64,000 nt of DNA, from contig NC_089595.1 of NCBI RefSeq assembly GCF_019320115.1, positions 112,360,461-112,424,460 on the forward strand. The letters are read 5' to 3'. The DNA is from Miscanthus floridulus (Eukaryota; Streptophyta; Magnoliopsida; Poales; Poaceae). The position numbers were made by a program, and so were the translations under genes. The notes beneath the pieces are model-generated. The model was given only the letters and a program-made list of their open reading frames with translations, had not been told where the DNA came from and ran no database searches. This document shows, piece after piece, positions 1 to 64,000 of the stretch; the first letter of the stretch is position 1; the number at the start of each line of letters is the position of its first letter.

Positions 1-1709
1 GGACCGTTGAGGCCTATGTGGATGACATCATGGTCAAGCCCAAACAGGCTAATCAGGCCGTAGCCGACCTAGAGCAGACCTTCGTGAAACTCCGAGCAAA
101 CGGCATCAAACTCAACCCCGAGAAGGGCATTTTCGGGGTCCCAAGGGGTATGCTGCTGGGTTTTATCGTCTCCAAGCATGGCATCGAAGCCAACCCAGAG
201 AAGATCTTGGCCATCACGAGGATGGGTCCGGTCCAGAACATAAAGGGGGTCCAGCGAGTTGCAGGGTGCCTTACCGCGCTCAGGCACTTTATCTCATGCC
301 TCGACGAATGAGGTCTCCCCTCTATTGGCTTCTAAAGAAGGCCGACAGCTTCGAATGGATGCCCGAGGCCTAGGTGGCACTTGACAAGGTCAAACAGCTC
401 CTGATAAGGGCCCTGATCTTGGTCCCCTCAACCGATGGGGAACTACTTCTGCTCTACATTACGGCCACCACGCAAGTGGTCAACGTCGCCCTGGTGGTAG
501 AGTGAGAAGAAGAGGGACACGCCCTCAAAGTGCAGCATCCCGTGTACTTCATTAGCGAGGTCTTGTCCGACTCTAAGACTCGCTACCCCTAAATCCAGAA
601 ACTTTTGTACACCGTCCTTATTGCCAAGAGAAAGTTGCATCACTACTTTGAGTCACATCCAGTGATGGTCGTGACGTCCTTCCCTCTCGGTGAGGTCATC
701 CAAAACAGAGATGCCATAGGAAGAATCACGAAGTAGGCACTCGAGCTGATGGGTCAAGGCATTTCATATTCCCCTCGAACGTCCATCAAGTCCCAAGTGC
801 TGGCTGATTTTGTTGTAGAGTGGACCAAGATCCAAATGCCACCAGCAGTTGTCGACCAAGAGTATTAGACGATGTACTTCGATGGATCGCTGATAAAGAA
901 AGGCGCCGGTGTGGGGCTAGTCTTTGTTTTGCCCCTTGGGGTACACATGAGGTACATGGTTCGCATCTATTTCCCCTCCTCCAACATTGTGGCCGAGTAT
1001 GAGGCACTCATCAACGGCCTGCGCATCACCATCAAGTTGGGTATCCGACGGCTTGACGTCTGAGGCAACTCCTAGCTGGTCATCGACCAAGTCATGAAGG
1101 AATCAAACTACCACAATGCCAAGATGGTTGCGTATTGCCAAGAAGTCCGCTAGATGAAGGACAAGTTTGATGGTCTCAAGCTCAATCACATCCCGAGGCG
1201 TCTCAACGAGGCGGCCGACACGCTGGCGAAAACGGCATCTGGCCGAGAGCTGGTGTCGATGGGCGTCTTTGCCAGCGATCAGTACAAGCCCTCGGGTCTG
1301 CTACGAGGAGCCAAAATAGACTGGTGATGGGCCGCCTGCCCTGGGCTCGGAGGCTAACCAGCCGGCGGCTCCATCTGACCTCGAAGTCATAGAGCTTAAC
1401 AAGGATCTAGCGATAGAGCCCGACCCTCTGGCTGACTAGAGGACGCCTTACCTCGACTACCTCCTCCATGAGGTGCTACCGATAGACAAAACAGAGGCTC
1501 AGCGGCTCGCGCGTTGTGTCAAGTCCTTTGTCGTTATTAATGGCGAGCTCTACAGGCAAAGCCACACCGAGATCCTACAGCGCTGCATCCCCATCGAACA
1601 AGGGAAATACTTGCTTAGTGATATCCACGGTGGGGTCTATGGGCACCATGCCGCACCGAGGACCCTGGTCAGAAACATGTTCCGACAAGGCTTCTACTGG
1701 CCCAGATAG
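1..1709 (+). pseudogene. Gypsy pol remnant: RT C-terminal half, two RNase H domains, start of integrase
   Basis: The window opens in the RT palm at the catalytic YVDDI motif (about 16-30), followed by the RT thumb (GIKLNPEK, GVQRVAGC). Next is a gypsy RNase H connection (FISEVLSDSKTRYP, HHYFESHPV) and then an archaeal-type RNase H (MYFDGSLIKKGAGVG near 872, EYEALINGL). From 1473 comes the integrase zinc-finger region (YGHHAAPRTLV, FYWPR), where homology stops. Frames change at least twice (about 310 and between 1063 and 1473). In-frame stops are nearly all TAG or TGA at positions where relatives have Trp, Gln or Arg, for example EY-stop-TMYFDG where relatives have EYWT. Non-functional. Confidence 0.85.
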
Positions 1710-3012
1710 AGCAGGATGGTCTGATTCTGATGGCTCCGGGGCAGTCGTCGAAGGCCCAGACAAGGCGAGATGGCCTGATTTCGCCGGTTCTGAGGCCACC
1801 GTTGAAGGTCCAGACGGGGTGGGACGGTTTGATTCCGCCGGCTTCGTGGGTGCGTCCTCCCCCTCCTGTCCCGTGGCATGCTGCAGGAAGGGTCCTGCCT
1901 ATGGCGAAGGCGGGTCCTCATCCCCGGTGGCCATATCATCCCATGGGATGGGCGACCCAGAGCTGTCATCCTCCTCCTCCTCCTCTTCTCCCGACGAACC
2001 TTGATGCCGCTTGCCTCGCTGTAGCTTCGCTCACTGCTTTGACCACCGTTTCTTCTCCTCATCGTCCTTCTTCTTCTTCCTTTGTTTATCCACGGCATGG
2101 TTCGCTGCCCTCATGGCCGTGTGCTCTAGCAGCGGCGCGATAGAGTCCCAAAAGACTAACCCTGCTGGCAGCTTGATGAAGCTCGCATCTGGCCACATCA
2201 TGGGATGCCCCGAGATCGGGAACACGACGTTGGCCTCCCCCGTGGCCTCCTTGATGTGCTACGCAACCTCGCTGTCGTGGAGCAGCCCTTGGGCGAGCGT
2301 CATCCCGATGAGCTACGCACCAGGCGTCACCCCATACAGCGGGAGGACGTGCCCCATCAGCCCTGCGGAGGCCGTGGGTCTTTAGGCACGCGATGACCTC
2401 GAGGAGGTCGTGCATCTTCTTCTTCTCCTTGAGGGGTGGCCCCCATGGCCATGATGGTGGTACCTCTTCGACCAGGCGCCCGGAGAAGACCAGCAAGGGA
2501 GCGGTAGGGTCGTTCTTTAGGTAGAACCAATGTGAGTGCCACCCCTTGTTGGATCTAGAGAGCTGGCAGGGCATGTACTTGGCCACCCGCTGCCCCCGAA
2601 GGTGAATGCTCGCGCATCCCATCGGCACCGGGGTCTCCCGACCTCTCTCCTTCTTCTTGATCAAGGAGATGGTGAAGAAATAGCTCCACAACTCGAAGTG
2701 GGGCTCGATCCCCAGGTACCCTTCGCACATCACGATGAAGGTCGCGATGTGTTGGATCCTATTGGGGTTCAAGTGCTGCAGCTTGATATGATAGTGGTGG
2801 AGCAGACCTTGGAAGAACGGGTGGGGAGGAATCGTGAGTCCGTGCTTGTGGAAGGGCATAAAGGAGATGACATAGCCATCGGGCAGCGCCGACGCATCCT
2901 CACGGCCGAGCACAAGGCACTTCACTGCATCGGTCCTCCTGCGGAGAAGACCATGCTTGAAGAGGCCCTCCATGCGCGCATGGATAACATCAGAGCGGTA
3001 CCACAAATCCAT
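1710..3012 (-). pseudogene. Antisense accessory gene remnant (Transposase_28 / 'putative gypsy type transposon' family)
   Basis: From a minus-strand start near 3012 the protein reads VISFMPFHKHGL, then HPFFQGLLHHYHIKLQHLNPN, FIVMCEGYLGIEPHFELW and WHSHWFYLKND. These blocks match, in the same order, the start of the antisense gene at 21940 in the second Tat element (VISFVSFHERGL, GVELHNFNPNS, ICEGYLGITPHWELW, SWFYLRND). The frame breaks near 2370. The continuation is visible in another frame (FPISGHPMMWPDASFIKLPAG), followed by a Lys/Arg-rich and acidic serine-rich stretch to about 1710. The family name does not imply transposase activity; function is unknown. It is a decayed copy truncated at the deletion joint near 1709. 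Confidence 0.7.
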
Positions 3013-4050
3013 GGAGGATGGAGGTGGCTGGGGAGAAGCAAAGGCGGTGGCAAAGAAGCAGAAGCTACAGGTCTAGGGCTCCGACGGCGGATGAGCAAGC
3101 ATGACAGATCAGAACAGCGACGGTGGAGAAACGGAGAAGGTAAGGCTATGGTTTTGGTGTGCAGAAACATGAAGGAGGAGGCCGCTATTTATAGGATAGA
3201 GCGGGGCAAGAAGGCGAACCGTCCACCTAGGTTCACGCGCCCGCTGCACTACGTCATGTCACCTTCCTCTGAAGATCGTGCACACACTATCTCTGGTCGT
3301 GCCCTCGAAGGACATGCCGGATGATGGTTCGCCCGGTCAATGGGCCAAGAACCGACGTAGGTAAGGAGGGATATATAGCTGAAAACGCTCCTACAGCCCA
3401 TTCAGGACCAGGAGTTCGAAGGCTGGCCCACCGACGAGTTCACAGCCGCTCCAGGGCACCCTTAGAGCGAGGGGTGGAAAGGGATGGGCCCACTAGCGGC
3501 CAGTACTCGGGCGCATGAGCGCCGCGGGCATCCTGGTCCACGTTCGAGTCTTGGTTGGTTGGGACCGGCCGAACGGACCCAAGAACTATATGGATTGGCC
3601 GCTAAGAGTCTGGAGTCGGTCACCAGCTGACCCATGCTAGACCCCTGTGAACAGGAAGCCGGGGCCCCAATCAGACTAGCCCGTTAACAGCTCACCGAGC
3701 ACCATGTTTCGTCCATCAAGGAAAAATGTGGCATGACTCAGCCCCTCCGTTTTATAAAAAAAACGCTTAAGGGATGATGATCACAAACACGTGGGGGCTC
3801 TAGGGAAGTTGGACTCGTAAGGAGACCGAACGCACGATCGCAGTACGACGGCAGACCGATCGGATCCTAGGGGACTGGAATTAAGGAAAATCTTTCTGAC
3901 CTCCTGAATCCTACGGTTACATGCCTCTAAGAAGACCGATCATGACAAAAGGGAATCACCATCCTGCCAGGACACGCCGTAGGCTAAAAAAGAAGGCCAA
4001 GGCCCTTAGAGTCCTCCCGTCCAAAAAAGCATCCAAATAAGTATTCTACT
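3013..4050 (+). other. Non-coding 3' internal region of the first Tat element
   Basis: No convincing coding frame is seen. Part of 3400-3740 (GAGTTCGAAGGCTGG, TAACAGCTCACCG) is distantly similar to the duplicated block at 22440 and 23433 in the second Tat element. That supports common descent of the non-coding 3' regions as well as the genes. Confidence 0.6.
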
Positions 4051-4072
4051 CCTCCGCAGGCTCGGAGGCTAC
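4051..4072 (+). promoter_or_regulatory. Polypurine tract before 3' LTR
   Basis: CTCGGAGGCTAC directly precedes the LTR start TGTCGGG. The preceding bases CCTCCG and CGGAGG form a small stem. The position and the match to CTCGGGGGCTAC in the second Tat element identify it as the plus-strand priming site. Confidence 0.65.
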
Positions 4073-4154
4073 TGTCGGGTATCAATATTAGGGATACCCA
4101 AAGCAAAAAAGTTAGTGCCCACACTGACTTACCCAGATGGCTCGAGATGTATTA

Positions 4155-4400
4155 AAAAGTCTCGTCCGACCCCAAGGCCGTGGGCTCCGTCTCGCCCAAC
4201 CCCTTGGATGCGGGCTCTGGCTCGCTCGACACCAAGGCCACGGGTTCTATCTCGCCTGAGGCCGCGGGCTCCGTCTCGCCCAATCCTGAGGCCACAGGCT
4301 CCGTCTCGCCCGACCCCAGGGATGTGGTTTCTGTCTCGCCCAAGGTCATGGGCTCTGTCTCATCCGACCTCGAGGATGTAGGTTTCATCTCATCCGACGG
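4155..4400 (+). repeat. Degenerate ~30-33 bp minisatellite in the LTR U3
   Basis: About eight imperfect units each contain a GTCTCGCCCGACC-like core followed by a GGGCTC-like core (for example near 4186, 4246, 4276, 4306, 4336). The period is a multiple of three in places, so the array stays open in some frames and yields spurious GSVSP-repeat peptides. It is not coding. Confidence 0.65.
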
Positions 4401-4827
4401 GGACCCATACCGTCGCCAACCACTCCAGGTCCAAGCGTATGGGCCTAGGTCAAAACTCTGACGCCAGAGAAGAGGCTGGCACGCCTTGATGTAACCCGTG
4501 GCCATGACGGGCCATACCTGGGGATTCACATCATGAATAGTGTCAGGTGTGCTGGTGCTGTTCTGCCTAATCCTCGTACGGACGCTGACAGGCGCGTCAG
4601 TTCACCACGACGTCCGCCAAGACGAAGTAGAACGCCATGATCGACAGATGACGCCTGCGCATGGCGCTAGTGATGAATAGGGCCGCGGAATGGAGCCGTC
4701 CCTATTGACATCTACAGGATCGGTGGGACCACATGATGGAGAAGAAGGACCCGGCAACCCTGGAAGCCTTCTTCTCTCTCTCGTTCTTCACTTTTTCCTC
4801 CTTTGTAACCCGCACTTTCCCTTCGCC

Positions 4828-4834
4828 TATAAAA
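4828..4834 (+). promoter_or_regulatory. LTR TATA box
   Basis: TATAAAA within CGCCTATAAAAGGGGAAG, about 310 bp before the LTR end. The complete Tat element has its TATA box about the same distance (340 bp) from its LTR end. Confidence 0.6.
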
Positions 4835-5139
4835 GGGGAAGCAGGGCGCCCCATGATGGGGATATGGGGACAAAAAGAGCACGACACGAGCACATGGCTG
4901 AGCGGCAAGCGAGCTCTCAACACCCATTCGCTCCTTCCACCAGAGACCTAGGATCCTCTCCCTCTCTCAACTGTTTGTAACCCCTACTGCAAACCAAGTG
5001 TCGGTAACATGAGCAACAACAAACTGGACATAGGGACGTTTCGCCCAAACCAGTGTAAACCCTTGTGTCCTCCGAGCACACCATCCGAGACAGACGCGCA
5101 AATACAAATTTACTCGTCGGTGGTCCGAAAACACCAACA

Positions 5140-6518
5140 CTACATCACTATGATGTGGATACGACGCAAGCAAGCCAGCCAAAAATGATTTCGGTGATCT
5201 ACATCCTCATGACCCGTTTTCAACATGGGATCGGACTCTGGTGCGAAGTGAGCTGCCTGAGCCGCTAAGTGAGCTGCCCGAGCCATCAAGCGAGCCCTGC
5301 CACGTCGCAATGATGACTGTCGCGAAGAATGGCGCAACGATGACTTCGACCGCCACCATGACGACAGATCAGAATGCTCGAGGGCAGGGCAATTTCGTCG
5401 ATGCCGACCAAATAACATCATACGTCGACGACCATCCGTTCTGACTAAAGATAAGTACCTTTCCTATATATGTATTTAATACAATTTTCTCCTCGGTGTT
5501 TCTCCAATTATTATTTCTCCGGCCATTCTCCATGTTTAGTATCTTTACGATACTCCATTTAATTTCCATGTATACCATCTTAAAGGTGACATGCAAACTA
5601 TGCCTAAGGCAAATCCCTGAACAGTCATGTTGACGCTCGGATGTTTCCAGGGACGGCCCTATCTCTGGCTTCTCTCTACACGTGCACAAGCATCTACCCT
5701 CTGCGTTATGGGTGGCCGACAGCGGCTCCTTGGAGACGCTTTGATCTTCCTACATGCACACGGGCTCCGCGCTCCGCGTTACGGTTAACGGGCTACCTAA
5801 GGCTGGAGGCTCAGCTACACACAACTGTTCGAATGGCTTATATTAAATATAAACATAAAATCCACCACAACACTAAGTGTTCATCAAAAGCTACTAAACA
5901 CTTTTACACCACATTCAAACATAAGTTTTTCCTAATCTAATGGACATTGTATCGTCCCTCGCCGAACAGGTCAACATCTCCGACAAGCTTCACCTCTGCT
6001 TTCTCCGCCGATCAGCTGGTTGGACCGCTAGGTTCATGGACTTTGTCGCCGACCAGTTGGTCGGACTGTTCGGTGCTCACTTCTACTCGGCGCTCACTTC
6101 GTCGCCGACCAGTTGGTTGAGCTGCTCGGTGCTCGATTCTTCGCCAACCAGCTGGTCGAACTGTTCGTCGCTTCATCGTCAGCTAAGCTAGGGGCTCGCC
6201 AGCTAAGCTGGGGACTACTCGACGTTCGGATTCTTCATGCAAACATCGCCAACTAAGCTGGGGACTCCTTGGAGTTTGGATTCTTCGTGCAAGCATCGCC
6301 AGCTAAGATGTGGATTTCCTTGGTGGTCGGATCTTGCTACGTCTCATCGGTGTGCTATTAAGTTGTTCCATGCCGTTTGGATAAGGGTGCTGATCTTGGG
6401 CAGCACGTCCGATGTCTTGATAAGTACATGACAGATGACATTGGCAAGCTTTTATTAAAATTTTTTGATCTTGCTACAAGATTTCTTTTCAATCTTCTAG
6501 CAGTCTCGGAGACTAGCT
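5140..6518 (+). other. 3' internal fragment of an unclassified LTR retrotransposon
   Basis: There is no long open frame and no recognisable domain. A short basic Arg/Asp-rich frame at 5290-5440 resembles retroelement gag tails but is not diagnostic. The block leads into short repeats (6000-6330) and then an LTR at 6519, so it is read as the non-coding 3' part of a truncated LTR element. Confidence 0.4.
6000..6330 (+). repeat. Cluster of short palindromic repeats upstream of an LTR
   Basis: Four variants of GCCGACCAGTTGGTCG (near 6009, 6049, 6101, 6143; the second is closest to a perfect palindrome) are followed by four variants of GCCAGCTAAGCTGGGGACT (near 6178, 6192, 6247, 6298), some separated by a repeated TTCGGATTCTTC box. 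The arrangement looks like local duplication of small inverted repeats. Confidence 0.6.
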
Positions 6519-6970
6519 GTGGGGGTATGACCCTTGATACCCACAAGGCCGTACATGGGCCGAGCCGCCAGGGGAGGCCTAGTCCACAAGACTACGCCAC
6601 ACGGAGCATGGCACAGGTCGGTGTGCCTCGCAAGGTTACGTAAAGATCTTTGGTGATCAAGGATAATCTGTTCGGATATGCAAGATCCCGTAATCCCTGT
6701 AATTCCTATCTTGTGAACCGATCAAGATAGAAACAACCAACATGTACCCGTACCCTACGTGCTATATAAGACGGGTAGGGACCCCCTCGTTTTCATTTTC
6801 AATCTCTTATAATACAATCCACAAAGACACATGACGCAAGGTATTACGTCAAAGTGACGGCCTGAACTTGTCTAATCGCTGTCTCTTACGTTTTATGTCA
6901 CCATCCGGTTTCCTCACGCGCACTTCCACCGATTTATCTACTACCATGGGTATACCCCTCAGCAGGACGT
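6519..6970 (+). repeat. LTR (right boundary uncertain) of the unclassified element
   Basis: The start TGTGGGGGTATGAC follows a purine-containing GTCTCGGAGACTAGC tract. It has a TATA box (TATATAA at 6763) and ends around ATGGGTATACCCCTCAGCA, where the expected inverted terminus cannot be placed exactly. No second LTR is in the window. Probably the 3' LTR of the fragment at 5140-6518. Confidence 0.5.
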
Positions 6971-7125
6971 ATTTCATCGACGGCGTCTCACGGATTTGTA
7001 CGAAGGAGTAATCTGGTGCGTCAAATCGGGCGATACGGTAGACCGTAGCCGTAGATTTCCTGTCCCAATGGTGCCGTCATATCCTAGTGTCTGTGGTCTC
7101 CTGTACAGCTGTACTCCCATATAAA

Positions 7126-7347
7126 GGGCACGTTTAGTTCTTGAAAATTTTTGGATTTGGCTACTGTAGCACTTTCGTTTGTAATCGGCGATTAGTGTCT
7201 AATTATGGACTAATTAGGTTCGAAAGTTTCGTCTCGCGATTTCTCACCCAACTGTGTAATTAATTTTTTTTCGTCTATATTTAATGCTCCATGCATGCGT
7301 CCAAAAATTCGATGTGATGGGCAAAAACCAAAATTTTTTGGAACTAA
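7126..7347 (+). mobile_element. MITE, first copy of a head-to-tail pair
   Basis: Starts GGGCACGTTTAGTTC and ends TTTTTTGGAACTAA. It contains GGCTACTGTAGCACTTTCG, TAATTATGGACTAATTA and GTGTAATTAATTTT boxes typical of a very abundant grass MITE. Its ends are inverted (AGTTCTTGAAAATTTTT against AAAATTTTTTGGAACT). No coding capacity. Confidence 0.8.
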
Positions 7348-7580
7348 GGGCACGTTTAATTGGCGATTTTTTTTGGTTTTGGCTACTGTAGCACTTTCGT
7401 TTGTATTTATCAATTAGTGTCTAATTATGGACTAATTATGTTCGAAAGTTTCGTCTCGCGATTTCTCACCCAACTGTGTAATTAGTTTTATTTTTCGTCT
7501 ACATTTAGTACTCTATGCATATGACGCAAGATTCGATGTGATACTTTGGGGTAAAAATTTTTGGAACTGAACATGGCCTA
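7348..7580 (+). mobile_element. MITE, second copy of the pair
   Basis: Starts GGGCACGTTTAATTGG and ends TTTTTGGAACTGAACATGGCC. It repeats the internal boxes of the first copy in the same order and orientation with about 10-15% difference by eye. It abuts the first copy with no spacer. Confidence 0.8.
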
Positions 7581-8182
7581 AACGAGCCCAAACTCACAAG
7601 AGCTGCTGGCGGCTCGCCTCGCTTTTTCGGATAAAGACAAGTCAACTCGATCGCTAGCTCAAAACCTAAGTGGTCCCTAAATTTACGTGCCTTCCAATGA
7701 TGCCGTTTGTAGCACGGTCCATCAGTTCTTCAGGTCGGTCGCTAATGGGAGTAGTTCATTCTTGTTAGTGCGTCTTTTAGGGTAATCTATGATGGCGTTA
7801 GTATGGGACTCGGATATTCTCGCAGCAAGCAAAACAGCCTGACTAGCATGGGTAGGTCGAGCTTGCCACTTAGGAGGTTCAAAACCGAACAGGTATCTCT
7901 ATTACTTGGTAGATAAGCTATAATCTAGATATACTTAGAAGCCAATCCATTTGGATCCAACTCCTATTCCTTGTAATAAACTACCAATTAGAAAATAGCC
8001 AGATACGATATGGGTTACTTGATGTAAACCCTATCCACTGACTCTATAAAGAGAAGCAGGAGCTCTTGTACGGACATCATCGTTATTCTTGACACTTAGC
8101 AATCGATTCTCACATCATCAGCACTCCTACAAACCGAACACACGTCACATAGATAAGTAGTTATCCACTGAACATAGATATC
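7581..8182 (+). other. Non-coding spacer, possible LTR remnant
   Basis: No gene is seen. The stretch 7960-8130 has an LTR-like look (ACTCTATAAAGAGAAGC as a possible TATA box, then short C-rich sequence), but no termini can be defined. Confidence 0.3.
7662..7800 (+). repeat. Dispersed degenerate repeat, copy 1
   Basis: Shares ordered blocks with 8750-8905: GGTCCCTAAATTTA, GTTTGTAGCACG, TTCTTCAGGTCGGTC, AGTGCGTCTTTTAGGGTAATCTATG. Overall similarity is roughly 70% by eye. Function and origin are unknown. Confidence 0.5.
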
Positions 8183-8310
8183 GGTCCCGTTCGCTTGGCT
8201 GAAATTTGCTGAAAAAACAAGCTAAAGCTGAATTGTTGTGAGAGAAAAATACTGTTCCGGCTGAAAAAAAAGCCAAACAAGTCAGTTTTTAAGGTAAGCC
8301 AAACGGGGCC
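8183..8310 (+). mobile_element. hAT-like MITE (~128 bp)
   Basis: Inverted ends GGTCCCGTTCGCTTGGCT and AGCCAAACGGGGCC flank the sequence TTGTTGTGAGAGAAAAATACTG, a core shared with related elements at 8602 and 29329. Target duplications are not clear. Confidence 0.75.
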
Positions 8311-8601
8311 GATCATGTACCTGAACAAGTATAAATTTGTATCGTGCGTATTCCACTCTGATCCCTATGCGCAAAATAATAATCTACGACAGTTGGCACA
8401 TTAGGTTGAAGGATTTCGCGTGTAGATCCAATCTCGCAGATCGGATGGGCATCATCATGAACATCGACAACCTCGACACTTTTGGCAGGCATCATGATCT
8501 CCTTTGGTAGCCTACATTTTGTCTTGGACTGACTCGGCGATTTGCAGCTGTGCGATCCCGAGCTAGTCTACTAGGAGAAGACTTTGGATCTCTACTGCAG
8601 G
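8311..8601 (+). other. Non-coding spacer
   Basis: No gene, repeat structure or element end is recognised here. Confidence 0.4.
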
Positions 8602-8722
8602 GCCTTGTTATATCCGCTTGATTGTTTGTGTGACTTATAAGTCGGCTGATGCTGTTTTATTGTGAGAGAAAAACACTATATCATGGCTGATAAGCATGGC
8701 TGATACGATCAAGCGAACAGGG
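8602..8722 (+). mobile_element. hAT-like MITE related to the 8183 copy
   Basis: Ends are GCCTTGTTATATCCGCTTGATTG (left; about four extra bases interrupt the inverted repeat) and CGATCAAGCGAACAGGG (right). The core TTGTGAGAGAAAAACACTA is shared with the MITEs at 8183 and 29329. Confidence 0.65.
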
Positions 8723-8749
8723 TGTAGCGATTCAAATCACTAGCCCAAT

Positions 8750-8905
8750 AATCCTAAGTACTAGCGGTCCTAAATTTATGTCCCTCTCAAAGGTGTTGTT
8801 TGTAGCACGACTCTTCGTTCTTTAGGTCGGTCTGTCACAAATAGGAATAGTTCTATCATCATGTTGGTGCGGTTTTATGGTAATCTATGTCTTATTATCG
8901 TAAGT
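8750..8905 (+). repeat. Dispersed degenerate repeat, copy 2
   Basis: Second copy of the repeat at 7662-7800, same orientation, starting near GGTCCTAAATTTATG and ending near GGTAATCTATGTC. Confidence 0.5.
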
Positions 8906-8964
8906 TTATATAAAACCTTTAATTTCTTAATAAAAACATATAATAGCATGAGCACAGAAAATTA

Positions 8965-9150
8965 GTAGTCTCTAAATTTGCACGGTGATACCATCTGGGT
9001 TCTTAACTCTTTAATTTTGAACATCTAAACTCCGAGCTTGTATACTGGTGTCGTTCGAGCCTCACTCTCAAACTTTGATATTTAGTTTTCGAACTTGTAT
9101 AGTTGCGTTGTCTAGGTTCATGAATTTGTTCGGGGTCAGCATTACTCCAA
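8965..9150 (+). repeat. Degenerate ~58 bp tandem repeats
   Basis: Three diverged units (starting near 8970, 9028 and 9086) each carry a CGAGCTTGTATACTGGTGTCGT-like core of about 20 bases: TTTGCACGGTGATACC, GAGCTTGTATACTGG, GAACTTGTATAGTTG. Grass genomes contain dispersed repeats of this look. No coding potential is seen. Confidence 0.45.
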
Positions 9151-9662
9151 ACGGACTTAATTTGAACCCAGCTTAATGTACATTGGTATTGCATTTCGTA
9201 TTTTGAGCATGTAATTCAATATAAATGATTTTAGCCCCTCTGCTCCTACCGTCATCCCTGCTAGGCCATAGCCCATATATGGTAATGGTACTATCATATC
9301 ACAACAACGTTGTCATCTCTTCTCGTCTCTCATAAACTCACAAGAGGTTGGCGCCTCAGTTGCAGGCTTCGTTTTCATATAGGTGCAATTCAACTCAATA
9401 GCTCAACCTAGAACTCCTAGAACTTTTTAAAACGTCTGGTCGAGTTGAATTTGGATCCGCCTATAAAAACCTAATATTTTTTTGAGAACATAAAAAGACC
9501 TAATATTTTTAGCCAGTCCTGAGCCCGACCAAAACACAGTGTCAGATCTATTTTTTTTGTTCCTCTCTTTAGCCCGACCGGAGTGTGAGTGTGCAACGTG
9601 TTGCTATTTGTTAGGTTCAGTTAGGTTGGGTTTGGCATAAAAAGATTGGGCTCATACTCAAG
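9151..9662 (+). other. Non-coding spacer
   Basis: No gene is seen. The stretch 9330-9420 weakly resembles 7590-7680 (AACTCACAAGAG, CAACTCGATCGCTAGCTCAA-like blocks), so the two parts of this spacer may share an old duplication. Confidence 0.3.
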
Positions 9663-9751
9663 CCCTGTTTGGTAGAGCTCCCATGCATTATTCATAGGAA
9701 CTCTTTTCTCTGTCCTCTCTCCTCTCACAGTGCCAGTGGGAGTAGATGAAG
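9663..9751 (+). mobile_element. Fold-back MITE, left half (split by the Tat element)
   Basis: The left terminus GCCCTGTTTGGTAGAGCT pairs with AGCTCTAACAAACGGGAC at 25639-25656. The inner arm (CTCTTTTCTCTGTCCTCTCTCC) also pairs with GAGATGAGAGATGAGATAG on the right. With the large insertion removed, the MITE is about 235 bp and largely palindromic. Confidence 0.75.
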
Positions 9752-11085
9752 TGTCGGGTACCTTAGAACGGGGTACCCCAAGCAAACATTAAATGGGTCG
9801 CTGAAATCCCACCTAAAAAATAAAGCTAGAAGGTAAGCCGTGGGCCCCTCACCTGCCACGACCGAGCCCACTGGGTCCTCCTCCTCCTCGCCTCGAGCCT
9901 CGAGCAGGAGGTCTCGGCATCCTGACACAAACTCCGCCTCGCGCGAGGTTCCCCAGGGAAGGCCTCGGCAGGGAGCGCCGTCTCCGTCTCGCCCGAGGCT
10001 CTCCACGGAAGGCCTCGGCAGGGGGTACATTCTCCGTATCGCGCGAGGCGTCTCGCGCAAGGCCTCGGCAAGGAGCCCGATCTCCGTCTCATGCGAGGCC
10101 TCAGTCTCCGTGTCCCGTCACCCCCCGCCTCGACCGACCCTCTAGACAACGCGTCATGTCTCATTAATGCTTCAACCACTCCCGCAATCTCAGCCAGACG
10201 ACGGCTCAACGCCACAGAATAGCCGACGCGACCCGAGGTCACATCAGCGCCATACCGGCCGGGACAGGGCACGGCGGGGATTACCGGCCACTGTGTCCTA
10301 ACACTGTGTCCACGATCGGTGCCATACCAGCTGGGACAGGGTACGGCGGGGATTATCGGCCACTGTGTCCTAACGCTGTGCCCACGATCAGCCGCCCACT
10401 CGCGGCCTCGGCACTGTACACCAAGGTCTCGGCGATCTTGGGGTTCGCGCCTGCCGAGACCCCTCCACCGAGGTGCAGCCTCGGCACCGACCAAGTCTCG
10501 GCTTTGCACACAGTCCGTCCATAGTGGCTTGCACGTGCACCACCGCACCCACTCCGAGGCAGTCCCGGGGTTCCCACGACGCACAGAATCTGATGGGACG
10601 ACCACGCCGCTCCAGTGCTCCAAGGACGGACCACTCCGACGACCACGCTGCCACAGGAACAGGCTACAGGGCCCGGACACGCCGCCTCTGTTCACACGAC
10701 GCCATATAGTTAGCTCATGTACCGTCCTAGTCCTCCCTTCAGGCTATAAAAGGAGAGGACTTGGGCCATTTTAGGGGGACGAGGGGGAACACCTTGTAAC
10801 ACACACACACACGCACATCCCTGCCGCCTGAGAGCAACGTCTCAAGCGGCCCGCACGACACCCTGCCGAGACCTGGGACCAGCTCCCTCTCTCCTTTAGC
10901 TTGTAACCCCCTACTACGAGTACTTCGGTGCAAGGAATACAAGATCGACCTCTCAGACTGGACGTAGGGCCTCGATTGCCTGAACCAGTATAAACCTTAT
11001 GTCTCTTTGCATCACCATCCGGAATCGGGAGTACGCAGAACAAATTCACTGGTTGGTTGAGGACCCCCGGTCCGAAACACCGACA
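9752..11085 (+). repeat. 5' LTR of complete Tat element
   Basis: 1334 bp, TGTCGGGTACC...ACACCGACA. It contains many CCTCGGCA and TCTCGC motifs, a duplicated ~80-bp block (near 10247 and 10316) around GCCACTGTGTCCTAAC, a TATA box at 10745 and a CA run at 10799. Confidence 0.92.
10745..10751 (+). promoter_or_regulatory. 5' LTR TATA box
   Basis: TATAAAA in GGCTATAAAAGGAGAGG, also present in the 3' LTR at 25169. It is the likely core promoter for the genomic RNA. Confidence 0.7.
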
Positions 11086-11087
11086 GT

Positions 11088-11105
11088 TGGCGCGCCAGGT
11101 AGGGG
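11088..11105 (+). promoter_or_regulatory. tRNA primer binding site
   Basis: TGGCGCGCCAGGTAGGGG begins two bases after the 5' LTR. It has the leading TGG expected for pairing with a tRNA CCA end. The specific tRNA was not determined. Confidence 0.7.
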
Positions 11106-11230
11106 CCTCTGCGTGTCGGTTTCGTCATCCCAGCAGGTTCCGGATGGCAGACCCTGTATGACCATTGCGTCTCGGCACCTTGGTTTTGTTCGGGAGCCTA
11201 GAGTTTATGTCTCTAGGGCATGAGTACGAC

Positions 11231-13690
11231 ATGGTACTCCTCACTCCTCGAGCCCCACCGTCCGACGATGAAGTTACGCCCCGGCAGCCCAGGCATAGGC
11301 GGCGTCCGGGCGGCCGCTCTCGCCGCGCTCGCCAAGCATGACACGAACAAGGCCACCCCGACGCTACGTGAATCCGAGGCGCCACGCCACCCCCCGCTGA
11401 TATCCTAGGACCAGCTGTTGGCACAGGGTCCCTGGCTGGGGACCTGTCTAGCCTGAGCTTGGACAAAGGAAAGTCGCCTGTGACACGCGGCGATGCCCAG
11501 TCGTCAAGCTCCGCTTCACCACTCCCTGAAGAACCGACCCCGACGGAGCAGAATCTGGCGACGGCACCATCCCCATACCCCTTTGGGTGGAGAAATGCCG
11601 CCGCCTCGTACGCCTACGCTTACACTGCCGCTCACGAGCATCCCTCGGAACGCCGCCAGTGCTTCGCTCTCGACCTGAGCACCCACGCCGACTCCTCGGA
11701 TGAGGACGAGGCATGGCCCGGAGTGGATTTCTCCGGACTCCATGACCCTGGGGCTTTGCGCCAGTTCTTGGCCGCAAGCGACTACTGCTTCGGCTACTCC
11801 GACTCCGACGACGAAGGCACCTACGACCCCACTCGCGAGTGTTTTCACGTCGGGCTCGGGATGCCGAGGGCGGGCGAAGAGGACGAGGGGGCAGGTAGCC
11901 GTTCCCCGCTCCGCCCCGGTGCGGGCGCCGCTACACCTCCACGCGCTGTCCTGCCGGCCGCACAAAATGAGAACGTCGCTCTTGCGCGACCTCAGCGCCC
12001 AGACCTAGAATAGCTCCGTGAGCTCCAGGCCAAGGTCGAGCAAGACCAACTCCTTCTGCAGCAGCTTCGAGACTCTCTCGAACAGGAACAGCGAGATCGC
12101 GGCGAAGGCGGGGGAGCCCGACGGAGGGCCCGCGATGTGCATCACCGCATCCATAACGACGAAGGGAGTGAGCAACCCCCGGTCTTCAATCGCGCTAGCC
12201 AGAACGTCGTGGCTGCAGCAATGCTGATTCGCGCAATGCCCGAGCCTTCTACCACGGAGGGGCGGCGGGTTCGCGGTGAGCTCCAAGATCTCCTAGAGAC
12301 CGCCGCGGTTCAGCAGGCCGAGAGTTCCGCCTCCCGACGGCACGGGGGCGTCTCGAACCTGCCCGCGGCACCGCCTCGGCAGGACAGGGAAGCCTCGGCT
12401 CGTCCCGAACCTGCTCGAGCACCGATAGCCCATAGGGTCCCCATGCTTCTTGACTGCCTTGACAATCGACACAAGGTGCAGGGAGACCATGAGGTGGTCG
12501 ACCGACGACGACGCCACGATGGTGAGGGGCCCGCCCGAGGCTACCATGTGCACCGAGGTGGCCGCTACGACAGCAAGAAAGACCGCATTCCTTCTCCTGA
12601 GCCACCTGGCCCTCGAGTCTTTAGCAGAGCTATCCGTGTCGCCCAGTTCCCGGCCCATTTTCGGCAACCAGCCAATCTCGCGAAATACAGCGGTGAGACC
12701 AACCCCGAACTCTGGCTTGCCGACTACCGCCTGGCCTGCCAGCTAGGTGGCACGGATGATGACCTGCTCATCATCCGCAACCTCCCCTTGCTCTTGTCAG
12801 ACTCGGCGCGAGCCTAGCTCGAGCACCTCCCTCCCTCACAAATCCATGACTGGCGTGACTTGGTTAGGGTCTTCGTTGGGAATTTCCAGGGCACATACGT
12901 ACGTCCCGAAAACTCCTGGAACCTTAAGAGTTGCCGCCAGAAACCAGGCGAGTCTCTCTGAGACTTCATTCGGCGCTTCTCCAAGCAGTGCACCGAGTTG
13001 CCCAGCGTCGGCGACTCGGAGATCGTCCAGGCTTTCCTCTCTGGCACCACCTGCCGAGACCTAGTTCGGGAGTTAGGTCAGAACGTGCCACGCACCGCTG
13101 CTGCGCTCCTCGACATCGCCACCAACTTCGCCTCGGGCGAGGAGGCCGTCGGTGCCATCTTCCCCGACAGCGACGCCAAGGGAAAATGGAGGGACGAGGC
13201 CCCCGATGCCTCGGCCTCCCACCTCCCTAAGAGAAAGAAAAAGGGGTGCCTAGGGAAGCAGGAGGTCATGGAGGCTGATCTGGTCGGGGCCATAGAACGC
13301 AAGAATCCCCGAGGCCCCAAAGGCCCTAGGCCTTTCGACGACATGCTCAAGAAACCATGCCCTTATCACCAAGGCCCGGTCAAGCACGCCCTCGAGGATT
13401 GCTCCATGCTACGACGTTACTACGCCAGGCTCGGGCTCCCCGACGACGACGCCAAGCAGAAGGGCGCCGGCGACCGGGATGAGGACAAGGACGATGGGTT
13501 CCCCGAGGTATGCAACGCCTTCATGATCTTCGGCGAGCCCTCGGCATGCCTTACGGCACGGCAGCGCAAGAGGGAACACCGAGAAGTCTTCTTGGTCAAG
13601 GTGGCCACCCCCCAGTACCTCGACTGGTCTCAAGAGGCGATCACCTTCGATCGAGATGACCACCCTGACCATGTTTCGAATCCCGGGTAG
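11231..13690 (+). pseudogene. gag: gag region of Tat element (in-frame stops, no frameshift)
   Basis: The first ATG in the polyprotein frame is at 11231. An acidic, proline/serine-rich leader (DSSDEDEAWPG near 11690) and a Gln/Glu coiled-coil-like stretch (LRELQAKVEQDQLLLQQL, about 12015) come first. The capsid-type gag core follows (FRQPANLAKYSGETNPELW, 12660-13060), then a basic linker and a compact knuckle C-x2-H-x5-H-x4-C at CPYHQGPVKHALEDC (about 13358). Premature stops lie at 11339 TGA, 11369 TGA, 12011 TAG, 12815 TAG, 12959 TGA and 13688 TAG. Several occur where relatives have Gln, Trp or Arg. The frame is otherwise continuous into protease. Capsid assembly is the family role, but this copy cannot make a full product. 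Confidence 0.8.
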
Positions 13691-14308
13691 TACCCACTGG
13701 TTGTTGACCCGATCATCGGCAACACCCGACTCTCCAAGGTGTTGATGGACGGAGGCAGCGGCCTCAACATCCTCTACGCCAACACCCTGGAGCTCTTGGA
13801 GATCGATCGGTCGAGGCTCTGAGGTGACGTCACACCCTTCCACGGCATCGTGCCAGGGAAGCGCACGCGACCCCTCGGGCGCATCGACCTTCCTGTCTGC
13901 TTCGGCACCCCCTCCAACTACCGTAAGGAAGTCCTCACCTTCGAGGTAGTCGGGTTCGGGGGAGCCTACCACACCATTCTGGGGCGGCCGTGCTACGCCA
14001 AGTTCATGGCAGTGCCCAACTATACCTACCTCAAGCTCAAGATGCCAAGCCCTAGCGGTGTCATCACGATTGAGTCCACGTACGAACATGCATACGACTG
14101 CGACGTTGAATGCATCGAGTACGCCGAGGCTCTTGCGGAGGCCGAGACCCTCATCGCCCACCTCGACCAACTCGGTGGTGAGGTGCCTAACTCCAAGCGT
14201 CGCGCGGGGGCGTTCGAGCCCGCGGAAACCATCAAACTCATCCCGGTCGACCCCGCCTGCCCCGACGACCAGGCGCTGAGGATCAGCGCCACCCTCGACA
14301 TCAAATAG
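13691..14308 (+). pseudogene. Aspartic protease region of Tat pol
   Basis: Follows gag in the same frame. The active-site strand reads VLMDGGSGLNILY (about 13740), the DGGS-type motif seen in Tat elements in place of D-S/T-G. A second hydrophobic block with HTILGRPCYAKF (about 13970) is the conserved distal protease motif. Stops at 13820 (TGA) and 14306 (TAG) interrupt it. The expected role is polyprotein maturation. Confidence 0.75.
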
Positions 14309-16399
14309 GAAGCCGTGCTCGTCAACTTCCTCTGTGCGAATGCCGGCATATTTGCATGGAGTCCCTCGGACATGTCGGGCATACCGAGGGAAGTCGCCAA
14401 GCACGCCTTGGACGTCCGAGCCGGCTCTAGACCGGTGAGGCAATGCCTGCACCGCTTCGACGAGGAAAAGCGTAGGGCCATCGGTGAGGAGGTGCAGAAA
14501 CTACTGGCGGCCGGGTTCATCAAGGAAGTATCCCACCCGGAGTGGTTGGCTAACCCCGTGTTAGTTAGGAAGAAAAGTGGGAAATGGAGGATGTGTGTAG
14601 ACTATACCAGTTTGAACAAAGCCTGTCCAAAAGTCCCCTTCCCATTACCCCGAATCGATCAGATCGTTGACTCCACTGCGGGATGCAAAACCCTGTCTTT
14701 CCTTGATGCGTATTCTGGTTACCATCAAATCAAGATGAAAGAGTCCGACCAGCTCGCGACTTCTTTCATCACACCATTCGGCATGTACTGCTACGTGACG
14801 ATGCCCTTCGGCCTCAGAAACGCAGGTGCCATGTACCAGCGGTGCATGACCCAGGTCTTTGGCGATAACACTGGGCGGACCATCGAGGCCTACGTAGATG
14901 ACATCGTGGTCAAGACCAGAAAGGCCGAGGGTCTCGTCGACGACTTGACAATAACCTTCAAATGCCTTAGAGAGAAGGGCATCAAGCTCAATCCTGAGAA
15001 GTGTGTGTTCGGGGTCTCCCGAGGCATGCTCTTGGGATTCATAGTCTCGGAACGCGGCATCGAAGCCAACCCAGAGAAGGTCTCGGCCATAACCGGCATG
15101 GGATCAATCAGGGACCTCAAGGGAGTACAGAGGGTCATGGGATGCCTTGCGGCCCTGAGCCGCTTCATCTCGCGCCTCGGTGAAAAAGGTTTGCCTCTGT
15201 ACCGACTCTTGAGAAAATCCGAGCGTTTTTCTTGGACTCCCGAGGCCGAAGAAGCCCTCGACAGACTCAAAGCACTGCTCACGAATCCTCCCGTCCTGAT
15301 ACCCCCGGCCATGGACGAGACCCTCTTGCTCTACGTCACCGCAACGATCCAAGTGGTCAGCGCCACCGTAGTGGTAGAGAGGCAGGAAGAGGGGCACACT
15401 CTACCCACCCAACGACCTGTTTATTTCATCAGCGACGTGCTCTCCGAGACCAAAGCATGCTACCCCCACATCTAGAAGCTGGTCTACGCCGTGGTCCTGG
15501 CCCGGCGCAAACTGCGTCACTACTTCGAGTCGCACCCAGTGACTGTGGTATCATCTTTCCCCCTGGGCGAAATAGTTCATAACCGGGAGGCCTCGGGCAG
15601 GATAGCCAAATGGGCTGTTGAGCTTATGGGGGAAACCTTGACCTTTGCGCCTCGAAAGGCGATCAAGTCTCAGGTCTTGGCCGATTTCGTGGCTGAATGG
15701 ACAGATACCCAACTGCCACCCACTCAAATTTAGACGGAATACTGGACCCTGTACTTCGATGGATCCCTGATGAAGACCGGGGCCGGCGCGGGTCTGCTCT
15801 TCATTTCGCCCCTCGGAGTACACATGCGCTACATGGTGCGGCTCCACTTCGCCGCCTCCAACAACGTGGCCGAATATGAGGCCCTCATCAACGGCTTACA
15901 AGTCGCCATCGAACTTGGGGCGCGACGCCTCGACGTCCGAGGCGACTCGCGGCTCGTCATAGATCAAGTGATGAAGGAGTCAAACTGCCTCGACCCCAAA
16001 ATGGAGGCTTACTGCAAGCTGGTACGATGCCTAGAAGACAAGTTCCACGGTCTTGAGCTAAATCACATCGCGCGGAAGTACAACGAGGCCACCGACGAGC
16101 TGGCAAAGATGGCCTTAGCACGGGCCCCGGTCCCCCCGAACGTCTTCGCCAGAGACCTCCACAAACCTTCCATTGGATACACCTCGGCAACAGAGGAGGG
16201 CCCACCTGTGGAACCCGCGGCGAAGCTCGACGCCCCCTCTGCTGCCGAGACCCCCTCGACCAAGCCTGAGGTCATGGAAGTCAACGCCGAGCCTCCACAG
16301 ACTGATCAGGACGCGGATTGGCGAGTCCTGTTCCTCGATTGGCTCGATCGGGGGGAGCTTCCTGACGACAGAACCGAAGCACGACAGCTTGCGCGGTGA
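14309..16399 (+). pseudogene. Reverse transcriptase with two RNase H domains (Tat pol)
   Basis: The RT shows KSGKWRMCVDYTSLNKACP (14570), FLDAYSGYHQI (14700), MPFGLRNAGAMYQRCM (14800) and the catalytic YVDDIVVK (14890). It is followed by a gypsy RNase H (WTPEAEEALDRLKALL, FISDVLSETKACYP). Its catalytic region reads LYVTATIQVVSA where active gypsy enzymes carry an acidic TDAS motif, so this domain looks inactive by descent. A second, archaeal-type RNase H follows, with acidic residues in YFDGS (15750), EYEALINGL, RGDSRLVIDQV and ATDELAKMA. Double RNase H marks the Tat clade. Stops: 15473 TAG, 15731 TAG, 16397 TGA. RT alone (14315-15475) is a 386-codon open stretch. Confidence 0.87.
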
Positions 16400-17533
16400 G
16401 CCAAGACCTACGCCCTCTACAACGGCGAATTGTACAGGCGAAGTCCCTCAGGTGTCCTCCAATGGTGTATCAGTTCTGAAGCGGGCCAAGCCCTGCTTTG
16501 GGACTTACACGCAGGCGCCTGCGGGCACCATGCGGCGCCTCGGACACTCGTAGGGAACGCTTTTCGCCAAGGGTTCTACTGGCCGATGGCAGTCGCCGAC
16601 GCTACCAAGCTGGTACGCTCCTACGAAGGATGCCAGTACTATGCCTAGCAAACACATCTCCCAGCCCTGGCCCTGCAAACCATCCCCATCACGTGGCCAT
16701 TCGCCGTGTGGGGGCTCGACATGGTCGGGCCTCTGCAAAAGGCCCTCGGGGGCTTCACCCATCTATTGGTATCAATCGACAAGTTCTCCAACTGGATCGA
16801 GGCTCGTCCGATCAATCGAATCAAATCCGAGCAGGCGGTGCTATTCTTCACTGACATCATCCATAGGTTTGGGGTCCCCAACACCATCATCACCGACAAC
16901 GGGACGCAGTTCACTGGCAAAAGGTTCCTGATGTTTTGCGACGACCACCACATCCGTATGGCCTGGTCGGCCGTAGGACACCCAAGGACCAATGACCAAG
17001 TGGAGCGTGCCAACGGCATGATCCTACAAGGCCTCAAGCCAAGGATTCACAACCGATTGAAAAAGTTTGGCAAGAAATGGCTCGCCGAGCTCCCGTCAGT
17101 CATCTGGAGCCTGAGGAACACTCCAAGCCGAGCCACAGGATTCACGCCTTTCTTCCTAGTCTATGGGGCCGAGGCCATCCTCCCCACCGACTTGGAATAT
17201 GGTTCCCCGAGGCTGCAAGCCTATAACGAACAAAGTAACCACACCACCCGAGAGGACGCCCTTGATCAACTGGAGGAAGCCCGAGACGTCACGCTACTAC
17301 ACTCGGCCAAATACCAGCAGAGCCTGCGGCGCTATCAGGCCCGACGCGTCCGAGGCCGAGACTTGAAGGTAGGCGACCTAGTGTTGAGGCTAGCACAAAG
17401 CAACAAGGGTCGCCACAAGCTGACCCTGCCATGGGAAGGACCGTACATCATTGCCCGAGTGCTGAAGCCCGGGACCTACAAACTGGCCAACGAGAAGGGC
17501 GAAGTCTTCACCAACGCTTGGAACATAGAATAG
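16400..17533 (+). pseudogene. Integrase of Tat pol
   Basis: The zinc-binding region is at 16490-16640 (CGHHAAPRTLV, then RSYEGCQ). The first Cys of the expected C-x2-C pair is Tyr here, a one-base G-to-A change. After a TAG at 16646 the catalytic core is open for 275 codons: WGLDMVGP (first Asp), ITDNGTQFTGKRF (second Asp) and NDQVERANGMI (Glu). A GPY/F-like C-terminal part follows (LPWEGPYIIARVLKPGTYKL), ending at the natural stop at 17531. There is no chromodomain, as expected for Tat. It sits tail-to-tail with the minus-strand gene ending at 18134. Confidence 0.85.
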
Positions 17534-18133
17534 CTACGTCGCTTTTATCCCTAAATTTCCAAGCATTGTATATATCGTTTCTCGAAGTACAATTAAAAAG
17601 CGTTCTTTAGTTCGTCTAACTTTTCGAGAAACCCCCCGAGCCCATCGTAGGCCTCGGCAATACAGTAACACGGCAAGGGAAACTCGGCTCTGCCTCGGCA
17701 GAACCAAGCCTCCCTCGGGGGCTAGATAGGGGACCCCCCCTAGGCGTCCCCTAGGTCCCATGCACCATTCTTTAGTTGTTTTTCACAAAAAAATCCTACG
17801 CCAAGTCCCTTGCAGGCCCTGACGAATCAGTTGTAAAAACCCCTCGGGCCAAGGTCTGTTTCCTAAGCAAGAGGCCGGTAGAGTCGCGAGACGGCCTATG
17901 CCCCCGGGCTATGGCACTCCCTCACTACCTCTCGCTCAAGGGACGGCTTAGGCCCCAAGGGGGTGTTTTGCAAACGAAATCCGATCAGGAGCAACAGAGG
18001 GCAGAGGCTCAGAAACATAAGAAAAACAACTAAGAAACACAAGTACTTCAAAAGTAAAGGCCTCGACGGCCACAAGCGTTACGATACAAAAAATAACCCC
18101 TATTCTATTTTTACATAGCCCTCGGGGCCCAGA
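17534..18133 (+). other. Non-coding gap between convergent pol and the antisense gene
   Basis: About 600 bp with no supported gene, rich in CTCGG motifs. Both transcription units end into this gap, so it may carry both 3' ends. No clear polyadenylation signal was picked out. Confidence 0.5.
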
Positions 18134-21100
18134 TCAAGGCTCAGGGCCTTCAGCACCGGCAGATGGTAAGGGAGGAACCACCTCCTCTTTGAAGAGCATC
18201 GCCAGCGCTGTGCCAGGGCCTTCCGCCGCCTCCATCAACTTCGCCACCGCCGCGTTGGCCTCCTCGTCATCATCAGGCAAAACATAGCCATCACTGATGG
18301 CCGGGAGGTCGACGCCAAGGTAGTGAGAGGAGATGACGGCCAGCGCCCGCTTGACACCCGTGTGCAGTGCCCCTCAGAGCCGCTCGTGCATCTGGCTGCT
18401 CAGCACAATCAAGCGGCTGCCAAGGGAGCTGCCTGACTGAACCCCCTCGACCTCCAAGGCCTCGCAGGCGGAAAGGGCAGCACGCTTCAGCGCCTCGTGC
18501 TCCCCGATCTCGGTCTCGAGCACCGTCTGCACCGTGCTGGAAGCCTCGGCGGCCCGAATGATCTCCGCCTCTGACTCTGCACCGCGGAAAATGGAATGAA
18601 GTCGAGCGAGAGAAAGGACAACCTAAGTTAGGGATGGAAGCCCACGGAACTCACCCTTGGCCTTCTGCTCCCAGCAACGGGTCTCGGCTTGACAGGCCTC
18701 GGCCTTCTCCTTCAACCGTTGGGCCTCGAACCTAGAGGCCTCGGCCGCCCTGGAAGCTTCACTTCCCAGCTCTGCGTCATACAAGGAAGTCAGGGAGCAA
18801 ACATAAGGAAAAGGAAACAAAACAAGGGGACTGGAACTCACCCTCGACCGTCCCCTTCAAAACCACAGCCTCGATTTGCGAGGCCTCAACCGCAGCAATG
18901 GCCTCGTTCAGAGCGCCTTTGGTCAGCCGGTGCGCACTCTCCTCTACCCCTAGCTGCCCGGTGAGGGCCTTGCCCGAGGCCGTCGCTTCTTCGGCCCGGG
19001 ACCTGAAGGCATCCCGATCGCTGACCGCGCGGGTAAGCTCCTCCTCCAGCTCCTTGACCCGCTCCACCAAGGGGGCGAGCTGCGTCTGGGTTGTGGCCGC
19101 CTCGACCTTCGCATCGGCACAGCGAAGGCGGAGGTCCTCCACCTCCGCGCTTCGCGCCGACAGAAGCTCGTTAGCGTCGGCAAGAAGGCCCCTCTGCCGC
19201 TGAAGCTGGTCCCAGACGCCCCTCTCTAGTCGGAGAAAGACCGACTTCCCAAGCGACCGGGTCTCGAGCTCCTGGGGAAGCAGAACGAGGGTCATTGGTC
19301 GCAACAAAATCAGGAAAGGAAACGTCGCGCGAGAAAGGAAAACACGAACCTAGGCGACTCCGGGCAGTTCGTCGGCCACCACGGACAGCGCCGTCCGTAG
19401 CGACCGCTTCGCCAGCTGGCGGTACTGCTCGAAGGTGTTCCAGCGCCTGCCCTCGGCCGCGTCCTCAAGGGCAAACAGAGGATCCCCCTCAGGGTCGTCC
19501 CAGCTCTGCCACAGTACCCGCGGGTGATCCCACCCGCGAGGCTCGGGTCGGACCCGCACGAGGGCCGAGTTTCCCTCGCCCAAGAGCGGCGCTGGCTGCT
19601 CCATGGCATCGGTCTCCTCGGCGTCGACCACCTCCCGCGCCTGGGAAGTATCGTCGGAGGAGATCAGATAGACCTCCGCCTCCCGGGCGCTCTCTCGCAA
19701 TAGCGGCGGGCCCTGAACCAAGGGCACCACAGAGGCCTCCGCCGCCTGCATCTCCGCCTCCTGCACAGACGGCCTCGCCGCCATCACGATGGCCTTGGCG
19801 ACCTCGAGGGCTCTGGCCTCTGTAATTACGACCTCGGCGGTCTCGGGGGCTCTGGCCTCCGCCATCGTGGCCTCGGCAGACGTAGAGACACCGACCGCGG
19901 CCACCGCGGTCTCGGCGATCGTGGGCGCCGTAGCCTCCGTCGCCTCAGCCTCGGAGACCCCGGGAGCCTTGGCAACAAAGGGCACGCTGGCCCATCTGAC
20001 TCGTGAGCCTCACCCCCACGAGGCGGAAGCGCTCCCTCCCTCATCTGTGTAGGGGCCGCCTCGGCAGCCCCTCCTTGGGCGGCCGGCCCCTTTGGGTCGA
20101 CCCTTGCCGACGCCGCGCCACGTTGGATAGCGGCTTGTGCCTCCGCCACCCAGTGGGCGGAGGAGTCGGGGCTCGCCTTAAGCGCCTTGAGGGGCGCCAA
20201 GGGGAGGTTGTCCGCAGGCCGCTTCCGACTAAGGAAAATTAACCTACAGGGTCAGCGCAAAACCAAAAAAGCGACTGGAAGGCACCATGACCCTGCCAAG
20301 AATACACTTGCCTTGAACAGGGTGGCCCCCGCTTCGCCACGGCAAACCTCATCCGCAGCGGCGGAAGCGGCGGCAGAGGCGTCGCCTCCGTATCCATGGA
20401 CGCTGGTCGGTCTTCAGCGGACCCCAGCGCCCCTTCGGTCCTCTGCAGGGGCGGTGGCGTCGCCTCCACCGCTACCAACTCCACCACGGCCGCCGAGCTT
20501 ACCGGGCTGACGGCGCGTTTGCCTAACGCCCGCGCCTCGGGCGTGTCGGCCTCGGCCCCGGAGCGGGCAACCGCCGGCCCCGGGTCCGCTTCTCCTCCCC
20601 TTCCCGGGGGTGCTGGGCTGCTTGCCAATACCCCGGGCGCCACCTCCATGACGTCAGGAAGGTGGTCCAGGGGACCTCGCCCTCCCTCGCCCTTGTCGTT
20701 CTCGTCCGAGGCCTCCGTCGACAACGACGTCGACGGGGATTCCTCCAGCGGGAGACCGTCCTTCCGTTGTTGACGGCGGCGCTTATCCAGCTCCTCGCGC
20801 GCGAGGATGTGCTTCGTGCACTTCGCCGCCTTGGCGTCCTTTCACCTCTTCTGCGCATCGGCGTGAGCGCGGTTGACCGCCCGCCGCCCCGCGTCCTCGG
20901 GAACAGGCGGTGGAGAGGAGCGCACGTCCCTCATCCCCTAAAGGAACGACAAACGCGCATGAGGGAACAAGGGGTAAGGGGAGACTGAGGAGATTCAGAG
21001 GCTACAGCGGCACACGACTTACCAGCGAAAGGAACCCCCGCGATGGCCGCATCACGATAGGGGTCAAGTTGCCGCCCCTCAGCTTCGCCTCTATCGTCTC

Positions 21101-21940
21101 CCCCACCCGACGAAGAATTTCCTCGTCGGAAAGGGTGGAGGAGGACATCCGGGTGCCCTCAATGGGCTCACCCGGCTTCATCTCGAACAGCCGCCGCCGC
21201 CGAGCCATCAGCGGCAGCACCCTCCGGCGGTGGAAGGCGGCCACGACCACAGCCACGGTGAGGCCATGGCCCCGCAGCCTCGCCAGCCCCTCCAGGAGCG
21301 GCTCCAGCTTGGGCTGGTCGACCTTCGAGACACCCCACTTCCATTTCTTCGGGCAACTCCCCACAATCCGCCCGGTGTAGGGGGGAAGCCCTCCGTCATC
21401 GTTGCGGAGGTAAAACCAACTCGTGTACCACCGGTGGTTGGAGGACGCAAGTTGGGCCGGGATGTAGAGGTGCAGGCGGTCCTAACGCACTTGGAGAGTG
21501 CAGCCTCCGGCCCGCGCCGCCTTCCTCTTACCCAACGTGCCCGTCGGCTTGGTAGTGTGCCCCGCCCGAAACAGATGGAGCCACAACTCCCAATGGGGAG
21601 TGATCCCTAAATACCCCTCGCAGATGGCAACAAAGATAGCCGCCTGAGCGATGGAGTTGGGGTTAAAATTGTGGAGCTCCACGCCATAGTAGTGCGGGAG
21701 CGCCCGCATGAACCGGTCCGCCGGGACACCGAGGCCACGCTCATGGAAGGAGACGAAGCTTACGATGTAGCCATCGCGAGGCCTTAGCTCTGGCTCGCCG
21801 TATGGAGCAATCCACTCTGGCCTAGTGGGGTCTGTCACCGGGCGGAGGAGACCACCGTCGACAAGTGACTGGAGCATCTCCTCGGTGACGTCTGACGGAT
21901 CCCAGGGGTCCGCCTCGACAACGACGATGTCGCCGGCCAT
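18134..21940 (-). pseudogene. Six-exon antisense accessory gene (Transposase_28-type head, coiled-coil tail)
   Basis: Inferred exons, minus strand: 21940-21023, 20937-20312, 20228-19350, 19271-18842, 18771-18655, 18577-18134. Boundaries match splice consensus: exon 1 ends CTG/GTAAGT, exon 2 follows TTCCTTTAG, exon 3 follows TTTTCCTTAG, exon 4 follows CTTCCCCAG; exon 2 may use a GC donor. Exon 1 carries the 'putative gypsy type transposon' domain (VISFVSFHERGLG, ICEGYLGITPHWELW). Exons 2-3 are low complexity (Ala/Glu/Pro). Exons 4-6 are a long heptad-like coiled coil (VEDLRLRCADAK, RVKELEEELTR) with an acidic end (GYVLPDDDEEAN). Breaks: TAG at 21482, TGA in exons 2 and 6, and one frameshift near 19990. 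Function is unknown; a homologue lies at 1710-3012. Confidence 0.72.
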
Positions 21941-22439
21941 GGGTGCGATGGAGAAATCAGGTGCGGTGGTGAGTTTCTTCTCTCCCTCCCACGCTCTCGC
22001 TTTTTTATCGCTTTCCCCCTAGGCTCGCTCTTCTCTCCTCTTCTTCCCGGCACCCGCTGCTCTAGCGACGGCTCGATGAAGGCGACGCTAATACAAGCAA
22101 GGTAAGACAAGGAGGGGCGAGACTCCCCGAGTATTTATGCAGGGAGGAGGCGAAACGAACGGGCGATGAAATCGGGGAAGTTTCCCCCCCGATCCGGCGT
22201 GGTTAACCACGAGCCGATTTCGCCGGCCCACACGCCCACGTCTCCCGCATTAAATGCGAGGACAGTTATGTCCCATCCACCACGCCACGCTCGGCCACTA
22301 CGGTAGCAGGTGTCGTTTCGACTCCCTATGAAACTGCCTCAAAAGGCACACCACCCGTACCGAGCCAATAGGGAAGATATTCCTTGCGGCCTATTCCTTT
22401 CGTATGAAGGAACCGGGCTATGAACCTATTACGATCTAG

Positions 22440-22955
22440 GGGTTCGAAGGCTGGGCCCCAAAGGGTTTCGATAGCCGCCCTAGGATAACAGAGTCAGGGA
22501 CGACCGCGGGCGAGCCCATACGGGGCCGAGGCCCAAGCAAGCGAAACGCTTGGGACGCCCAAAGTTGTGTCCGAGACCGGAGGAAAGTCTCCAAATGGGA
22601 TCCCACCGTAGGGAGGCACCGAGGCCTAGTGAACGGCCTCGGCACCCACTAGAGACATCCTCTGGTACTCTTGGAGTGTGTCTCTGGACCGCTAGCCGTC
22701 CCCTAGCGAACGGGGTACGGGCCTCCACTCGGACTACCCGATAACAGCTCACCGGAAGTGCCACCGCTCGTGCCCATCGAGGGTAGGGAGGCACATTCCA
22801 CCCCTCCTTCCGAGCGAAAAGGAAGCGCGAGGGTCGCACAAAAAGTCAGGGGAACCCCCGATGGCCTTCTCATTTTATGCAGAGGCTAGGGGGCTCTTCC
22901 TGCAACCTTGCCGAGACCCAGCGACCCCAGCTCGCACTCAAAGGGGCTCGGCAAA
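22440..22955 (+). repeat. Large direct repeat, copy A, 3' region of Tat element
   Basis: A block of about 515 bp starting GGTTCGAAGGCTGGGCC is repeated at 23433-23956 with roughly 85-90% identity by eye. It includes CCTAGCGAACGGGG, TAACAGCTCACCGGAAGTG and a GAGCGAAAAGGAAGCG unit. The first Tat element has one diverged copy near 3400. Confidence 0.75.
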
Positions 22956-23345
22956 ACAAACCCTCCTTCCGAGCGAAAAGGAAGCGTGAGGGTCGTACAA
23001 AAAAACAGGGGAGTTCTCGACGGCCCTCTCACCCTGTGCAGAGGCTAAGGGGCTCTTCCTGCAAATACGCCGAGACCCCACAACTCGGGCCCACGCCCAA
23101 AAGGGGCCTCGGCAAACAAACCCTCACACGCGAGGGGCGTATAAAAAGTCAGGGGAACTCCCGACGGCCCTCTCGCTCTGCGCAGAGGCTAGGGGCTCTT
23201 CCTGCAACCTTGCCGAGACCAGAATGGGCTTGGCAAACAAACCCTCCGTCTGAACGAAAAGGATATGTGAGGGGCGGATGAAGAAGTCAGGAGACCCCCG
23301 ACCGTCCTCTTGCTCCAGGTGGAGGCTCGGGGGCTCCTCTTGCAC
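22812..23345 (+). repeat. Tandem ~130-160 bp units, 3' region of Tat element
   Basis: Units starting near 22812, 22971, 23125 and 23252 share GAGCGAAAAGGAAGCG, AAAAAGTCAGGGGA, GCAGAGGCTAGGGGCTCTTC, CTTGCCGAGACC and GGCAAACAAACCCTC in the same order. Non-coding. Confidence 0.7.
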
Positions 23346-23432
23346 CCAAAGACCAAGACAAATGGTTCAAAGCCACGCTAGAGATTTCATTACAAAACAC
23401 GATAAAAGGGCACCGAGCCCGTTACGGTCCAA

Positions 23433-23956
23433 GGGTTCGAAGGCTGGGCCTCCAAGAGGTTTCGACAGCCACCCCAGGGCAACAGAGTCAGGAACGACTT
23501 TGGGGCGAGCCTACGAATGTCCTAGGCCCGAGCGAACAGTCGCTCGGGGCGTCCTAAGTCGTGTCTGAGATCGGCAAGAAAGTATCCGAATGGGATCCCA
23601 CCGTAGGGAGGCACCGAGCCACTGAGGCCCAGCGAACGGCCTCGGCACCCACTAGAGAAATCCTCTGGTACTTTTGGAGTGCGTCTCTGGATCGCTAGCC
23701 GTCCCCTAGCGAACGGGGCTCGGGCCTCCACTCGTACTACCCAATAACAGCTCACCGGAAGTGTCCACGCTCGCGCCCCTCGAGGGTAGCCTGGCACATT
23801 CCACCCCTCCTTTCGAGCGAAAGGAAGCGTGAGGGTCATACCCAAAGTCAGGGGGGCCCCTGACGAACCTCTCGCTTCGTGCGGAGGCTAGAGGGCTTTT
23901 TCCTGCAGCCTCGCCGAGACCCCCGCAACCCGAACTTGCGCTTATGGGCTCGGCAA
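23433..23956 (+). repeat. Large direct repeat, copy B, 3' region of Tat element
   Basis: Second copy of the block at 22440-22955, offset by about 993 bp. The tandem ~150-bp units fill the space between the two. Confidence 0.75.
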
Positions 23957-23997
23957 ATGCAGTAAGAACTACTCACTCAAACGCGAAAATGGAGAAA

Positions 23998-24031
23998 GCC
24001 CCTGGAGGAGTAACTTCACTCCTCCAGGGGC
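23998..24031 (+). other. Perfect 14-bp stem-loop followed by a PPT-like tract
   Basis: GCCCCTGGAGGAGT and ACTCCTCCAGGGGC pair perfectly around a 6-base loop. CTCGGGGGCTAC, identical to the end of the real polypurine tract, follows at 24031. A second GC-rich inverted repeat (GGCGGGTGCGC / GCGCACCCACCG) lies at 24044-24074. Confidence 0.65.
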
Positions 24032-24159
24032 TCGGGGGCTACACCCGGCGGGTGCGCTCGCGCGCACCCACCGGAACCTAAAAAAACAAACTAATTCCTA
24101 CGGAGCAGGCATAAACCCAGCCTCGACAAACCCTCAGGGAGAGTGCACGCACTCCCCCC

Positions 24160-24175
24160 GAGGCTCGGGGGCTAC
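24160..24175 (+). promoter_or_regulatory. Polypurine tract before 3' LTR
   Basis: GAGGCTCGGGGGCTAC ends exactly at the base before the 3' LTR start, matching the priming site in the first Tat element. Confidence 0.75.
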
Positions 24176-25505
24176 TGTCGGGTACCTTAGAACGGGGTAC
24201 CCCAAGCAAACATCAAATGGGTCGCTGAAATCCCACCTAAAAAATAAAGCTAGAAGGTAAGCCGTGGGCCCCTCACCTGCTACGACCGAGTCCACTGGGT
24301 CCTCCTCCTCTTCGCCTCGAGCCTCGAGCAGGAGGTCTTGGCATCCTGACACAAACTCTGCCTCACGCGAGGTTCCCCAAGGAAGGCCTCGGCAGGGGGC
24401 GCCGTCTCCGTCTCGCCCGAGGCTCTCCACGGAAGGCCTCGGCAGGGGGTACATTCTCCGTATCGCGCGAGGCGTCTCGCGCAAGGCCTCAGCAAGGAGC
24501 CCGATCTCCATCTCGCGCGAGGCCTCAGTCTCCGTGTCCCGTCACCCGCCGCCTCGACCGACCCTCCAGACAATGCGTCATGTCTCATTAATGCTTCAAC
24601 CACTCCCGCAATCTCAGCCAGACGACGGCTCAACGCCACAGAATGGCCGACGCGACCCGATGTCACATCAGCGCCATACCGGCCGGGACAGGGCACGGCG
24701 GGGATTACCGGCCACTGTGTCCTCACACTGTGTCCACGATCGGTGCCATACCAGCTGGGACAGGGTACGGCGAGGATTACCGGCCACTGTGTCCTAACGC
24801 TGTGCCCACGATCAGCCGCCCGCTCGCGGCCTCGGCACTGTACACCAAGGTCTCGGCGATCTTGGGGTTCGCGCCTGCCGAGACCCCTCCACCGAGGTGC
24901 AGCCTCGGCACCGACCAAGTCTCGGCTTCGTACACAGTCCGTCCACAGTGGCTTGCACGTGCACCACCGCACCCACTCCGAGGCAGTCCCGGGGTTCCCA
25001 CGACGCACAGAATCTGATGGGACGACCACGCCGCTCCAGTGCTCCAAGGACGGACCACTTCGACGACCACGCCGCCACAGGAACAGGCTACAGGGCCCGG
25101 ACACGCCGCCTCTGTTCACACGACGCCGTATAGTTAGCTCATGTACCGTCCTAGTCCTCCCTTCAGGCTATAAAAGGAGAGGACTTGGGCCGTTTTAGGG
25201 GGACGAGGGGGAACACCTTGTAACACACACACGCACATCCCTGCCGCCTGAGAGCAACGTCTCAAGCGGTCCGCACGACACCCTGCCGAGACCTGGGACC
25301 AGCTCCCTCTTTCCTTTAGCTTGTAACCCCCTACTACGAGCACTTCGGTGCAAGGAATACAAGATCGACCTCTCAGACTGGACGTAGGGCCTCGATTGCC
25401 TGAACCAGTATAAACCTTGTGTCTCTTTGCATCACCATCCGAAATTGGGAGCACGCAGAACAAATTCACTGGTTGGTTGAGGACCCCCGGTCCGAAACAC
25501 CGACA
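24176..25505 (+). repeat. 3' LTR of complete Tat element
   Basis: 1330 bp, colinear with 9752-11085, with the TATA box at 25169. By eye about 35 differences, nearly all transitions, and a CA run shorter by 4 bp. Confidence 0.92.
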
Positions 25506-25510
25506 TGAAG

Positions 25511-25656
25511 CTAGTTTTTTTTTTGGCTTCAACTGCTGGCACTGGCTCTGTGAGATGAGAGATGAGATAGAAAAAAGCTCATGTGAATAGTGCATGAACA
25601 ATGAATGCGCTAGAGAAGCTGAAGCCATTAGAAACTGAAGCTCTAACAAACGGGAC
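25511..25656 (+). mobile_element. Fold-back MITE, right half
   Basis: The right terminus AGCTCTAACAAACGGGAC pairs with the left terminus at 9663. The host TSD copy TGAAG (25506-25510) separates it from the Tat LTR. Confidence 0.75.
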
Positions 25657-26387
25657 CTCGATCAATGTAATAGTTTTTTTAGTGGAACTCAATGTTATAG
25701 TTGTTCTGTATAGAAAATTATGATCGGAACCCATCTAGTAATACTTTTTCAGTGGGGTCGGTTGTGATCAGGTCTACTAACTAGCTAACCGCTGTATGCC
25801 GCTGCAGCGAAGCAAACCAATGGGATTCGACAACAGGGGGCGTGTCCCGGCCGTGTCGGCGCTGCGATTGCCCTTACCCCGGCTCGAAGTAACGTTCGGG
25901 CACGGAACGGGGGCCACAGTATCTATCTGTTCATCCTACGTTTTACACGATATACACGTACGGCGAGCAGCAGCAGTAGCCCGGATTCGGTTCATTGATT
26001 GGGGGATTTGGCGATTTGGGAGCCGTCCCCGGTCCCCGTCCTGGCGTCCTCCACCAACTTTTAGCCCATGGTAATGGTAATGGTAAAAGTCCGGTAGTGC
26101 AAGCCTATACGATTTTAGCCTTCGAGAAGGCCGGACCGCCGGAGCCACCTCACGGTCCCGGTGCTGTCGTCCGTGCCGCCGCTGTCAGCTAGCAAGCTGC
26201 TGGTCACTGAAGTCGTGGCGCTGATCCGCCTGATGGAGCTTTTCCCCTCGTGTTTCCGGTGCCGAAAGCGGCCTCTGCCAATGGTTGAAGGCTGACCCGG
26301 GCGGGCCCCACCACCAGGTCGACATGGCGTCACGCGTGACCTCGCTGGGCCTGGATCTCGTCGCGTCATCCGGGACAAGTGGCCTTA
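25657..26387 (+). other. Non-coding, partly GC-rich sequence, no element recognised
   Basis: No open frame resembles a known protein and no repeat ends are seen. It could be low-copy spacer or an old gene fragment; the sequence alone does not decide. Confidence 0.3.
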
Positions 26388-26660
26388 GGCTGTCTCAGCG
26401 ACGTTAACCCAAATTCAAAATAGGTCTCTGACACAATAGCTGTAGCCTCTAATAAAGTACCTATATAGAAGACCTATTTTAGATGTCAGAAGAGGCATAA
26501 GTCTGAGTATTCTCTCTCCTAGAGACCTATTTATAGAAAAAGTTGTTTTTTAGGTCTTGTTGTCGGAGAAAATCAAAAATATGTATTAAACTCTTTGCTT
26601 ATAGTGCTACTCAAAAGATGAATAGATCTTGTATTTTGGATCAGGGTAGTTGGAGATGGA
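26388..26660 (+). mobile_element. Possible MITE
   Basis: The left sequence AGGCTGTCTCAGCGACG and right sequence GTTGGAGATGGACTT are roughly inverted around an AT-rich core with short inverted pieces (ATAGGTCTCTGACAC, AGAGACCTATTTATAG). Ends and target duplication are not certain. Confidence 0.35.
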
Positions 26661-28447
26661 CTTACGCATGTGCACGTGGGTATTCTCCGAAAGGCCAGCG
26701 AAGCCAAAGGAAAAGTCGCCAACCTTTTCGCCGAGAGGCGAGAGGCAGTCGCAGAAGCGAGATCGCTCTCGGAAAACTCGAAGGGACGATGTACGCCCGG
26801 CACGGTACAGGGATTGCCGCCTCTCGCCTCTCCACATCTCTGTGACACTGACCCTATCCAATTCCAAGCAGGAGCCCACAGCCCAGGACCATGAGCAGGA
26901 GAGGAGAGGAGCAACCATTCCATTTCCAGGCGTGGCTGAGACTGCCTCTCCTCTCAGTTTCCAAAACGATCGCTAGCAGCAATTAGCATGTAGGGCTGTG
27001 ACCGATCGGTATGTGTTGGATTGTGTGTCCCCTTCCGTGTTTCCGCGCACGTAGAGGACATCCATTCGTTCCCTCCAAAAATGGAGAAAACGGAGCCGCA
27101 CGCAGGAGAAAACGGAGCCGTCCGCTAGTCCGTCTCCCTCCGCTTTCCCCTCTCGGCCTTTCAGCTCGAAGCTGGTCTGCTCGCGTATGGCGTCCGATTT
27201 TTTTTTAATTTTTCAGCTCTTATTTTTTTGAAAAATATTCATAAATAGATCCCTGTTGATTTGATTTTCGTTTATGGACCCTGACCTCGTCGCCATGGCT
27301 TTTGATGCCGAGGAAACACATCTCGGCGTCATGGCCAATGACGCCGAGGTCTCGGCGAGGCGTCGGATGCAGCGGTGATCTGGCACCAACGTGGACAAGG
27401 CCTCGGCGTCATAGATCTTGGCGTCAAGCTCGGCGCCGAACTGTTACCCTATAGATCTTGACGTTTGAAATGAAACAAGTATAATTATTCCGAGAAACAT
27501 GCAATAACGCCATTACAATTCAGCTGGTTAGTACGTGCGCGACTTAGCTCAAAGGGGAGGTTTCGAATTACCCTTCCGTACCTAGATGCTAATCTGATGG
27601 AACCAACTCACAGGAATACATACAAGATCCAGCACCTTTTGATTTTTTAAGGGAACAGCAGGGAAAAGGCGAGGCGGGCAGCGACGCCGGCATCTGCATC
27701 GGCACTCGGCCCGGCGACTCCGACATTCCGACGTAGAGTAGTAGCCTTTGGTCGCCTCGCCTGGAAAGTTTTCTCCGTCGTCGGCTTGATTGATGGTGCC
27801 TGCTGGTGGTGGTCTCCACTCACCACCCTGCAGTTGTTGGGCGTGGTGTTTGACCGGAGAATTGGAGGTAGCTTTGCTTGCTAACTGGGCTGTGACTACT
27901 GCCGGCGACTCCCCAGCGGCCACGCGACCCACCCGCGGCCGCCCGGGCTCCACTCCACCGGGTCGAACCGGCCTCCACGGCCCCTGTACGATAACAGCAT
28001 GCGGTTCATTCGGCGGCCAGGGCCCAGGCTTCGTTCATTCCCCTTCCCCAGTGCCAGTGCGGTGGCCCGGCCGCGTGGGATCTGGAGGCGCCGCCGCGAG
28101 CCGCCGCGAGCTGGACCGTCGTCCGTAAATGCCTTGCCGGCCGGCGTCTGTCGTACGCTCGGCGCGGCCGTACGTGATGGCGACGCGCTCTGTACTTTGC
28201 GCTCCTCCCCTTGTCCTGCTCGTACGTTAAGTCGCTACAAGAATACAACTATGGGTGGCACGTCACTTTGAGTGCTTTACGTTTAATTAAATTTTTAGTA
28301 AATAATACTCATATTTATTACCTCAAATTAATTTATTATGGAAATATATTTTGTAGTTAATCTAATAATATTTATTTTATGTTATAAATATTTGTACTTT
28401 TTAATCTAAAATTGGTCAAAGGTAATATACTAAAACATAATACTGTT
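26661..28447 (+). other. Non-coding sequence, no gene recognised
   Basis: GC-rich parts (26700-27180, 27650-28230) give short open frames on both strands but none has a recognisable domain. 27290-27440 holds repeated GACGCCGAGG / TCGGCGTCAT boxes. 28260-28440 is AT-rich. Confidence 0.35.
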
Positions 28448-29303
28448 TTAAAATTGTATTCTTTTGAAGACAGAGGGGTTTTTTAAAAAAAAATTGGCAA
28501 AAGGGCACTCGAACATAATATGTGCTGCTGTTTCAGCCCCATGCGAACAGATTTCGCGTGTACTGTCATCAGTTATCTTTTTCTTGAACAGGTTTTCTTT
28601 GCACTGAATGTGATTGTTGAGGAGGAGCCAGGCGAAGAATTGCACCCTTGGTGTTGGTGGTGCGCGACTTCCCCAAATGAACTTCGCTCGATCGTCGTGT
28701 TGCTGCCCTGATTTTAGCAATTTGTAGAGCAGTGATGCAGAGAAGTTGCCAGTCGCGGTTATAAGTGGGCTTTGTCTAGTATCTTGTTCATCAGTTATCT
28801 GAAATTGTTGCATCAAAACTTGGGCAGTCTGAAGTTCTTCAGTGGCTTGTGGTGATAGCCGTGGCACAAGGGGTGGAGTGATTCCTGAAGTAACAACCTG
28901 AGCTACAGTCTGAGTCGGCTTCCTACATTGGCTGAGCAGCACAGGAAACCTGTCCGCAAGGCAGTCTTCTCCAGCCCAAGCGTCGAACCAGAAGGAGGTG
29001 TGGCATCCATTCCCAAGTTTCACTGTGGTGACAGCTCGGTAAACCGGCAACAAGGATCGCAGAGCGTTCTAGTGCAGACAGTCATTGTGGATGGCCAGGT
29101 CTTTGACGCCGAGTCCTCCATAGTACAGACAGTCATTGTGGATGGCCAGGTGTTTGACGCCGAGTCCTCCATAGTGGCAATGCAGGCATGTTCGCGGACC
29201 CAGATGGCCCAGGACAAGGTCGAGTTCTGATGTAACCGATGAATGAGTTTCAACGTGAGACAGTCATTCTGGATGGCTAGGTCTTTGACGCCGAGTCCTC
29301 CAG
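28448..29303 (-). pseudogene. LINE C-terminal region with zf-RVT-like domain
   Basis: On the minus strand from 29303 the frame reads GGLGVKDLAIQNDCL, the usual segment after RT. Then a 201-codon open frame contains LGNGCHTSFWFDAWAG and, near the end, WGSRAPPTPRVQFFAWLLL and CSHGAETAAHIMFECPFA, the zinc-binding reverse-transcriptase C-terminal domain of plant LINEs. A 51-bp segment is duplicated at 29075-29301. No full product is possible. Confidence 0.82.
29075..29301 (-). repeat. Three copies of a ~45-51 bp LINE segment
   Basis: CAGACAGTCATTGTGGATGG followed by CTTTGACGCCGAGTCCTCC occurs at 29075 and 29126 (51-bp spacing, in phase) and, slightly diverged, at 29257. On the minus strand each encodes GGLGVKDLAI-type sequence, so a 17-residue coding block has been copied downstream of its native place. 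Confidence 0.75.
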
Positions 29304-29328
29304 CGGCGCGTTCCGAGCAGACACGCTC

Positions 29329-29444
29329 TCTGTTCGCTTGTGCTATTCAGCCGGCTTTAATCCGAACAAATCAGCCGTGGAACAGTATTTTTCTCTCATA
29401 ACAAAAATCAGCAGAAGCCAATTTAATACCAGCCGAACAAGGCC
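29329..29444 (+). mobile_element. hAT-like MITE inserted in the LINE
   Basis: Ends TGTTCGCTTGTGCTATTCAGCC and CAGCCGAACAAGGCC are inverted. The core GGAACAGTATTTTTCTCTCA is the reverse complement of the core in the MITEs at 8183 and 8602. It interrupts the LINE between RT and the GGLGVKDL segment. Confidence 0.75.
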
Positions 29445-29847
29445 TGCGGAGTTGCACACATGAGGTACACCAACTGACTGTCAAGCACCGAATTGATAAG
29501 CACCGTTCTGCCCATGGCATTTAGTAGTGACGCTTGCCAACCCGCCAGGTACCGATCGGTCTTGCAAATGTATGGAGTGTAAGCTTGTAGGCGCAGCTTC
29601 TCATGCGAGAGGGGCAGCCCCAGGTAGGATTGTGGAAATCCATCCCGCTTGCAGTTTAGAATCTGTATGCATTGTTGTATCGTTGCTTCGTCCATGTGCA
29701 AAGGTACCACTGTGCTTTTGCTATAATTGATGTACAGCCCAGTTGCCTCTGAGAAGCTGTCAAGGGTTTGTTTGAGCAGTGTGACATCCTGGATGTGACC
29801 CCGAAGTAGAATTAGTGTGTCGTCAGCGTATTGTAGTGTTGCACATG
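29445..29847 (-). pseudogene. LINE RT, catalytic and C-terminal part
   Basis: From the hAT insertion leftward: CATLQYADDTLILL (catalytic YADD), TGLYINYSKSTVV, YLGLPLSHEKL and WQASLLNAMGRTVLINSVL. These are classic plant LINE RT blocks. It continues the frame left at 33184 on the other side of the hAT element. Confidence 0.85.
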
Positions 29848-30066
29848 TAGGGATGAAAACGGATCGGATACGAACGGATATCACTCATATTATATTTGTT
29901 TTCATATTTCTGTTCGGATTCGGATTCGGACACGGATAGCGTTCGGATACATATACGAATACGGATTGACTCGGTTACGGATATGAATAATGAGTATCGA
30001 ATACGGTATGAATCGGATTCGGAGAAGGTCGGATACAAATATCTATTCGGATATTGAGTAAAAGCA

Positions 30067-30068
<2 letters not shown>

Positions 30069-30134
<66 letters not shown>
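30069..30134. repeat. (AT)n microsatellite
   Basis: 33 uninterrupted AT dinucleotides. Copy number may vary between individuals or assemblies. Confidence 0.95.
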
Positions 30135-30136
<2 letters not shown>

Positions 30137-30340
30137 TACGTGCGCAAACCATTACACCACTCTATGAGTCCATAATCCATCTAAATTAAGCCAAAAGACT
30201 AAAGAGTAAAGCAACAAATAAGATAAAGATACAGATACATCATACATCAAACATCATACAAGCACCAATCTTCGCGGCATGAGTAGAAATAGCCAAGCTC
30301 ATGGCTTCATGGGTCTCATGGAGTCATGGTCATGGATTCA

Positions 30341-32940
30341 AGATCTACAATCCTTATATAGGCCATTTTTTCATTTAAGAAAGTTTGAACAAAATGTAAT
30401 TCAAATTTTTGACTAGTGTTTGATAAAACTTTCTCAAATGGGAAAATAAGCTATGTAAAAATTGTAGATCTTGCTGAGATGATCAAACTTGGTATTCAGA
30501 GTTTTTTCATCTGAGGTCATTTAGTGTCTCATTTGAGCAAGTTTACCAAGTCAAATTTGGTCAAATGAAAAAACAACACTTTGACTCTAGTATTATGAAC
30601 TCTAAATGACTTCAAATTGAAAAGTTTTGAATACCAATTTTGTTCAACTCATCAAGATCTACAATTATTGTTTTGGTCAACTTTCCATTTGAGATAGTTT
30701 GGATGGTTCAAATTTGTGATTTTTAAATTTTGATGCCTACAAACTAGTTTTCGGAACCCTACATTGTCTCAAATTGAAAAGTTTTGAATACCAAGTTTGT
30801 TCATCTCATCAAGATCTACAATCCTTATATAGGCCATTTTTTCATTTGAGAAAGTTTGTATAAAATGTAGTTCAAATTTCACAAGTGTGTGACATAGTTT
30901 TAGAAAGTCTATATGAGATTCAAGAATTTGTGACTAGTGTTTGATAAAAATTTCTCAAATGGGAAAATGAGCTATGTAACAGTTGTAGATCTTTCTGAGA
31001 TGATCAAACTTGGTATTCAGAGTTTTTTCATCTGAGGTCATTTAGTATCTCATTTGAGCAAGTTTGACCAAGTTAAATTTGGTCAAACGAAAAAACAACA
31101 CTGACTCTAGTATTATGAACTCTAAATGACTTCAAATTGAAAAGTTTTGAATACTAAGTTTGTTCAACTCATCAAGATCTACAATTGTTGTTTTGGTCAA
31201 CTTTCCATTTGAGATAGTTTGGATGGTTCAAATTTGTGATTTTTAAATTTCGACGCCTAAAAACTAGTTTTCGGAACCCTAGATTGTCTCAAATTGAAAA
31301 GTTTTGAATACCAAGTTTGTTCAGCTCATCAAGATCTACAATCCTTATATAGACCATTTTTTCATTTGAGAAAGTTTGAACAAAATGTAGTTCAAATTTC
31401 ACAAGTGTGTGACATAGTTTTAGAAAGTCTATATGAGATTCAAGAATTCGTGACTAGTGTTCGATAAAACTTTCTCAAATGGGAAAATGAGCTATGTAAC
31501 AATTGTAGATCTTGCTGAGATGATCAAACTTGGTATTCAGAGTTTTTTCATCTGAGGTCATTTAGTGTCTCATTTGAGCAAGTTTGACCAAGTCAAATTT
31601 GGTCAAATGAAAAAACAACACTTTGACTCTAGTGTTATGAACTCTAAATGACTTCAAATTGAAAAGTTTTGAATACCAAGTTTGTTCAACTCATCAAGAT
31701 CTACAATTGTTGTTTTGGTCAACTTTCCATTTGAGATAGTTTGGACGGTTCAAATTTGTGATTTTTAAATTTCAACGCCTACAAACTAGTTTTCGGAACC
31801 CTAGATTGGCTCAAATTGAAAAGTTTTGAATACCAAGTTTGTTCATCTCATCAAGATCTACAATCCTTATATAGGCCATTTTTTCATTTGAGAAAGTTTG
31901 AATAAAATATAGTTCAAATTTCATAAGTGTGTGACATAGTTTTAGAAAGTCTATATCAGATTCAATAATTTGCGACTAGTGTTTGATAAAAATTTCTCAA
32001 ATGGGAAAATGAGCTATGTAACAGTTGTAGATCTTGTTGAGATGATCAAACTTGGTATTCAGAGTTTTTTCATCTGAGGTCATTTAGTGTCTCATTTGAG
32101 CAAGTTTGACCAAGTCAAATTTGGTCAAACGAAAAAACAATACTTTGACTCTAGTATTATGAACTCTAAATGACTTCAAATTGAAAAGTTTTGAATACCA
32201 AGTTTGTTAAACTCATCAGGATCTACAATTGTTGTTTTGGTCAACTTTCCATTTGAGATAGTTTGGACGGTTCAAATTTGTGATTTTTAAATTTCGATGC
32301 CTACAAACTAGTTTTCGGAACCCTACATTATCTCAAATTGAAAAGTTTTGAATACCAAGTTTGTTCATCTCATCAAGATCTACAATCCTTATATAGGCCA
32401 TTTTTTCATTTGAGAAAGTTTGTATAAAATGTAGTTCAAATTTCACAATTGTGTGACATAGTTTTAGAAAGTCTATATGAGATTCAAGAATTTGTGACTA
32501 GTGTTTGATAAAAATTTCTCAAATGGGAAAATGAGCTATGTAACAGTTGTAGATCTTGCTGAGATGATCAAACTTGGTATTCAGAGTTTTTTCATCTGAG
32601 GTCATTTAGTGTCTCATTTGAGCAAGTTTGACCAAGTTAAATTTGGTCAAACAAAAAAACAACACTTTGACTCTAGTATTATGAACTCTAAATGACTTCA
32701 AATTGAAAAGTTTTGAATACCAAGTTTGTTCAACTCATCAAGATCTACAATTGTTGTTTTGGTCAACTTTCCATTTGAGATAGTTTGGATGGTTCAAATT
32801 TGTGATTTTTAAATTTCGATGCCTAAAAACTAGTTTTCGGAACCCTAGATTGTCTCAAATTGAAAAGTTTTGAATACCAAGTTTGTTCAGCTCATCAAAA
32901 TCTACAATCCTTATATAGGCCATTTTTTCATTTGAGAAAG
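30341..32940. repeat. Tandem array of ~521-bp units, each with inverted sub-repeats
   Basis: The phrase AGATCTACAATCCTTATATAGG recurs at about 30341, 30812, 31332, 31854, 32376 and (variant) 32897, giving spacings of 471, 520, 522, 522 and 521. The first unit lacks about 50 bp. Inside each unit, GATCTACAA...TTTGAGAAAGTT occurs in plus orientation, then inverted ~135 bp later (AACTTTCTCAAATGGG...TTGTAGATC), then plus again (GATCTACAATTGTTGTTTTGG). AT-rich and non-coding. Confidence 0.92.
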
Positions 32941-33191
32941 TTTGAATAATATCCGGATAATATCCGTTTTAATATCCAGATATATCCGATACTTAACCGG
33001 ATTATCCGATATCCGCCGGATATCGATGATATTACATCCGTATTTGATATCCGCCAAAGATATCCGTTTTATTATCCGTATCCGAAAAAAAATCCGGATA
33101 TCCGAGTAACTATTCAGATAAGTGTTCATATTTGTTCGGTCGAACGGACGGTCGAATAAATATCCGTACCGTTTTCATCCATATGCACATG

Positions 33192-33315
33192 GTGTTGAAT
33201 CCACGATTGGGTGTCGGATTTCAGGTTTGGCCTTGATTAGTGTCTGCAAAACGTCTGCGACCAGAAGAAAGAGGTAGGGGATAGTGGATCTCCTCGACGG
33301 AGTCCCCTTTTGTAG
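33192..33315 (-). pseudogene. LINE RT middle part between two insertions
   Basis: The minus strand reads IPYLFLLVADVLQTLIKAKP then EIRHPIVDSTPC, the block just before the YADD region. Thus only about 130 bp of LINE separates the hAT element from the copia element. Confidence 0.8.
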
Positions 33316-33799
33316 TGTTAAGATAATCTACTGCTACTTTGTTTGAACACAGTAAGGAGAAGGCGGCGTTGAAAAGGCCTCCTGCTGTGATACTGTAGCC
33401 GCTGCAGGTGCAGGCGTCGAACTGCTCACCTGCAGCACTGTAGGCACATGCAGTGGCTGGCGCAGAGTCAGCCCTGTATGTTATATAGTCACTGTTACAG
33501 CATATGCGCTGTACTAAGACTAGATGGATAGAGTTGTATAAATAGACTACCACGACAACTCAGTAAAGAGAGCTCAGATTTGCCATTTCACAGACAGGGC
33601 TTCAGCCAACGCTGGTGTCTTGTATTGTGCGTGCATGCTCTGTTCTCCCTTCTTCTTCTAGCTCAAGCCATAGTGTGTGGGGACGGACAATGCTTGTTCA
33701 TGGTCGACACGGCTAGTGGGTGCTCGGCAACACTAGCGGGTGCTCGGTAAGACTGGTGAGTGATTCTCTAACCTGAGTCGGTGATCCTGTAGGCCAACA
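33316..33799 (+). repeat. 5' LTR of copia element
   Basis: 484 bp. It has a TATA-like TTGTATAAATAGACTACC near 33534 and ends GTAGGCCAACA directly before the PBS. Confidence 0.88.
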
Positions 33800-33801
33800 A
33801 G

Positions 33802-33815
33802 TGGTATCAGAGCCG
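33802..33815 (+). promoter_or_regulatory. Primer binding site (initiator tRNA-Met type)
   Basis: TGGTATCAGAGCCG, the standard complement of the plant initiator methionine tRNA 3' end, two bases after the LTR. Confidence 0.9.
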
Positions 33816-33847
33816 TACAAGCACCGTCACCAGACTAACTGCTGGCG

Positions 33848-34754
33848 ATGACGGACAGTTCAAAGATGGGCGACAGCAGTGGCACTGCTGTGGCTGCCCA
33901 GCCACGACCGGAGGTCGTTGTTCGCACAGTGCGGAAGGTTAGCGGCACCAGTTGGCCGACGCTGACTTGCACCAACTATGGAGAGTGGTCGGTGACCATA
34001 AAGGTCAAGCTCAGAGCCCGATGGCTCTAGAATGCTGTTGACAAGGGCATCGACAATGAAGAAGATGACATGTCAGCGTTGGAGGCTATCCTCACTGCTG
34101 TACCGGCGGAATACAGGGAGCCGTTGGGGGCGAAGAGCTCTACTAAGGAGGCGTGGGAGGCTATTGTGGCGATGCGTGTCGGTTCCGACCGCACAAAGAA
34201 GGCAACGGCTCAGCTTCTGAAGCAGGAGTACGCCAACCTCAAGTTCAAGGATGGTGAAACGGTGGAGGATTTCTCCCTCTGCCTGTAGACGCTCATCAGC
34301 AAGCTGAAGAGCCATAGCGTCACCATCGACGAAGAGGAGGCGGTCTCCAAGTACCTCCACTCCATGCCGACAAAGTACATCCAGATCGCTCTTTCCATAG
34401 AGACGATGCTGGACTTGTCCACCCTCACCATTGAGGATGTGACAGGCCGTTTGCGGGCGGTGGACTAGCATCTGGAGCAGGCGACAACAATGAATGACAG
34501 CGGGAAACTCCTGCTGACAGAAGAGGAGTAGGATGCTCGGAGGAACTCTGGGAAGGCAGCCTCCTCTAGCCGCGGTGGCGAGGGCAAGCGCCACAGCAAG
34601 GCTTCTTCGGAGAAGAAGTAGGTTGACCCCAACGCCTGCCGACGTTGCGGGAAGATGGGCCATTGGGCACGAGAGTGCCCAAACCGCAAGCAGGAAAAGA
34701 AGGTTCAGGCTCATTTGGCGCAAGCCGATGACCAGGATAGGCCACTATCCTGAT
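33848..34754 (+). pseudogene. gag: copia gag
   Basis: From the ATG at 33848 the UBN2-type gag reads through WPTLTCTNYGEWSVTIKVKL, KEAWEAIVAMRVGSDR, LLKQEYANLKFKDGETVEDF and KYLHSMPTKY. It ends with a zinc knuckle CRRCGKMGHWAREC (about 34638). Five in-frame stops occur in the frame, all TAG (34028, 34286, 34466, 34529, 34619). Gag should package the element RNA; this copy cannot do so. Confidence 0.82.
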
Positions 34755-35860
34755 GGCAACGTTCTGTGCACTGCACGACGTCGAGGCCGATGAGAGGGAA
34801 GAGGCGACGATGGTGGAAGGCCCTGAAGAGTGTCAACCTCGATGAACCACGCGCCTAATTTCACCTCGGACGTGTGGGCGCCGACCAGGAGCAGCGGTGG
34901 TATCTGGACTCTGGTGCCAGTAACCACATGACGGGCTCCAAGGCATCCTTCTCTGAGCTCGACAGCGATGTTACCGGTATGGTGAAGTTTGGTGACAGCT
35001 TAAGGGTGGCTATTCAAGGGCGCGGCACCATCATCTTCAGATGCCAGAACGGGGAGCACCGCACGCTAACGGATGTATATTACATCCCACAGCTACGTTC
35101 CAGCATCATCAGCATTGGTTAGCTGGATGAGCGTGATAGCGAGGTACTGATCAAGGACAGAGTCTTTAGGATCAAGGACCGGAAGCAGCGACTTCTCGCT
35201 AAGGTGAAGAGGTCCCTGAACCGGTTGTACCTGCTCGACCTGAAGGTGGAGCAGCTGGTGTGCCTAGCGGCAAGACACTCCGAGGAACCGTGGATGTGGC
35301 ATGCCCGGTTCGGACATCTCAGCTTCGACGTGCTTGGTCGGCTAGAGAAGATGGTCCGACGGCTACCCCACATCAAGTACGGAGGCGAGCTGTGCGACAG
35401 CTACCTGGCCAAGAAGCAGAGGAGGCTACCTTTCCCAAAGGCGGCCAAGTATCACGCGAAAGACGCTCTTGAGCTCGTTCACGGCGACCTCTACGGGCTG
35501 ATCACGCCTGCTACAAACGGTGGTCGGTGGTACTTCCTCCTGCTTATGGATGATTACAGTCGCTACATGTGGCTGCAACTCCTGACGAGCAAGGACGAAG
35601 CGGCGGCGGCGACCAAGGAGTTCAAGATGCGCACGGAGGCTGAGAGCGGCAAGAAGCTCTGCGTGCTGAGAACTGATCGTGGCAGTGAATTCACTTCGGT
35701 GGAGTTTGCTGCGTACTATGCGGATTAGGGTGTGGGGCAACACCACACCACGTCGTACTTGCCACAACAGAATAGCGTGGTGGAGCGATAGAACCAGACG
35801 GTGGTCGGCATGGCCCGATCCATGATGAAAGCCAAAGGCATGCCAACAAGGTTCTAGGGG
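34755..35860 (+). pseudogene. copia protease and integrase (first part)
   Basis: The protease active site is WYLDSGASNHMTG (34892), followed by VYYIPQLRSSIISIG and a TAG. The pre-integrase HHCC region has WHARFGHLSFDVLG and CDSYLAKKQ (the first Cys of the CxxC pair kept, the second a Tyr). The integrase core begins HGDLYGLITPATNGGRWYFL and continues to LRTDRGSEFTS, with ADYG replaced by a TAG at 35727. The Glu motif region reads QQNSVVER then TAG near 35788. A run of eight Gs at 35859 shifts the frame. Confidence 0.82.
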
Positions 35861-37888
35861 GGGAGGCGGTGACCACGGCGATGTTCATCCTCAACCGTGC
35901 TCCGACCAAGGCCCTGACGGGCAAGACGCTGTTTGAAGCTTGGTATGGGCGCAAGCCGAGCGTATCCTTCCTCCAGACATTTGGCTGCATCGGCCACGTT
36001 AGGAAGATAATGCTGAACCTCACCAAGCTAGAGGACAGGAGCACACCCATGGTGTTCCTAGGCTGTGCGGAGGGTACCAAGGCGTACCGGCTCTACGACC
36101 CACGTGGAGACAAGGTGCTTGTCTCGCGCGAACACTGCAGGAGTTATGACGAGCTATCCAGAAGTAGTGCCGAGCACTCAAGGTGCTATGCCAAGCACTC
36201 CGGCAAAATAGGGAACTCCATCGACGCCGATCGAGTTCGCCTCACCTCCAAGTGATATCACTAAGTTCGTGGATGCCTTCCACGAAGGTGAGGAGGTGTG
36301 GTTCCACAGGCTGGACGACATCGTTGGTGGCACATGTCCCTCAAGTCTGGCGGGTAGGCTGCTCAATGACGTAGAGCTGCTATTCGTCAGTGCTGAGGAA
36401 CCACCCACGTTCGCGCTTGTCGAGCATGATGGAAACTGGCGACGAGCGATGCTTGAGGAGATGAAGGCGATCGAGGAAAACGAGACTTGGCAGCTCGTCG
36501 ATCCACCTCTAGGATGCCGTCCGATCAGCCTAAAGTGGGTGTACAGGGTCAAGCGGGACGAGCTCAGTGCCATTGTCAAGAACAAGGCATGCCTCGTCAC
36601 CCGAGGCTTTGTTCAGCACGAGGACATAGACTTCGAGGAGGTCGTTGCGCCAGTAGCGTGCATGGAGTCGGTTCATTTGCTACTTGCTTTGGCAGCAGCA
36701 AAGGACTGGTGCGTCCATCACTTGGATGTTAAATCGGCCTTCCTCAACGATGAGCTGGCGGAAATGGTCTTCGTCAGACAACCTCTAGGTTTCGCCGTCA
36801 AGGGAGAGGAGCATAGGGTGCTCCGACTATGTAAGGCGCTCTATGGGCTGCGGCTAGCCCCTTCAGCATGGAACGCCAAGCTTGACGCCACGCTAGGCGA
36901 GCTTGGGTTTCAATGGTGCGCAACCGAGCACACGCTCTACACGTGGCGACGGGGGAAGGAGGAGCTCATCGTCGGCCTGTATGTGGATGACTTAATCATC
37001 ACCAGCACGCGCACGGAGGACATCAACAACTTTAAGTGTGAGATGGTGACTCGTTTTCGAATGAGTGATCTCGGCACACTCTCCTACTACCTCGGTATCG
37101 AGGTGAGATAGGGGAAGGAGGAACTCACGCTCGGTCAGAGCACGTATGCCTCCAAGCTGTTGGAGAGGAGCGGCATGGCTAAGTGCAAGCCATGCCTGAC
37201 TCCGATGGAGGAGCGACTGAAGCTAACGAAGGCCAGTACCACGGCGAAGGTGGATGCAATACTCTATCGAAGCATCGTCGATGGTCTGTGCTACCTAGTC
37301 CACACGAGGCTAGACATTGTGTTCGCCGTGGGCTATGTCAGTCGCTTCATGGAGGATCCTAGAGAGGATTACTGGGCTACGGTGAAGCGACTACTGCGCT
37401 ACGTCAAGGGGACGATAGATCATGGGATCATCTTCCCAAAGACCAGCAAGAGTAGGCTGCAGCTCATTGTGTTCAGCGATGCAGATATGGTAGGGGACAT
37501 CGACGGACGACAGAGCACCTCTGGGGTGCCCGTATTCCTCGGGTCGGCCCCAATTTCATGGCTGTCGCTGAAGCAAAAGGTGATGGCGCTATCTACGTGC
37601 GAGACAGAGTACGTAGCGGCGGCCACAACAGTGTGCCAAGTTGTGTGGCTACGCTGACTGCTAGGCGAGCTGACCGGTGTGGAAGCTCACCCACCAGCAC
37701 TGATGGTGGACAACCAGCCCGCCATCGCCCTCGCGAAGAATTTGGTTCTGCACGACCAGAGTAAACACATCGACGTGAAGTTCCACTTCCTCAGGGACTA
37801 TGTCGATGGAGGGCAGATCGTCATCGAGTTCATTAAAACTGGTCAGCAACTTGTGAATGTCCTCACCAAGCCGCTCGGATGTCTTTGA
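35861..37888 (+). pseudogene. copia integrase end, reverse transcriptase and RNase H
   Basis: The integrase tail (FILNRAPTKALTGKTLFEAW, KPSVSFLQTFGCIGHV) is in a shifted frame from 35869; the original frame returns near 36269. The RT reads [51 protein letters not shown] and the catalytic YVDDLIITS (36980). A TAG at 37109 precedes the connection. RNase H follows: GFSDAD-type FSDADMVGDIDGRQSTSG (37473), STCETEYVAAATT, DNQPAIALAKN and HIDVKFHFLRD. A TGA lies at 37655. Decayed but easily recognised. Confidence 0.85.
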
Positions 37889-37941
37889 CTCATGGAGCCA
37901 AAGGAGATGATCGACATGGAGGGGTTACAAGGGTTAGCAGT

Positions 37942-37957
37942 AGGATTAGGAGAAGAT
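37942..37957 (+). promoter_or_regulatory. Polypurine tract of copia element
   Basis: AGGATTAGGAGAAGAT lies directly before the 3' LTR start TGTTAG. Confidence 0.65.
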
Positions 37958-38439
37958 TGTTAGATAATCTACTCCTACCTTGTGTGAACACAGCAAGGGG
38001 AAGGCGGCGCTGAAAAGGCCCCCTGCTGTGATACTGTAGCACTGCAGGTGCAGGCGCCGAACTGCTCACCTGCAGCACTGTAGGCACATGCAGTGGCCGG
38101 CACAGAGTCAGCCCTGTATGTTATCTAGTCACTGTTACAGCATGTACGCTGTACTAAGACTAGATGGATAGAGTTGTATAAATAGATTACCATGGCAACT
38201 CAGTAAAGAGAGCTCAGATTTGCCATCTCACAGACAGGGCTTCGGCCAATGCTGGTGTCTTGTATTGTGCATGCATGCTCTGTTCTCCCTTCTTCTTCTA
38301 GCTCAAGCCATAGTGTGTGGGGACAGACAATGCTTGTTCGTGGTCGGCATGGCTAGTGGGTGCTTGGCAACACTAGCGGGTGCTTGACAAGACTAGCGAG
38401 TGGTTCTCTCACCTGAGCCAGTGATCCTGTGGGCCAACA
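37958..38439 (+). repeat. 3' LTR of copia element
   Basis: 482 bp, colinear with the 5' LTR. Roughly 35 differences by eye including two 1-2 bp indels. Confidence 0.88.
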
Positions 38440-38825
38440 TGCAGGTGAACCATGGACCCGGGCATCCGTTGACAAGGATAGCTATTCTTGAAGAAGACAA
38501 CAACTCCATGACCCAATTGCACCAAAGTTCAGGGAAACCTCTGGCTTGCATTATCTTGGTGAGTCTATCCCAATTGATGGTGTCAAAAGCTTTTGCAAAG
38601 TCAAATTTAAGTACCAGGGTGGGGACTTTCCTCTGGTGACAGCATTGAACCAGTTCTGTTGCATAGACAAAGGTGTTTGTGATGGATCTCCCTTTTACGA
38701 AGCCTGACTGATCACTCCATATTAGAGTTGAAATTTCTCGCTATAGCCTTGTGGTCATTATTTTGGAGACAATTTTAACACTGCAGTTCTGAAGACATAT
38801 AGGCCTAAAGGAGTCCGGAGTCACT
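38440..38825 (-). pseudogene. LINE RT, N-terminal part
   Basis: The minus strand reads DSFRPICLQNCSVKIVSKIM, then SDQSGFVKGRSITNTFVYA, LVLKFDFAKAFDTINWDRL and LVNGCPGPWF. These are fingers and palm blocks of plant LINE RT, including the catalytic Asp of KFDFAKAFD. One stop is visible after IMTTRL. The 5' continuation is cut by the gypsy LTR at 38826. Confidence 0.87.
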
Positions 38826-39155
38826 TGTTATGTGCCGGAAGGGAAATAGGAGTGGGAGGAGAAGAAAGAACAAGGAATGAAGCTTGGGCCACGGAAGATG
38901 GATTCATTTGGACCGTCTGACGTCTTGGGCCGATGGCCTGGTTCAGGAAGTATAACAAGCAGTCTGCTGTGTAGGCACGGGCATCGAACCCGTTGTAACT
39001 GAATTCCCCAACTAACTCTGTTGCTTCCCAATCCCAGAACTCTATTCTTGCTACCTATCCTGAGTTCTGTGCTTTCTACCCCAAAATCTGTCCATTCTTG
39101 TATTGGATTCGATCATTTGGTTATCCTACAACCCTAGTTACCTGAGTTCGTATCA
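38826..39155 (+). repeat. 5' LTR of Reina-like element
   Basis: Starts TGTTATGTGCCGG, ends GAGTTCGTATCA, and is followed immediately by ATTGGTATCTAGAGC. Only one LTR is in view. Confidence 0.72.
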
Positions 39156-39171
39156 ATTGGTATCTAGAGCT
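39156..39171 (+). promoter_or_regulatory. Primer binding site of Reina-like element
   Basis: ATTGGTATCTAGAGCT differs by one base from the initiator tRNA-Met complement TGGTATCAGAGC (CT in place of CA). Confidence 0.75.
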
Positions 39172-39250
39172 GAGTTGCATCGAGGACAAATTTTTGTTTT
39201 GCGGTGTTCTTGACGATTTGGCGCCCATGATTTCCTAGTTTGAGTAGAAG

Positions 39251-40580
39251 ATGGTGACCTCCATTGATGGGGTGGACTCCAAGGTGGACAAGCTCTCCAA
39301 GCAGCTCAAACGAGTTTCCCGGAGATGATGGGAGAGATGATGGACAAGTTGAGTGGATTGGAGACATGGCGCATCGACGTGGACAAGTCGTTCGGCGCGT
39401 TGCTCCAATGGGCTTCGAACACCTCTATCGATATGGGTTTGGCCGCGGCCCGGTTGGAACAATTGGAGGTGTGCACCACTGCCACCACCACCATCGTAGC
39501 TTCTACCTCATCCGCAAGCGTTTGAGGTGCTTCCTCATCTGGTCTAGGCAGCGCACACCGTGTTGGATCTGAACCGTGCTCTAAGTCTCTCGTCGCACCC
39601 ATCTACGTCGAGCGGGGAGCAACTGCCCAACAGGCACTGCGCGCCTGGCGAGGGGGTGTTGGGACCCTACTCACCACCCCACCCTCAGGGTATGTTCAAT
39701 GATCCCCCTCAAACTTCTTGCTATGTGCATGATGATTCTGCATCTCCATACCCAAGAGCTCCATTCCCAAAGCTTGATTTCCCTAAGTTTGCTGGTGAGA
39801 ATCCACGGCTATGGTGTGAGCAATGTGAAATGAATTTCGAGGTGTACGCAGTTCATCCTGCGCTGAAGACCCGGTTTGCGGCGCTAAATTTCATTGCTCC
39901 TGCATCTACCGGGCTTCAGACTATGAAACACCGAGGAAGGATTACTGATTGGGCAAAGCTGTGTGAGTTGGTTTTCGCCAAGTATGACAAAGACCAGTAT
40001 GCTTTGATGTTGCCTCATTTGGAGGCTCTGAAGCAGACGAGTTCAGTGACTGAGTATCAGCAGCACTTTGAGGAGCTTTCCTATGGCATCATTCTTTACA
40101 ACCTAGCTTTTGATGACACTTATTTGGTCACACGATTTCTTGGTGGACTGAAGGAGGAGAACAGGGTAGCTATTGCTTTGCATCGGCCTAAAGATGTGGA
40201 TACTGCCAGCGCCTTAGCATTGTTGCAAGAAGAAGAACTGGAAAATTCCAAGAAGAAGATCATTCATCATGATCAGTCCAAATCTGCTTATAAGGCATTC
40301 AGTCCAGTGGACAGGCCTAAAACTATCGATTCTGAAAAATCCAAGATCAAGCCAGTTGAAGATAAATTGGGGTCTCTAAAAGCTTATCGTAGACAGCATG
40401 GACTATGTTTCAGATGGTGAGAAGTGGGGTCCAAGGCATAAGTGTCCCACTCAGGTATCTATCCATGTGGTTGAGGAACTATTAGATGCTTTGGATGATG
40501 GAGGAGAGCCTAACACTGCTACAATGGAGGAGTCTGAGGAATCTAAAGAAGTAATGGCAATTGGTGACAGTCTAACTCAA
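39251..40580 (+). pseudogene. gag: Reina-like gag
   Basis: The start at 39251 (MVTSIDGVDSKVDKLSKQL) is quickly broken by stops and frame changes to about 39560. Then a 286-codon open stretch holds the gag core: PFPKLDFPKFAGENPRLWCE, MLPHLEALKQTSSVTEYQQ, YLVTRFLGGLKEE. The knuckle region reads GLCFRW-stop-EKWGPRHKCP (40405), with the second Cys lost and a TGA, where relatives have C-x2-C-GEKW-x-x-GHKC. A hinge (VVEELLDALDD) follows. Confidence 0.8.
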
Positions 40581-42531
40581 GTTCAGTAGAAGAGAAAGAC
40601 CATGAGATTGAGTGGTAATATTGGTAATCTAGAAGTTTTGATCCTAGTGGATTCCAGTGGTGTTGGGCTCATTTATAAGCACTGTTGTGGCCAACAAACT
40701 AAAGGATCAACTTAGGCCTTGTCTACAATGCTCACTATATCACGGCTGATGGATCACCAATGACATGTTGTCAAAACATTCCAAGCTTGACATGGTCTAC
40801 TAAAGGGCATACATTTCACTCTACTGTGGGAGTTCTTCCTCTACAATGCTATGACATGATATTGGGGGAAGACTGGTTAGAAGAATGCAGTCCAATGTGG
40901 ATGCACTGGACCAAGAAAATAATGAGATTCATGCATAAGGGGGCTAGGGTGACTTTGAGAGGAATTAAGCCACAAGTGACTAGGTGCTCAGCAATCAGTG
41001 CTGGTAGACTAAAAGGGTTGTTGAGGAGACAAGCTGTGACTCATTGTGTGCAGTTCATGCCTAAACATGTTGCTGCTGTTAGTAACATGTCAACTGATCA
41101 GTTAGTTTTCTTAGTCACAGAGTCTGATATATCTGATGAAATTCAAGAAGTAATCTCTAAGTATCAGGAAGTGTTCCAAGAGCCCACTGAGCTACCTCCC
41201 AAGAGAGCTTGTGATCATCAGATTACATTAATGCCTAGGGCACAACCAGTGAATGTAAGGCCCTTTAAGTATGCCCCTGCCTAGAAAACTAAGATTGAAA
41301 AACAATTGAAAGAAATGTTGCAGCATGGAATCATTAGGCCAAGCACAAGCCCTTATACATCTCCAGTGCTCTTAGTAAAAAAGAAAGGTGGAACTTGGCA
41401 TTTCTGTGTGGACTACAAGCATCTGAATGCTATTACCATGAAGAACAAGCATCCTTTACCCATTGTGGATGAGTTGATTGATGAGCTCACTAGTGCTATG
41501 TGGTTTTCCAAGCTAGACTTTTGGTCAGGCTATCACCAGATATGCATTTCAGAGTAGGATACACACAAAAACAGCATTCAAAACACATAATGGCTTATAT
41601 GAGTTTTTGGTCATACCTTTTGGTCTTACCAATGCTCCTGCAACTTTGTATGGAGTAATGAACAATATATTTGGTCATGCCTTTTTATGGATGACATATT
41701 GATTTAATCAAGAACATTAGAAGAGCATACTACATTGTTGACTCAAGTGTTTGAGATTATCAGGAAGCATCAATTCTTTGTGAAATTGACAAAGTGTTCC
41801 TTTGCTCAGCAACAAATCGAGTATTTAGGACACTGTATCTCAGCAGAAGGAGTTACCACTGAACCATCCAAGATAAAAGCAATAGAACAATGGCCTGTCC
41901 CAAAGAATTTGAATGAATTGAGAGGTTTCTTGGGAATCACTAGATATTATAGAAAGTTTATTAGGCAGTATGGAATGTTGAGCAGACCTCTCACTCAATT
42001 GCTGAAGAAGAATGTGCCTTTTGTCTGGAATAATTATGCTCAAGAAGCATTCTCACTACTAAAGCAAGCCATGGTGTAGGCACCAGTGTTTGCAATACCT
42101 AATTTTGGTAAAACATTTGTTCTAGAGACTGATGCTTGTGATACTAGGTTTGGAGTAGTATTGATGTAGGAAGGTCATCTTATGGCATATCTCAGTAAGC
42201 CAATCTATGACAAGAACAGGGGTCTGTCCACCTATGAAAAGGAATGCATGGCTATCATATTAGCTGTTGATAAGTGGAGGTCTTACTTACAACATCAATA
42301 GTTTGTTATTAAGACTGACCATAGAAGCCTGCTATTTTTAACTAAACAAAGAGTCCAAACAAAGATACAGCATAAAGCCCCACTAAAACTCATGGATCTC
42401 AAGTTCAAGATTCAGTATAAACAAAGTGCCACAAATGTGGCAGTAGATGTACATTCAAGGTGCCCACCAATAAATGTCCTTGCTGCCTTATCTGCCTATA
42501 CCCTAGCATGGATTTCTAATTTGGTGGAAGG
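40581..42531 (+). pseudogene. Reina-like pol: protease, RT, RNase H (truncated)
   Basis: The protease is weak (LVDSSGVGLIYK near 40650, DMILGEDWLEECSPM at 40855). RT begins MKEMLQHGIIRPSTSPYTSP, then VDYKHLNAITMKNKHPLP and [12 protein letters not shown] frame change near 41558 is followed by [11 protein letters not shown], and a deletion removes sequence before FMDDILI (41690). Thumb: FLGITRYYRKFIRQYG. RNase H: LETDACDTRFGVVLM, YEKECMAIILAVDKWRSYL, IKTDHRSLLFL. It ends in the RNase H tail at VVEGERG-type sequence where the Sirevirus LTR begins. Many stops are TAG. Confidence 0.83.
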
Positions 42532-44063
42532 TGAAAGGGGACCGTGACGCCTAAGAGGGGGGGTTGAATTAGGCAACTTAAAAGTCTAACTCTAACTAAG
42601 GCCTCTAATTTCACCTAGTCAAAACCTATGCAGTAAAGTAATCTATCTAAATGTGTAATTACGGTTTTGCTAGGTGTGTTGCTATCTCTACCTTAAAAAG
42701 GAGTTATGCAACCTAGGTTCCAATCCTATCAACTAGCCTATCACTAAGCTAGGAAACTAAAGCACATAGCAAGATTACAATGTAAATGCGAAAGCTAAAG
42801 AGTAAGGTAGAGATATGCAAACTCCCGTCAACGACTCCGGTATTTTTACTGAGGTATCGAGAAGTGCACAAGCTTCCCCCTAGTCCTCGTTGGAGCCCCT
42901 CGCAAGGGCCAAGCTCCTGGTCGAGTAACTCCGTGGATAGCCTCGGGCCTTCCCCACACGCAAGTGGGTCTCCGACGTGCCTTCCGGCAAGCCTCTCCTG
43001 GATGCTCCCCGCCGTCTTCACTATCAAGCTTTCGGCCGAAACGCCACGGGCCTTGTTTCCTCTGGTACACGGTGGCGGCCACACCACAAACGCGGTTGGT
43101 GTGATCTCGTAAGACAACAAGTCCCTTTGATGTACAACAATGTTGCGCGCAAGCACCCAGTGGTAAGAGGTATGCAAACCTCACTAAACACTAGGCCTAA
43201 ACCTAGAGCAAGCGCATAAGCGGTGGTCTAATCAACCTAAGCACTTCACAAAGCACCTACGCTAATCACCTAATGAATCACTAAGCACTATGCAAGTGGA
43301 GATCACTAAAATGGTATATTAACACCCTTGGTATGTTTTCTCAGCTCCACTATACTCAAATGGTCGGTTGGGGGGGTCTATTTATAAGCCCCACTGAGAA
43401 AGTAGCCATTGGGGATAAAACCCAGCTTTCTGCTATTGACCGGACACTGCTGTCATCCTGATCGAACATGTTCGGTCGTCCCAATCATTGAAGCTAGCAC
43501 GTTGATCGAACTCGGCGCTGAGTCCGGTCACTATCGATCGGACATGTCTGATCGCGCTGGCGCCGCTCTCGAACCTCTCTGCACTCGATCGAGCGCTGCA
43601 GTTCCTACGTTCGGTTGATCACCATCCAGCGTCCGGTTAGTGCCGAGCTATTGTCGCTATAGTGAACAGTGTCATCATCGCGTCCGGTCACTTGAATCCT
43701 CAAGGTCCGGTCGCTGCTGCTGATGCCTGTCATTGTCGAACATCTTGATCGGACGCGTTCGGTCGCTATAAGGGCCGTGTCCGGTCACCTCTGTGAAGCT
43801 CGTTTCTTCGCGATCTTGCGTCTGACTTGGTTCCAATCTTCGTGCTTGGACTTTGCTTGATATCTTGGGTCTTCTCTTGTGCTTCTAGGGTCTTGCTTAT
43901 GGTGTTGATCGTGGGATCATCATGTCACCTTCGTCCAAGTCACGTCTTGCACCCTATTGAACTACAAAACAATTACCTGCAAATTCATTTGTCCAATTTG
44001 GTTGTGTTGGTCACCAAACACCAAAATCCAAAGTAAATGGGCCTAGGGTCCATTTTCCTTACA
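42532..44063 (-). repeat. 3' LTR of Sirevirus 1
   Basis: On the minus strand it starts TGTAAGGAAAATGG and ends GGTCCCCTTTCA (1532 bp). It contains clustered palindromes typical of Sirevirus LTRs: GATCGAACATGTTCGGTC at 43460, GATCGGACATGTCTGATC at 43536, GATCGGACGCGTTCGGTC at 43747. A TATA-like TTATAAATAG lies on the minus strand near 43380. Confidence 0.75.
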
Positions 44064-45379
44064 ATCTTTCCCTTTTTGATGATTGATGACAACATGACCA
44101 AAACAAGCAAACAATAAAAATTTTGGAATTTAAAAACTATTTACTTGCTAGGATGTAATGCAAAGGGCAATGTTATATGATGATAAAAGATACCACATGT
44201 AAATATCTTTGGAAACTTATCTTGCCCTTGCAAATGTCCCCATGTGGCATTATGGATTTAAGCCTCCCCCTAACTCTATAATCCACTATCCTCCCTTTCT
44301 CAGACCATTATCACTTGTAAATTATTATGATTGGGCTTGCTTTTGGTCCTACAAATTCTCCCCCTTTAGAATCAAACACCAAAAAGGAAGACATTAATAG
44401 CACAAGGGAGGGTCAAACTTTGTGATCCTTTGTATGTGGAGTGGAATATGTCACAAAATTTGACTCTCACATTACATAGACTAAGCTACCCCTAAATATA
44501 TACATACATATGATGAAGAATGTAGTTTATGCATAATTGACAAATTAATGCTCAAGGGAGTTTAATCTATATAATGCATGGAGAAAGCATATAAATACCA
44601 AAGTAAAATGAACATGATGATATCGGTTTAGAAATACCACATGTGGAAACCAATTTGATTTATACCACTTGCAATAGGTGATGGATATTTGAAGTATGAT
44701 GCTTAACTCTGGGGACTCCATTTTCCTTGCAATGAGACTACTACACACATGATAAGCTTGAAAAGGTATTAGTCTCAAAGCATCCAACTTGTAGAGTAAC
44801 ATCCCCCTAAATTTGTGCACACAAGTATGAAATACTTGTAGGAGACATGCACATTGATTTTAGAATAAAAAATACCACTTGAAAGATAATATCACATGAA
44901 TGTGAGAATCATTTTCAAAAGTGATATTCGGGAGAAATTATCTACAATTTGGACTTTGGCACATATTAGATGAACAATTATAAAACAAGCTATGTGCCAT
45001 GCTCCTAAACAATTTAAACAATGTAGGTTTTGCTCCAAGGGTTAAGAGTGAAACCGAGCAAGCCTACCATAAGATATACCTAGTGTATGCAAGACAAAAA
45101 ATTAAACATGCAAATGCAAACCTAGGCATGAAAAGGAACTAGATGCTAATTGAAATTGCAAGAAATTAAATCTAGTTACCTGACATGGGAAGGGGAATTT
45201 GGATCCATAATATTCACTAACCTACTTGGCAATTACCTTGTCCATAATGATGCACCCCATGAAATATACCCATACTTTGCCAAGTCTCCAAATTCCCCAA
45301 AGTCCATCAGACTTCTCACTTCCCTTTCGGGATCCAAACCTTCTTGGTGCTCTTTATGTTGGAAATGATCTCCTTTGGC
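44064..45379 (-). other. Non-coding 3' region of Sirevirus 1 with repeated polypurine tracts
   Basis: AT-rich, no gene. On the minus strand GGGGGAG/AGGGGG tracts recur near 44264, 44350 and 44806 and the terminal AAAAAGGGAAAGAT abuts the LTR at 44064. Multiple PPTs upstream of the 3' LTR are a known Sirevirus feature. Confidence 0.6.
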
Positions 45380-46228
45380 ACCCAAATGCGTTTGGCCCCA
45401 TTGTTGACTTGCTTATTCACCTTGATGGCCACCACCTTGTCATTTTCTTCTTCTTCAAGAGATAAGGTGTGGAGGCCATTTTATCCACCTTGTTGATGTA
45501 GGTGTTGGAGAGTTTGCTTGTTTCCTTTTTGTTTTTCTCTTTCTTCTTAGCTCATCCCCCATTCTTCACCTTGCACTCATATGACTTGTGTCCTTCCTTA
45601 TGGCACACGTAGCAAACCATGATTTGTCCTTCATCAAGCTTCTTCACTCCCTTAACGGTGTTATCTTGATGAAGTTGGGCTTGCTTCATTTTGCCTATTA
45701 CTTGAGTCAAGTCCTTGGTAAGGTGAGCCACTTCTTGTTTGAGTTGCTCATTCTCCATTACAACCTCTTGTGTGCATGTATCTACAACAACTTTCTCAAC
45801 ACAAACTTGGTTGCACAAGGGTGAGTCTAAACATAAATCATTGCAAGAAGTAGAGGCATCCTTTTTAGGCATGTCAAACATAGAACTTTTCTTTTTAAGT
45901 GCCTCAGTGGGGGTAGTACCGATGGCTTCAAGATTAGCAACTTTATTAGTTAGCTCATCACAATGTTTGCACATAGTTTCCATTTTAGCAAGCAAACTTT
46001 TATAAGCATCTTATGAGTTAGCTAACTTTTTCTTTAATTTTTCATTTTTCTTTACAAGTTGCTCATCATTGATTGTGCAATTATTTGTGTTTGCACTAGT
46101 CTCAAGTTGCTCAACTTTAGTAGATAGCTCCATATTAAGATTGGCAAAAGTTTCATATTGTTCAAGCAAAGTAGCATAAGCTTGTTGTGAGCTATCTAGT
46201 TTTTCTTTTAATTTTTCAAGCTTCTTCT
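45380..46228 (-). pseudogene. gag: Sirevirus 1 gag, C-terminal part
   Basis: The minus strand reads a long Glu/Lys/Leu coiled coil (KLEKLKEKLDSSQQAYATL, ENEQLKQEVAHLTKDLTQV) and then a zinc knuckle CYVCHKEGHKSYEC (near 45595). After a stop, a short block RIWVPKEIISNIKSTKKVW (near 45370) matches the spacer between gag and protease in Sireviruses. An upstream stop (LANS-stop-DAYKSLL) and small frame changes are present. The N-terminal half has been separated by the Sirevirus 2 insertion. Confidence 0.78.
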
Positions 46229-46233
46229 ATTGA

Positions 46234-47689
46234 TGAAAGGATCAAGATGCCCAAGAGGGGGGGGGGGGTGAATTGGGCTAATTCTAAATTTCTTCACAAT
46301 AAACAAGTCCTACGGTTAGCCCAATTAACCCCTTGTGCCTAGAAAGTGTTTCTATTGAACTAACACACAAAAGTTTAGCAACCTAAGTTCCAATCCTACT
46401 CTAGCATGGCAATTCTATGAATGTAAATGACAAGAATTGAATTGCTCAAAGTAAAGAGGGGAGAGAAAATGCGGCGATGTTTTGCCGAGGTATCGGAGAG
46501 TCGCCACTCCCCACTAGTCCTCGTTGGAGCACCCACGCAAGGGTGTAGCTCCCCCTTGATCCGCGCAAGGATCAAGTGCTCTCTACAGGTTGATTCTTCG
46601 ACACTCCATCGTGGTGAATCACCCACAACCACTCACAACTTAAGTTGGGTCATCCACAAGCTCTCCGGATGATCACCAAGCTCTCCAATCACCACCAAGC
46701 CGTCTAGGTGATGGCGATCACCAAGAGTAACAAGCACGAACTCTCACTTGACCACGACAAGCCTAATGAGAAGGGTGGATGCACACTTTGCTACTCTTGA
46801 TCTCACTAATGAGGGCTCTCTTTGGGATTCTCAAATCTCAATCACCTCACTAGGACCTTGCTCTTCTTGGCACTCACAAACGTGTTTCTCAGCTGTTGGA
46901 ATGAGCAAAAGTACCCCCACACACGAGTGGAGGTGGTATTTATAACATGGGCTAAAAAATGAACCGTTATGTGCCTCTGCGGGGTGACCGAACGCTCCAG
47001 TCATGATGACCGGACGCTCCGGTCAGTATACCCCGAACTCCAGTGTTTACAGTGTGATCGGACGCTGGCCAGCATCCGGTCAACACTGACCGGACATGTC
47101 CGGTCGTGATTTTCCCTCTCTGGAACCTTACTGGAGTCGACCGGATGCTGGCTCTCAGCGTCCGGTCACTTGACCTCTCAGCGTCCGGTCACGCCAGATG
47201 CATTCCACTTGGTCAATTGCACTGACCAGACCCTGAGCCAGCGTCTGGTCAGTATTTGACCCTTCATTCACTTCCAACTCTCAATCATATATGAATGAAG
47301 TTTGCTCCAATGGATCTTAGGCATATTTAGGAGCTACCTAGTGCTAGTTTTAACAAGTGTGCACCACACCTAACTCACTAGACTCACCTAGGTCAAGCTA
47401 CCCGTCCATACCCCCCTTAATAGTATGGCCAAAGGAAAAACAAAGTCCTAAACTACTCTAAGTGTCTCTCCAACTCCAATTAACACTTAGAACTAGTCAT
47501 CCTTAACCTTGTCGTCCATCCTTTAAAAACCAAAATGATTTCCATTGTAGGGGCATGACCACCTTGATTGCCCAATCGATCTCCATTACCATGACCTAAC
47601 TTAATTGCCTCTATAAAACACATGTTAGTCATAGTAATCTTGTATTGTCATTTATCACCGAAACCCAACTAGGGGCCTAGATGCTTTCA
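46234..47689 (-). repeat. 3' LTR of Sirevirus 2 (1456 bp, complete)
   Basis: On the minus strand it starts TGAAAGCATCTAGG and ends TTGATCCTTTCA. It holds palindromes GACCGGACGCTCCGGTC (47008) and GACCGGACATGTCCGGTC (47088), followed on the minus strand by TTATAAATACC near 46935 as the TATA box. Confidence 0.88.
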
Positions 47690-48140
47690 ATCTCCCCCTT
47701 TTTGGTGATTGATGACAATATCACCTCGAGTATGTAAAAGAGTTGAGGTTTTTAACATGCTTGGATCATATAAGCTTTTGTCAATAAGAACAAAAGGGTT
47801 AGGTAAGCTTATATGAACCAAGCCAATCATGATGTACTCAAAAGATATGAATGAAGCATGAGTACAAGTAATAAAGCTTATTTGCATCGGAGTAAGACGC
47901 GGAAGCAAAAGGCAAATGAGCATAACACAAGTGATATGACATATAAATAATTCAAAGTAGAGAGCACATATGTCATATATCACGATCACGTAGATATCAC
48001 TATCACATAAAAATAGTTTAATGCATAACAAGTAAACACACGACGAATGCATAATAGTGTATCACACATAAAAACTCCAAATATAATATATAAGCTAATG
48101 TAATAACTATGCTCCCCCTAAATATGTCTCTCCCCCTAAA
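47690..48140 (-). promoter_or_regulatory. Multiple polypurine tracts of Sirevirus 2
   Basis: The terminal PPT AAAAAGGGGGAGAT (minus strand) abuts the LTR at 47690. Two more, ATTTAGGGGGAG-type, lie at 48113-48140. Confidence 0.7.
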
Positions 48141-48169
48141 TCTATCATACTCGAACCCTCTCTCCCTTT

Positions 48170-50665
48170 GGCGTCAAACACCAAAACCTAAGGGTCGGTC
48201 GGCAGGGCTGCAGCGGACAAGCCAGGCACTGAAGTGTGAGGAGCAAGCTGAAACTGAGTGCCATCATCATCTGATCCAAAGCTCTGAGCTGGCTGACCCT
48301 CTGTAGCAGGTAGCGATGCTATAGCGGTCTAGGTCTGAGCAGGAACTAGAGCTGCCTGTGACTCTAAAGGTATGACTATAGTAGGCTCTGATGATGCCAC
48401 TGAGGAAGGGAGCGTCTCTGTAGTCCCAGTAATAGGTGCAACAATAGAAGGACCCAAGACATGAAGATATGGAGGAGTAGGCATCCCTGTCAACTCACTG
48501 AAGGAAGCGCCAAGGCTCCTGGACACTGAGGTCTCTGGTACAAGCAATGAAGACGTCCCAGCTGGTGTGAAGCCTGTCTAGAAAGGTGTGAACTGCGGGG
48601 CTATCGCTGGCGAAGCAAAATACTAGGACACCTGCTCTGTAGGAGAAGCAAACGGCGTTGGTGGTTGTCCCTGACTCTGAAGCCCACTGGGCTGTAACGC
48701 TGGAGTCAATGAAGTAGTGGCTGCCTGACCAAGCAGGGGCGAAGGCTGTGGCGGTGGAGCCCCAATGGCTGTCACTACATGCTGCATAAAGCCAAGGAGC
48801 TGCTGCTGCATGAGTTTCTGCTGCTGATGCATGGCCTGCTGCTGATGCTATAGAGCCTGAGTCTGCTGCTGGATTGCATGCTGCTGCTGCTGGAACTCAT
48901 CCTACCGAGTTTGGAACTGTGCAAACATAGCAGCTGTCTCCTGAGCCTAGCGTGCCTGGTCCTGCCTCATCCGCTCAAGTATTGTCAAGAGAGCGGGGTC
49001 AATCTACGGGGCAGGTGGCGCTGAACTGGAGCTGCCGGCCTCAAGATAATGTCACTGAGGAGGCATCCGAGGGATGGGCTGATAGTCATTGTCAGAACTG
49101 TCACTAGGGTCGCTCGCAACCACTCCCTCCTACTAAGCAAGCTCCTCCTCCTCAGTAGCTGCAATACCCCTAATAATGTCATCTTGCTGGGCTGCAGACT
49201 CTGGCACCTCAGGACGTCGGCGTGGCCGACTAGGTGCTATAGGTGTACTATGCCTGATCATCTATGTCATGTTATAGGCTAGAAACTCTGTGGTGGCACC
49301 ACTGTACTCAGCAAGCATCTCTGGCGGCCTCACTGTGACTGCTCTATGGATAAGCCAGGTGATCCAGTGAGCATAAGGTAGCTGCCTGTGTCCTCTAAAT
49401 CCCTTAGCTATAGTGTCCTCCATCTCTGACAGAATAAGATCCCAGATATCAAAAACTATCTGCTGCATCAGAGAGTTGATAAGCCATAGCTGTATACATG
49501 TCAAGCCCTCTCTGTATCCCATCCTGGGAAGCAATGTCCTCCTCATAATAGCCTCAAGCATGCGAGCAGTTGGATTGAGATCACTGGGGTTCCTCCTCGA
49601 CCCTTCGCCAAAAGGCTCTGTGAAACAGTGATGGACCAAGTCACTAGGGGGCACATTTCCACCATGCGGGCATCTGGGAGGTGCAGTATGTCCATAGCAA
49701 ACCTCATGAAGTCTGGCAGGATGCTCCTGAAGTCTGAGTATCTCTCTAGCCCTAGTGCTGGTCAACCGGTAGTCTCTACCTCTGAATGCAAAGTGTATAA
49801 AGTTATGATGTGGGTCAATAAAGAGCGAGGCATAAAACTGACGAACCCAAGATGGAACATATAATCTAGTCCGTCCAATCAGATCTGTCAGCCCTGGTAG
49901 ATATGCAAGGTAGGGGCGAATGTGCTCTCCAGCTGCTGCTACTATAGAGTCAATATGGCACACCCTCTGAGATCTAAAAACAGCTCCACTATTGAGATAG
50001 GCATTGTAGAAATCCTCCTATAGAGGCATGTAGAAACCCTCAGATGCTTTGTCATCTCTCCTCGGTGGGAACCACACCTCAAAATCCACGAACCTCAGCT
50101 CCTGCACCTGCTTGGCCGTGGCGGCCCTCAAGTCAAGATGGGTCACTAGAGGTGGACCCTGTGGTCTAGGAGGTGGACGAGAACCCCTCCGCTGAGTGTC
50201 TGGCCTAGGTGTGACTAAAGCACGGGTACGACCAGAGCGGCATAACTGAGACTGTGGTGCCTGCTCTATCTCCTCTGCCTGCTCTCCCTACTAGGTCTGC
50301 TCGGTTGGCGGTGCCTGCTGCTATGACTCCCCCTGAGGCAGAACCTCATCAAGAACATGACACCGTCCGGCAACCGTGACAGTCCCTGGTGGACCACCAT
50401 GAAGGCGCTCAACTCGCTCGATTTCAGCTACTGCTCCTGGTGGAAGTGGATCTGCAATGACAACTCCACTACGAGCACCTCCTCTCTCTGCACGCTCTGC
50501 TGCCTCAGCAACTACAGCTGCTCTCGCTATCTCTGCATCTGGGTACTTGCGCTTTCTTGTCGCCAGGTTCTTTATTGCCTTGCCTTTGGGATCTACAGGC
50601 TGATGAGGCGGGGGCCTCTGATCCTCATCACCGGGACCACCACCGACATTCTTCGTGCGGGCCAT
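48170..50665 (-). pseudogene. Sirevirus ORF3 (putative plant transposon / env-like position), about 830 codons
   Basis: One minus-strand frame runs from ATG 50665 to about 48170 with no frameshift. It is broken by about fourteen TAG and one TGA (for example 50321, 49262, 48623, 48329). The N-terminus MARTKNVGGG leads into a basic Pro/Lys stretch. The central globular block (49262-50010) has WVRQFYASLFIDPHHN, RGDYRLTSTRAREILRL-type and WLINSLMQQIVFDIWDLIL. It resembles the plant transposon protein domain found in third ORFs of Athila and some Sireviruses. The C-terminus is Gln-rich (QQQKLMQQQLLGFMQ) then Ser/Thr/Pro-rich. No clear signal peptide or membrane span is seen, so an envelope role is not supported. 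Function is unknown. Confidence 0.68.
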
Positions 50666-50699
50666 CTGATGAATCTGAGGAGAAAAACTACCGCTGAGA

Positions 50700-52100
50700 A
50701 AGATCAACTATCAATCTGTCGCTTCCGAGGCTTGGCCTCGATCCGTACTCGTGAGATTGGCCCCGAGTTATCTGACAACTGCCACTGACACCTCAACGAC
50801 ACCGACTCGCTGCACGATGGAATAGAAGGATATACAAATAAATACGATATATCTAATAGATGTGAAACCCTAGGAAGCAAGCAATTTAGATACGAAATTG
50901 GAATGACAGGCTTGCTACCTGACGAAACGACGTACCGAAGAAAAGAGAAGAGACACGTGGGGAACCACCGAATCGGCTAGGGTTTGCGGTGAGCAGTGAA
51001 TCGATGACCCTGATTGCAGTTGAAATCGAGGCTGTGATGAATAGCTAGGTCACAGCGAGGTTGTGATATGGATTGCTAGGGCACGGGCAGGGCCTTACCA
51101 GTGCTGGACGTGGACAGCACTACAGCGTGGAGGAGCGAGGCGGCGCTGGAGCACATGCTCGGCGGTGCTAGGGCATGGGACCGTGCAGTGGTGTGCGAGG
51201 CTGGCGTGGGAAGAGAGCCGCGGCGTGGAGCAGGGCACGATGGTCGTGGTGGCGCGCGGTCGCTAGCGCGAAGGACTGCGGCTAGGGTTTACGGCGATGT
51301 CGGCATGGTGATGGAGGCGGGATAGGGTCAAAGAACGGCGCGCTGAGACTAAATAAGGTGGCCCCCATGGATAAGAAAAGGAAACGGAGAAAAGAGTTCT
51401 GATGCTGCACATTTTCTACTGACCGAACGCTCCGGTGGTAGCGATCGGACGCTACCACCCAGCGTTTGGTCGATTCCAGAGAGGTCCAATTCCTCTAGAA
51501 TTGCGACCGGACGCGTCCGGTGGACACCGACCGGACGCAGCCAGGGTTCGGTCACCTAGCCTTGAAGTCTTCATGATCGATCAGACGCTGAAGCTCCTTC
51601 TGACTGGATGCTGGGAAAACACTGTTTCAGCGTCCGGTCACTCCTTCGGCAGTAGGTTCACCTCCTGTGAACTGACCAGACACTGGACAACAGAGTTCGG
51701 TGCAGCGTCCGGTCACTCCTTCTTTAGCAATTCTTGAAAGTTGTTCGTGCTGCCTGTTCCCAATCAAGTCCCAACTCAAATAAGATCCAAATAAACACCA
51801 ATTGGGACTGATATGAGTGACCTCTCTCAAACCCTCATATTTTTCAAAATATTTTGCCTTAGGCTATAATTCTTTTTAAGAAAATAGGCAACAAGAGGGC
51901 AATTTAAGACAAATGACAAACACAACATTCATGCATATGCAATGTAATACTTGAAAGTAAATCTAGTTGCCTGTCAAGTTTGATCCAAGGTTAAGCTTCT
52001 TCACACGCTTTTCGGCGGGTATCTTAACCATGTTAGACAAGCCCTATATGCATTACAAAACATTAAATATGGTGTATATTACAATGCAATGCAAGGGACA
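50700..52100 (-). other. Gap between pol and ORF3 with LTR-like palindromes
   Basis: No coding sequence is supported. 51420-51720 contains CGG/CCG palindromes like those of the LTRs (ACCGGACGCGTCCGGT perfect at 51506). On the minus strand TTATTTAG near 51352 lies downstream of the cluster and could serve as a TATA box for ORF3. 50780-51340 would then be its leader. Confidence 0.45.
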
Positions 52101-52108
52101 ACACAAGC

Positions 52109-53640
52109 TCATCTTTTAGTGAAGTTACTAAAATCAAGCACATTTAGCTCATTCCGCAATCTACAAAATGTTGCCTCATCTAGCGGTTTAGTGAAGATAT
52201 CCGCCAATTGATTCTCGGTCCTTACACCTTCTAATGATATATCATTTTTAGCAACATGATCTCTAAGAAAGTGATGGCGGATATCTATGTGCTTGGTGCG
52301 AGAGTGTTGAACCGGATTATTTGCAAGTTTTACCGCACTTTTATTGTCGCACAAAAGAGGTGCTTTCTCTAGAACTACACCATAGTCTAGCAAAGTTTGT
52401 TTCATGTAAAGTATTTGTGCACAACAAGCACCCGCGACAATGTATTCCGCTTCGACGGTGGACAAAGCCACACTATTTTGTTTCTTGGAGGACCAAGACA
52501 CAAGTGATCTATCAAGCAAATGGCACCCTCCGGATGTGCTTTTTCTATCAACTTTGCATCTGGCATAATCCGAATCGGAATAGCCAATTAATTCAAATAT
52601 AGCTCATTTGGGATACCAAAGGCCAATGCTTGGTCTGTGCTTAAGATACCTAAGGATTCTTTTTACGGCAATTAAAAGTGTTTCCTTAGGATTAGCTTGA
52701 AATCTAGCACACATACACACACTAAACATGATGTCAGGCCTAGATGCGGTTAAATATGACAAGCTACCAATCATAGAACGGTAGAGAGTTTGATCAACCG
52801 TGTTACCTCCCTCATCTAGGTTGAGATGTCCATTAGTTGGCATTGGTGTCTTAATTGGCTTACATTCATCCATCTTGAATCTCTTGAGAAGATCTTTTGT
52901 ATATTTCTCTTGAGAGATGAAGATCCCTTCTTTCATTTGCTTGACTTGAAAACTAAGAAAGAATGTAAGCTCGCCAATCATGGACATCTCGAACTCCTTC
53001 GACATCAATTCACCAAATTCTTTGCAAGAGTCTTCATTTGATGATCCAAAGATGATATCATCAACATATACTTAACAAATGAAGATATGCCCATCAAGCT
53101 TCTTGGTGAATAGTGTGGTGTCGACCTTCCCAATAGTGAAGCCCTTCCCAATGAGGAAGTCCCGAAGGCGCTCATACCAAGCTCTTGGGGCTTGCTTAAG
53201 CCCATATAATGCCTTGGACAACCTATAAACATGATTAGGATATCTAGGGTCTTCAAATCCGGGAGGTTGATCAACATAGACTAGTTCATTAATAAAGCCA
53301 TTTAAAAATGCACTTTTCACATCCATTTGATATAATTTCATTTCATGATGTGATGCATATGCAAGGAGGATACGAATAGCTTCTAGTCTTGCAACCGGTG
53401 CAAAGGTCTCTCCAAAATCCAAACCTTCAACTTGAGAGAACCCCTTTGCAACTAGTCTTGCCTTATTCCCCACAACTACACCTTGATCATCTTGCTTATT
53501 TCGGAATACCCACTTAGTTTCAATGACTCTTGCACCTTTTGGCCGCTCTTCAAAAGTCCAAACTTTATTGCGAGTGAAGTTGTTCAACTCTTCATGCATG
53601 GCATTTATCCAATCCGGATCTTGAAGAGCTTCTTCTACCT
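52109..53640 (-). pseudogene. Sirevirus 2 reverse transcriptase and RNase H
   Basis: RT from the conserved start [16 protein letters not shown] includes [51 protein letters not shown] and, after a TAA at 53072, the catalytic VYVDDIIFGS. The connection (SMIGSLSYLTASRPDI) is followed by a TGA at 52603. RNase H has YSDSDYARCKVDRKSTSGG, SSKKQNSVALSTVEAEY, DNKSAVKLANN and HIDIRHHFLRDHV. A C-terminal tail follows (ADIFTKPLDEATFCRLRNEL). Only two stops interrupt about 500 codons, so this pol is better kept than the others in the window. Confidence 0.9.
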
Positions 53641-54924
53641 TAGTAGGCTCATAGCAAGAGACAAAAGAGTGATGAGCAATAAATGAAGCAAGTTTTTATG
53701 AGGGAGTCATTACACCCTTTGATGGACTCCCTATGATGAGATCTTGTGGATGATCTTATAGTAGAGGTATATTTCTTCTATTGACCACTTGAGGAGGAGG
53801 TTGTGGAGCATCAATATCTTGTGCTTGTACCACCATTTGCTCATAGGAGACATGAGTGTCTTCATTTTCTACTCTCCCATCCTTTTCACCATCTTGTGGC
53901 ATATTTGATGAAGAGGGTGGATCAATCACTTGTAAATCATCTTCATCATCTTTAGGCTTGATGTCTCCAACCGGAATGTTCTTCATGGCCTCCCTCAATG
54001 GTTCATCACCTACATCATCAAGATTCTTATGTGCTCCTTGGGAGCCGTTAGTTTCATCAAATTCCACATCATATGTTTCTTCAACCAAGCCGGTGGCATG
54101 ATTAAATACTCTATATGCTTTGGACTTTGATGAGTAACCGATAAGAAAACCAATATCACAACGTCTTTGAAACTTCCCTAGGTGTTGTCGCTTCTTGTAG
54201 ATATAGCATTTGCAACCAAACACCCTAAAGAAGGAGACGCCTAGCTTCTTCCTGTTGAGTAACTCATAAGGTGTCTTGCTAAGGAACTTTTGAAGGAATA
54301 GGCGGTTTGATGCATAGCATGTGGTGTTGATTGCTTCCGCCCATAGAGCTTCAGGGGTATTGTACTCATCAAGCATAGTTATTGCAAGAGTGATCAATGT
54401 CCGGTTCTTCCTCTCAACTACACCATTTTGTTGAGGAGTATATGTTGCAGAGACTTCATGTTTGATTCCAACTTCATCACAATATACTTCTTTGTTTGTG
54501 TTGTCAAATTCTTTCCTATTGTCACTTCTAATCTTCTTGAGCTTCACTTCAAATTCATTTTGAGCTCTCTTGGCAAACTTCTTGAAGCAAGATGCAACTT
54601 CAGATTTGTCATGAAGGAAGAATACCCATGTATACCTTGAATAATCATCAACAATCACAAGACAATAAAGATTTTCTCCCAAACTCTTGTATGTTGTTGG
54701 TCCAAATAAATCCATGTGAAGGAGTTCTAGCACTCTTGTGGTTGACATGAAAGCTTTGGTTGGATGAGTATTTGCAACTTGCTTGCCTGCTTGACATGCA
54801 CTACAAAGCTTGTCCTTCTCAAACTTCACATCCTTCAACCCTCTCACCAAATCATTTTTCATTAGCTTCTTGAGTGAGCTCATCCCAACATGAGTCTTCT
54901 ATGCCATAGCCACCCAAGTATTGT
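53641..54924 (-). pseudogene. Sirevirus 2 integrase
   Basis: The pre-integrase region (WLWHRRL) has a frame change near 54900. A 375-codon open frame follows: LCSACQAGKQ (CxxC), HMDLFGPTTYKSLGENLYCL with VDDYSRYTWVFFLHDKSE (first Asp), IRSDNRKEFDN (second Asp; the usual Gly is Arg) and YTPQQNGVVERKNRTL (Glu). The C-terminal extension has FFRVFGCKCYIYKKR and an acidic tail before the stop at 53756. The Gly-to-Arg change beside the catalytic Asp would probably impair activity. Confidence 0.88.
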
Positions 54925-55332
54925 TTAGGTGAATAGGCAAGTCTTCAAATTTGCATCTTCGGAAGTGAAATCCACTAGATATAGATTGTTGTATCTAAAT
55001 CCTTTGAATATCACTTGTTCATCATCCTTCTTAGATACAACAACTTCCTTCTCAGTAAACAAACATTGGAAGCCAAGGTCACACAATTGCCCAACGGATA
55101 ACAAGCTGAAGCTCAATGAAGCAACATATGGCACATTAGAGATTGAATGATCATTTGATATAGCCACTTTACCCAATCCTTTAACCTTGCCCTTTGAGTT
55201 ATCTCCAAATGTGATTCTTTCTTGTCCATCTACTTCTTCATCTAGTGAGGTGAACATACGAGGATCACCGGTCATATGTTGTGTGCAACCACTATCAATC
55301 ACCCAATGACTTCCACCGGTCTTGTAGTTCAC
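54925..55332 (-). pseudogene. Sirevirus 2 protease
   Basis: Active site HWVIDSGCTQHMTGD (D-S-G), then FGDNSKGKVKGLGKV, SNVPYVASLSFSLLSVGQL and LYLVDF. This is the copia protease plus the beginning of the pre-integrase domain. It is open for 135 codons. Upstream, 55333-55535 encodes the gag-protease spacer (RPKKIWVAKSLIEKVKGP) after a TAA that ends gag. Confidence 0.87.
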
Positions 55333-55535
55333 CTACACAAAAGAGATCAAGCTTTAGGAACCCATACTTATTAAGGGCCCTTCACCTTCTCAATAAGTGA
55401 CTTTGCAACCCAAATTTTCTTAGGCCTATTCTTGTTGGGAGGTCCTAAAAACATGACTTTCATCTTTTCACTAGAGTCCTTTCTAAGCATGTAGTGAGCA
55501 TTGAAGGCAAAGGATCTAGTATGCTTGGGCAAGGG

Positions 55536-57766
55536 TTATGGTGGTGGAGTTTGACACTCATGAGCAAAATGGCCTTCTTGTCCACTCTCAAAACATCTCT
55601 TTGGCTTTGGCTTTGGCTTTGATTGTTGTTGTTGAACTTGAGCCTTCTTCTTCTCTACATGTGCCACATATCCAATGCCACTTCTATCCATTTTTATGAT
55701 GGTGTTCATAAGTAGCTCACTTTGAAGATACTTGCCTCTTGTGAACTTGCTCAAACCAATCTTAAGATACTCTTTTTCCAACTTGAGCTTCTTGTTCTCC
55801 TCCTCGAGTGCATCACTACTTTTATCTTCCTTGAGTGCAACATTGTTTCTCTCTTCTATGAGTTTCTTATTTTCTTCTTTTAGCTTCTCATTCTCAAGAA
55901 TCAAGTCACCATCATGATCAAGTGTTTCTAGCACAATGGTGTTGTTGATTTTGAACTCTTCAAACTCTTTCTTGAGCTTTTCATTGTCATGCTTGAGCTT
56001 GACATACTCATCATAGTCATTGCACTCAACCACTTGCTTGCCTTTGCTACTAGATCCTTGCTCAATGCTCTCATCAATTAAATCATCACATGATGTAGCT
56101 ATATCAATCTTAACAACATGGTTAGTAGCATCATGTGGCTCATTAGGTAAAAATTCTTGAGCAATGACAAGATTATCATAATTAATCTTGGGAGTGGTAT
56201 ATTCATCTTTTAGCTTGTTGTGGCTAGTGATGAGCTCATTGTATATCTTCTCAAGTTTATCATGTTTATCTTTAAGCTCTTTCTTAGAAGATTTGAGCTC
56301 CTTGAGTTTGGATGATATAGTATCATTTGCTTCTTTAAGCTCACCATTAGCCTTTTCCATTATATCACACTTTGCTAAAAGTGAATCATTCTTAGCATCT
56401 AGCTTTTCATTTTTAGCTCTAGTCTTTATAATGATCTTAGTGTATTGTTTAAGCAATTTAGCAAGATCATCATAAGAAGGTGATTCATACTCATCATCAT
56501 CACTACCACTATCATCATCACTACTATCATTATCATTTGATACCTTGCGTTCACCCTTGGCCATAAGGCATAGGTGTGTAGAGGATGATGGCGGTGGTGG
56601 CGGTGAAGATGATAAAGAATCAATAACAATAGCGGCCACTTTCTCATTGTCACTATCATCATCGGATGATCCACTAGATGAATCAATGTCCGTGAGCCAA
56701 TCACCAATGATGTAAGCCTTTCCACTCTTCTTCTTCTTGTGGAAGTCCTTCTTCTTGCCATCTCTTTTCTTGTATGGCTTGTTCTTTTTCTTCTCATTTT
56801 CATCTTCATTGCTTGAGTCATCTTTCTTGCCCTTGTTCTTGTTCTTGAACTTGTTTTTCTTGGGCTTAGTGCATTGGTGTGCTAGATGACCAAGTTCACC
56901 ACAATTGAAGCAATCCATTTTGGAGATTGGCTTCCTTCTTGAGCTTGTAAAGAACTTCTTCTTCTTGTCATCAAACTTGATGCCACTCTTGTTTAGCTTC
57001 TTTAGCATCTTGGCGGTTTTCTTCACCATGAGAGCAAGGCTTTCATCATCAACTTCATCATCACTTGAGCTCTCATACTCAAGCCTTACTTTGCCCTTCT
57101 CTTGGCTAGCTTTGAATGCTAAGTCTTTTTCTTTCTTCTTTGTAGAGGATGAGCCATCTTGAGGTGTGATGTGCATGTACATCTCATGAGCATTGATCTT
57201 TCCCAAGATTTGTGTCGGTGTAGCGGTGGAAAGATCACCTTGATGTAGCATGGTCATAATATGCTCATATTTGTCAATGGGGAGGACACTCAAGATCTTT
57301 CTTACAACATCGGATGGTTGCATTTGAGTGAGTCCAACCCATTAACTTCCTCTATAAGAACATTCAAACGTAAATATATCTCATTAGCGCATTCTTTAGG
57401 AAGCATTTCAAAAGAGTTGAGCTTTTTCATGATAAGATGATAGCGTTCCTCACGCTCACTCTTTGTTCCCTCATGGAGCATACAAAAGTCCGACCATAGT
57501 GCATGGGCGTCTTTGTGGTTCCTCACCCGATTGAACACATCTTTGCAAAGGCCTCTAAAGATAGTGTTGCGAGCCTTTGCATTCCATTTTTCGTAATTCT
57601 CCTCATCGCCTTGTGGGTGTGCGGGATCCTTAGGTTTTGGGAAGCCTTGCGAGGCGGCTCTTAGTATTCCAACATCTAGAGCTTCTAAGTACGCCTCCAT
57701 ACGAATTTTCCAATAAGGAAAATCGTCCCCCTCAAAGATAGGAGGAGGTCCATCCCCGTGAGACAT
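55536..57766 (-). pseudogene. gag: Sirevirus 2 gag (one frameshift)
   Basis: Start MSHGDGPPPIFEGDDFPYW at 57766, 43 bases downstream of the PBS. The N-terminal UBN2/DUF4219 region runs to about 57310, where a single-base change shifts the frame. It then reads DVVRKILSVLPIDKYEHIM and continues for 595 codons. Knuckle 1 is CFNCGELGHLAHQC. Lys-rich and acidic-serine stretches and a very long Lys/Glu/Leu coiled coil (KLKELKSSKKELKDKHDKL) follow. Knuckle 2 reads CFESGQEGHFAHEC, with its second Cys changed to Ser. Long two-knuckle gag is characteristic of Sireviruses. Apart from the shift it is open. Confidence 0.88.
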
Positions 57767-57802
57767 CTTTCTCTAGGCGATTAAGCCTAAATACGTGAGC
57801 AT

Positions 57803-57819
57803 GAGGCTTCGATACCAAT
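57803..57819 (-). promoter_or_regulatory. Primer binding site of Sirevirus 2
   Basis: On the minus strand ATTGGTATCGAAGCCTC directly follows the 5' LTR end TTCTTTCA. It resembles the initiator tRNA-Met complement with two changed bases. Confidence 0.75.
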
Positions 57820-58863
57820 TGAAAGAATCAAGATGCCCAAGAGGGGGGGGTGAATTGGGCTAATTCTAAATTTCTTCACAATAAACAAGTCCTACGGTTA
57901 GCCTAATTAACCCCTTGTGCCTAGAAAGTGTTTCTATTGAACTAACGCACAAAAGTTTAGCAACCTAAGTTCCAATCCTACTCTAGCATGACAATTCTAT
58001 GAATGTAAATGACAAGAATTGAATTGCTTAGAGTAAATGCTCAAAGTAAAGAGGGGAGAGAAAACACGGCGATGTTTTGCCGAGGTATCAGAGAGTCGCC
58101 ACTCCCCACTAGACCTCGTTGGAGCACCTGCGCAAGGGTGTAGCTCCCCCTTGATCCGTGCAAGGATCAAGTGCTCTCTACGGGTTGATTCTTTGACACT
58201 CCGTCACGGTGAATCACCCACAACCGCTCACAACTTAAGGTGGGTCATCCACAAGCTCTTCGGATGATCACCAAGCTCTCCAATCACCACCAAGCCATCT
58301 AGGTGATGGCGATCACCAAGAGTAACAAGCATGAACTCTCACTTGACCACGACAAGCCTAATGAGAAGGGTGGATGCACACTTTGCTACTCTTGATCTCA
58401 CTAATGAGGGCTCTCTTTGGGATTCTCAAATCTCAATCACCTCATTAGGACCTTACTCTTCTTGGCACTCACAAACGTGTTTCTCAACTGTTGGAATGAG
58501 CAAAAGTACCCCCACACACGAGTGGAGGTGGTATTTATAACATGGGCTGAAAAACAAACTGTTATGTGCCTCTACGGGGTGACCAGACGCTCCAGTCATG
58601 ATGACCAGCTGCTCTAGTCAGTATACCCCAAACTCCAGTGTTTACAGTGTGACCGGACGCTGGCCAGCGTCTGGTCAGCACTGACCGAACGCGTTCGGTC
58701 GAAATTTTCCCTCTCTGGAACCTTACTGGAGTCGATCGGACGCTGGCTCTCAGCGTCCGGTCACTTGACCTCTCAACGTCCGGTCGCGCCAGACGCATTC
58801 CACTTGGTCAAATGCACTGACCAGACCCTGAGCCAGTGTCCGATCAAACCGGAGCCAGCGTCC
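57820..58863 (-). repeat. 5' LTR of Sirevirus 2, truncated by insertion
   Basis: Colinear with 46234-47270 (TGAAAGAATCAAGATGCCC...), including palindrome GACCGAACGCGTTCGGTC (58683) and a TATA box near 58535. It stops at 58863, where a gypsy LTR begins; the missing ~415 bp should reappear beyond that element. Confidence 0.87.
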
Positions 58864-61800
58864 TATAACACCCCGGTGTTATGCCTGCATGTAGGCACTG
58901 CAAATCATACATATCATACATCATCAAGCATCCTAATCATACATGCCTAATCATGTAAATAACAATTGAAACACTGCTTCGAAACATATGAAACATGTTG
59001 TGAAACCTGAATGTTTCATACATTTGTTAGAATGGTTTTGCCCTGATTTTGCTTGCTAGGTTAGTAAAACATGTTTGGCTACTATTGTAAATCATCTAGG
59101 ATTATTTAGTTCAATTTTTGGAGCAAGGTTTGTATTCAAATTAATTCAAAATTTTGCTTCCAAAGTAATTTCCCGAAAATTAGGGTTTTGAGTTAAACAT
59201 GGACTTTGATTTTACAATTCAAAATCTAGAAAGAATTTGGCTTTGGTCATAAAAGCAAAGTTGTAGAGAATTAAATTCTAATCAACTTTCATTTTTTGGT
59301 ACATTTTCAAAAGATGTCATTTTCTTGCTCGAAATAATATTTGAAAGTTGGCATTTAAAAATTCCTTGAAAATACAAATGAAAAAGGGCTTTTTCTCCTT
59401 CGCGGGCCGCCGCCTCGCTTCTGGCCCACGGCCGAAGCTGGCCCAGCCAGCCTCTCGCCGCGCCACGTGCCTCGCCTCGGCCCAGCCCAGCCCAGCGCCG
59501 TGCCTGCCCTGCCTTCGCGCGCGCCTGCCCACTGACGCGCCGCGTCGCGCCCGACTGTGGCAGAGCTTGCCCGCCGCGTGGTGGCCATGCGCCGTCGACG
59601 CCGCCGCGCATCGCAGCCGGCCTGCGCCCGCGCCCACGTGCCCGCCTATTCCTACCGAAGCCGGTGCGCTCGCTCGCTCACTCCCGCGCTGCTTCTCCTC
59701 TCCGCCAGCACCGCGCGTACTCGCTCTCCTCCTTGCCGCGCCACCGCACCCGCCGGCCAAATTCACCGCGCCTTCTCCACCGCGGCCAGCAATCACGTGC
59801 CCACAGTTCCGCCTCGCTCTCCGGCACGTCGTGCTCACACCCGTGCCGACTTCCGAGCTCAGGTAGCGCCATCTCGAGCTTCGCCACCGTCGGCCATGGC
59901 GCCGCCGTGCTCGGCCGCCGTGGAAGTCGCCCTTCCTTCTCTTCTCCACCCTGCCTAGCTACCTTCCCGCCTTCGCCATCTTCTCGCAAGCCTCATGCTC
60001 CCGCTAACTCGCCCTGTCACGGCCGGCAATGGCCGCCGGCCTCGTGGCCGAGCCACGCCGCCGCGACGTCGCAGCGCCGGCGTGGCCTCTGCCTCAGCCG
60101 AGCCAGGCCGAAAGGCCATGGGCCGACGCCCTGCCGGGCCATCTCCCCCTTCCATTCGCTTGGGCCGCGCAGGCCAAATGTGGCCGTGGGCCGATTGAAT
60201 CCAGCGGGCTGGCCCAGTAGAAATAGGATGAATTGTTTTCAATTTATTCTTTTTTATTTGAAAATAGAAATGGTTTGAAAAATGTTTGGATACTCAAAGT
60301 TGCTCTAAATCTATTGAAATAAATTTGTCTAGGTTACTTATCATCAGATCTACTTGGGAAAATTATTGCATGTCATTTTTGAGATACTTTGCTGTAGAAT
60401 TTTATTTAATCATGTATATTGCTGATAACTTGAAAAATATGTAGAAAAATCTATAGGCTTCAGAAAAATATGATTCCAAGTTTGTTAATCTTCTTATGTC
60501 ATGTACTTCCTAGGAAAAATATGTTTCATGCATGGGCTGTGGGAAAATTTTGAGGTGTAGTTCAAGTACCTTTAATGGCTGATTTTTGTTATTTTAGTTA
60601 GAGAGCAAACTTTGTATAAAACATGTATGTGATAATTTTTGTACAGTCATTGTATGCTATGAAGAATATAGGAAAAATACTAACTCTGTTGTTTGACACT
60701 TTTCACAGTACAAAGTATTTTCATGTACATAATCATGCCATAGCTTGTTATTTTTGTGTAGGCTAATCCACTCATTCAAATACCATGAAAATCTGATAGT
60801 AAACTACTTAGGGTAGTACTATGCTGTAGTAATTTTCTAAGATTTTTCTAAGCAATAAAAATAGATATTGCTATTCAAACCTATTATTAATTAGGGTTTA
60901 ATTAAGTGTTGCTTTTTGTGGGATTAAGAAATTAGTAAAGCTTTGGTGTATCTTTGAAGCATTTAATAAAATATGTTGACATAACATATTAGTAGTAGAA
61001 GAGAATGCAGTAGATGACATGTGCTTGTAGTATATTTTCTTGGATGATGTTGACTACCTCGCATTCAAACATATCCATTGTATTCATCTCATCCGATGCA
61101 CCGATTGCATAAGCACTTACGCACATTGCATCATACAGGATCGCAAACCGAGAACCCAGTCATCATACCCGAGGAGCCCGAGGAGCAGTTCGAGGTGCAG
61201 CCGCAGGAAGTGCTAGAAGCCGACGAGGAGGACGTTGAGGAACTTCCGGAGTGCCCTGATCATCGTCCGAGCTCCTTCGAGAGAGGCAAGCCCCAGAGCA
61301 TTTTCTCCCGATTTGCAATTATTAATTCAATGCTTTACTTTAATTGATGCATTATGTTCAGGAGTTGTTTGCAACCGTTGCTGCATTATACCTTGTCTAC
61401 CTTTGTTATACTATATCCTTGTTACCCGGGTATCCGCAGTCGAGTCAATGCTTAGCTGGCTTAGACCGGTAGAAGTTGGGTGATTTCCTGTCACCTGTGA
61501 GCTATAGGTGGTTACCTGGATCTGCTTGGATGACTATGAAGTCATGGTATAACTAAGTGTTAAATGAAATTAAGACCAGACAGAGACTTGTAGAGTTTTG
61601 GACTATAGTGTTTCCGTCTGTGTCGATTAAGGACCGACCGTTGTTGGGCCTCGAGTCATGTTGAACGCATGCCTTACATTTAGCTGGCCGGATAAAGTAC
61701 CTTCCGACCGCGAAGCTGGGAGATTATTCGGGACGAGTAGATTGCCCGCAGCGCACTGTGCCGGAGCAGGTGTGGTAGGACATGGGGGCGAGATGATAAG

Positions 61801-62756
61801 ACCAAAGTGCAGTCGGTCGGCCCCCGGGTACATGTGGTTCCTGGCAAACTCGAGATTCCTGGATAGTTGACTCGGTGATCAATATCTCACTTTAGTGGGT
61901 GAGTGAGGTTTGTGTAAGGAATAAATCGCCAGCTGGTTAGGAATCGATTCGAATCGCCATCGCTCCTGGATAGTGAGCACTTGACTTGAGTTACTTTATC
62001 GTAGTAAATGTTTATGGAACACTTGGACAGTTATAGTGAATATGATAGGATGAAAGTTGTTTAATGATCATTGGTTATCATTATCTGCTTAATTATATGT
62101 TTGCTCTAGTATAGGTGCAAATCTAGTCGACAGGTTAATAATAATTAAATTGACAATAATGCTTTTAGGAAGGTTCTTGAAAGGCTAAAAATGCTTCTTT
62201 TGCAAATGAGTCAGCTACCCTACTATAAAGCCCTTCATAATCCTTGGTGTCACTTATTTTCGGTTATGTCGGGTAAGTCTAGCTGAGTACCTTCTCGTAC
62301 TCAGGGTTTTATTCCCACTTGTTGCAGATAGGCAGATGTATTACGGCTACTGTATCAACTGCCTTTATCCTGCGATGGGTGATGCTTAGGACCATGGGCA
62401 TGGTCATTCCTTACGTCTCGTCTGATGCTTTTGTTGGAGATGATCATTCGCTGGCACTATATTTGAACTCCGCGTGAGTGTGTGTGTGGTTTGAACAAAT
62501 GGCTTCCACTACTTTTATTCGAACTTGTTTTGTAATAACTATGTTGAAACTCTGATGTATCTGAGATTGCAAACTTTTATGTAATATGTGACGGTGACCG
62601 CTAAACTTATTATGATCTTGGCTGGAATGGAAGTTGGTTTGAAATCCTTCATGATTTCACGGACTACCGGGTTATACGGGCTTAAGTTTGCTAAATTGTC
62701 TGCTCTGGCGGATGATTTTCTTACTTAATTTCATATAATTGGTCGGTTCTGTTACA
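58864..62756 (+). repeat. 5' LTR, 3.9 kb
   Basis: Starts TATAACACCCCGGTGTTATG and ends GGTTCTGTTACA. It is divided into an AT-rich start, a very GC-rich block (59390-60200), a long AT-rich block (60230-61080) and a mixed end. An acidic open frame at 61078-61347 and GC-block frames are not supported as genes. Confidence 0.7.
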
Positions 62757-62758
62757 GC

Positions 62759-62772
62759 TGGCATCAGAGCAT
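62759..62772 (+). promoter_or_regulatory. Primer binding site
   Basis: TGGCATCAGAGCAT, two bases after the LTR end, differs by one base from the initiator tRNA-Met complement TGGTATCAGAGC. Confidence 0.8.
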
Positions 62773-63547
62773 GGTTTAGTGTGTGTACTATTCATAAGTG
62801 TATTTAAAACAAAAAGGCATTTGGAAAACGTGATTTTCAAAATATAAAGTGTGCCAGTGATCATATCCTTTATGCCCAGTTAAGGACTTTAGGTGGCTTA
62901 ATTAAGTACTGACTTGGGGTTCTTGCATCATATTTCTCTTTCGTCGCTCATACGGCGTGCTATTGTATGAGTGCCACTTGTTTGAGTGGTAATGAATGGA
63001 TCATTTGCCTCTACGCCTTGGTAAGTGTGAGTTGTGAGAGCATGATCGGATACACCGCCGATCTAGGGTGAATGCTTATATGATGCTGGAGTAATTACAT
63101 GTTCTACGCATGTTTTACAAAGGTATCTCATGTATGGGTCTTCCGTCTGTGGAGGCGATGCCATCAATAGGACGATGGTTCGGGTAGTTACTACCGTTGT
63201 ACACGTTTCTGGGGATTCGTGTAGAGCGTGTAGATAAAAATTTACTGCTTTTATGCATTCATTGGAAATTGGGCTGAAATGAATCTTCTGCAGGTACATA
63301 ACAACGCTATCGTGTAGAACGTATTAGCTACGTATTGAGAGATCGTTTGTATGCCACCGAATTCGTCGTTAGAAATTATTTATTTCATAAGTTTGTGAGA
63401 ACGTACGGCATGTACATACATCATATTACTTGTGCATTTCATTCATGTCATGCATTCCTCCCCTTATAAATTGATTATCTCCTTTTGATATAAGTTGTAT
63501 CACCTAAAATATGTTTCCCCGGGGTAATAAAAGAACTTTTGCTACAG
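62773..63547 (+). other. Untranslated leader of the long-LTR element
   Basis: No coding frame is supported. It ends in ACTTTTGCTACAG, which looks like a 3' splice acceptor, immediately before the H3-like reading frame, so the leader may be spliced. Confidence 0.45.
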
Positions 63548-64000
63548 ATAGCCTGCACGAAGCAGACCGCCCGTAAGTCCACCGGAGGAAGAGCACCTCG
63601 ACGTCCGTTGGCCCTGAGGGCGCACCGCACCACGGACACCTTCTTGAGCGAGTTTGGCATGCCAACTTTGCTTTGGAGAGTGCTCCATGATGTGGGGTAC
63701 CCAGAGGGTCAAGAGCCGGTGTACTCTTGGAATGAGAGCCAGTTAGCAGAGGATGGACTCGCAGTGGTGGAGATCACGGTTCCTGCTCTCGGTGATGCTC
63801 CAGATTGGGATGGTTGGCATTTGGAGTTTGAGGGTCGCACTCCAGCTGAGGGTGCAGAGGGAGCAGCCTTCCGTGTCATCAGGGATATTACGAGCAGATT
63901 TCCCAGTGAGCTTGCAGCAGCTCTAGCTGGCACTTTTCCTAGGGATGATCCTCGTGATGCCATTTGGGTTCAGCCTCAGGGAAGTGCATTGGTCAGAGGT
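63548..64000 (+). CDS. ORF with a histone H3-like N-terminal tail, continues past window
   Basis: The frame is open from the TAA at 63491 to the window end. From 63551 it reads ACTKQTARKSTGG, then R, APR, RP, LAL, RAHRTT. Compared with the histone H3 tail, 12 of the first 13 residues and 18 of the first 24 agree, including Lys4, Arg8, Lys9, Ser10 and Arg17. Lys14, Lys18 and Lys23 are Arg, and Arg2 is Cys. The codon in the start position is ATA. The first in-frame ATG lies much later (63659), inside the following domain. That domain is not recognised (FGMPTLLWRVLHDVGYPE, VEITVPALGDAPDWDGWHLE) and lacks the histone fold. It sits where gag is expected. Whether this copy is expressed is doubtful without an ATG. 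Confidence 0.6.
   Translation, partial: MACTKQTARKSTGGRAPRRPLALRAHRTTDTFLSEFGMPTLLWRVLHDVGYPEGQEPVYSWNESQLAEDGLAVVEITVPALGDAPDWDGWHLEFEGRTPAEGAEGAAFRVIRDITSRFPSELAAALAGTFPRDDPRDAIWVQPQGSALVRG

What the first reader, a model, noticed from the sequence alone, without database searches (positions are those of the whole stretch)
63548..63640. Histone H3 tail at the N-terminus of a retrotransposon ORF
Seen: from 63551 the frame encodes ACTKQTARKSTGG followed by RAPR, almost the canonical H3 tail (A-R-T-K-Q-T-A-R-K-S-T-G-G-K-A-P-R), with Lys4 and the ARKS motif at Lys9/Ser10 intact. The rest of the ORF is not histone-like. Known: this tail is the target of H3K4 and H3K9 writers and readers, and Tekay/Del-type chromoviruses carry integrase chromodomains that bind H3K9-methyl chromatin. 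Inference: the element has captured or evolved an H3 tail mimic that could be methylated and recruit, or compete for, chromatin readers. The start codon (ATA) and Arg2 (TGC) each differ from the expected codon by one transition, as if recently decayed.
Basis: partly seen in the sequence, partly recalled or inferred. Interest (0 to 1): 0.92.

Follow-up and report, generated by a model that had tools for sequence, protein, structure and literature searches.

The report
Histone-tail mimic in grass retrotransposon
An abundant grass jumping element carries an extra protein whose first 21 residues copy the tail of histone H3, kept by selection with the two lysines that cells methylate, fused to a domain shaped like those of the RNA-silencing machinery; the resemblance to H3 seems to have been reported before, but its conservation pattern makes a chromatin-mimicry idea testable.

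Summary
Window 63548-63613 encodes the H3 N-tail (start codon position plus residues 1-21) at the start of an extra ORF between primer-binding site and gag of a ~14.4-kb Gypsy element (LTRs 97.5% identical, TSD CGTCC). In 58 genomic copies of three clades K4, K9, S10 and G13 are kept in 58/58, position 14 is R in 58/58, and K18/K23 are R, H or C with one exception. Between clades silent sites are near saturation (pS 0.55-0.64) but pN is 0.08-0.14. The tail has about the extent of coding exon 1 (Met-K23) of intron-containing host H3 genes, and these give the best codon match in each clade. The body is a predicted dsRBD; the RNA-contact motif KKxAK occurs in none of 172 proteins. A tail-less sister family shares 91-94% of the leader with one tail-bearing clade, so ORF1 moves as a module. 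5' extra ORFs with a DRBM-like fold (PMC11728184) and, as I recall Steinbauerova 2011, H3 similarity are already known in grass chromoviruses. New here: extent, selection pattern, exon boundary, modularity. Mimicry itself is inference.

The parts
58864..62756 (+). 5' LTR (starts TATAACACC, ends TGTTACA); 3' LTR at L009:5421-9312
   Evidence: 97.5% identical, 97 mismatches and 1 gap in 3891 columns; 5-bp duplication CGTCC on both outer flanks
62759..62770 (+). primer-binding-site-like tggcatcagagc, 2 bases after the LTR
   Evidence: sequence; that it fits initiator-Met tRNA is recalled
62757..63547 (+). leader with 22 ATGs; possible intron: donor-like CAG|GTA at 63291-63296, acceptor-like CAG at 63545-63547
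   Evidence: AGGTA at -249 to -257 in 5 of 5 copies looked at (of 58 held); CAG before codon 1 in 56/58. No transcript evidence
63548..63613 (+). H3 N-tail mimic: codon 1 (ATA here, ATG in 26 of 28 subfamily copies) plus H3 residues 1-21
63548..64000 (+). 5' extra ORF (ORF1), continues beyond the window and ends ..DDGPEE; open for 329 residues in 3 of 28 subfamily copies read; the window copy carries stops
63653..63913 (+). dsRBD-fold domain (residues 36-122 of the model of relative P0002)
   Evidence: AlphaFold2 models, Foldseek and VIA-align matches

Best explanation
A Tekay-type grass chromovirus lineage took up the first coding exon of a host H3 gene of the intron-containing (H3.3-like) kind, Met to about K23, and uses it as the N-terminus of its 5' extra-ORF protein. 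The protein offers a histone-like N-terminus (Met-Ala start; A1, K4, K9, S10 kept; acetylation-site lysines 14, 18, 23 changed to R or H) on a dsRBD-fold, coiled-coil body. Most likely it works in the nucleus as a decoy or adaptor: host H3K9 (in some clades also H3K4) writers or readers bind the tail, which blunts silencing of the element or tethers its complexes to chromatin. Supported by tests: H3 homology, place in the element, conservation of the peptide, predicted fold. Inferred: donor gene, expression, methylation, binding and effect.
For: Between-clade tail pS 0.55-0.64 against pN 0.08-0.14 (dN/dS 0.08-0.14); linker pN 0.41-0.60, dsRBD pN 0.19-0.35. A1, K4, K9, S10, G13, R14, P16 58/58. 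Coding exon 1 ends after K23 in 8 of 8 intron-containing host H3 genes (splice sites inferred from sequence), and in 2 of 8 (L023, L024) a tgcag abuts the ATG as CAG abuts codon 1 in 56/58 element copies. The host gene with the largest excess of identical codons is an intron-containing one in each clade: A 11.0 vs 4.6 expected (L028), B 8.5 vs 4.9 (L028), D 11.8 vs 5.8 (L027), of 20 genes. For 420 protein pairs with body identity 40-60%, tail identity is 79%, linker 27%. dsRBD fold. At least 150 scored matches with tail in this genome.
Against: No transcript, peptide, modification or binding data. In the proteins K4 is R in 12 of 43 and Q5 is L in 22 of 43, so a strict K4-reader role cannot hold for all clades. 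In the B-D comparison the tail is no more constrained than the dsRBD (dN/dS 0.142 vs 0.129), and within clades A and B its ratio is higher (0.79 vs 0.35; 0.52 vs 0.21); only within D is it lower (0.14 vs 0.28). For closer protein pairs (body identity 70% or more) tail and body identity are about equal. Codon test: p 0.002 for the best of 20 genes, uncorrected; in clade A other intron-containing genes (L023-L025) are the worst match, and different clades favour different genes. A sister family does without the tail.
Confidence: 0.45

Rival explanations
1. The captured H3 tail is kept as a basic nuclear-localisation or nucleic-acid-binding segment, not as a mimic of a modified histone.
For: Changes at 14, 18 and 23 are mostly K to R or H, keeping basic character; related 5' extra-ORF proteins are predicted nuclear (PMC11728184, passages).
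Against: Uncharged positions T3 (56/58), S10, G13, P16 (58/58) and L20 (57/58) are at least as conserved as R2 (52/58) and R8 (55/58); a charge-only role does not ask K4 and K9 to stay lysine while the other lysines change.
Confidence: 0.25
2. ORF1 is mainly an RNA-silencing suppressor acting through its dsRBD (on dsRNA or on DCL4/DRB4-type complexes), and the tail is a minor add-on.
For: Fold matches to DCL4 and DRB7.2:DRB4; DRBM-like model and suppressor suggestion in PMC11728184 (passages); the tail-less sister family keeps the dsRBD.
Against: The RNA-contact motif KKxAK (recalled) is in none of 172 proteins, so direct dsRNA binding is doubtful; it does not explain tail conservation.
Confidence: 0.2
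3. The tail is a passive relic of a transduced H3 fragment without function.
For: Most copies read are broken (25 of 28 subfamily copies have their first stop before index 329; L004 at 318 may be a length variant and L030 was read for 453 bases only); a tail-less family also thrives; within clades A and B the tail ratio is not low.
Against: Between clades pN is far below pS and below that of the flanking linker.
Confidence: 0.07
4. Chance resemblance or convergence, not homology to H3.
For: Short segment of 21 residues.
Against: Profile E 1e-6 to 2e-5 to H3, exact start at Met-Ala, extent close to host exon 1, codon excess toward some host H3 gene in each of three clades.
Confidence: 0.03

Closest known systems
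5' extra ORFs (aORF/eORF) of Poaceae Tekay chromoviruses: maize Tekay, sorghum Sb7, rice Retrosat-2/RIRE3/RIRE8 (PMC11728184, passages read; Steinbauerova et al. 2011, Genetica 139:1543, not held, abstract recalled)
   Same: Place before gag, long C-terminal helix, DRBM-like predicted fold in maize and sorghum (PMC11728184); partial similarity to histone H3 in part of the chromovirus ORFs (recalled from the 2011 abstract).
   Different: Here the similarity is mapped to the H3 tail alone, with selection pattern, K4/K9 retention, K14/K18/K23 replacement and a tail-less sister family; direct sequence comparison with the published ORFs was not possible.
Viral histone-tail mimics such as influenza NS1 (recalled)
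   Same: Foreign protein with an H3-tail-like end and a domain of RNA-binding type.
   Different: Here N-terminal, 21 residues with a histone-like start, apparently derived from a host gene; no functional data.
Plant DCL4 dsRBD2 and DRB7.2 dsRBD (PDB 9k9p, 8igd)
   Different: 10-15% identity; other dsRBDs, including RNA-binding ones of RNase III and DCL3, score within 1 Z; no partner shown.

Membership tests
Tekay/Del chromovirus (Gypsy) | paired LTRs with target-site duplication | tested here: met
   97.5% identical LTRs, CGTCC both sides
Tekay/Del chromovirus (Gypsy) | gag, protease, RT, RNase H, integrase in this order | tested here: met
   Retrotrans_gag, zf-CCHC/RVP_2, RVT_1, RT_RNaseH, Integrase_H2C2, SH3_Tf2-1 (frames broken by stops, searched piece by piece)
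Tekay/Del chromovirus (Gypsy) | type II chromodomain at the integrase C-terminus | tested here: inconclusive
Tekay/Del chromovirus (Gypsy) | place in an RT/INT phylogeny | not tested
   no reference set fetched
Poaceae chromovirus 5' extra ORF | sense ORF between primer-binding site and gag | tested here: met
Poaceae chromovirus 5' extra ORF | sequence homology to published maize/sorghum/rice ORFs | not testable with these tools
   the published ORF sequences were not found in what is held; supplements not open
Histone H3 | N-terminal tail | tested here: met
Histone H3 | histone fold | tested here: not met
   no Pfam hit for the window ORF; the body is predicted as a dsRBD
dsRBD | alpha-beta-beta-beta-alpha fold | tested here: met
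dsRBD | RNA-contact motif KKxAK at helix 2 (recalled) | tested here: not met
   found in 0 of 172 proteins anywhere
functional histone mimic | modified by histone enzymes or bound by histone readers | not testable with these tools
   needs bench work

The most novel reading that the evidence does not exclude
A two-headed anti-silencing protein of a retrotransposon: an H3-derived tail, pruned of acetylatable lysines so that it serves as a dedicated K4/K9 methylation decoy for host writers and readers, fused to a dsRBD that does not bind RNA but docks on DCL4/DRB complexes; possibly the missing ligand of the element's own type II integrase chromodomain.
Probability: 0.2. Interest if true: 0.88.

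Novelty: new member of a known kind. Interest (0 to 1): 0.62.

Why it matters
Plant transposons are silenced through H3K9 methylation and small RNAs. An abundant element family that keeps an H3 tail with K4/K9 intact but K14, K18 and K23 replaced, on a DCL/DRB-like domain, gives a concrete and cheap test of histone mimicry by a mobile element. It offers a candidate answer to two open questions: what the 5' extra ORFs of grass chromoviruses do, and what type II chromodomains bind.

Tried and rejected
Chance neighbour of gag: rejected (separate ORF, tail present in divergent clades). Recent independent captures in each clade: disfavoured by near-saturated silent differences between clades. dN/dS of the tail among close subfamily-A copies: uninformative, since copies were found with a 201-bp query that includes the tail. 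In the between-clade test one copy (by its ATA start and frame, L047), fetched as subfamily A, was assigned to D by score, so A counts 27 and D 25. My first motif count for KKxAK (0 of 142 segments) used a pattern that could itself miss such a motif; the unbiased count is 0 of 172 proteins anywhere. Viral contigs gave no relatives for P0001 and P0135. Pfam found no family reaching its cut-off for the body (in one search cut-offs were shown for the first member only). The tail is predicted disordered (pLDDT blocks 46 and 42). Paper searches for a histone-mimic retrotransposon: 0 papers; 20 of 33 listed; 1; 1; 15 of 105 listed; none of the listed titles and abstract starts reports it; the library holds open-licence papers only, and the 2011 Genetica paper is not in it. 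PMC11728184 and PMC7264820 have no occurrence of histone in the main text. Clades C, E and F were seen only as proteins. A literature check of DRB7.2 failed.

Full report
What is there. The window is part of a 2.68-Gb genome (G000:C16), by its size and content a large grass genome (inference; the name is not given). Window 58864-62756 is the 5' LTR of an LTR retrotransposon whose 3' LTR lies in the fetched continuation (L009:5421-9312), about 14.4 kb in all; the LTRs are 97.5% identical and a 5-bp duplication CGTCC flanks the element. At a recalled grass rate of 1.3e-8 that is roughly one million years. After a primer-binding-like site (62759) and a 0.8-kb leader comes ORF1 (63548 onward), then gag, protease, RT, RNase H and integrase, frames broken by stops, ending in a chromodomain-like stretch. 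The finding lies at the first codons of ORF1, which is not gag.

The tail. The window copy reads I-ACTKQTARKSTGGRAPRRPLA; 22 of 28 subfamily-A copies read begin exactly MARTKQTARKSTGGRAPR. The family profile finds histone H3 at E 1e-6 to 2e-5 within positions 1-28. Among 172 retrieved proteins, 43 pass a tail filter that favours conservation: K9, T3 and L20 43/43, S10 41, K4 30 (R in 12), Q5 19 (L in 22), position 14 R in 38 and K in 1, position 18 H in 30 and R in 9, never K. In 58 copies from the genome (clades A, B, D) A1, K4, K9, S10, G13, R14 and P16 are 58/58; R2 is 52/58, T3 56/58, R8 55/58, L20 57/58. The copies were found by similarity to the window stretch or to P0060, and only 40 and 150 of 1392 and 10304 first-look candidates were scored, so they are not a random sample.

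Selection. Between clades the tail has pS 0.55-0.64 and pN 0.08-0.14, the linker pN 0.41-0.60, the dsRBD pS 0.68-0.78 and pN 0.19-0.35. For protein pairs with 40-60% body identity the tail is 79% and the linker 27% identical (420 pairs); for closer pairs tail and body are about equal. Against: in B-D the tail ratio (0.142) is not below the dsRBD ratio (0.129), and within clades A and B it is above it (0.79 vs 0.35; 0.52 vs 0.21), within D below (0.14 vs 0.28). I read this as long-term purifying selection on the peptide with decay of recent copies superposed; subfamily A says nothing, because its copies were found with the tail in the query.

Origin. In 8 of 8 intron-containing host H3 genes coding exon 1 ends right after K23 (inferred from sequence); in 2 of 8 a tgcag abuts the ATG, as CAG abuts codon 1 in 56 of 58 element copies. 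That these genes are H3.3 genes is recalled from their introns, not tested. The host gene with the largest excess of identical codons is intron-containing in each clade (L028 for A and B, L027 for D), but in clade A other intron-containing genes match worst and intronless ones come third to fifth; for clade A the best p was 0.002 over 20 genes, uncorrected. Capture of exon 1 is favoured, not proven.

ORF1 as a module. A tree of 37 bodies needs two label changes between 32 tail-bearing and 5 tail-less proteins (P0142 and P0155 are long branches). The tail-less family has at least 150 matches in this genome (150 scored of 10063 candidates). Two of its copies compared with two of clade D share 91-94% of about 1.4 kb upstream, the match stopping six bases into ORF1; P0103 joins a clade-D-like tail to a tail-less-type body. 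ORF1 is exchanged at its start.

Known and new. 5' extra ORFs of Tekay elements and a DRBM-like fold in maize and sorghum are in PMC11728184 (passages read). I recall from the abstract of Steinbauerova et al. 2011 that part of the grass chromovirus extra ORFs resemble histone H3; the paper is not held. So this is a new member of a known kind, with new detail.

How it may work. The start Met-Ala, the kept K4/K9 and the loss of acetylatable lysines suit a decoy or adaptor for H3 writers and readers; the dsRBD suits docking on DCL/DRB proteins; both point to the host silencing machinery. This is inference; expression and binding are untested.

Noticed in passing
window 30338-32952: Tandem array of about 520-bp units roughly 93% alike, with internal inverted similarity.
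   Followed up: no
window 9752-11085/24176-25505, 33316-33799/37958-38439, 46234-47251/57820-58846: Further direct-repeat pairs at LTR-like spacing (97.0%, 92.1%, 92.9% identical); the element of the finding starts 18 bases 3' of the last one.
   Followed up: no
window 61054-61347 (and L009 7587-8039): LTR-internal frames; the window one holds an acidic peptide (..VIIPEEPEEQFEVQPQEVLEADEEDVEELPE..), possibly an LTR exon.
   Followed up: no
L066/L074 versus L080/L085: Tail-bearing clade D and the tail-less family share 91-94% of leader and upstream sequence, then diverge six bases into ORF1: module exchange.
   Followed up: partly
leader, window 63291-63296: AGGTA at -249 to -257 before ORF1 in 5 of 5 copies looked at from three clades; candidate splice site.
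   Followed up: partly
proteins P0105, P0112-P0115, P0128 and kin: A clade with K4 replaced by R and Q5 by L but K9 intact.
   Followed up: partly
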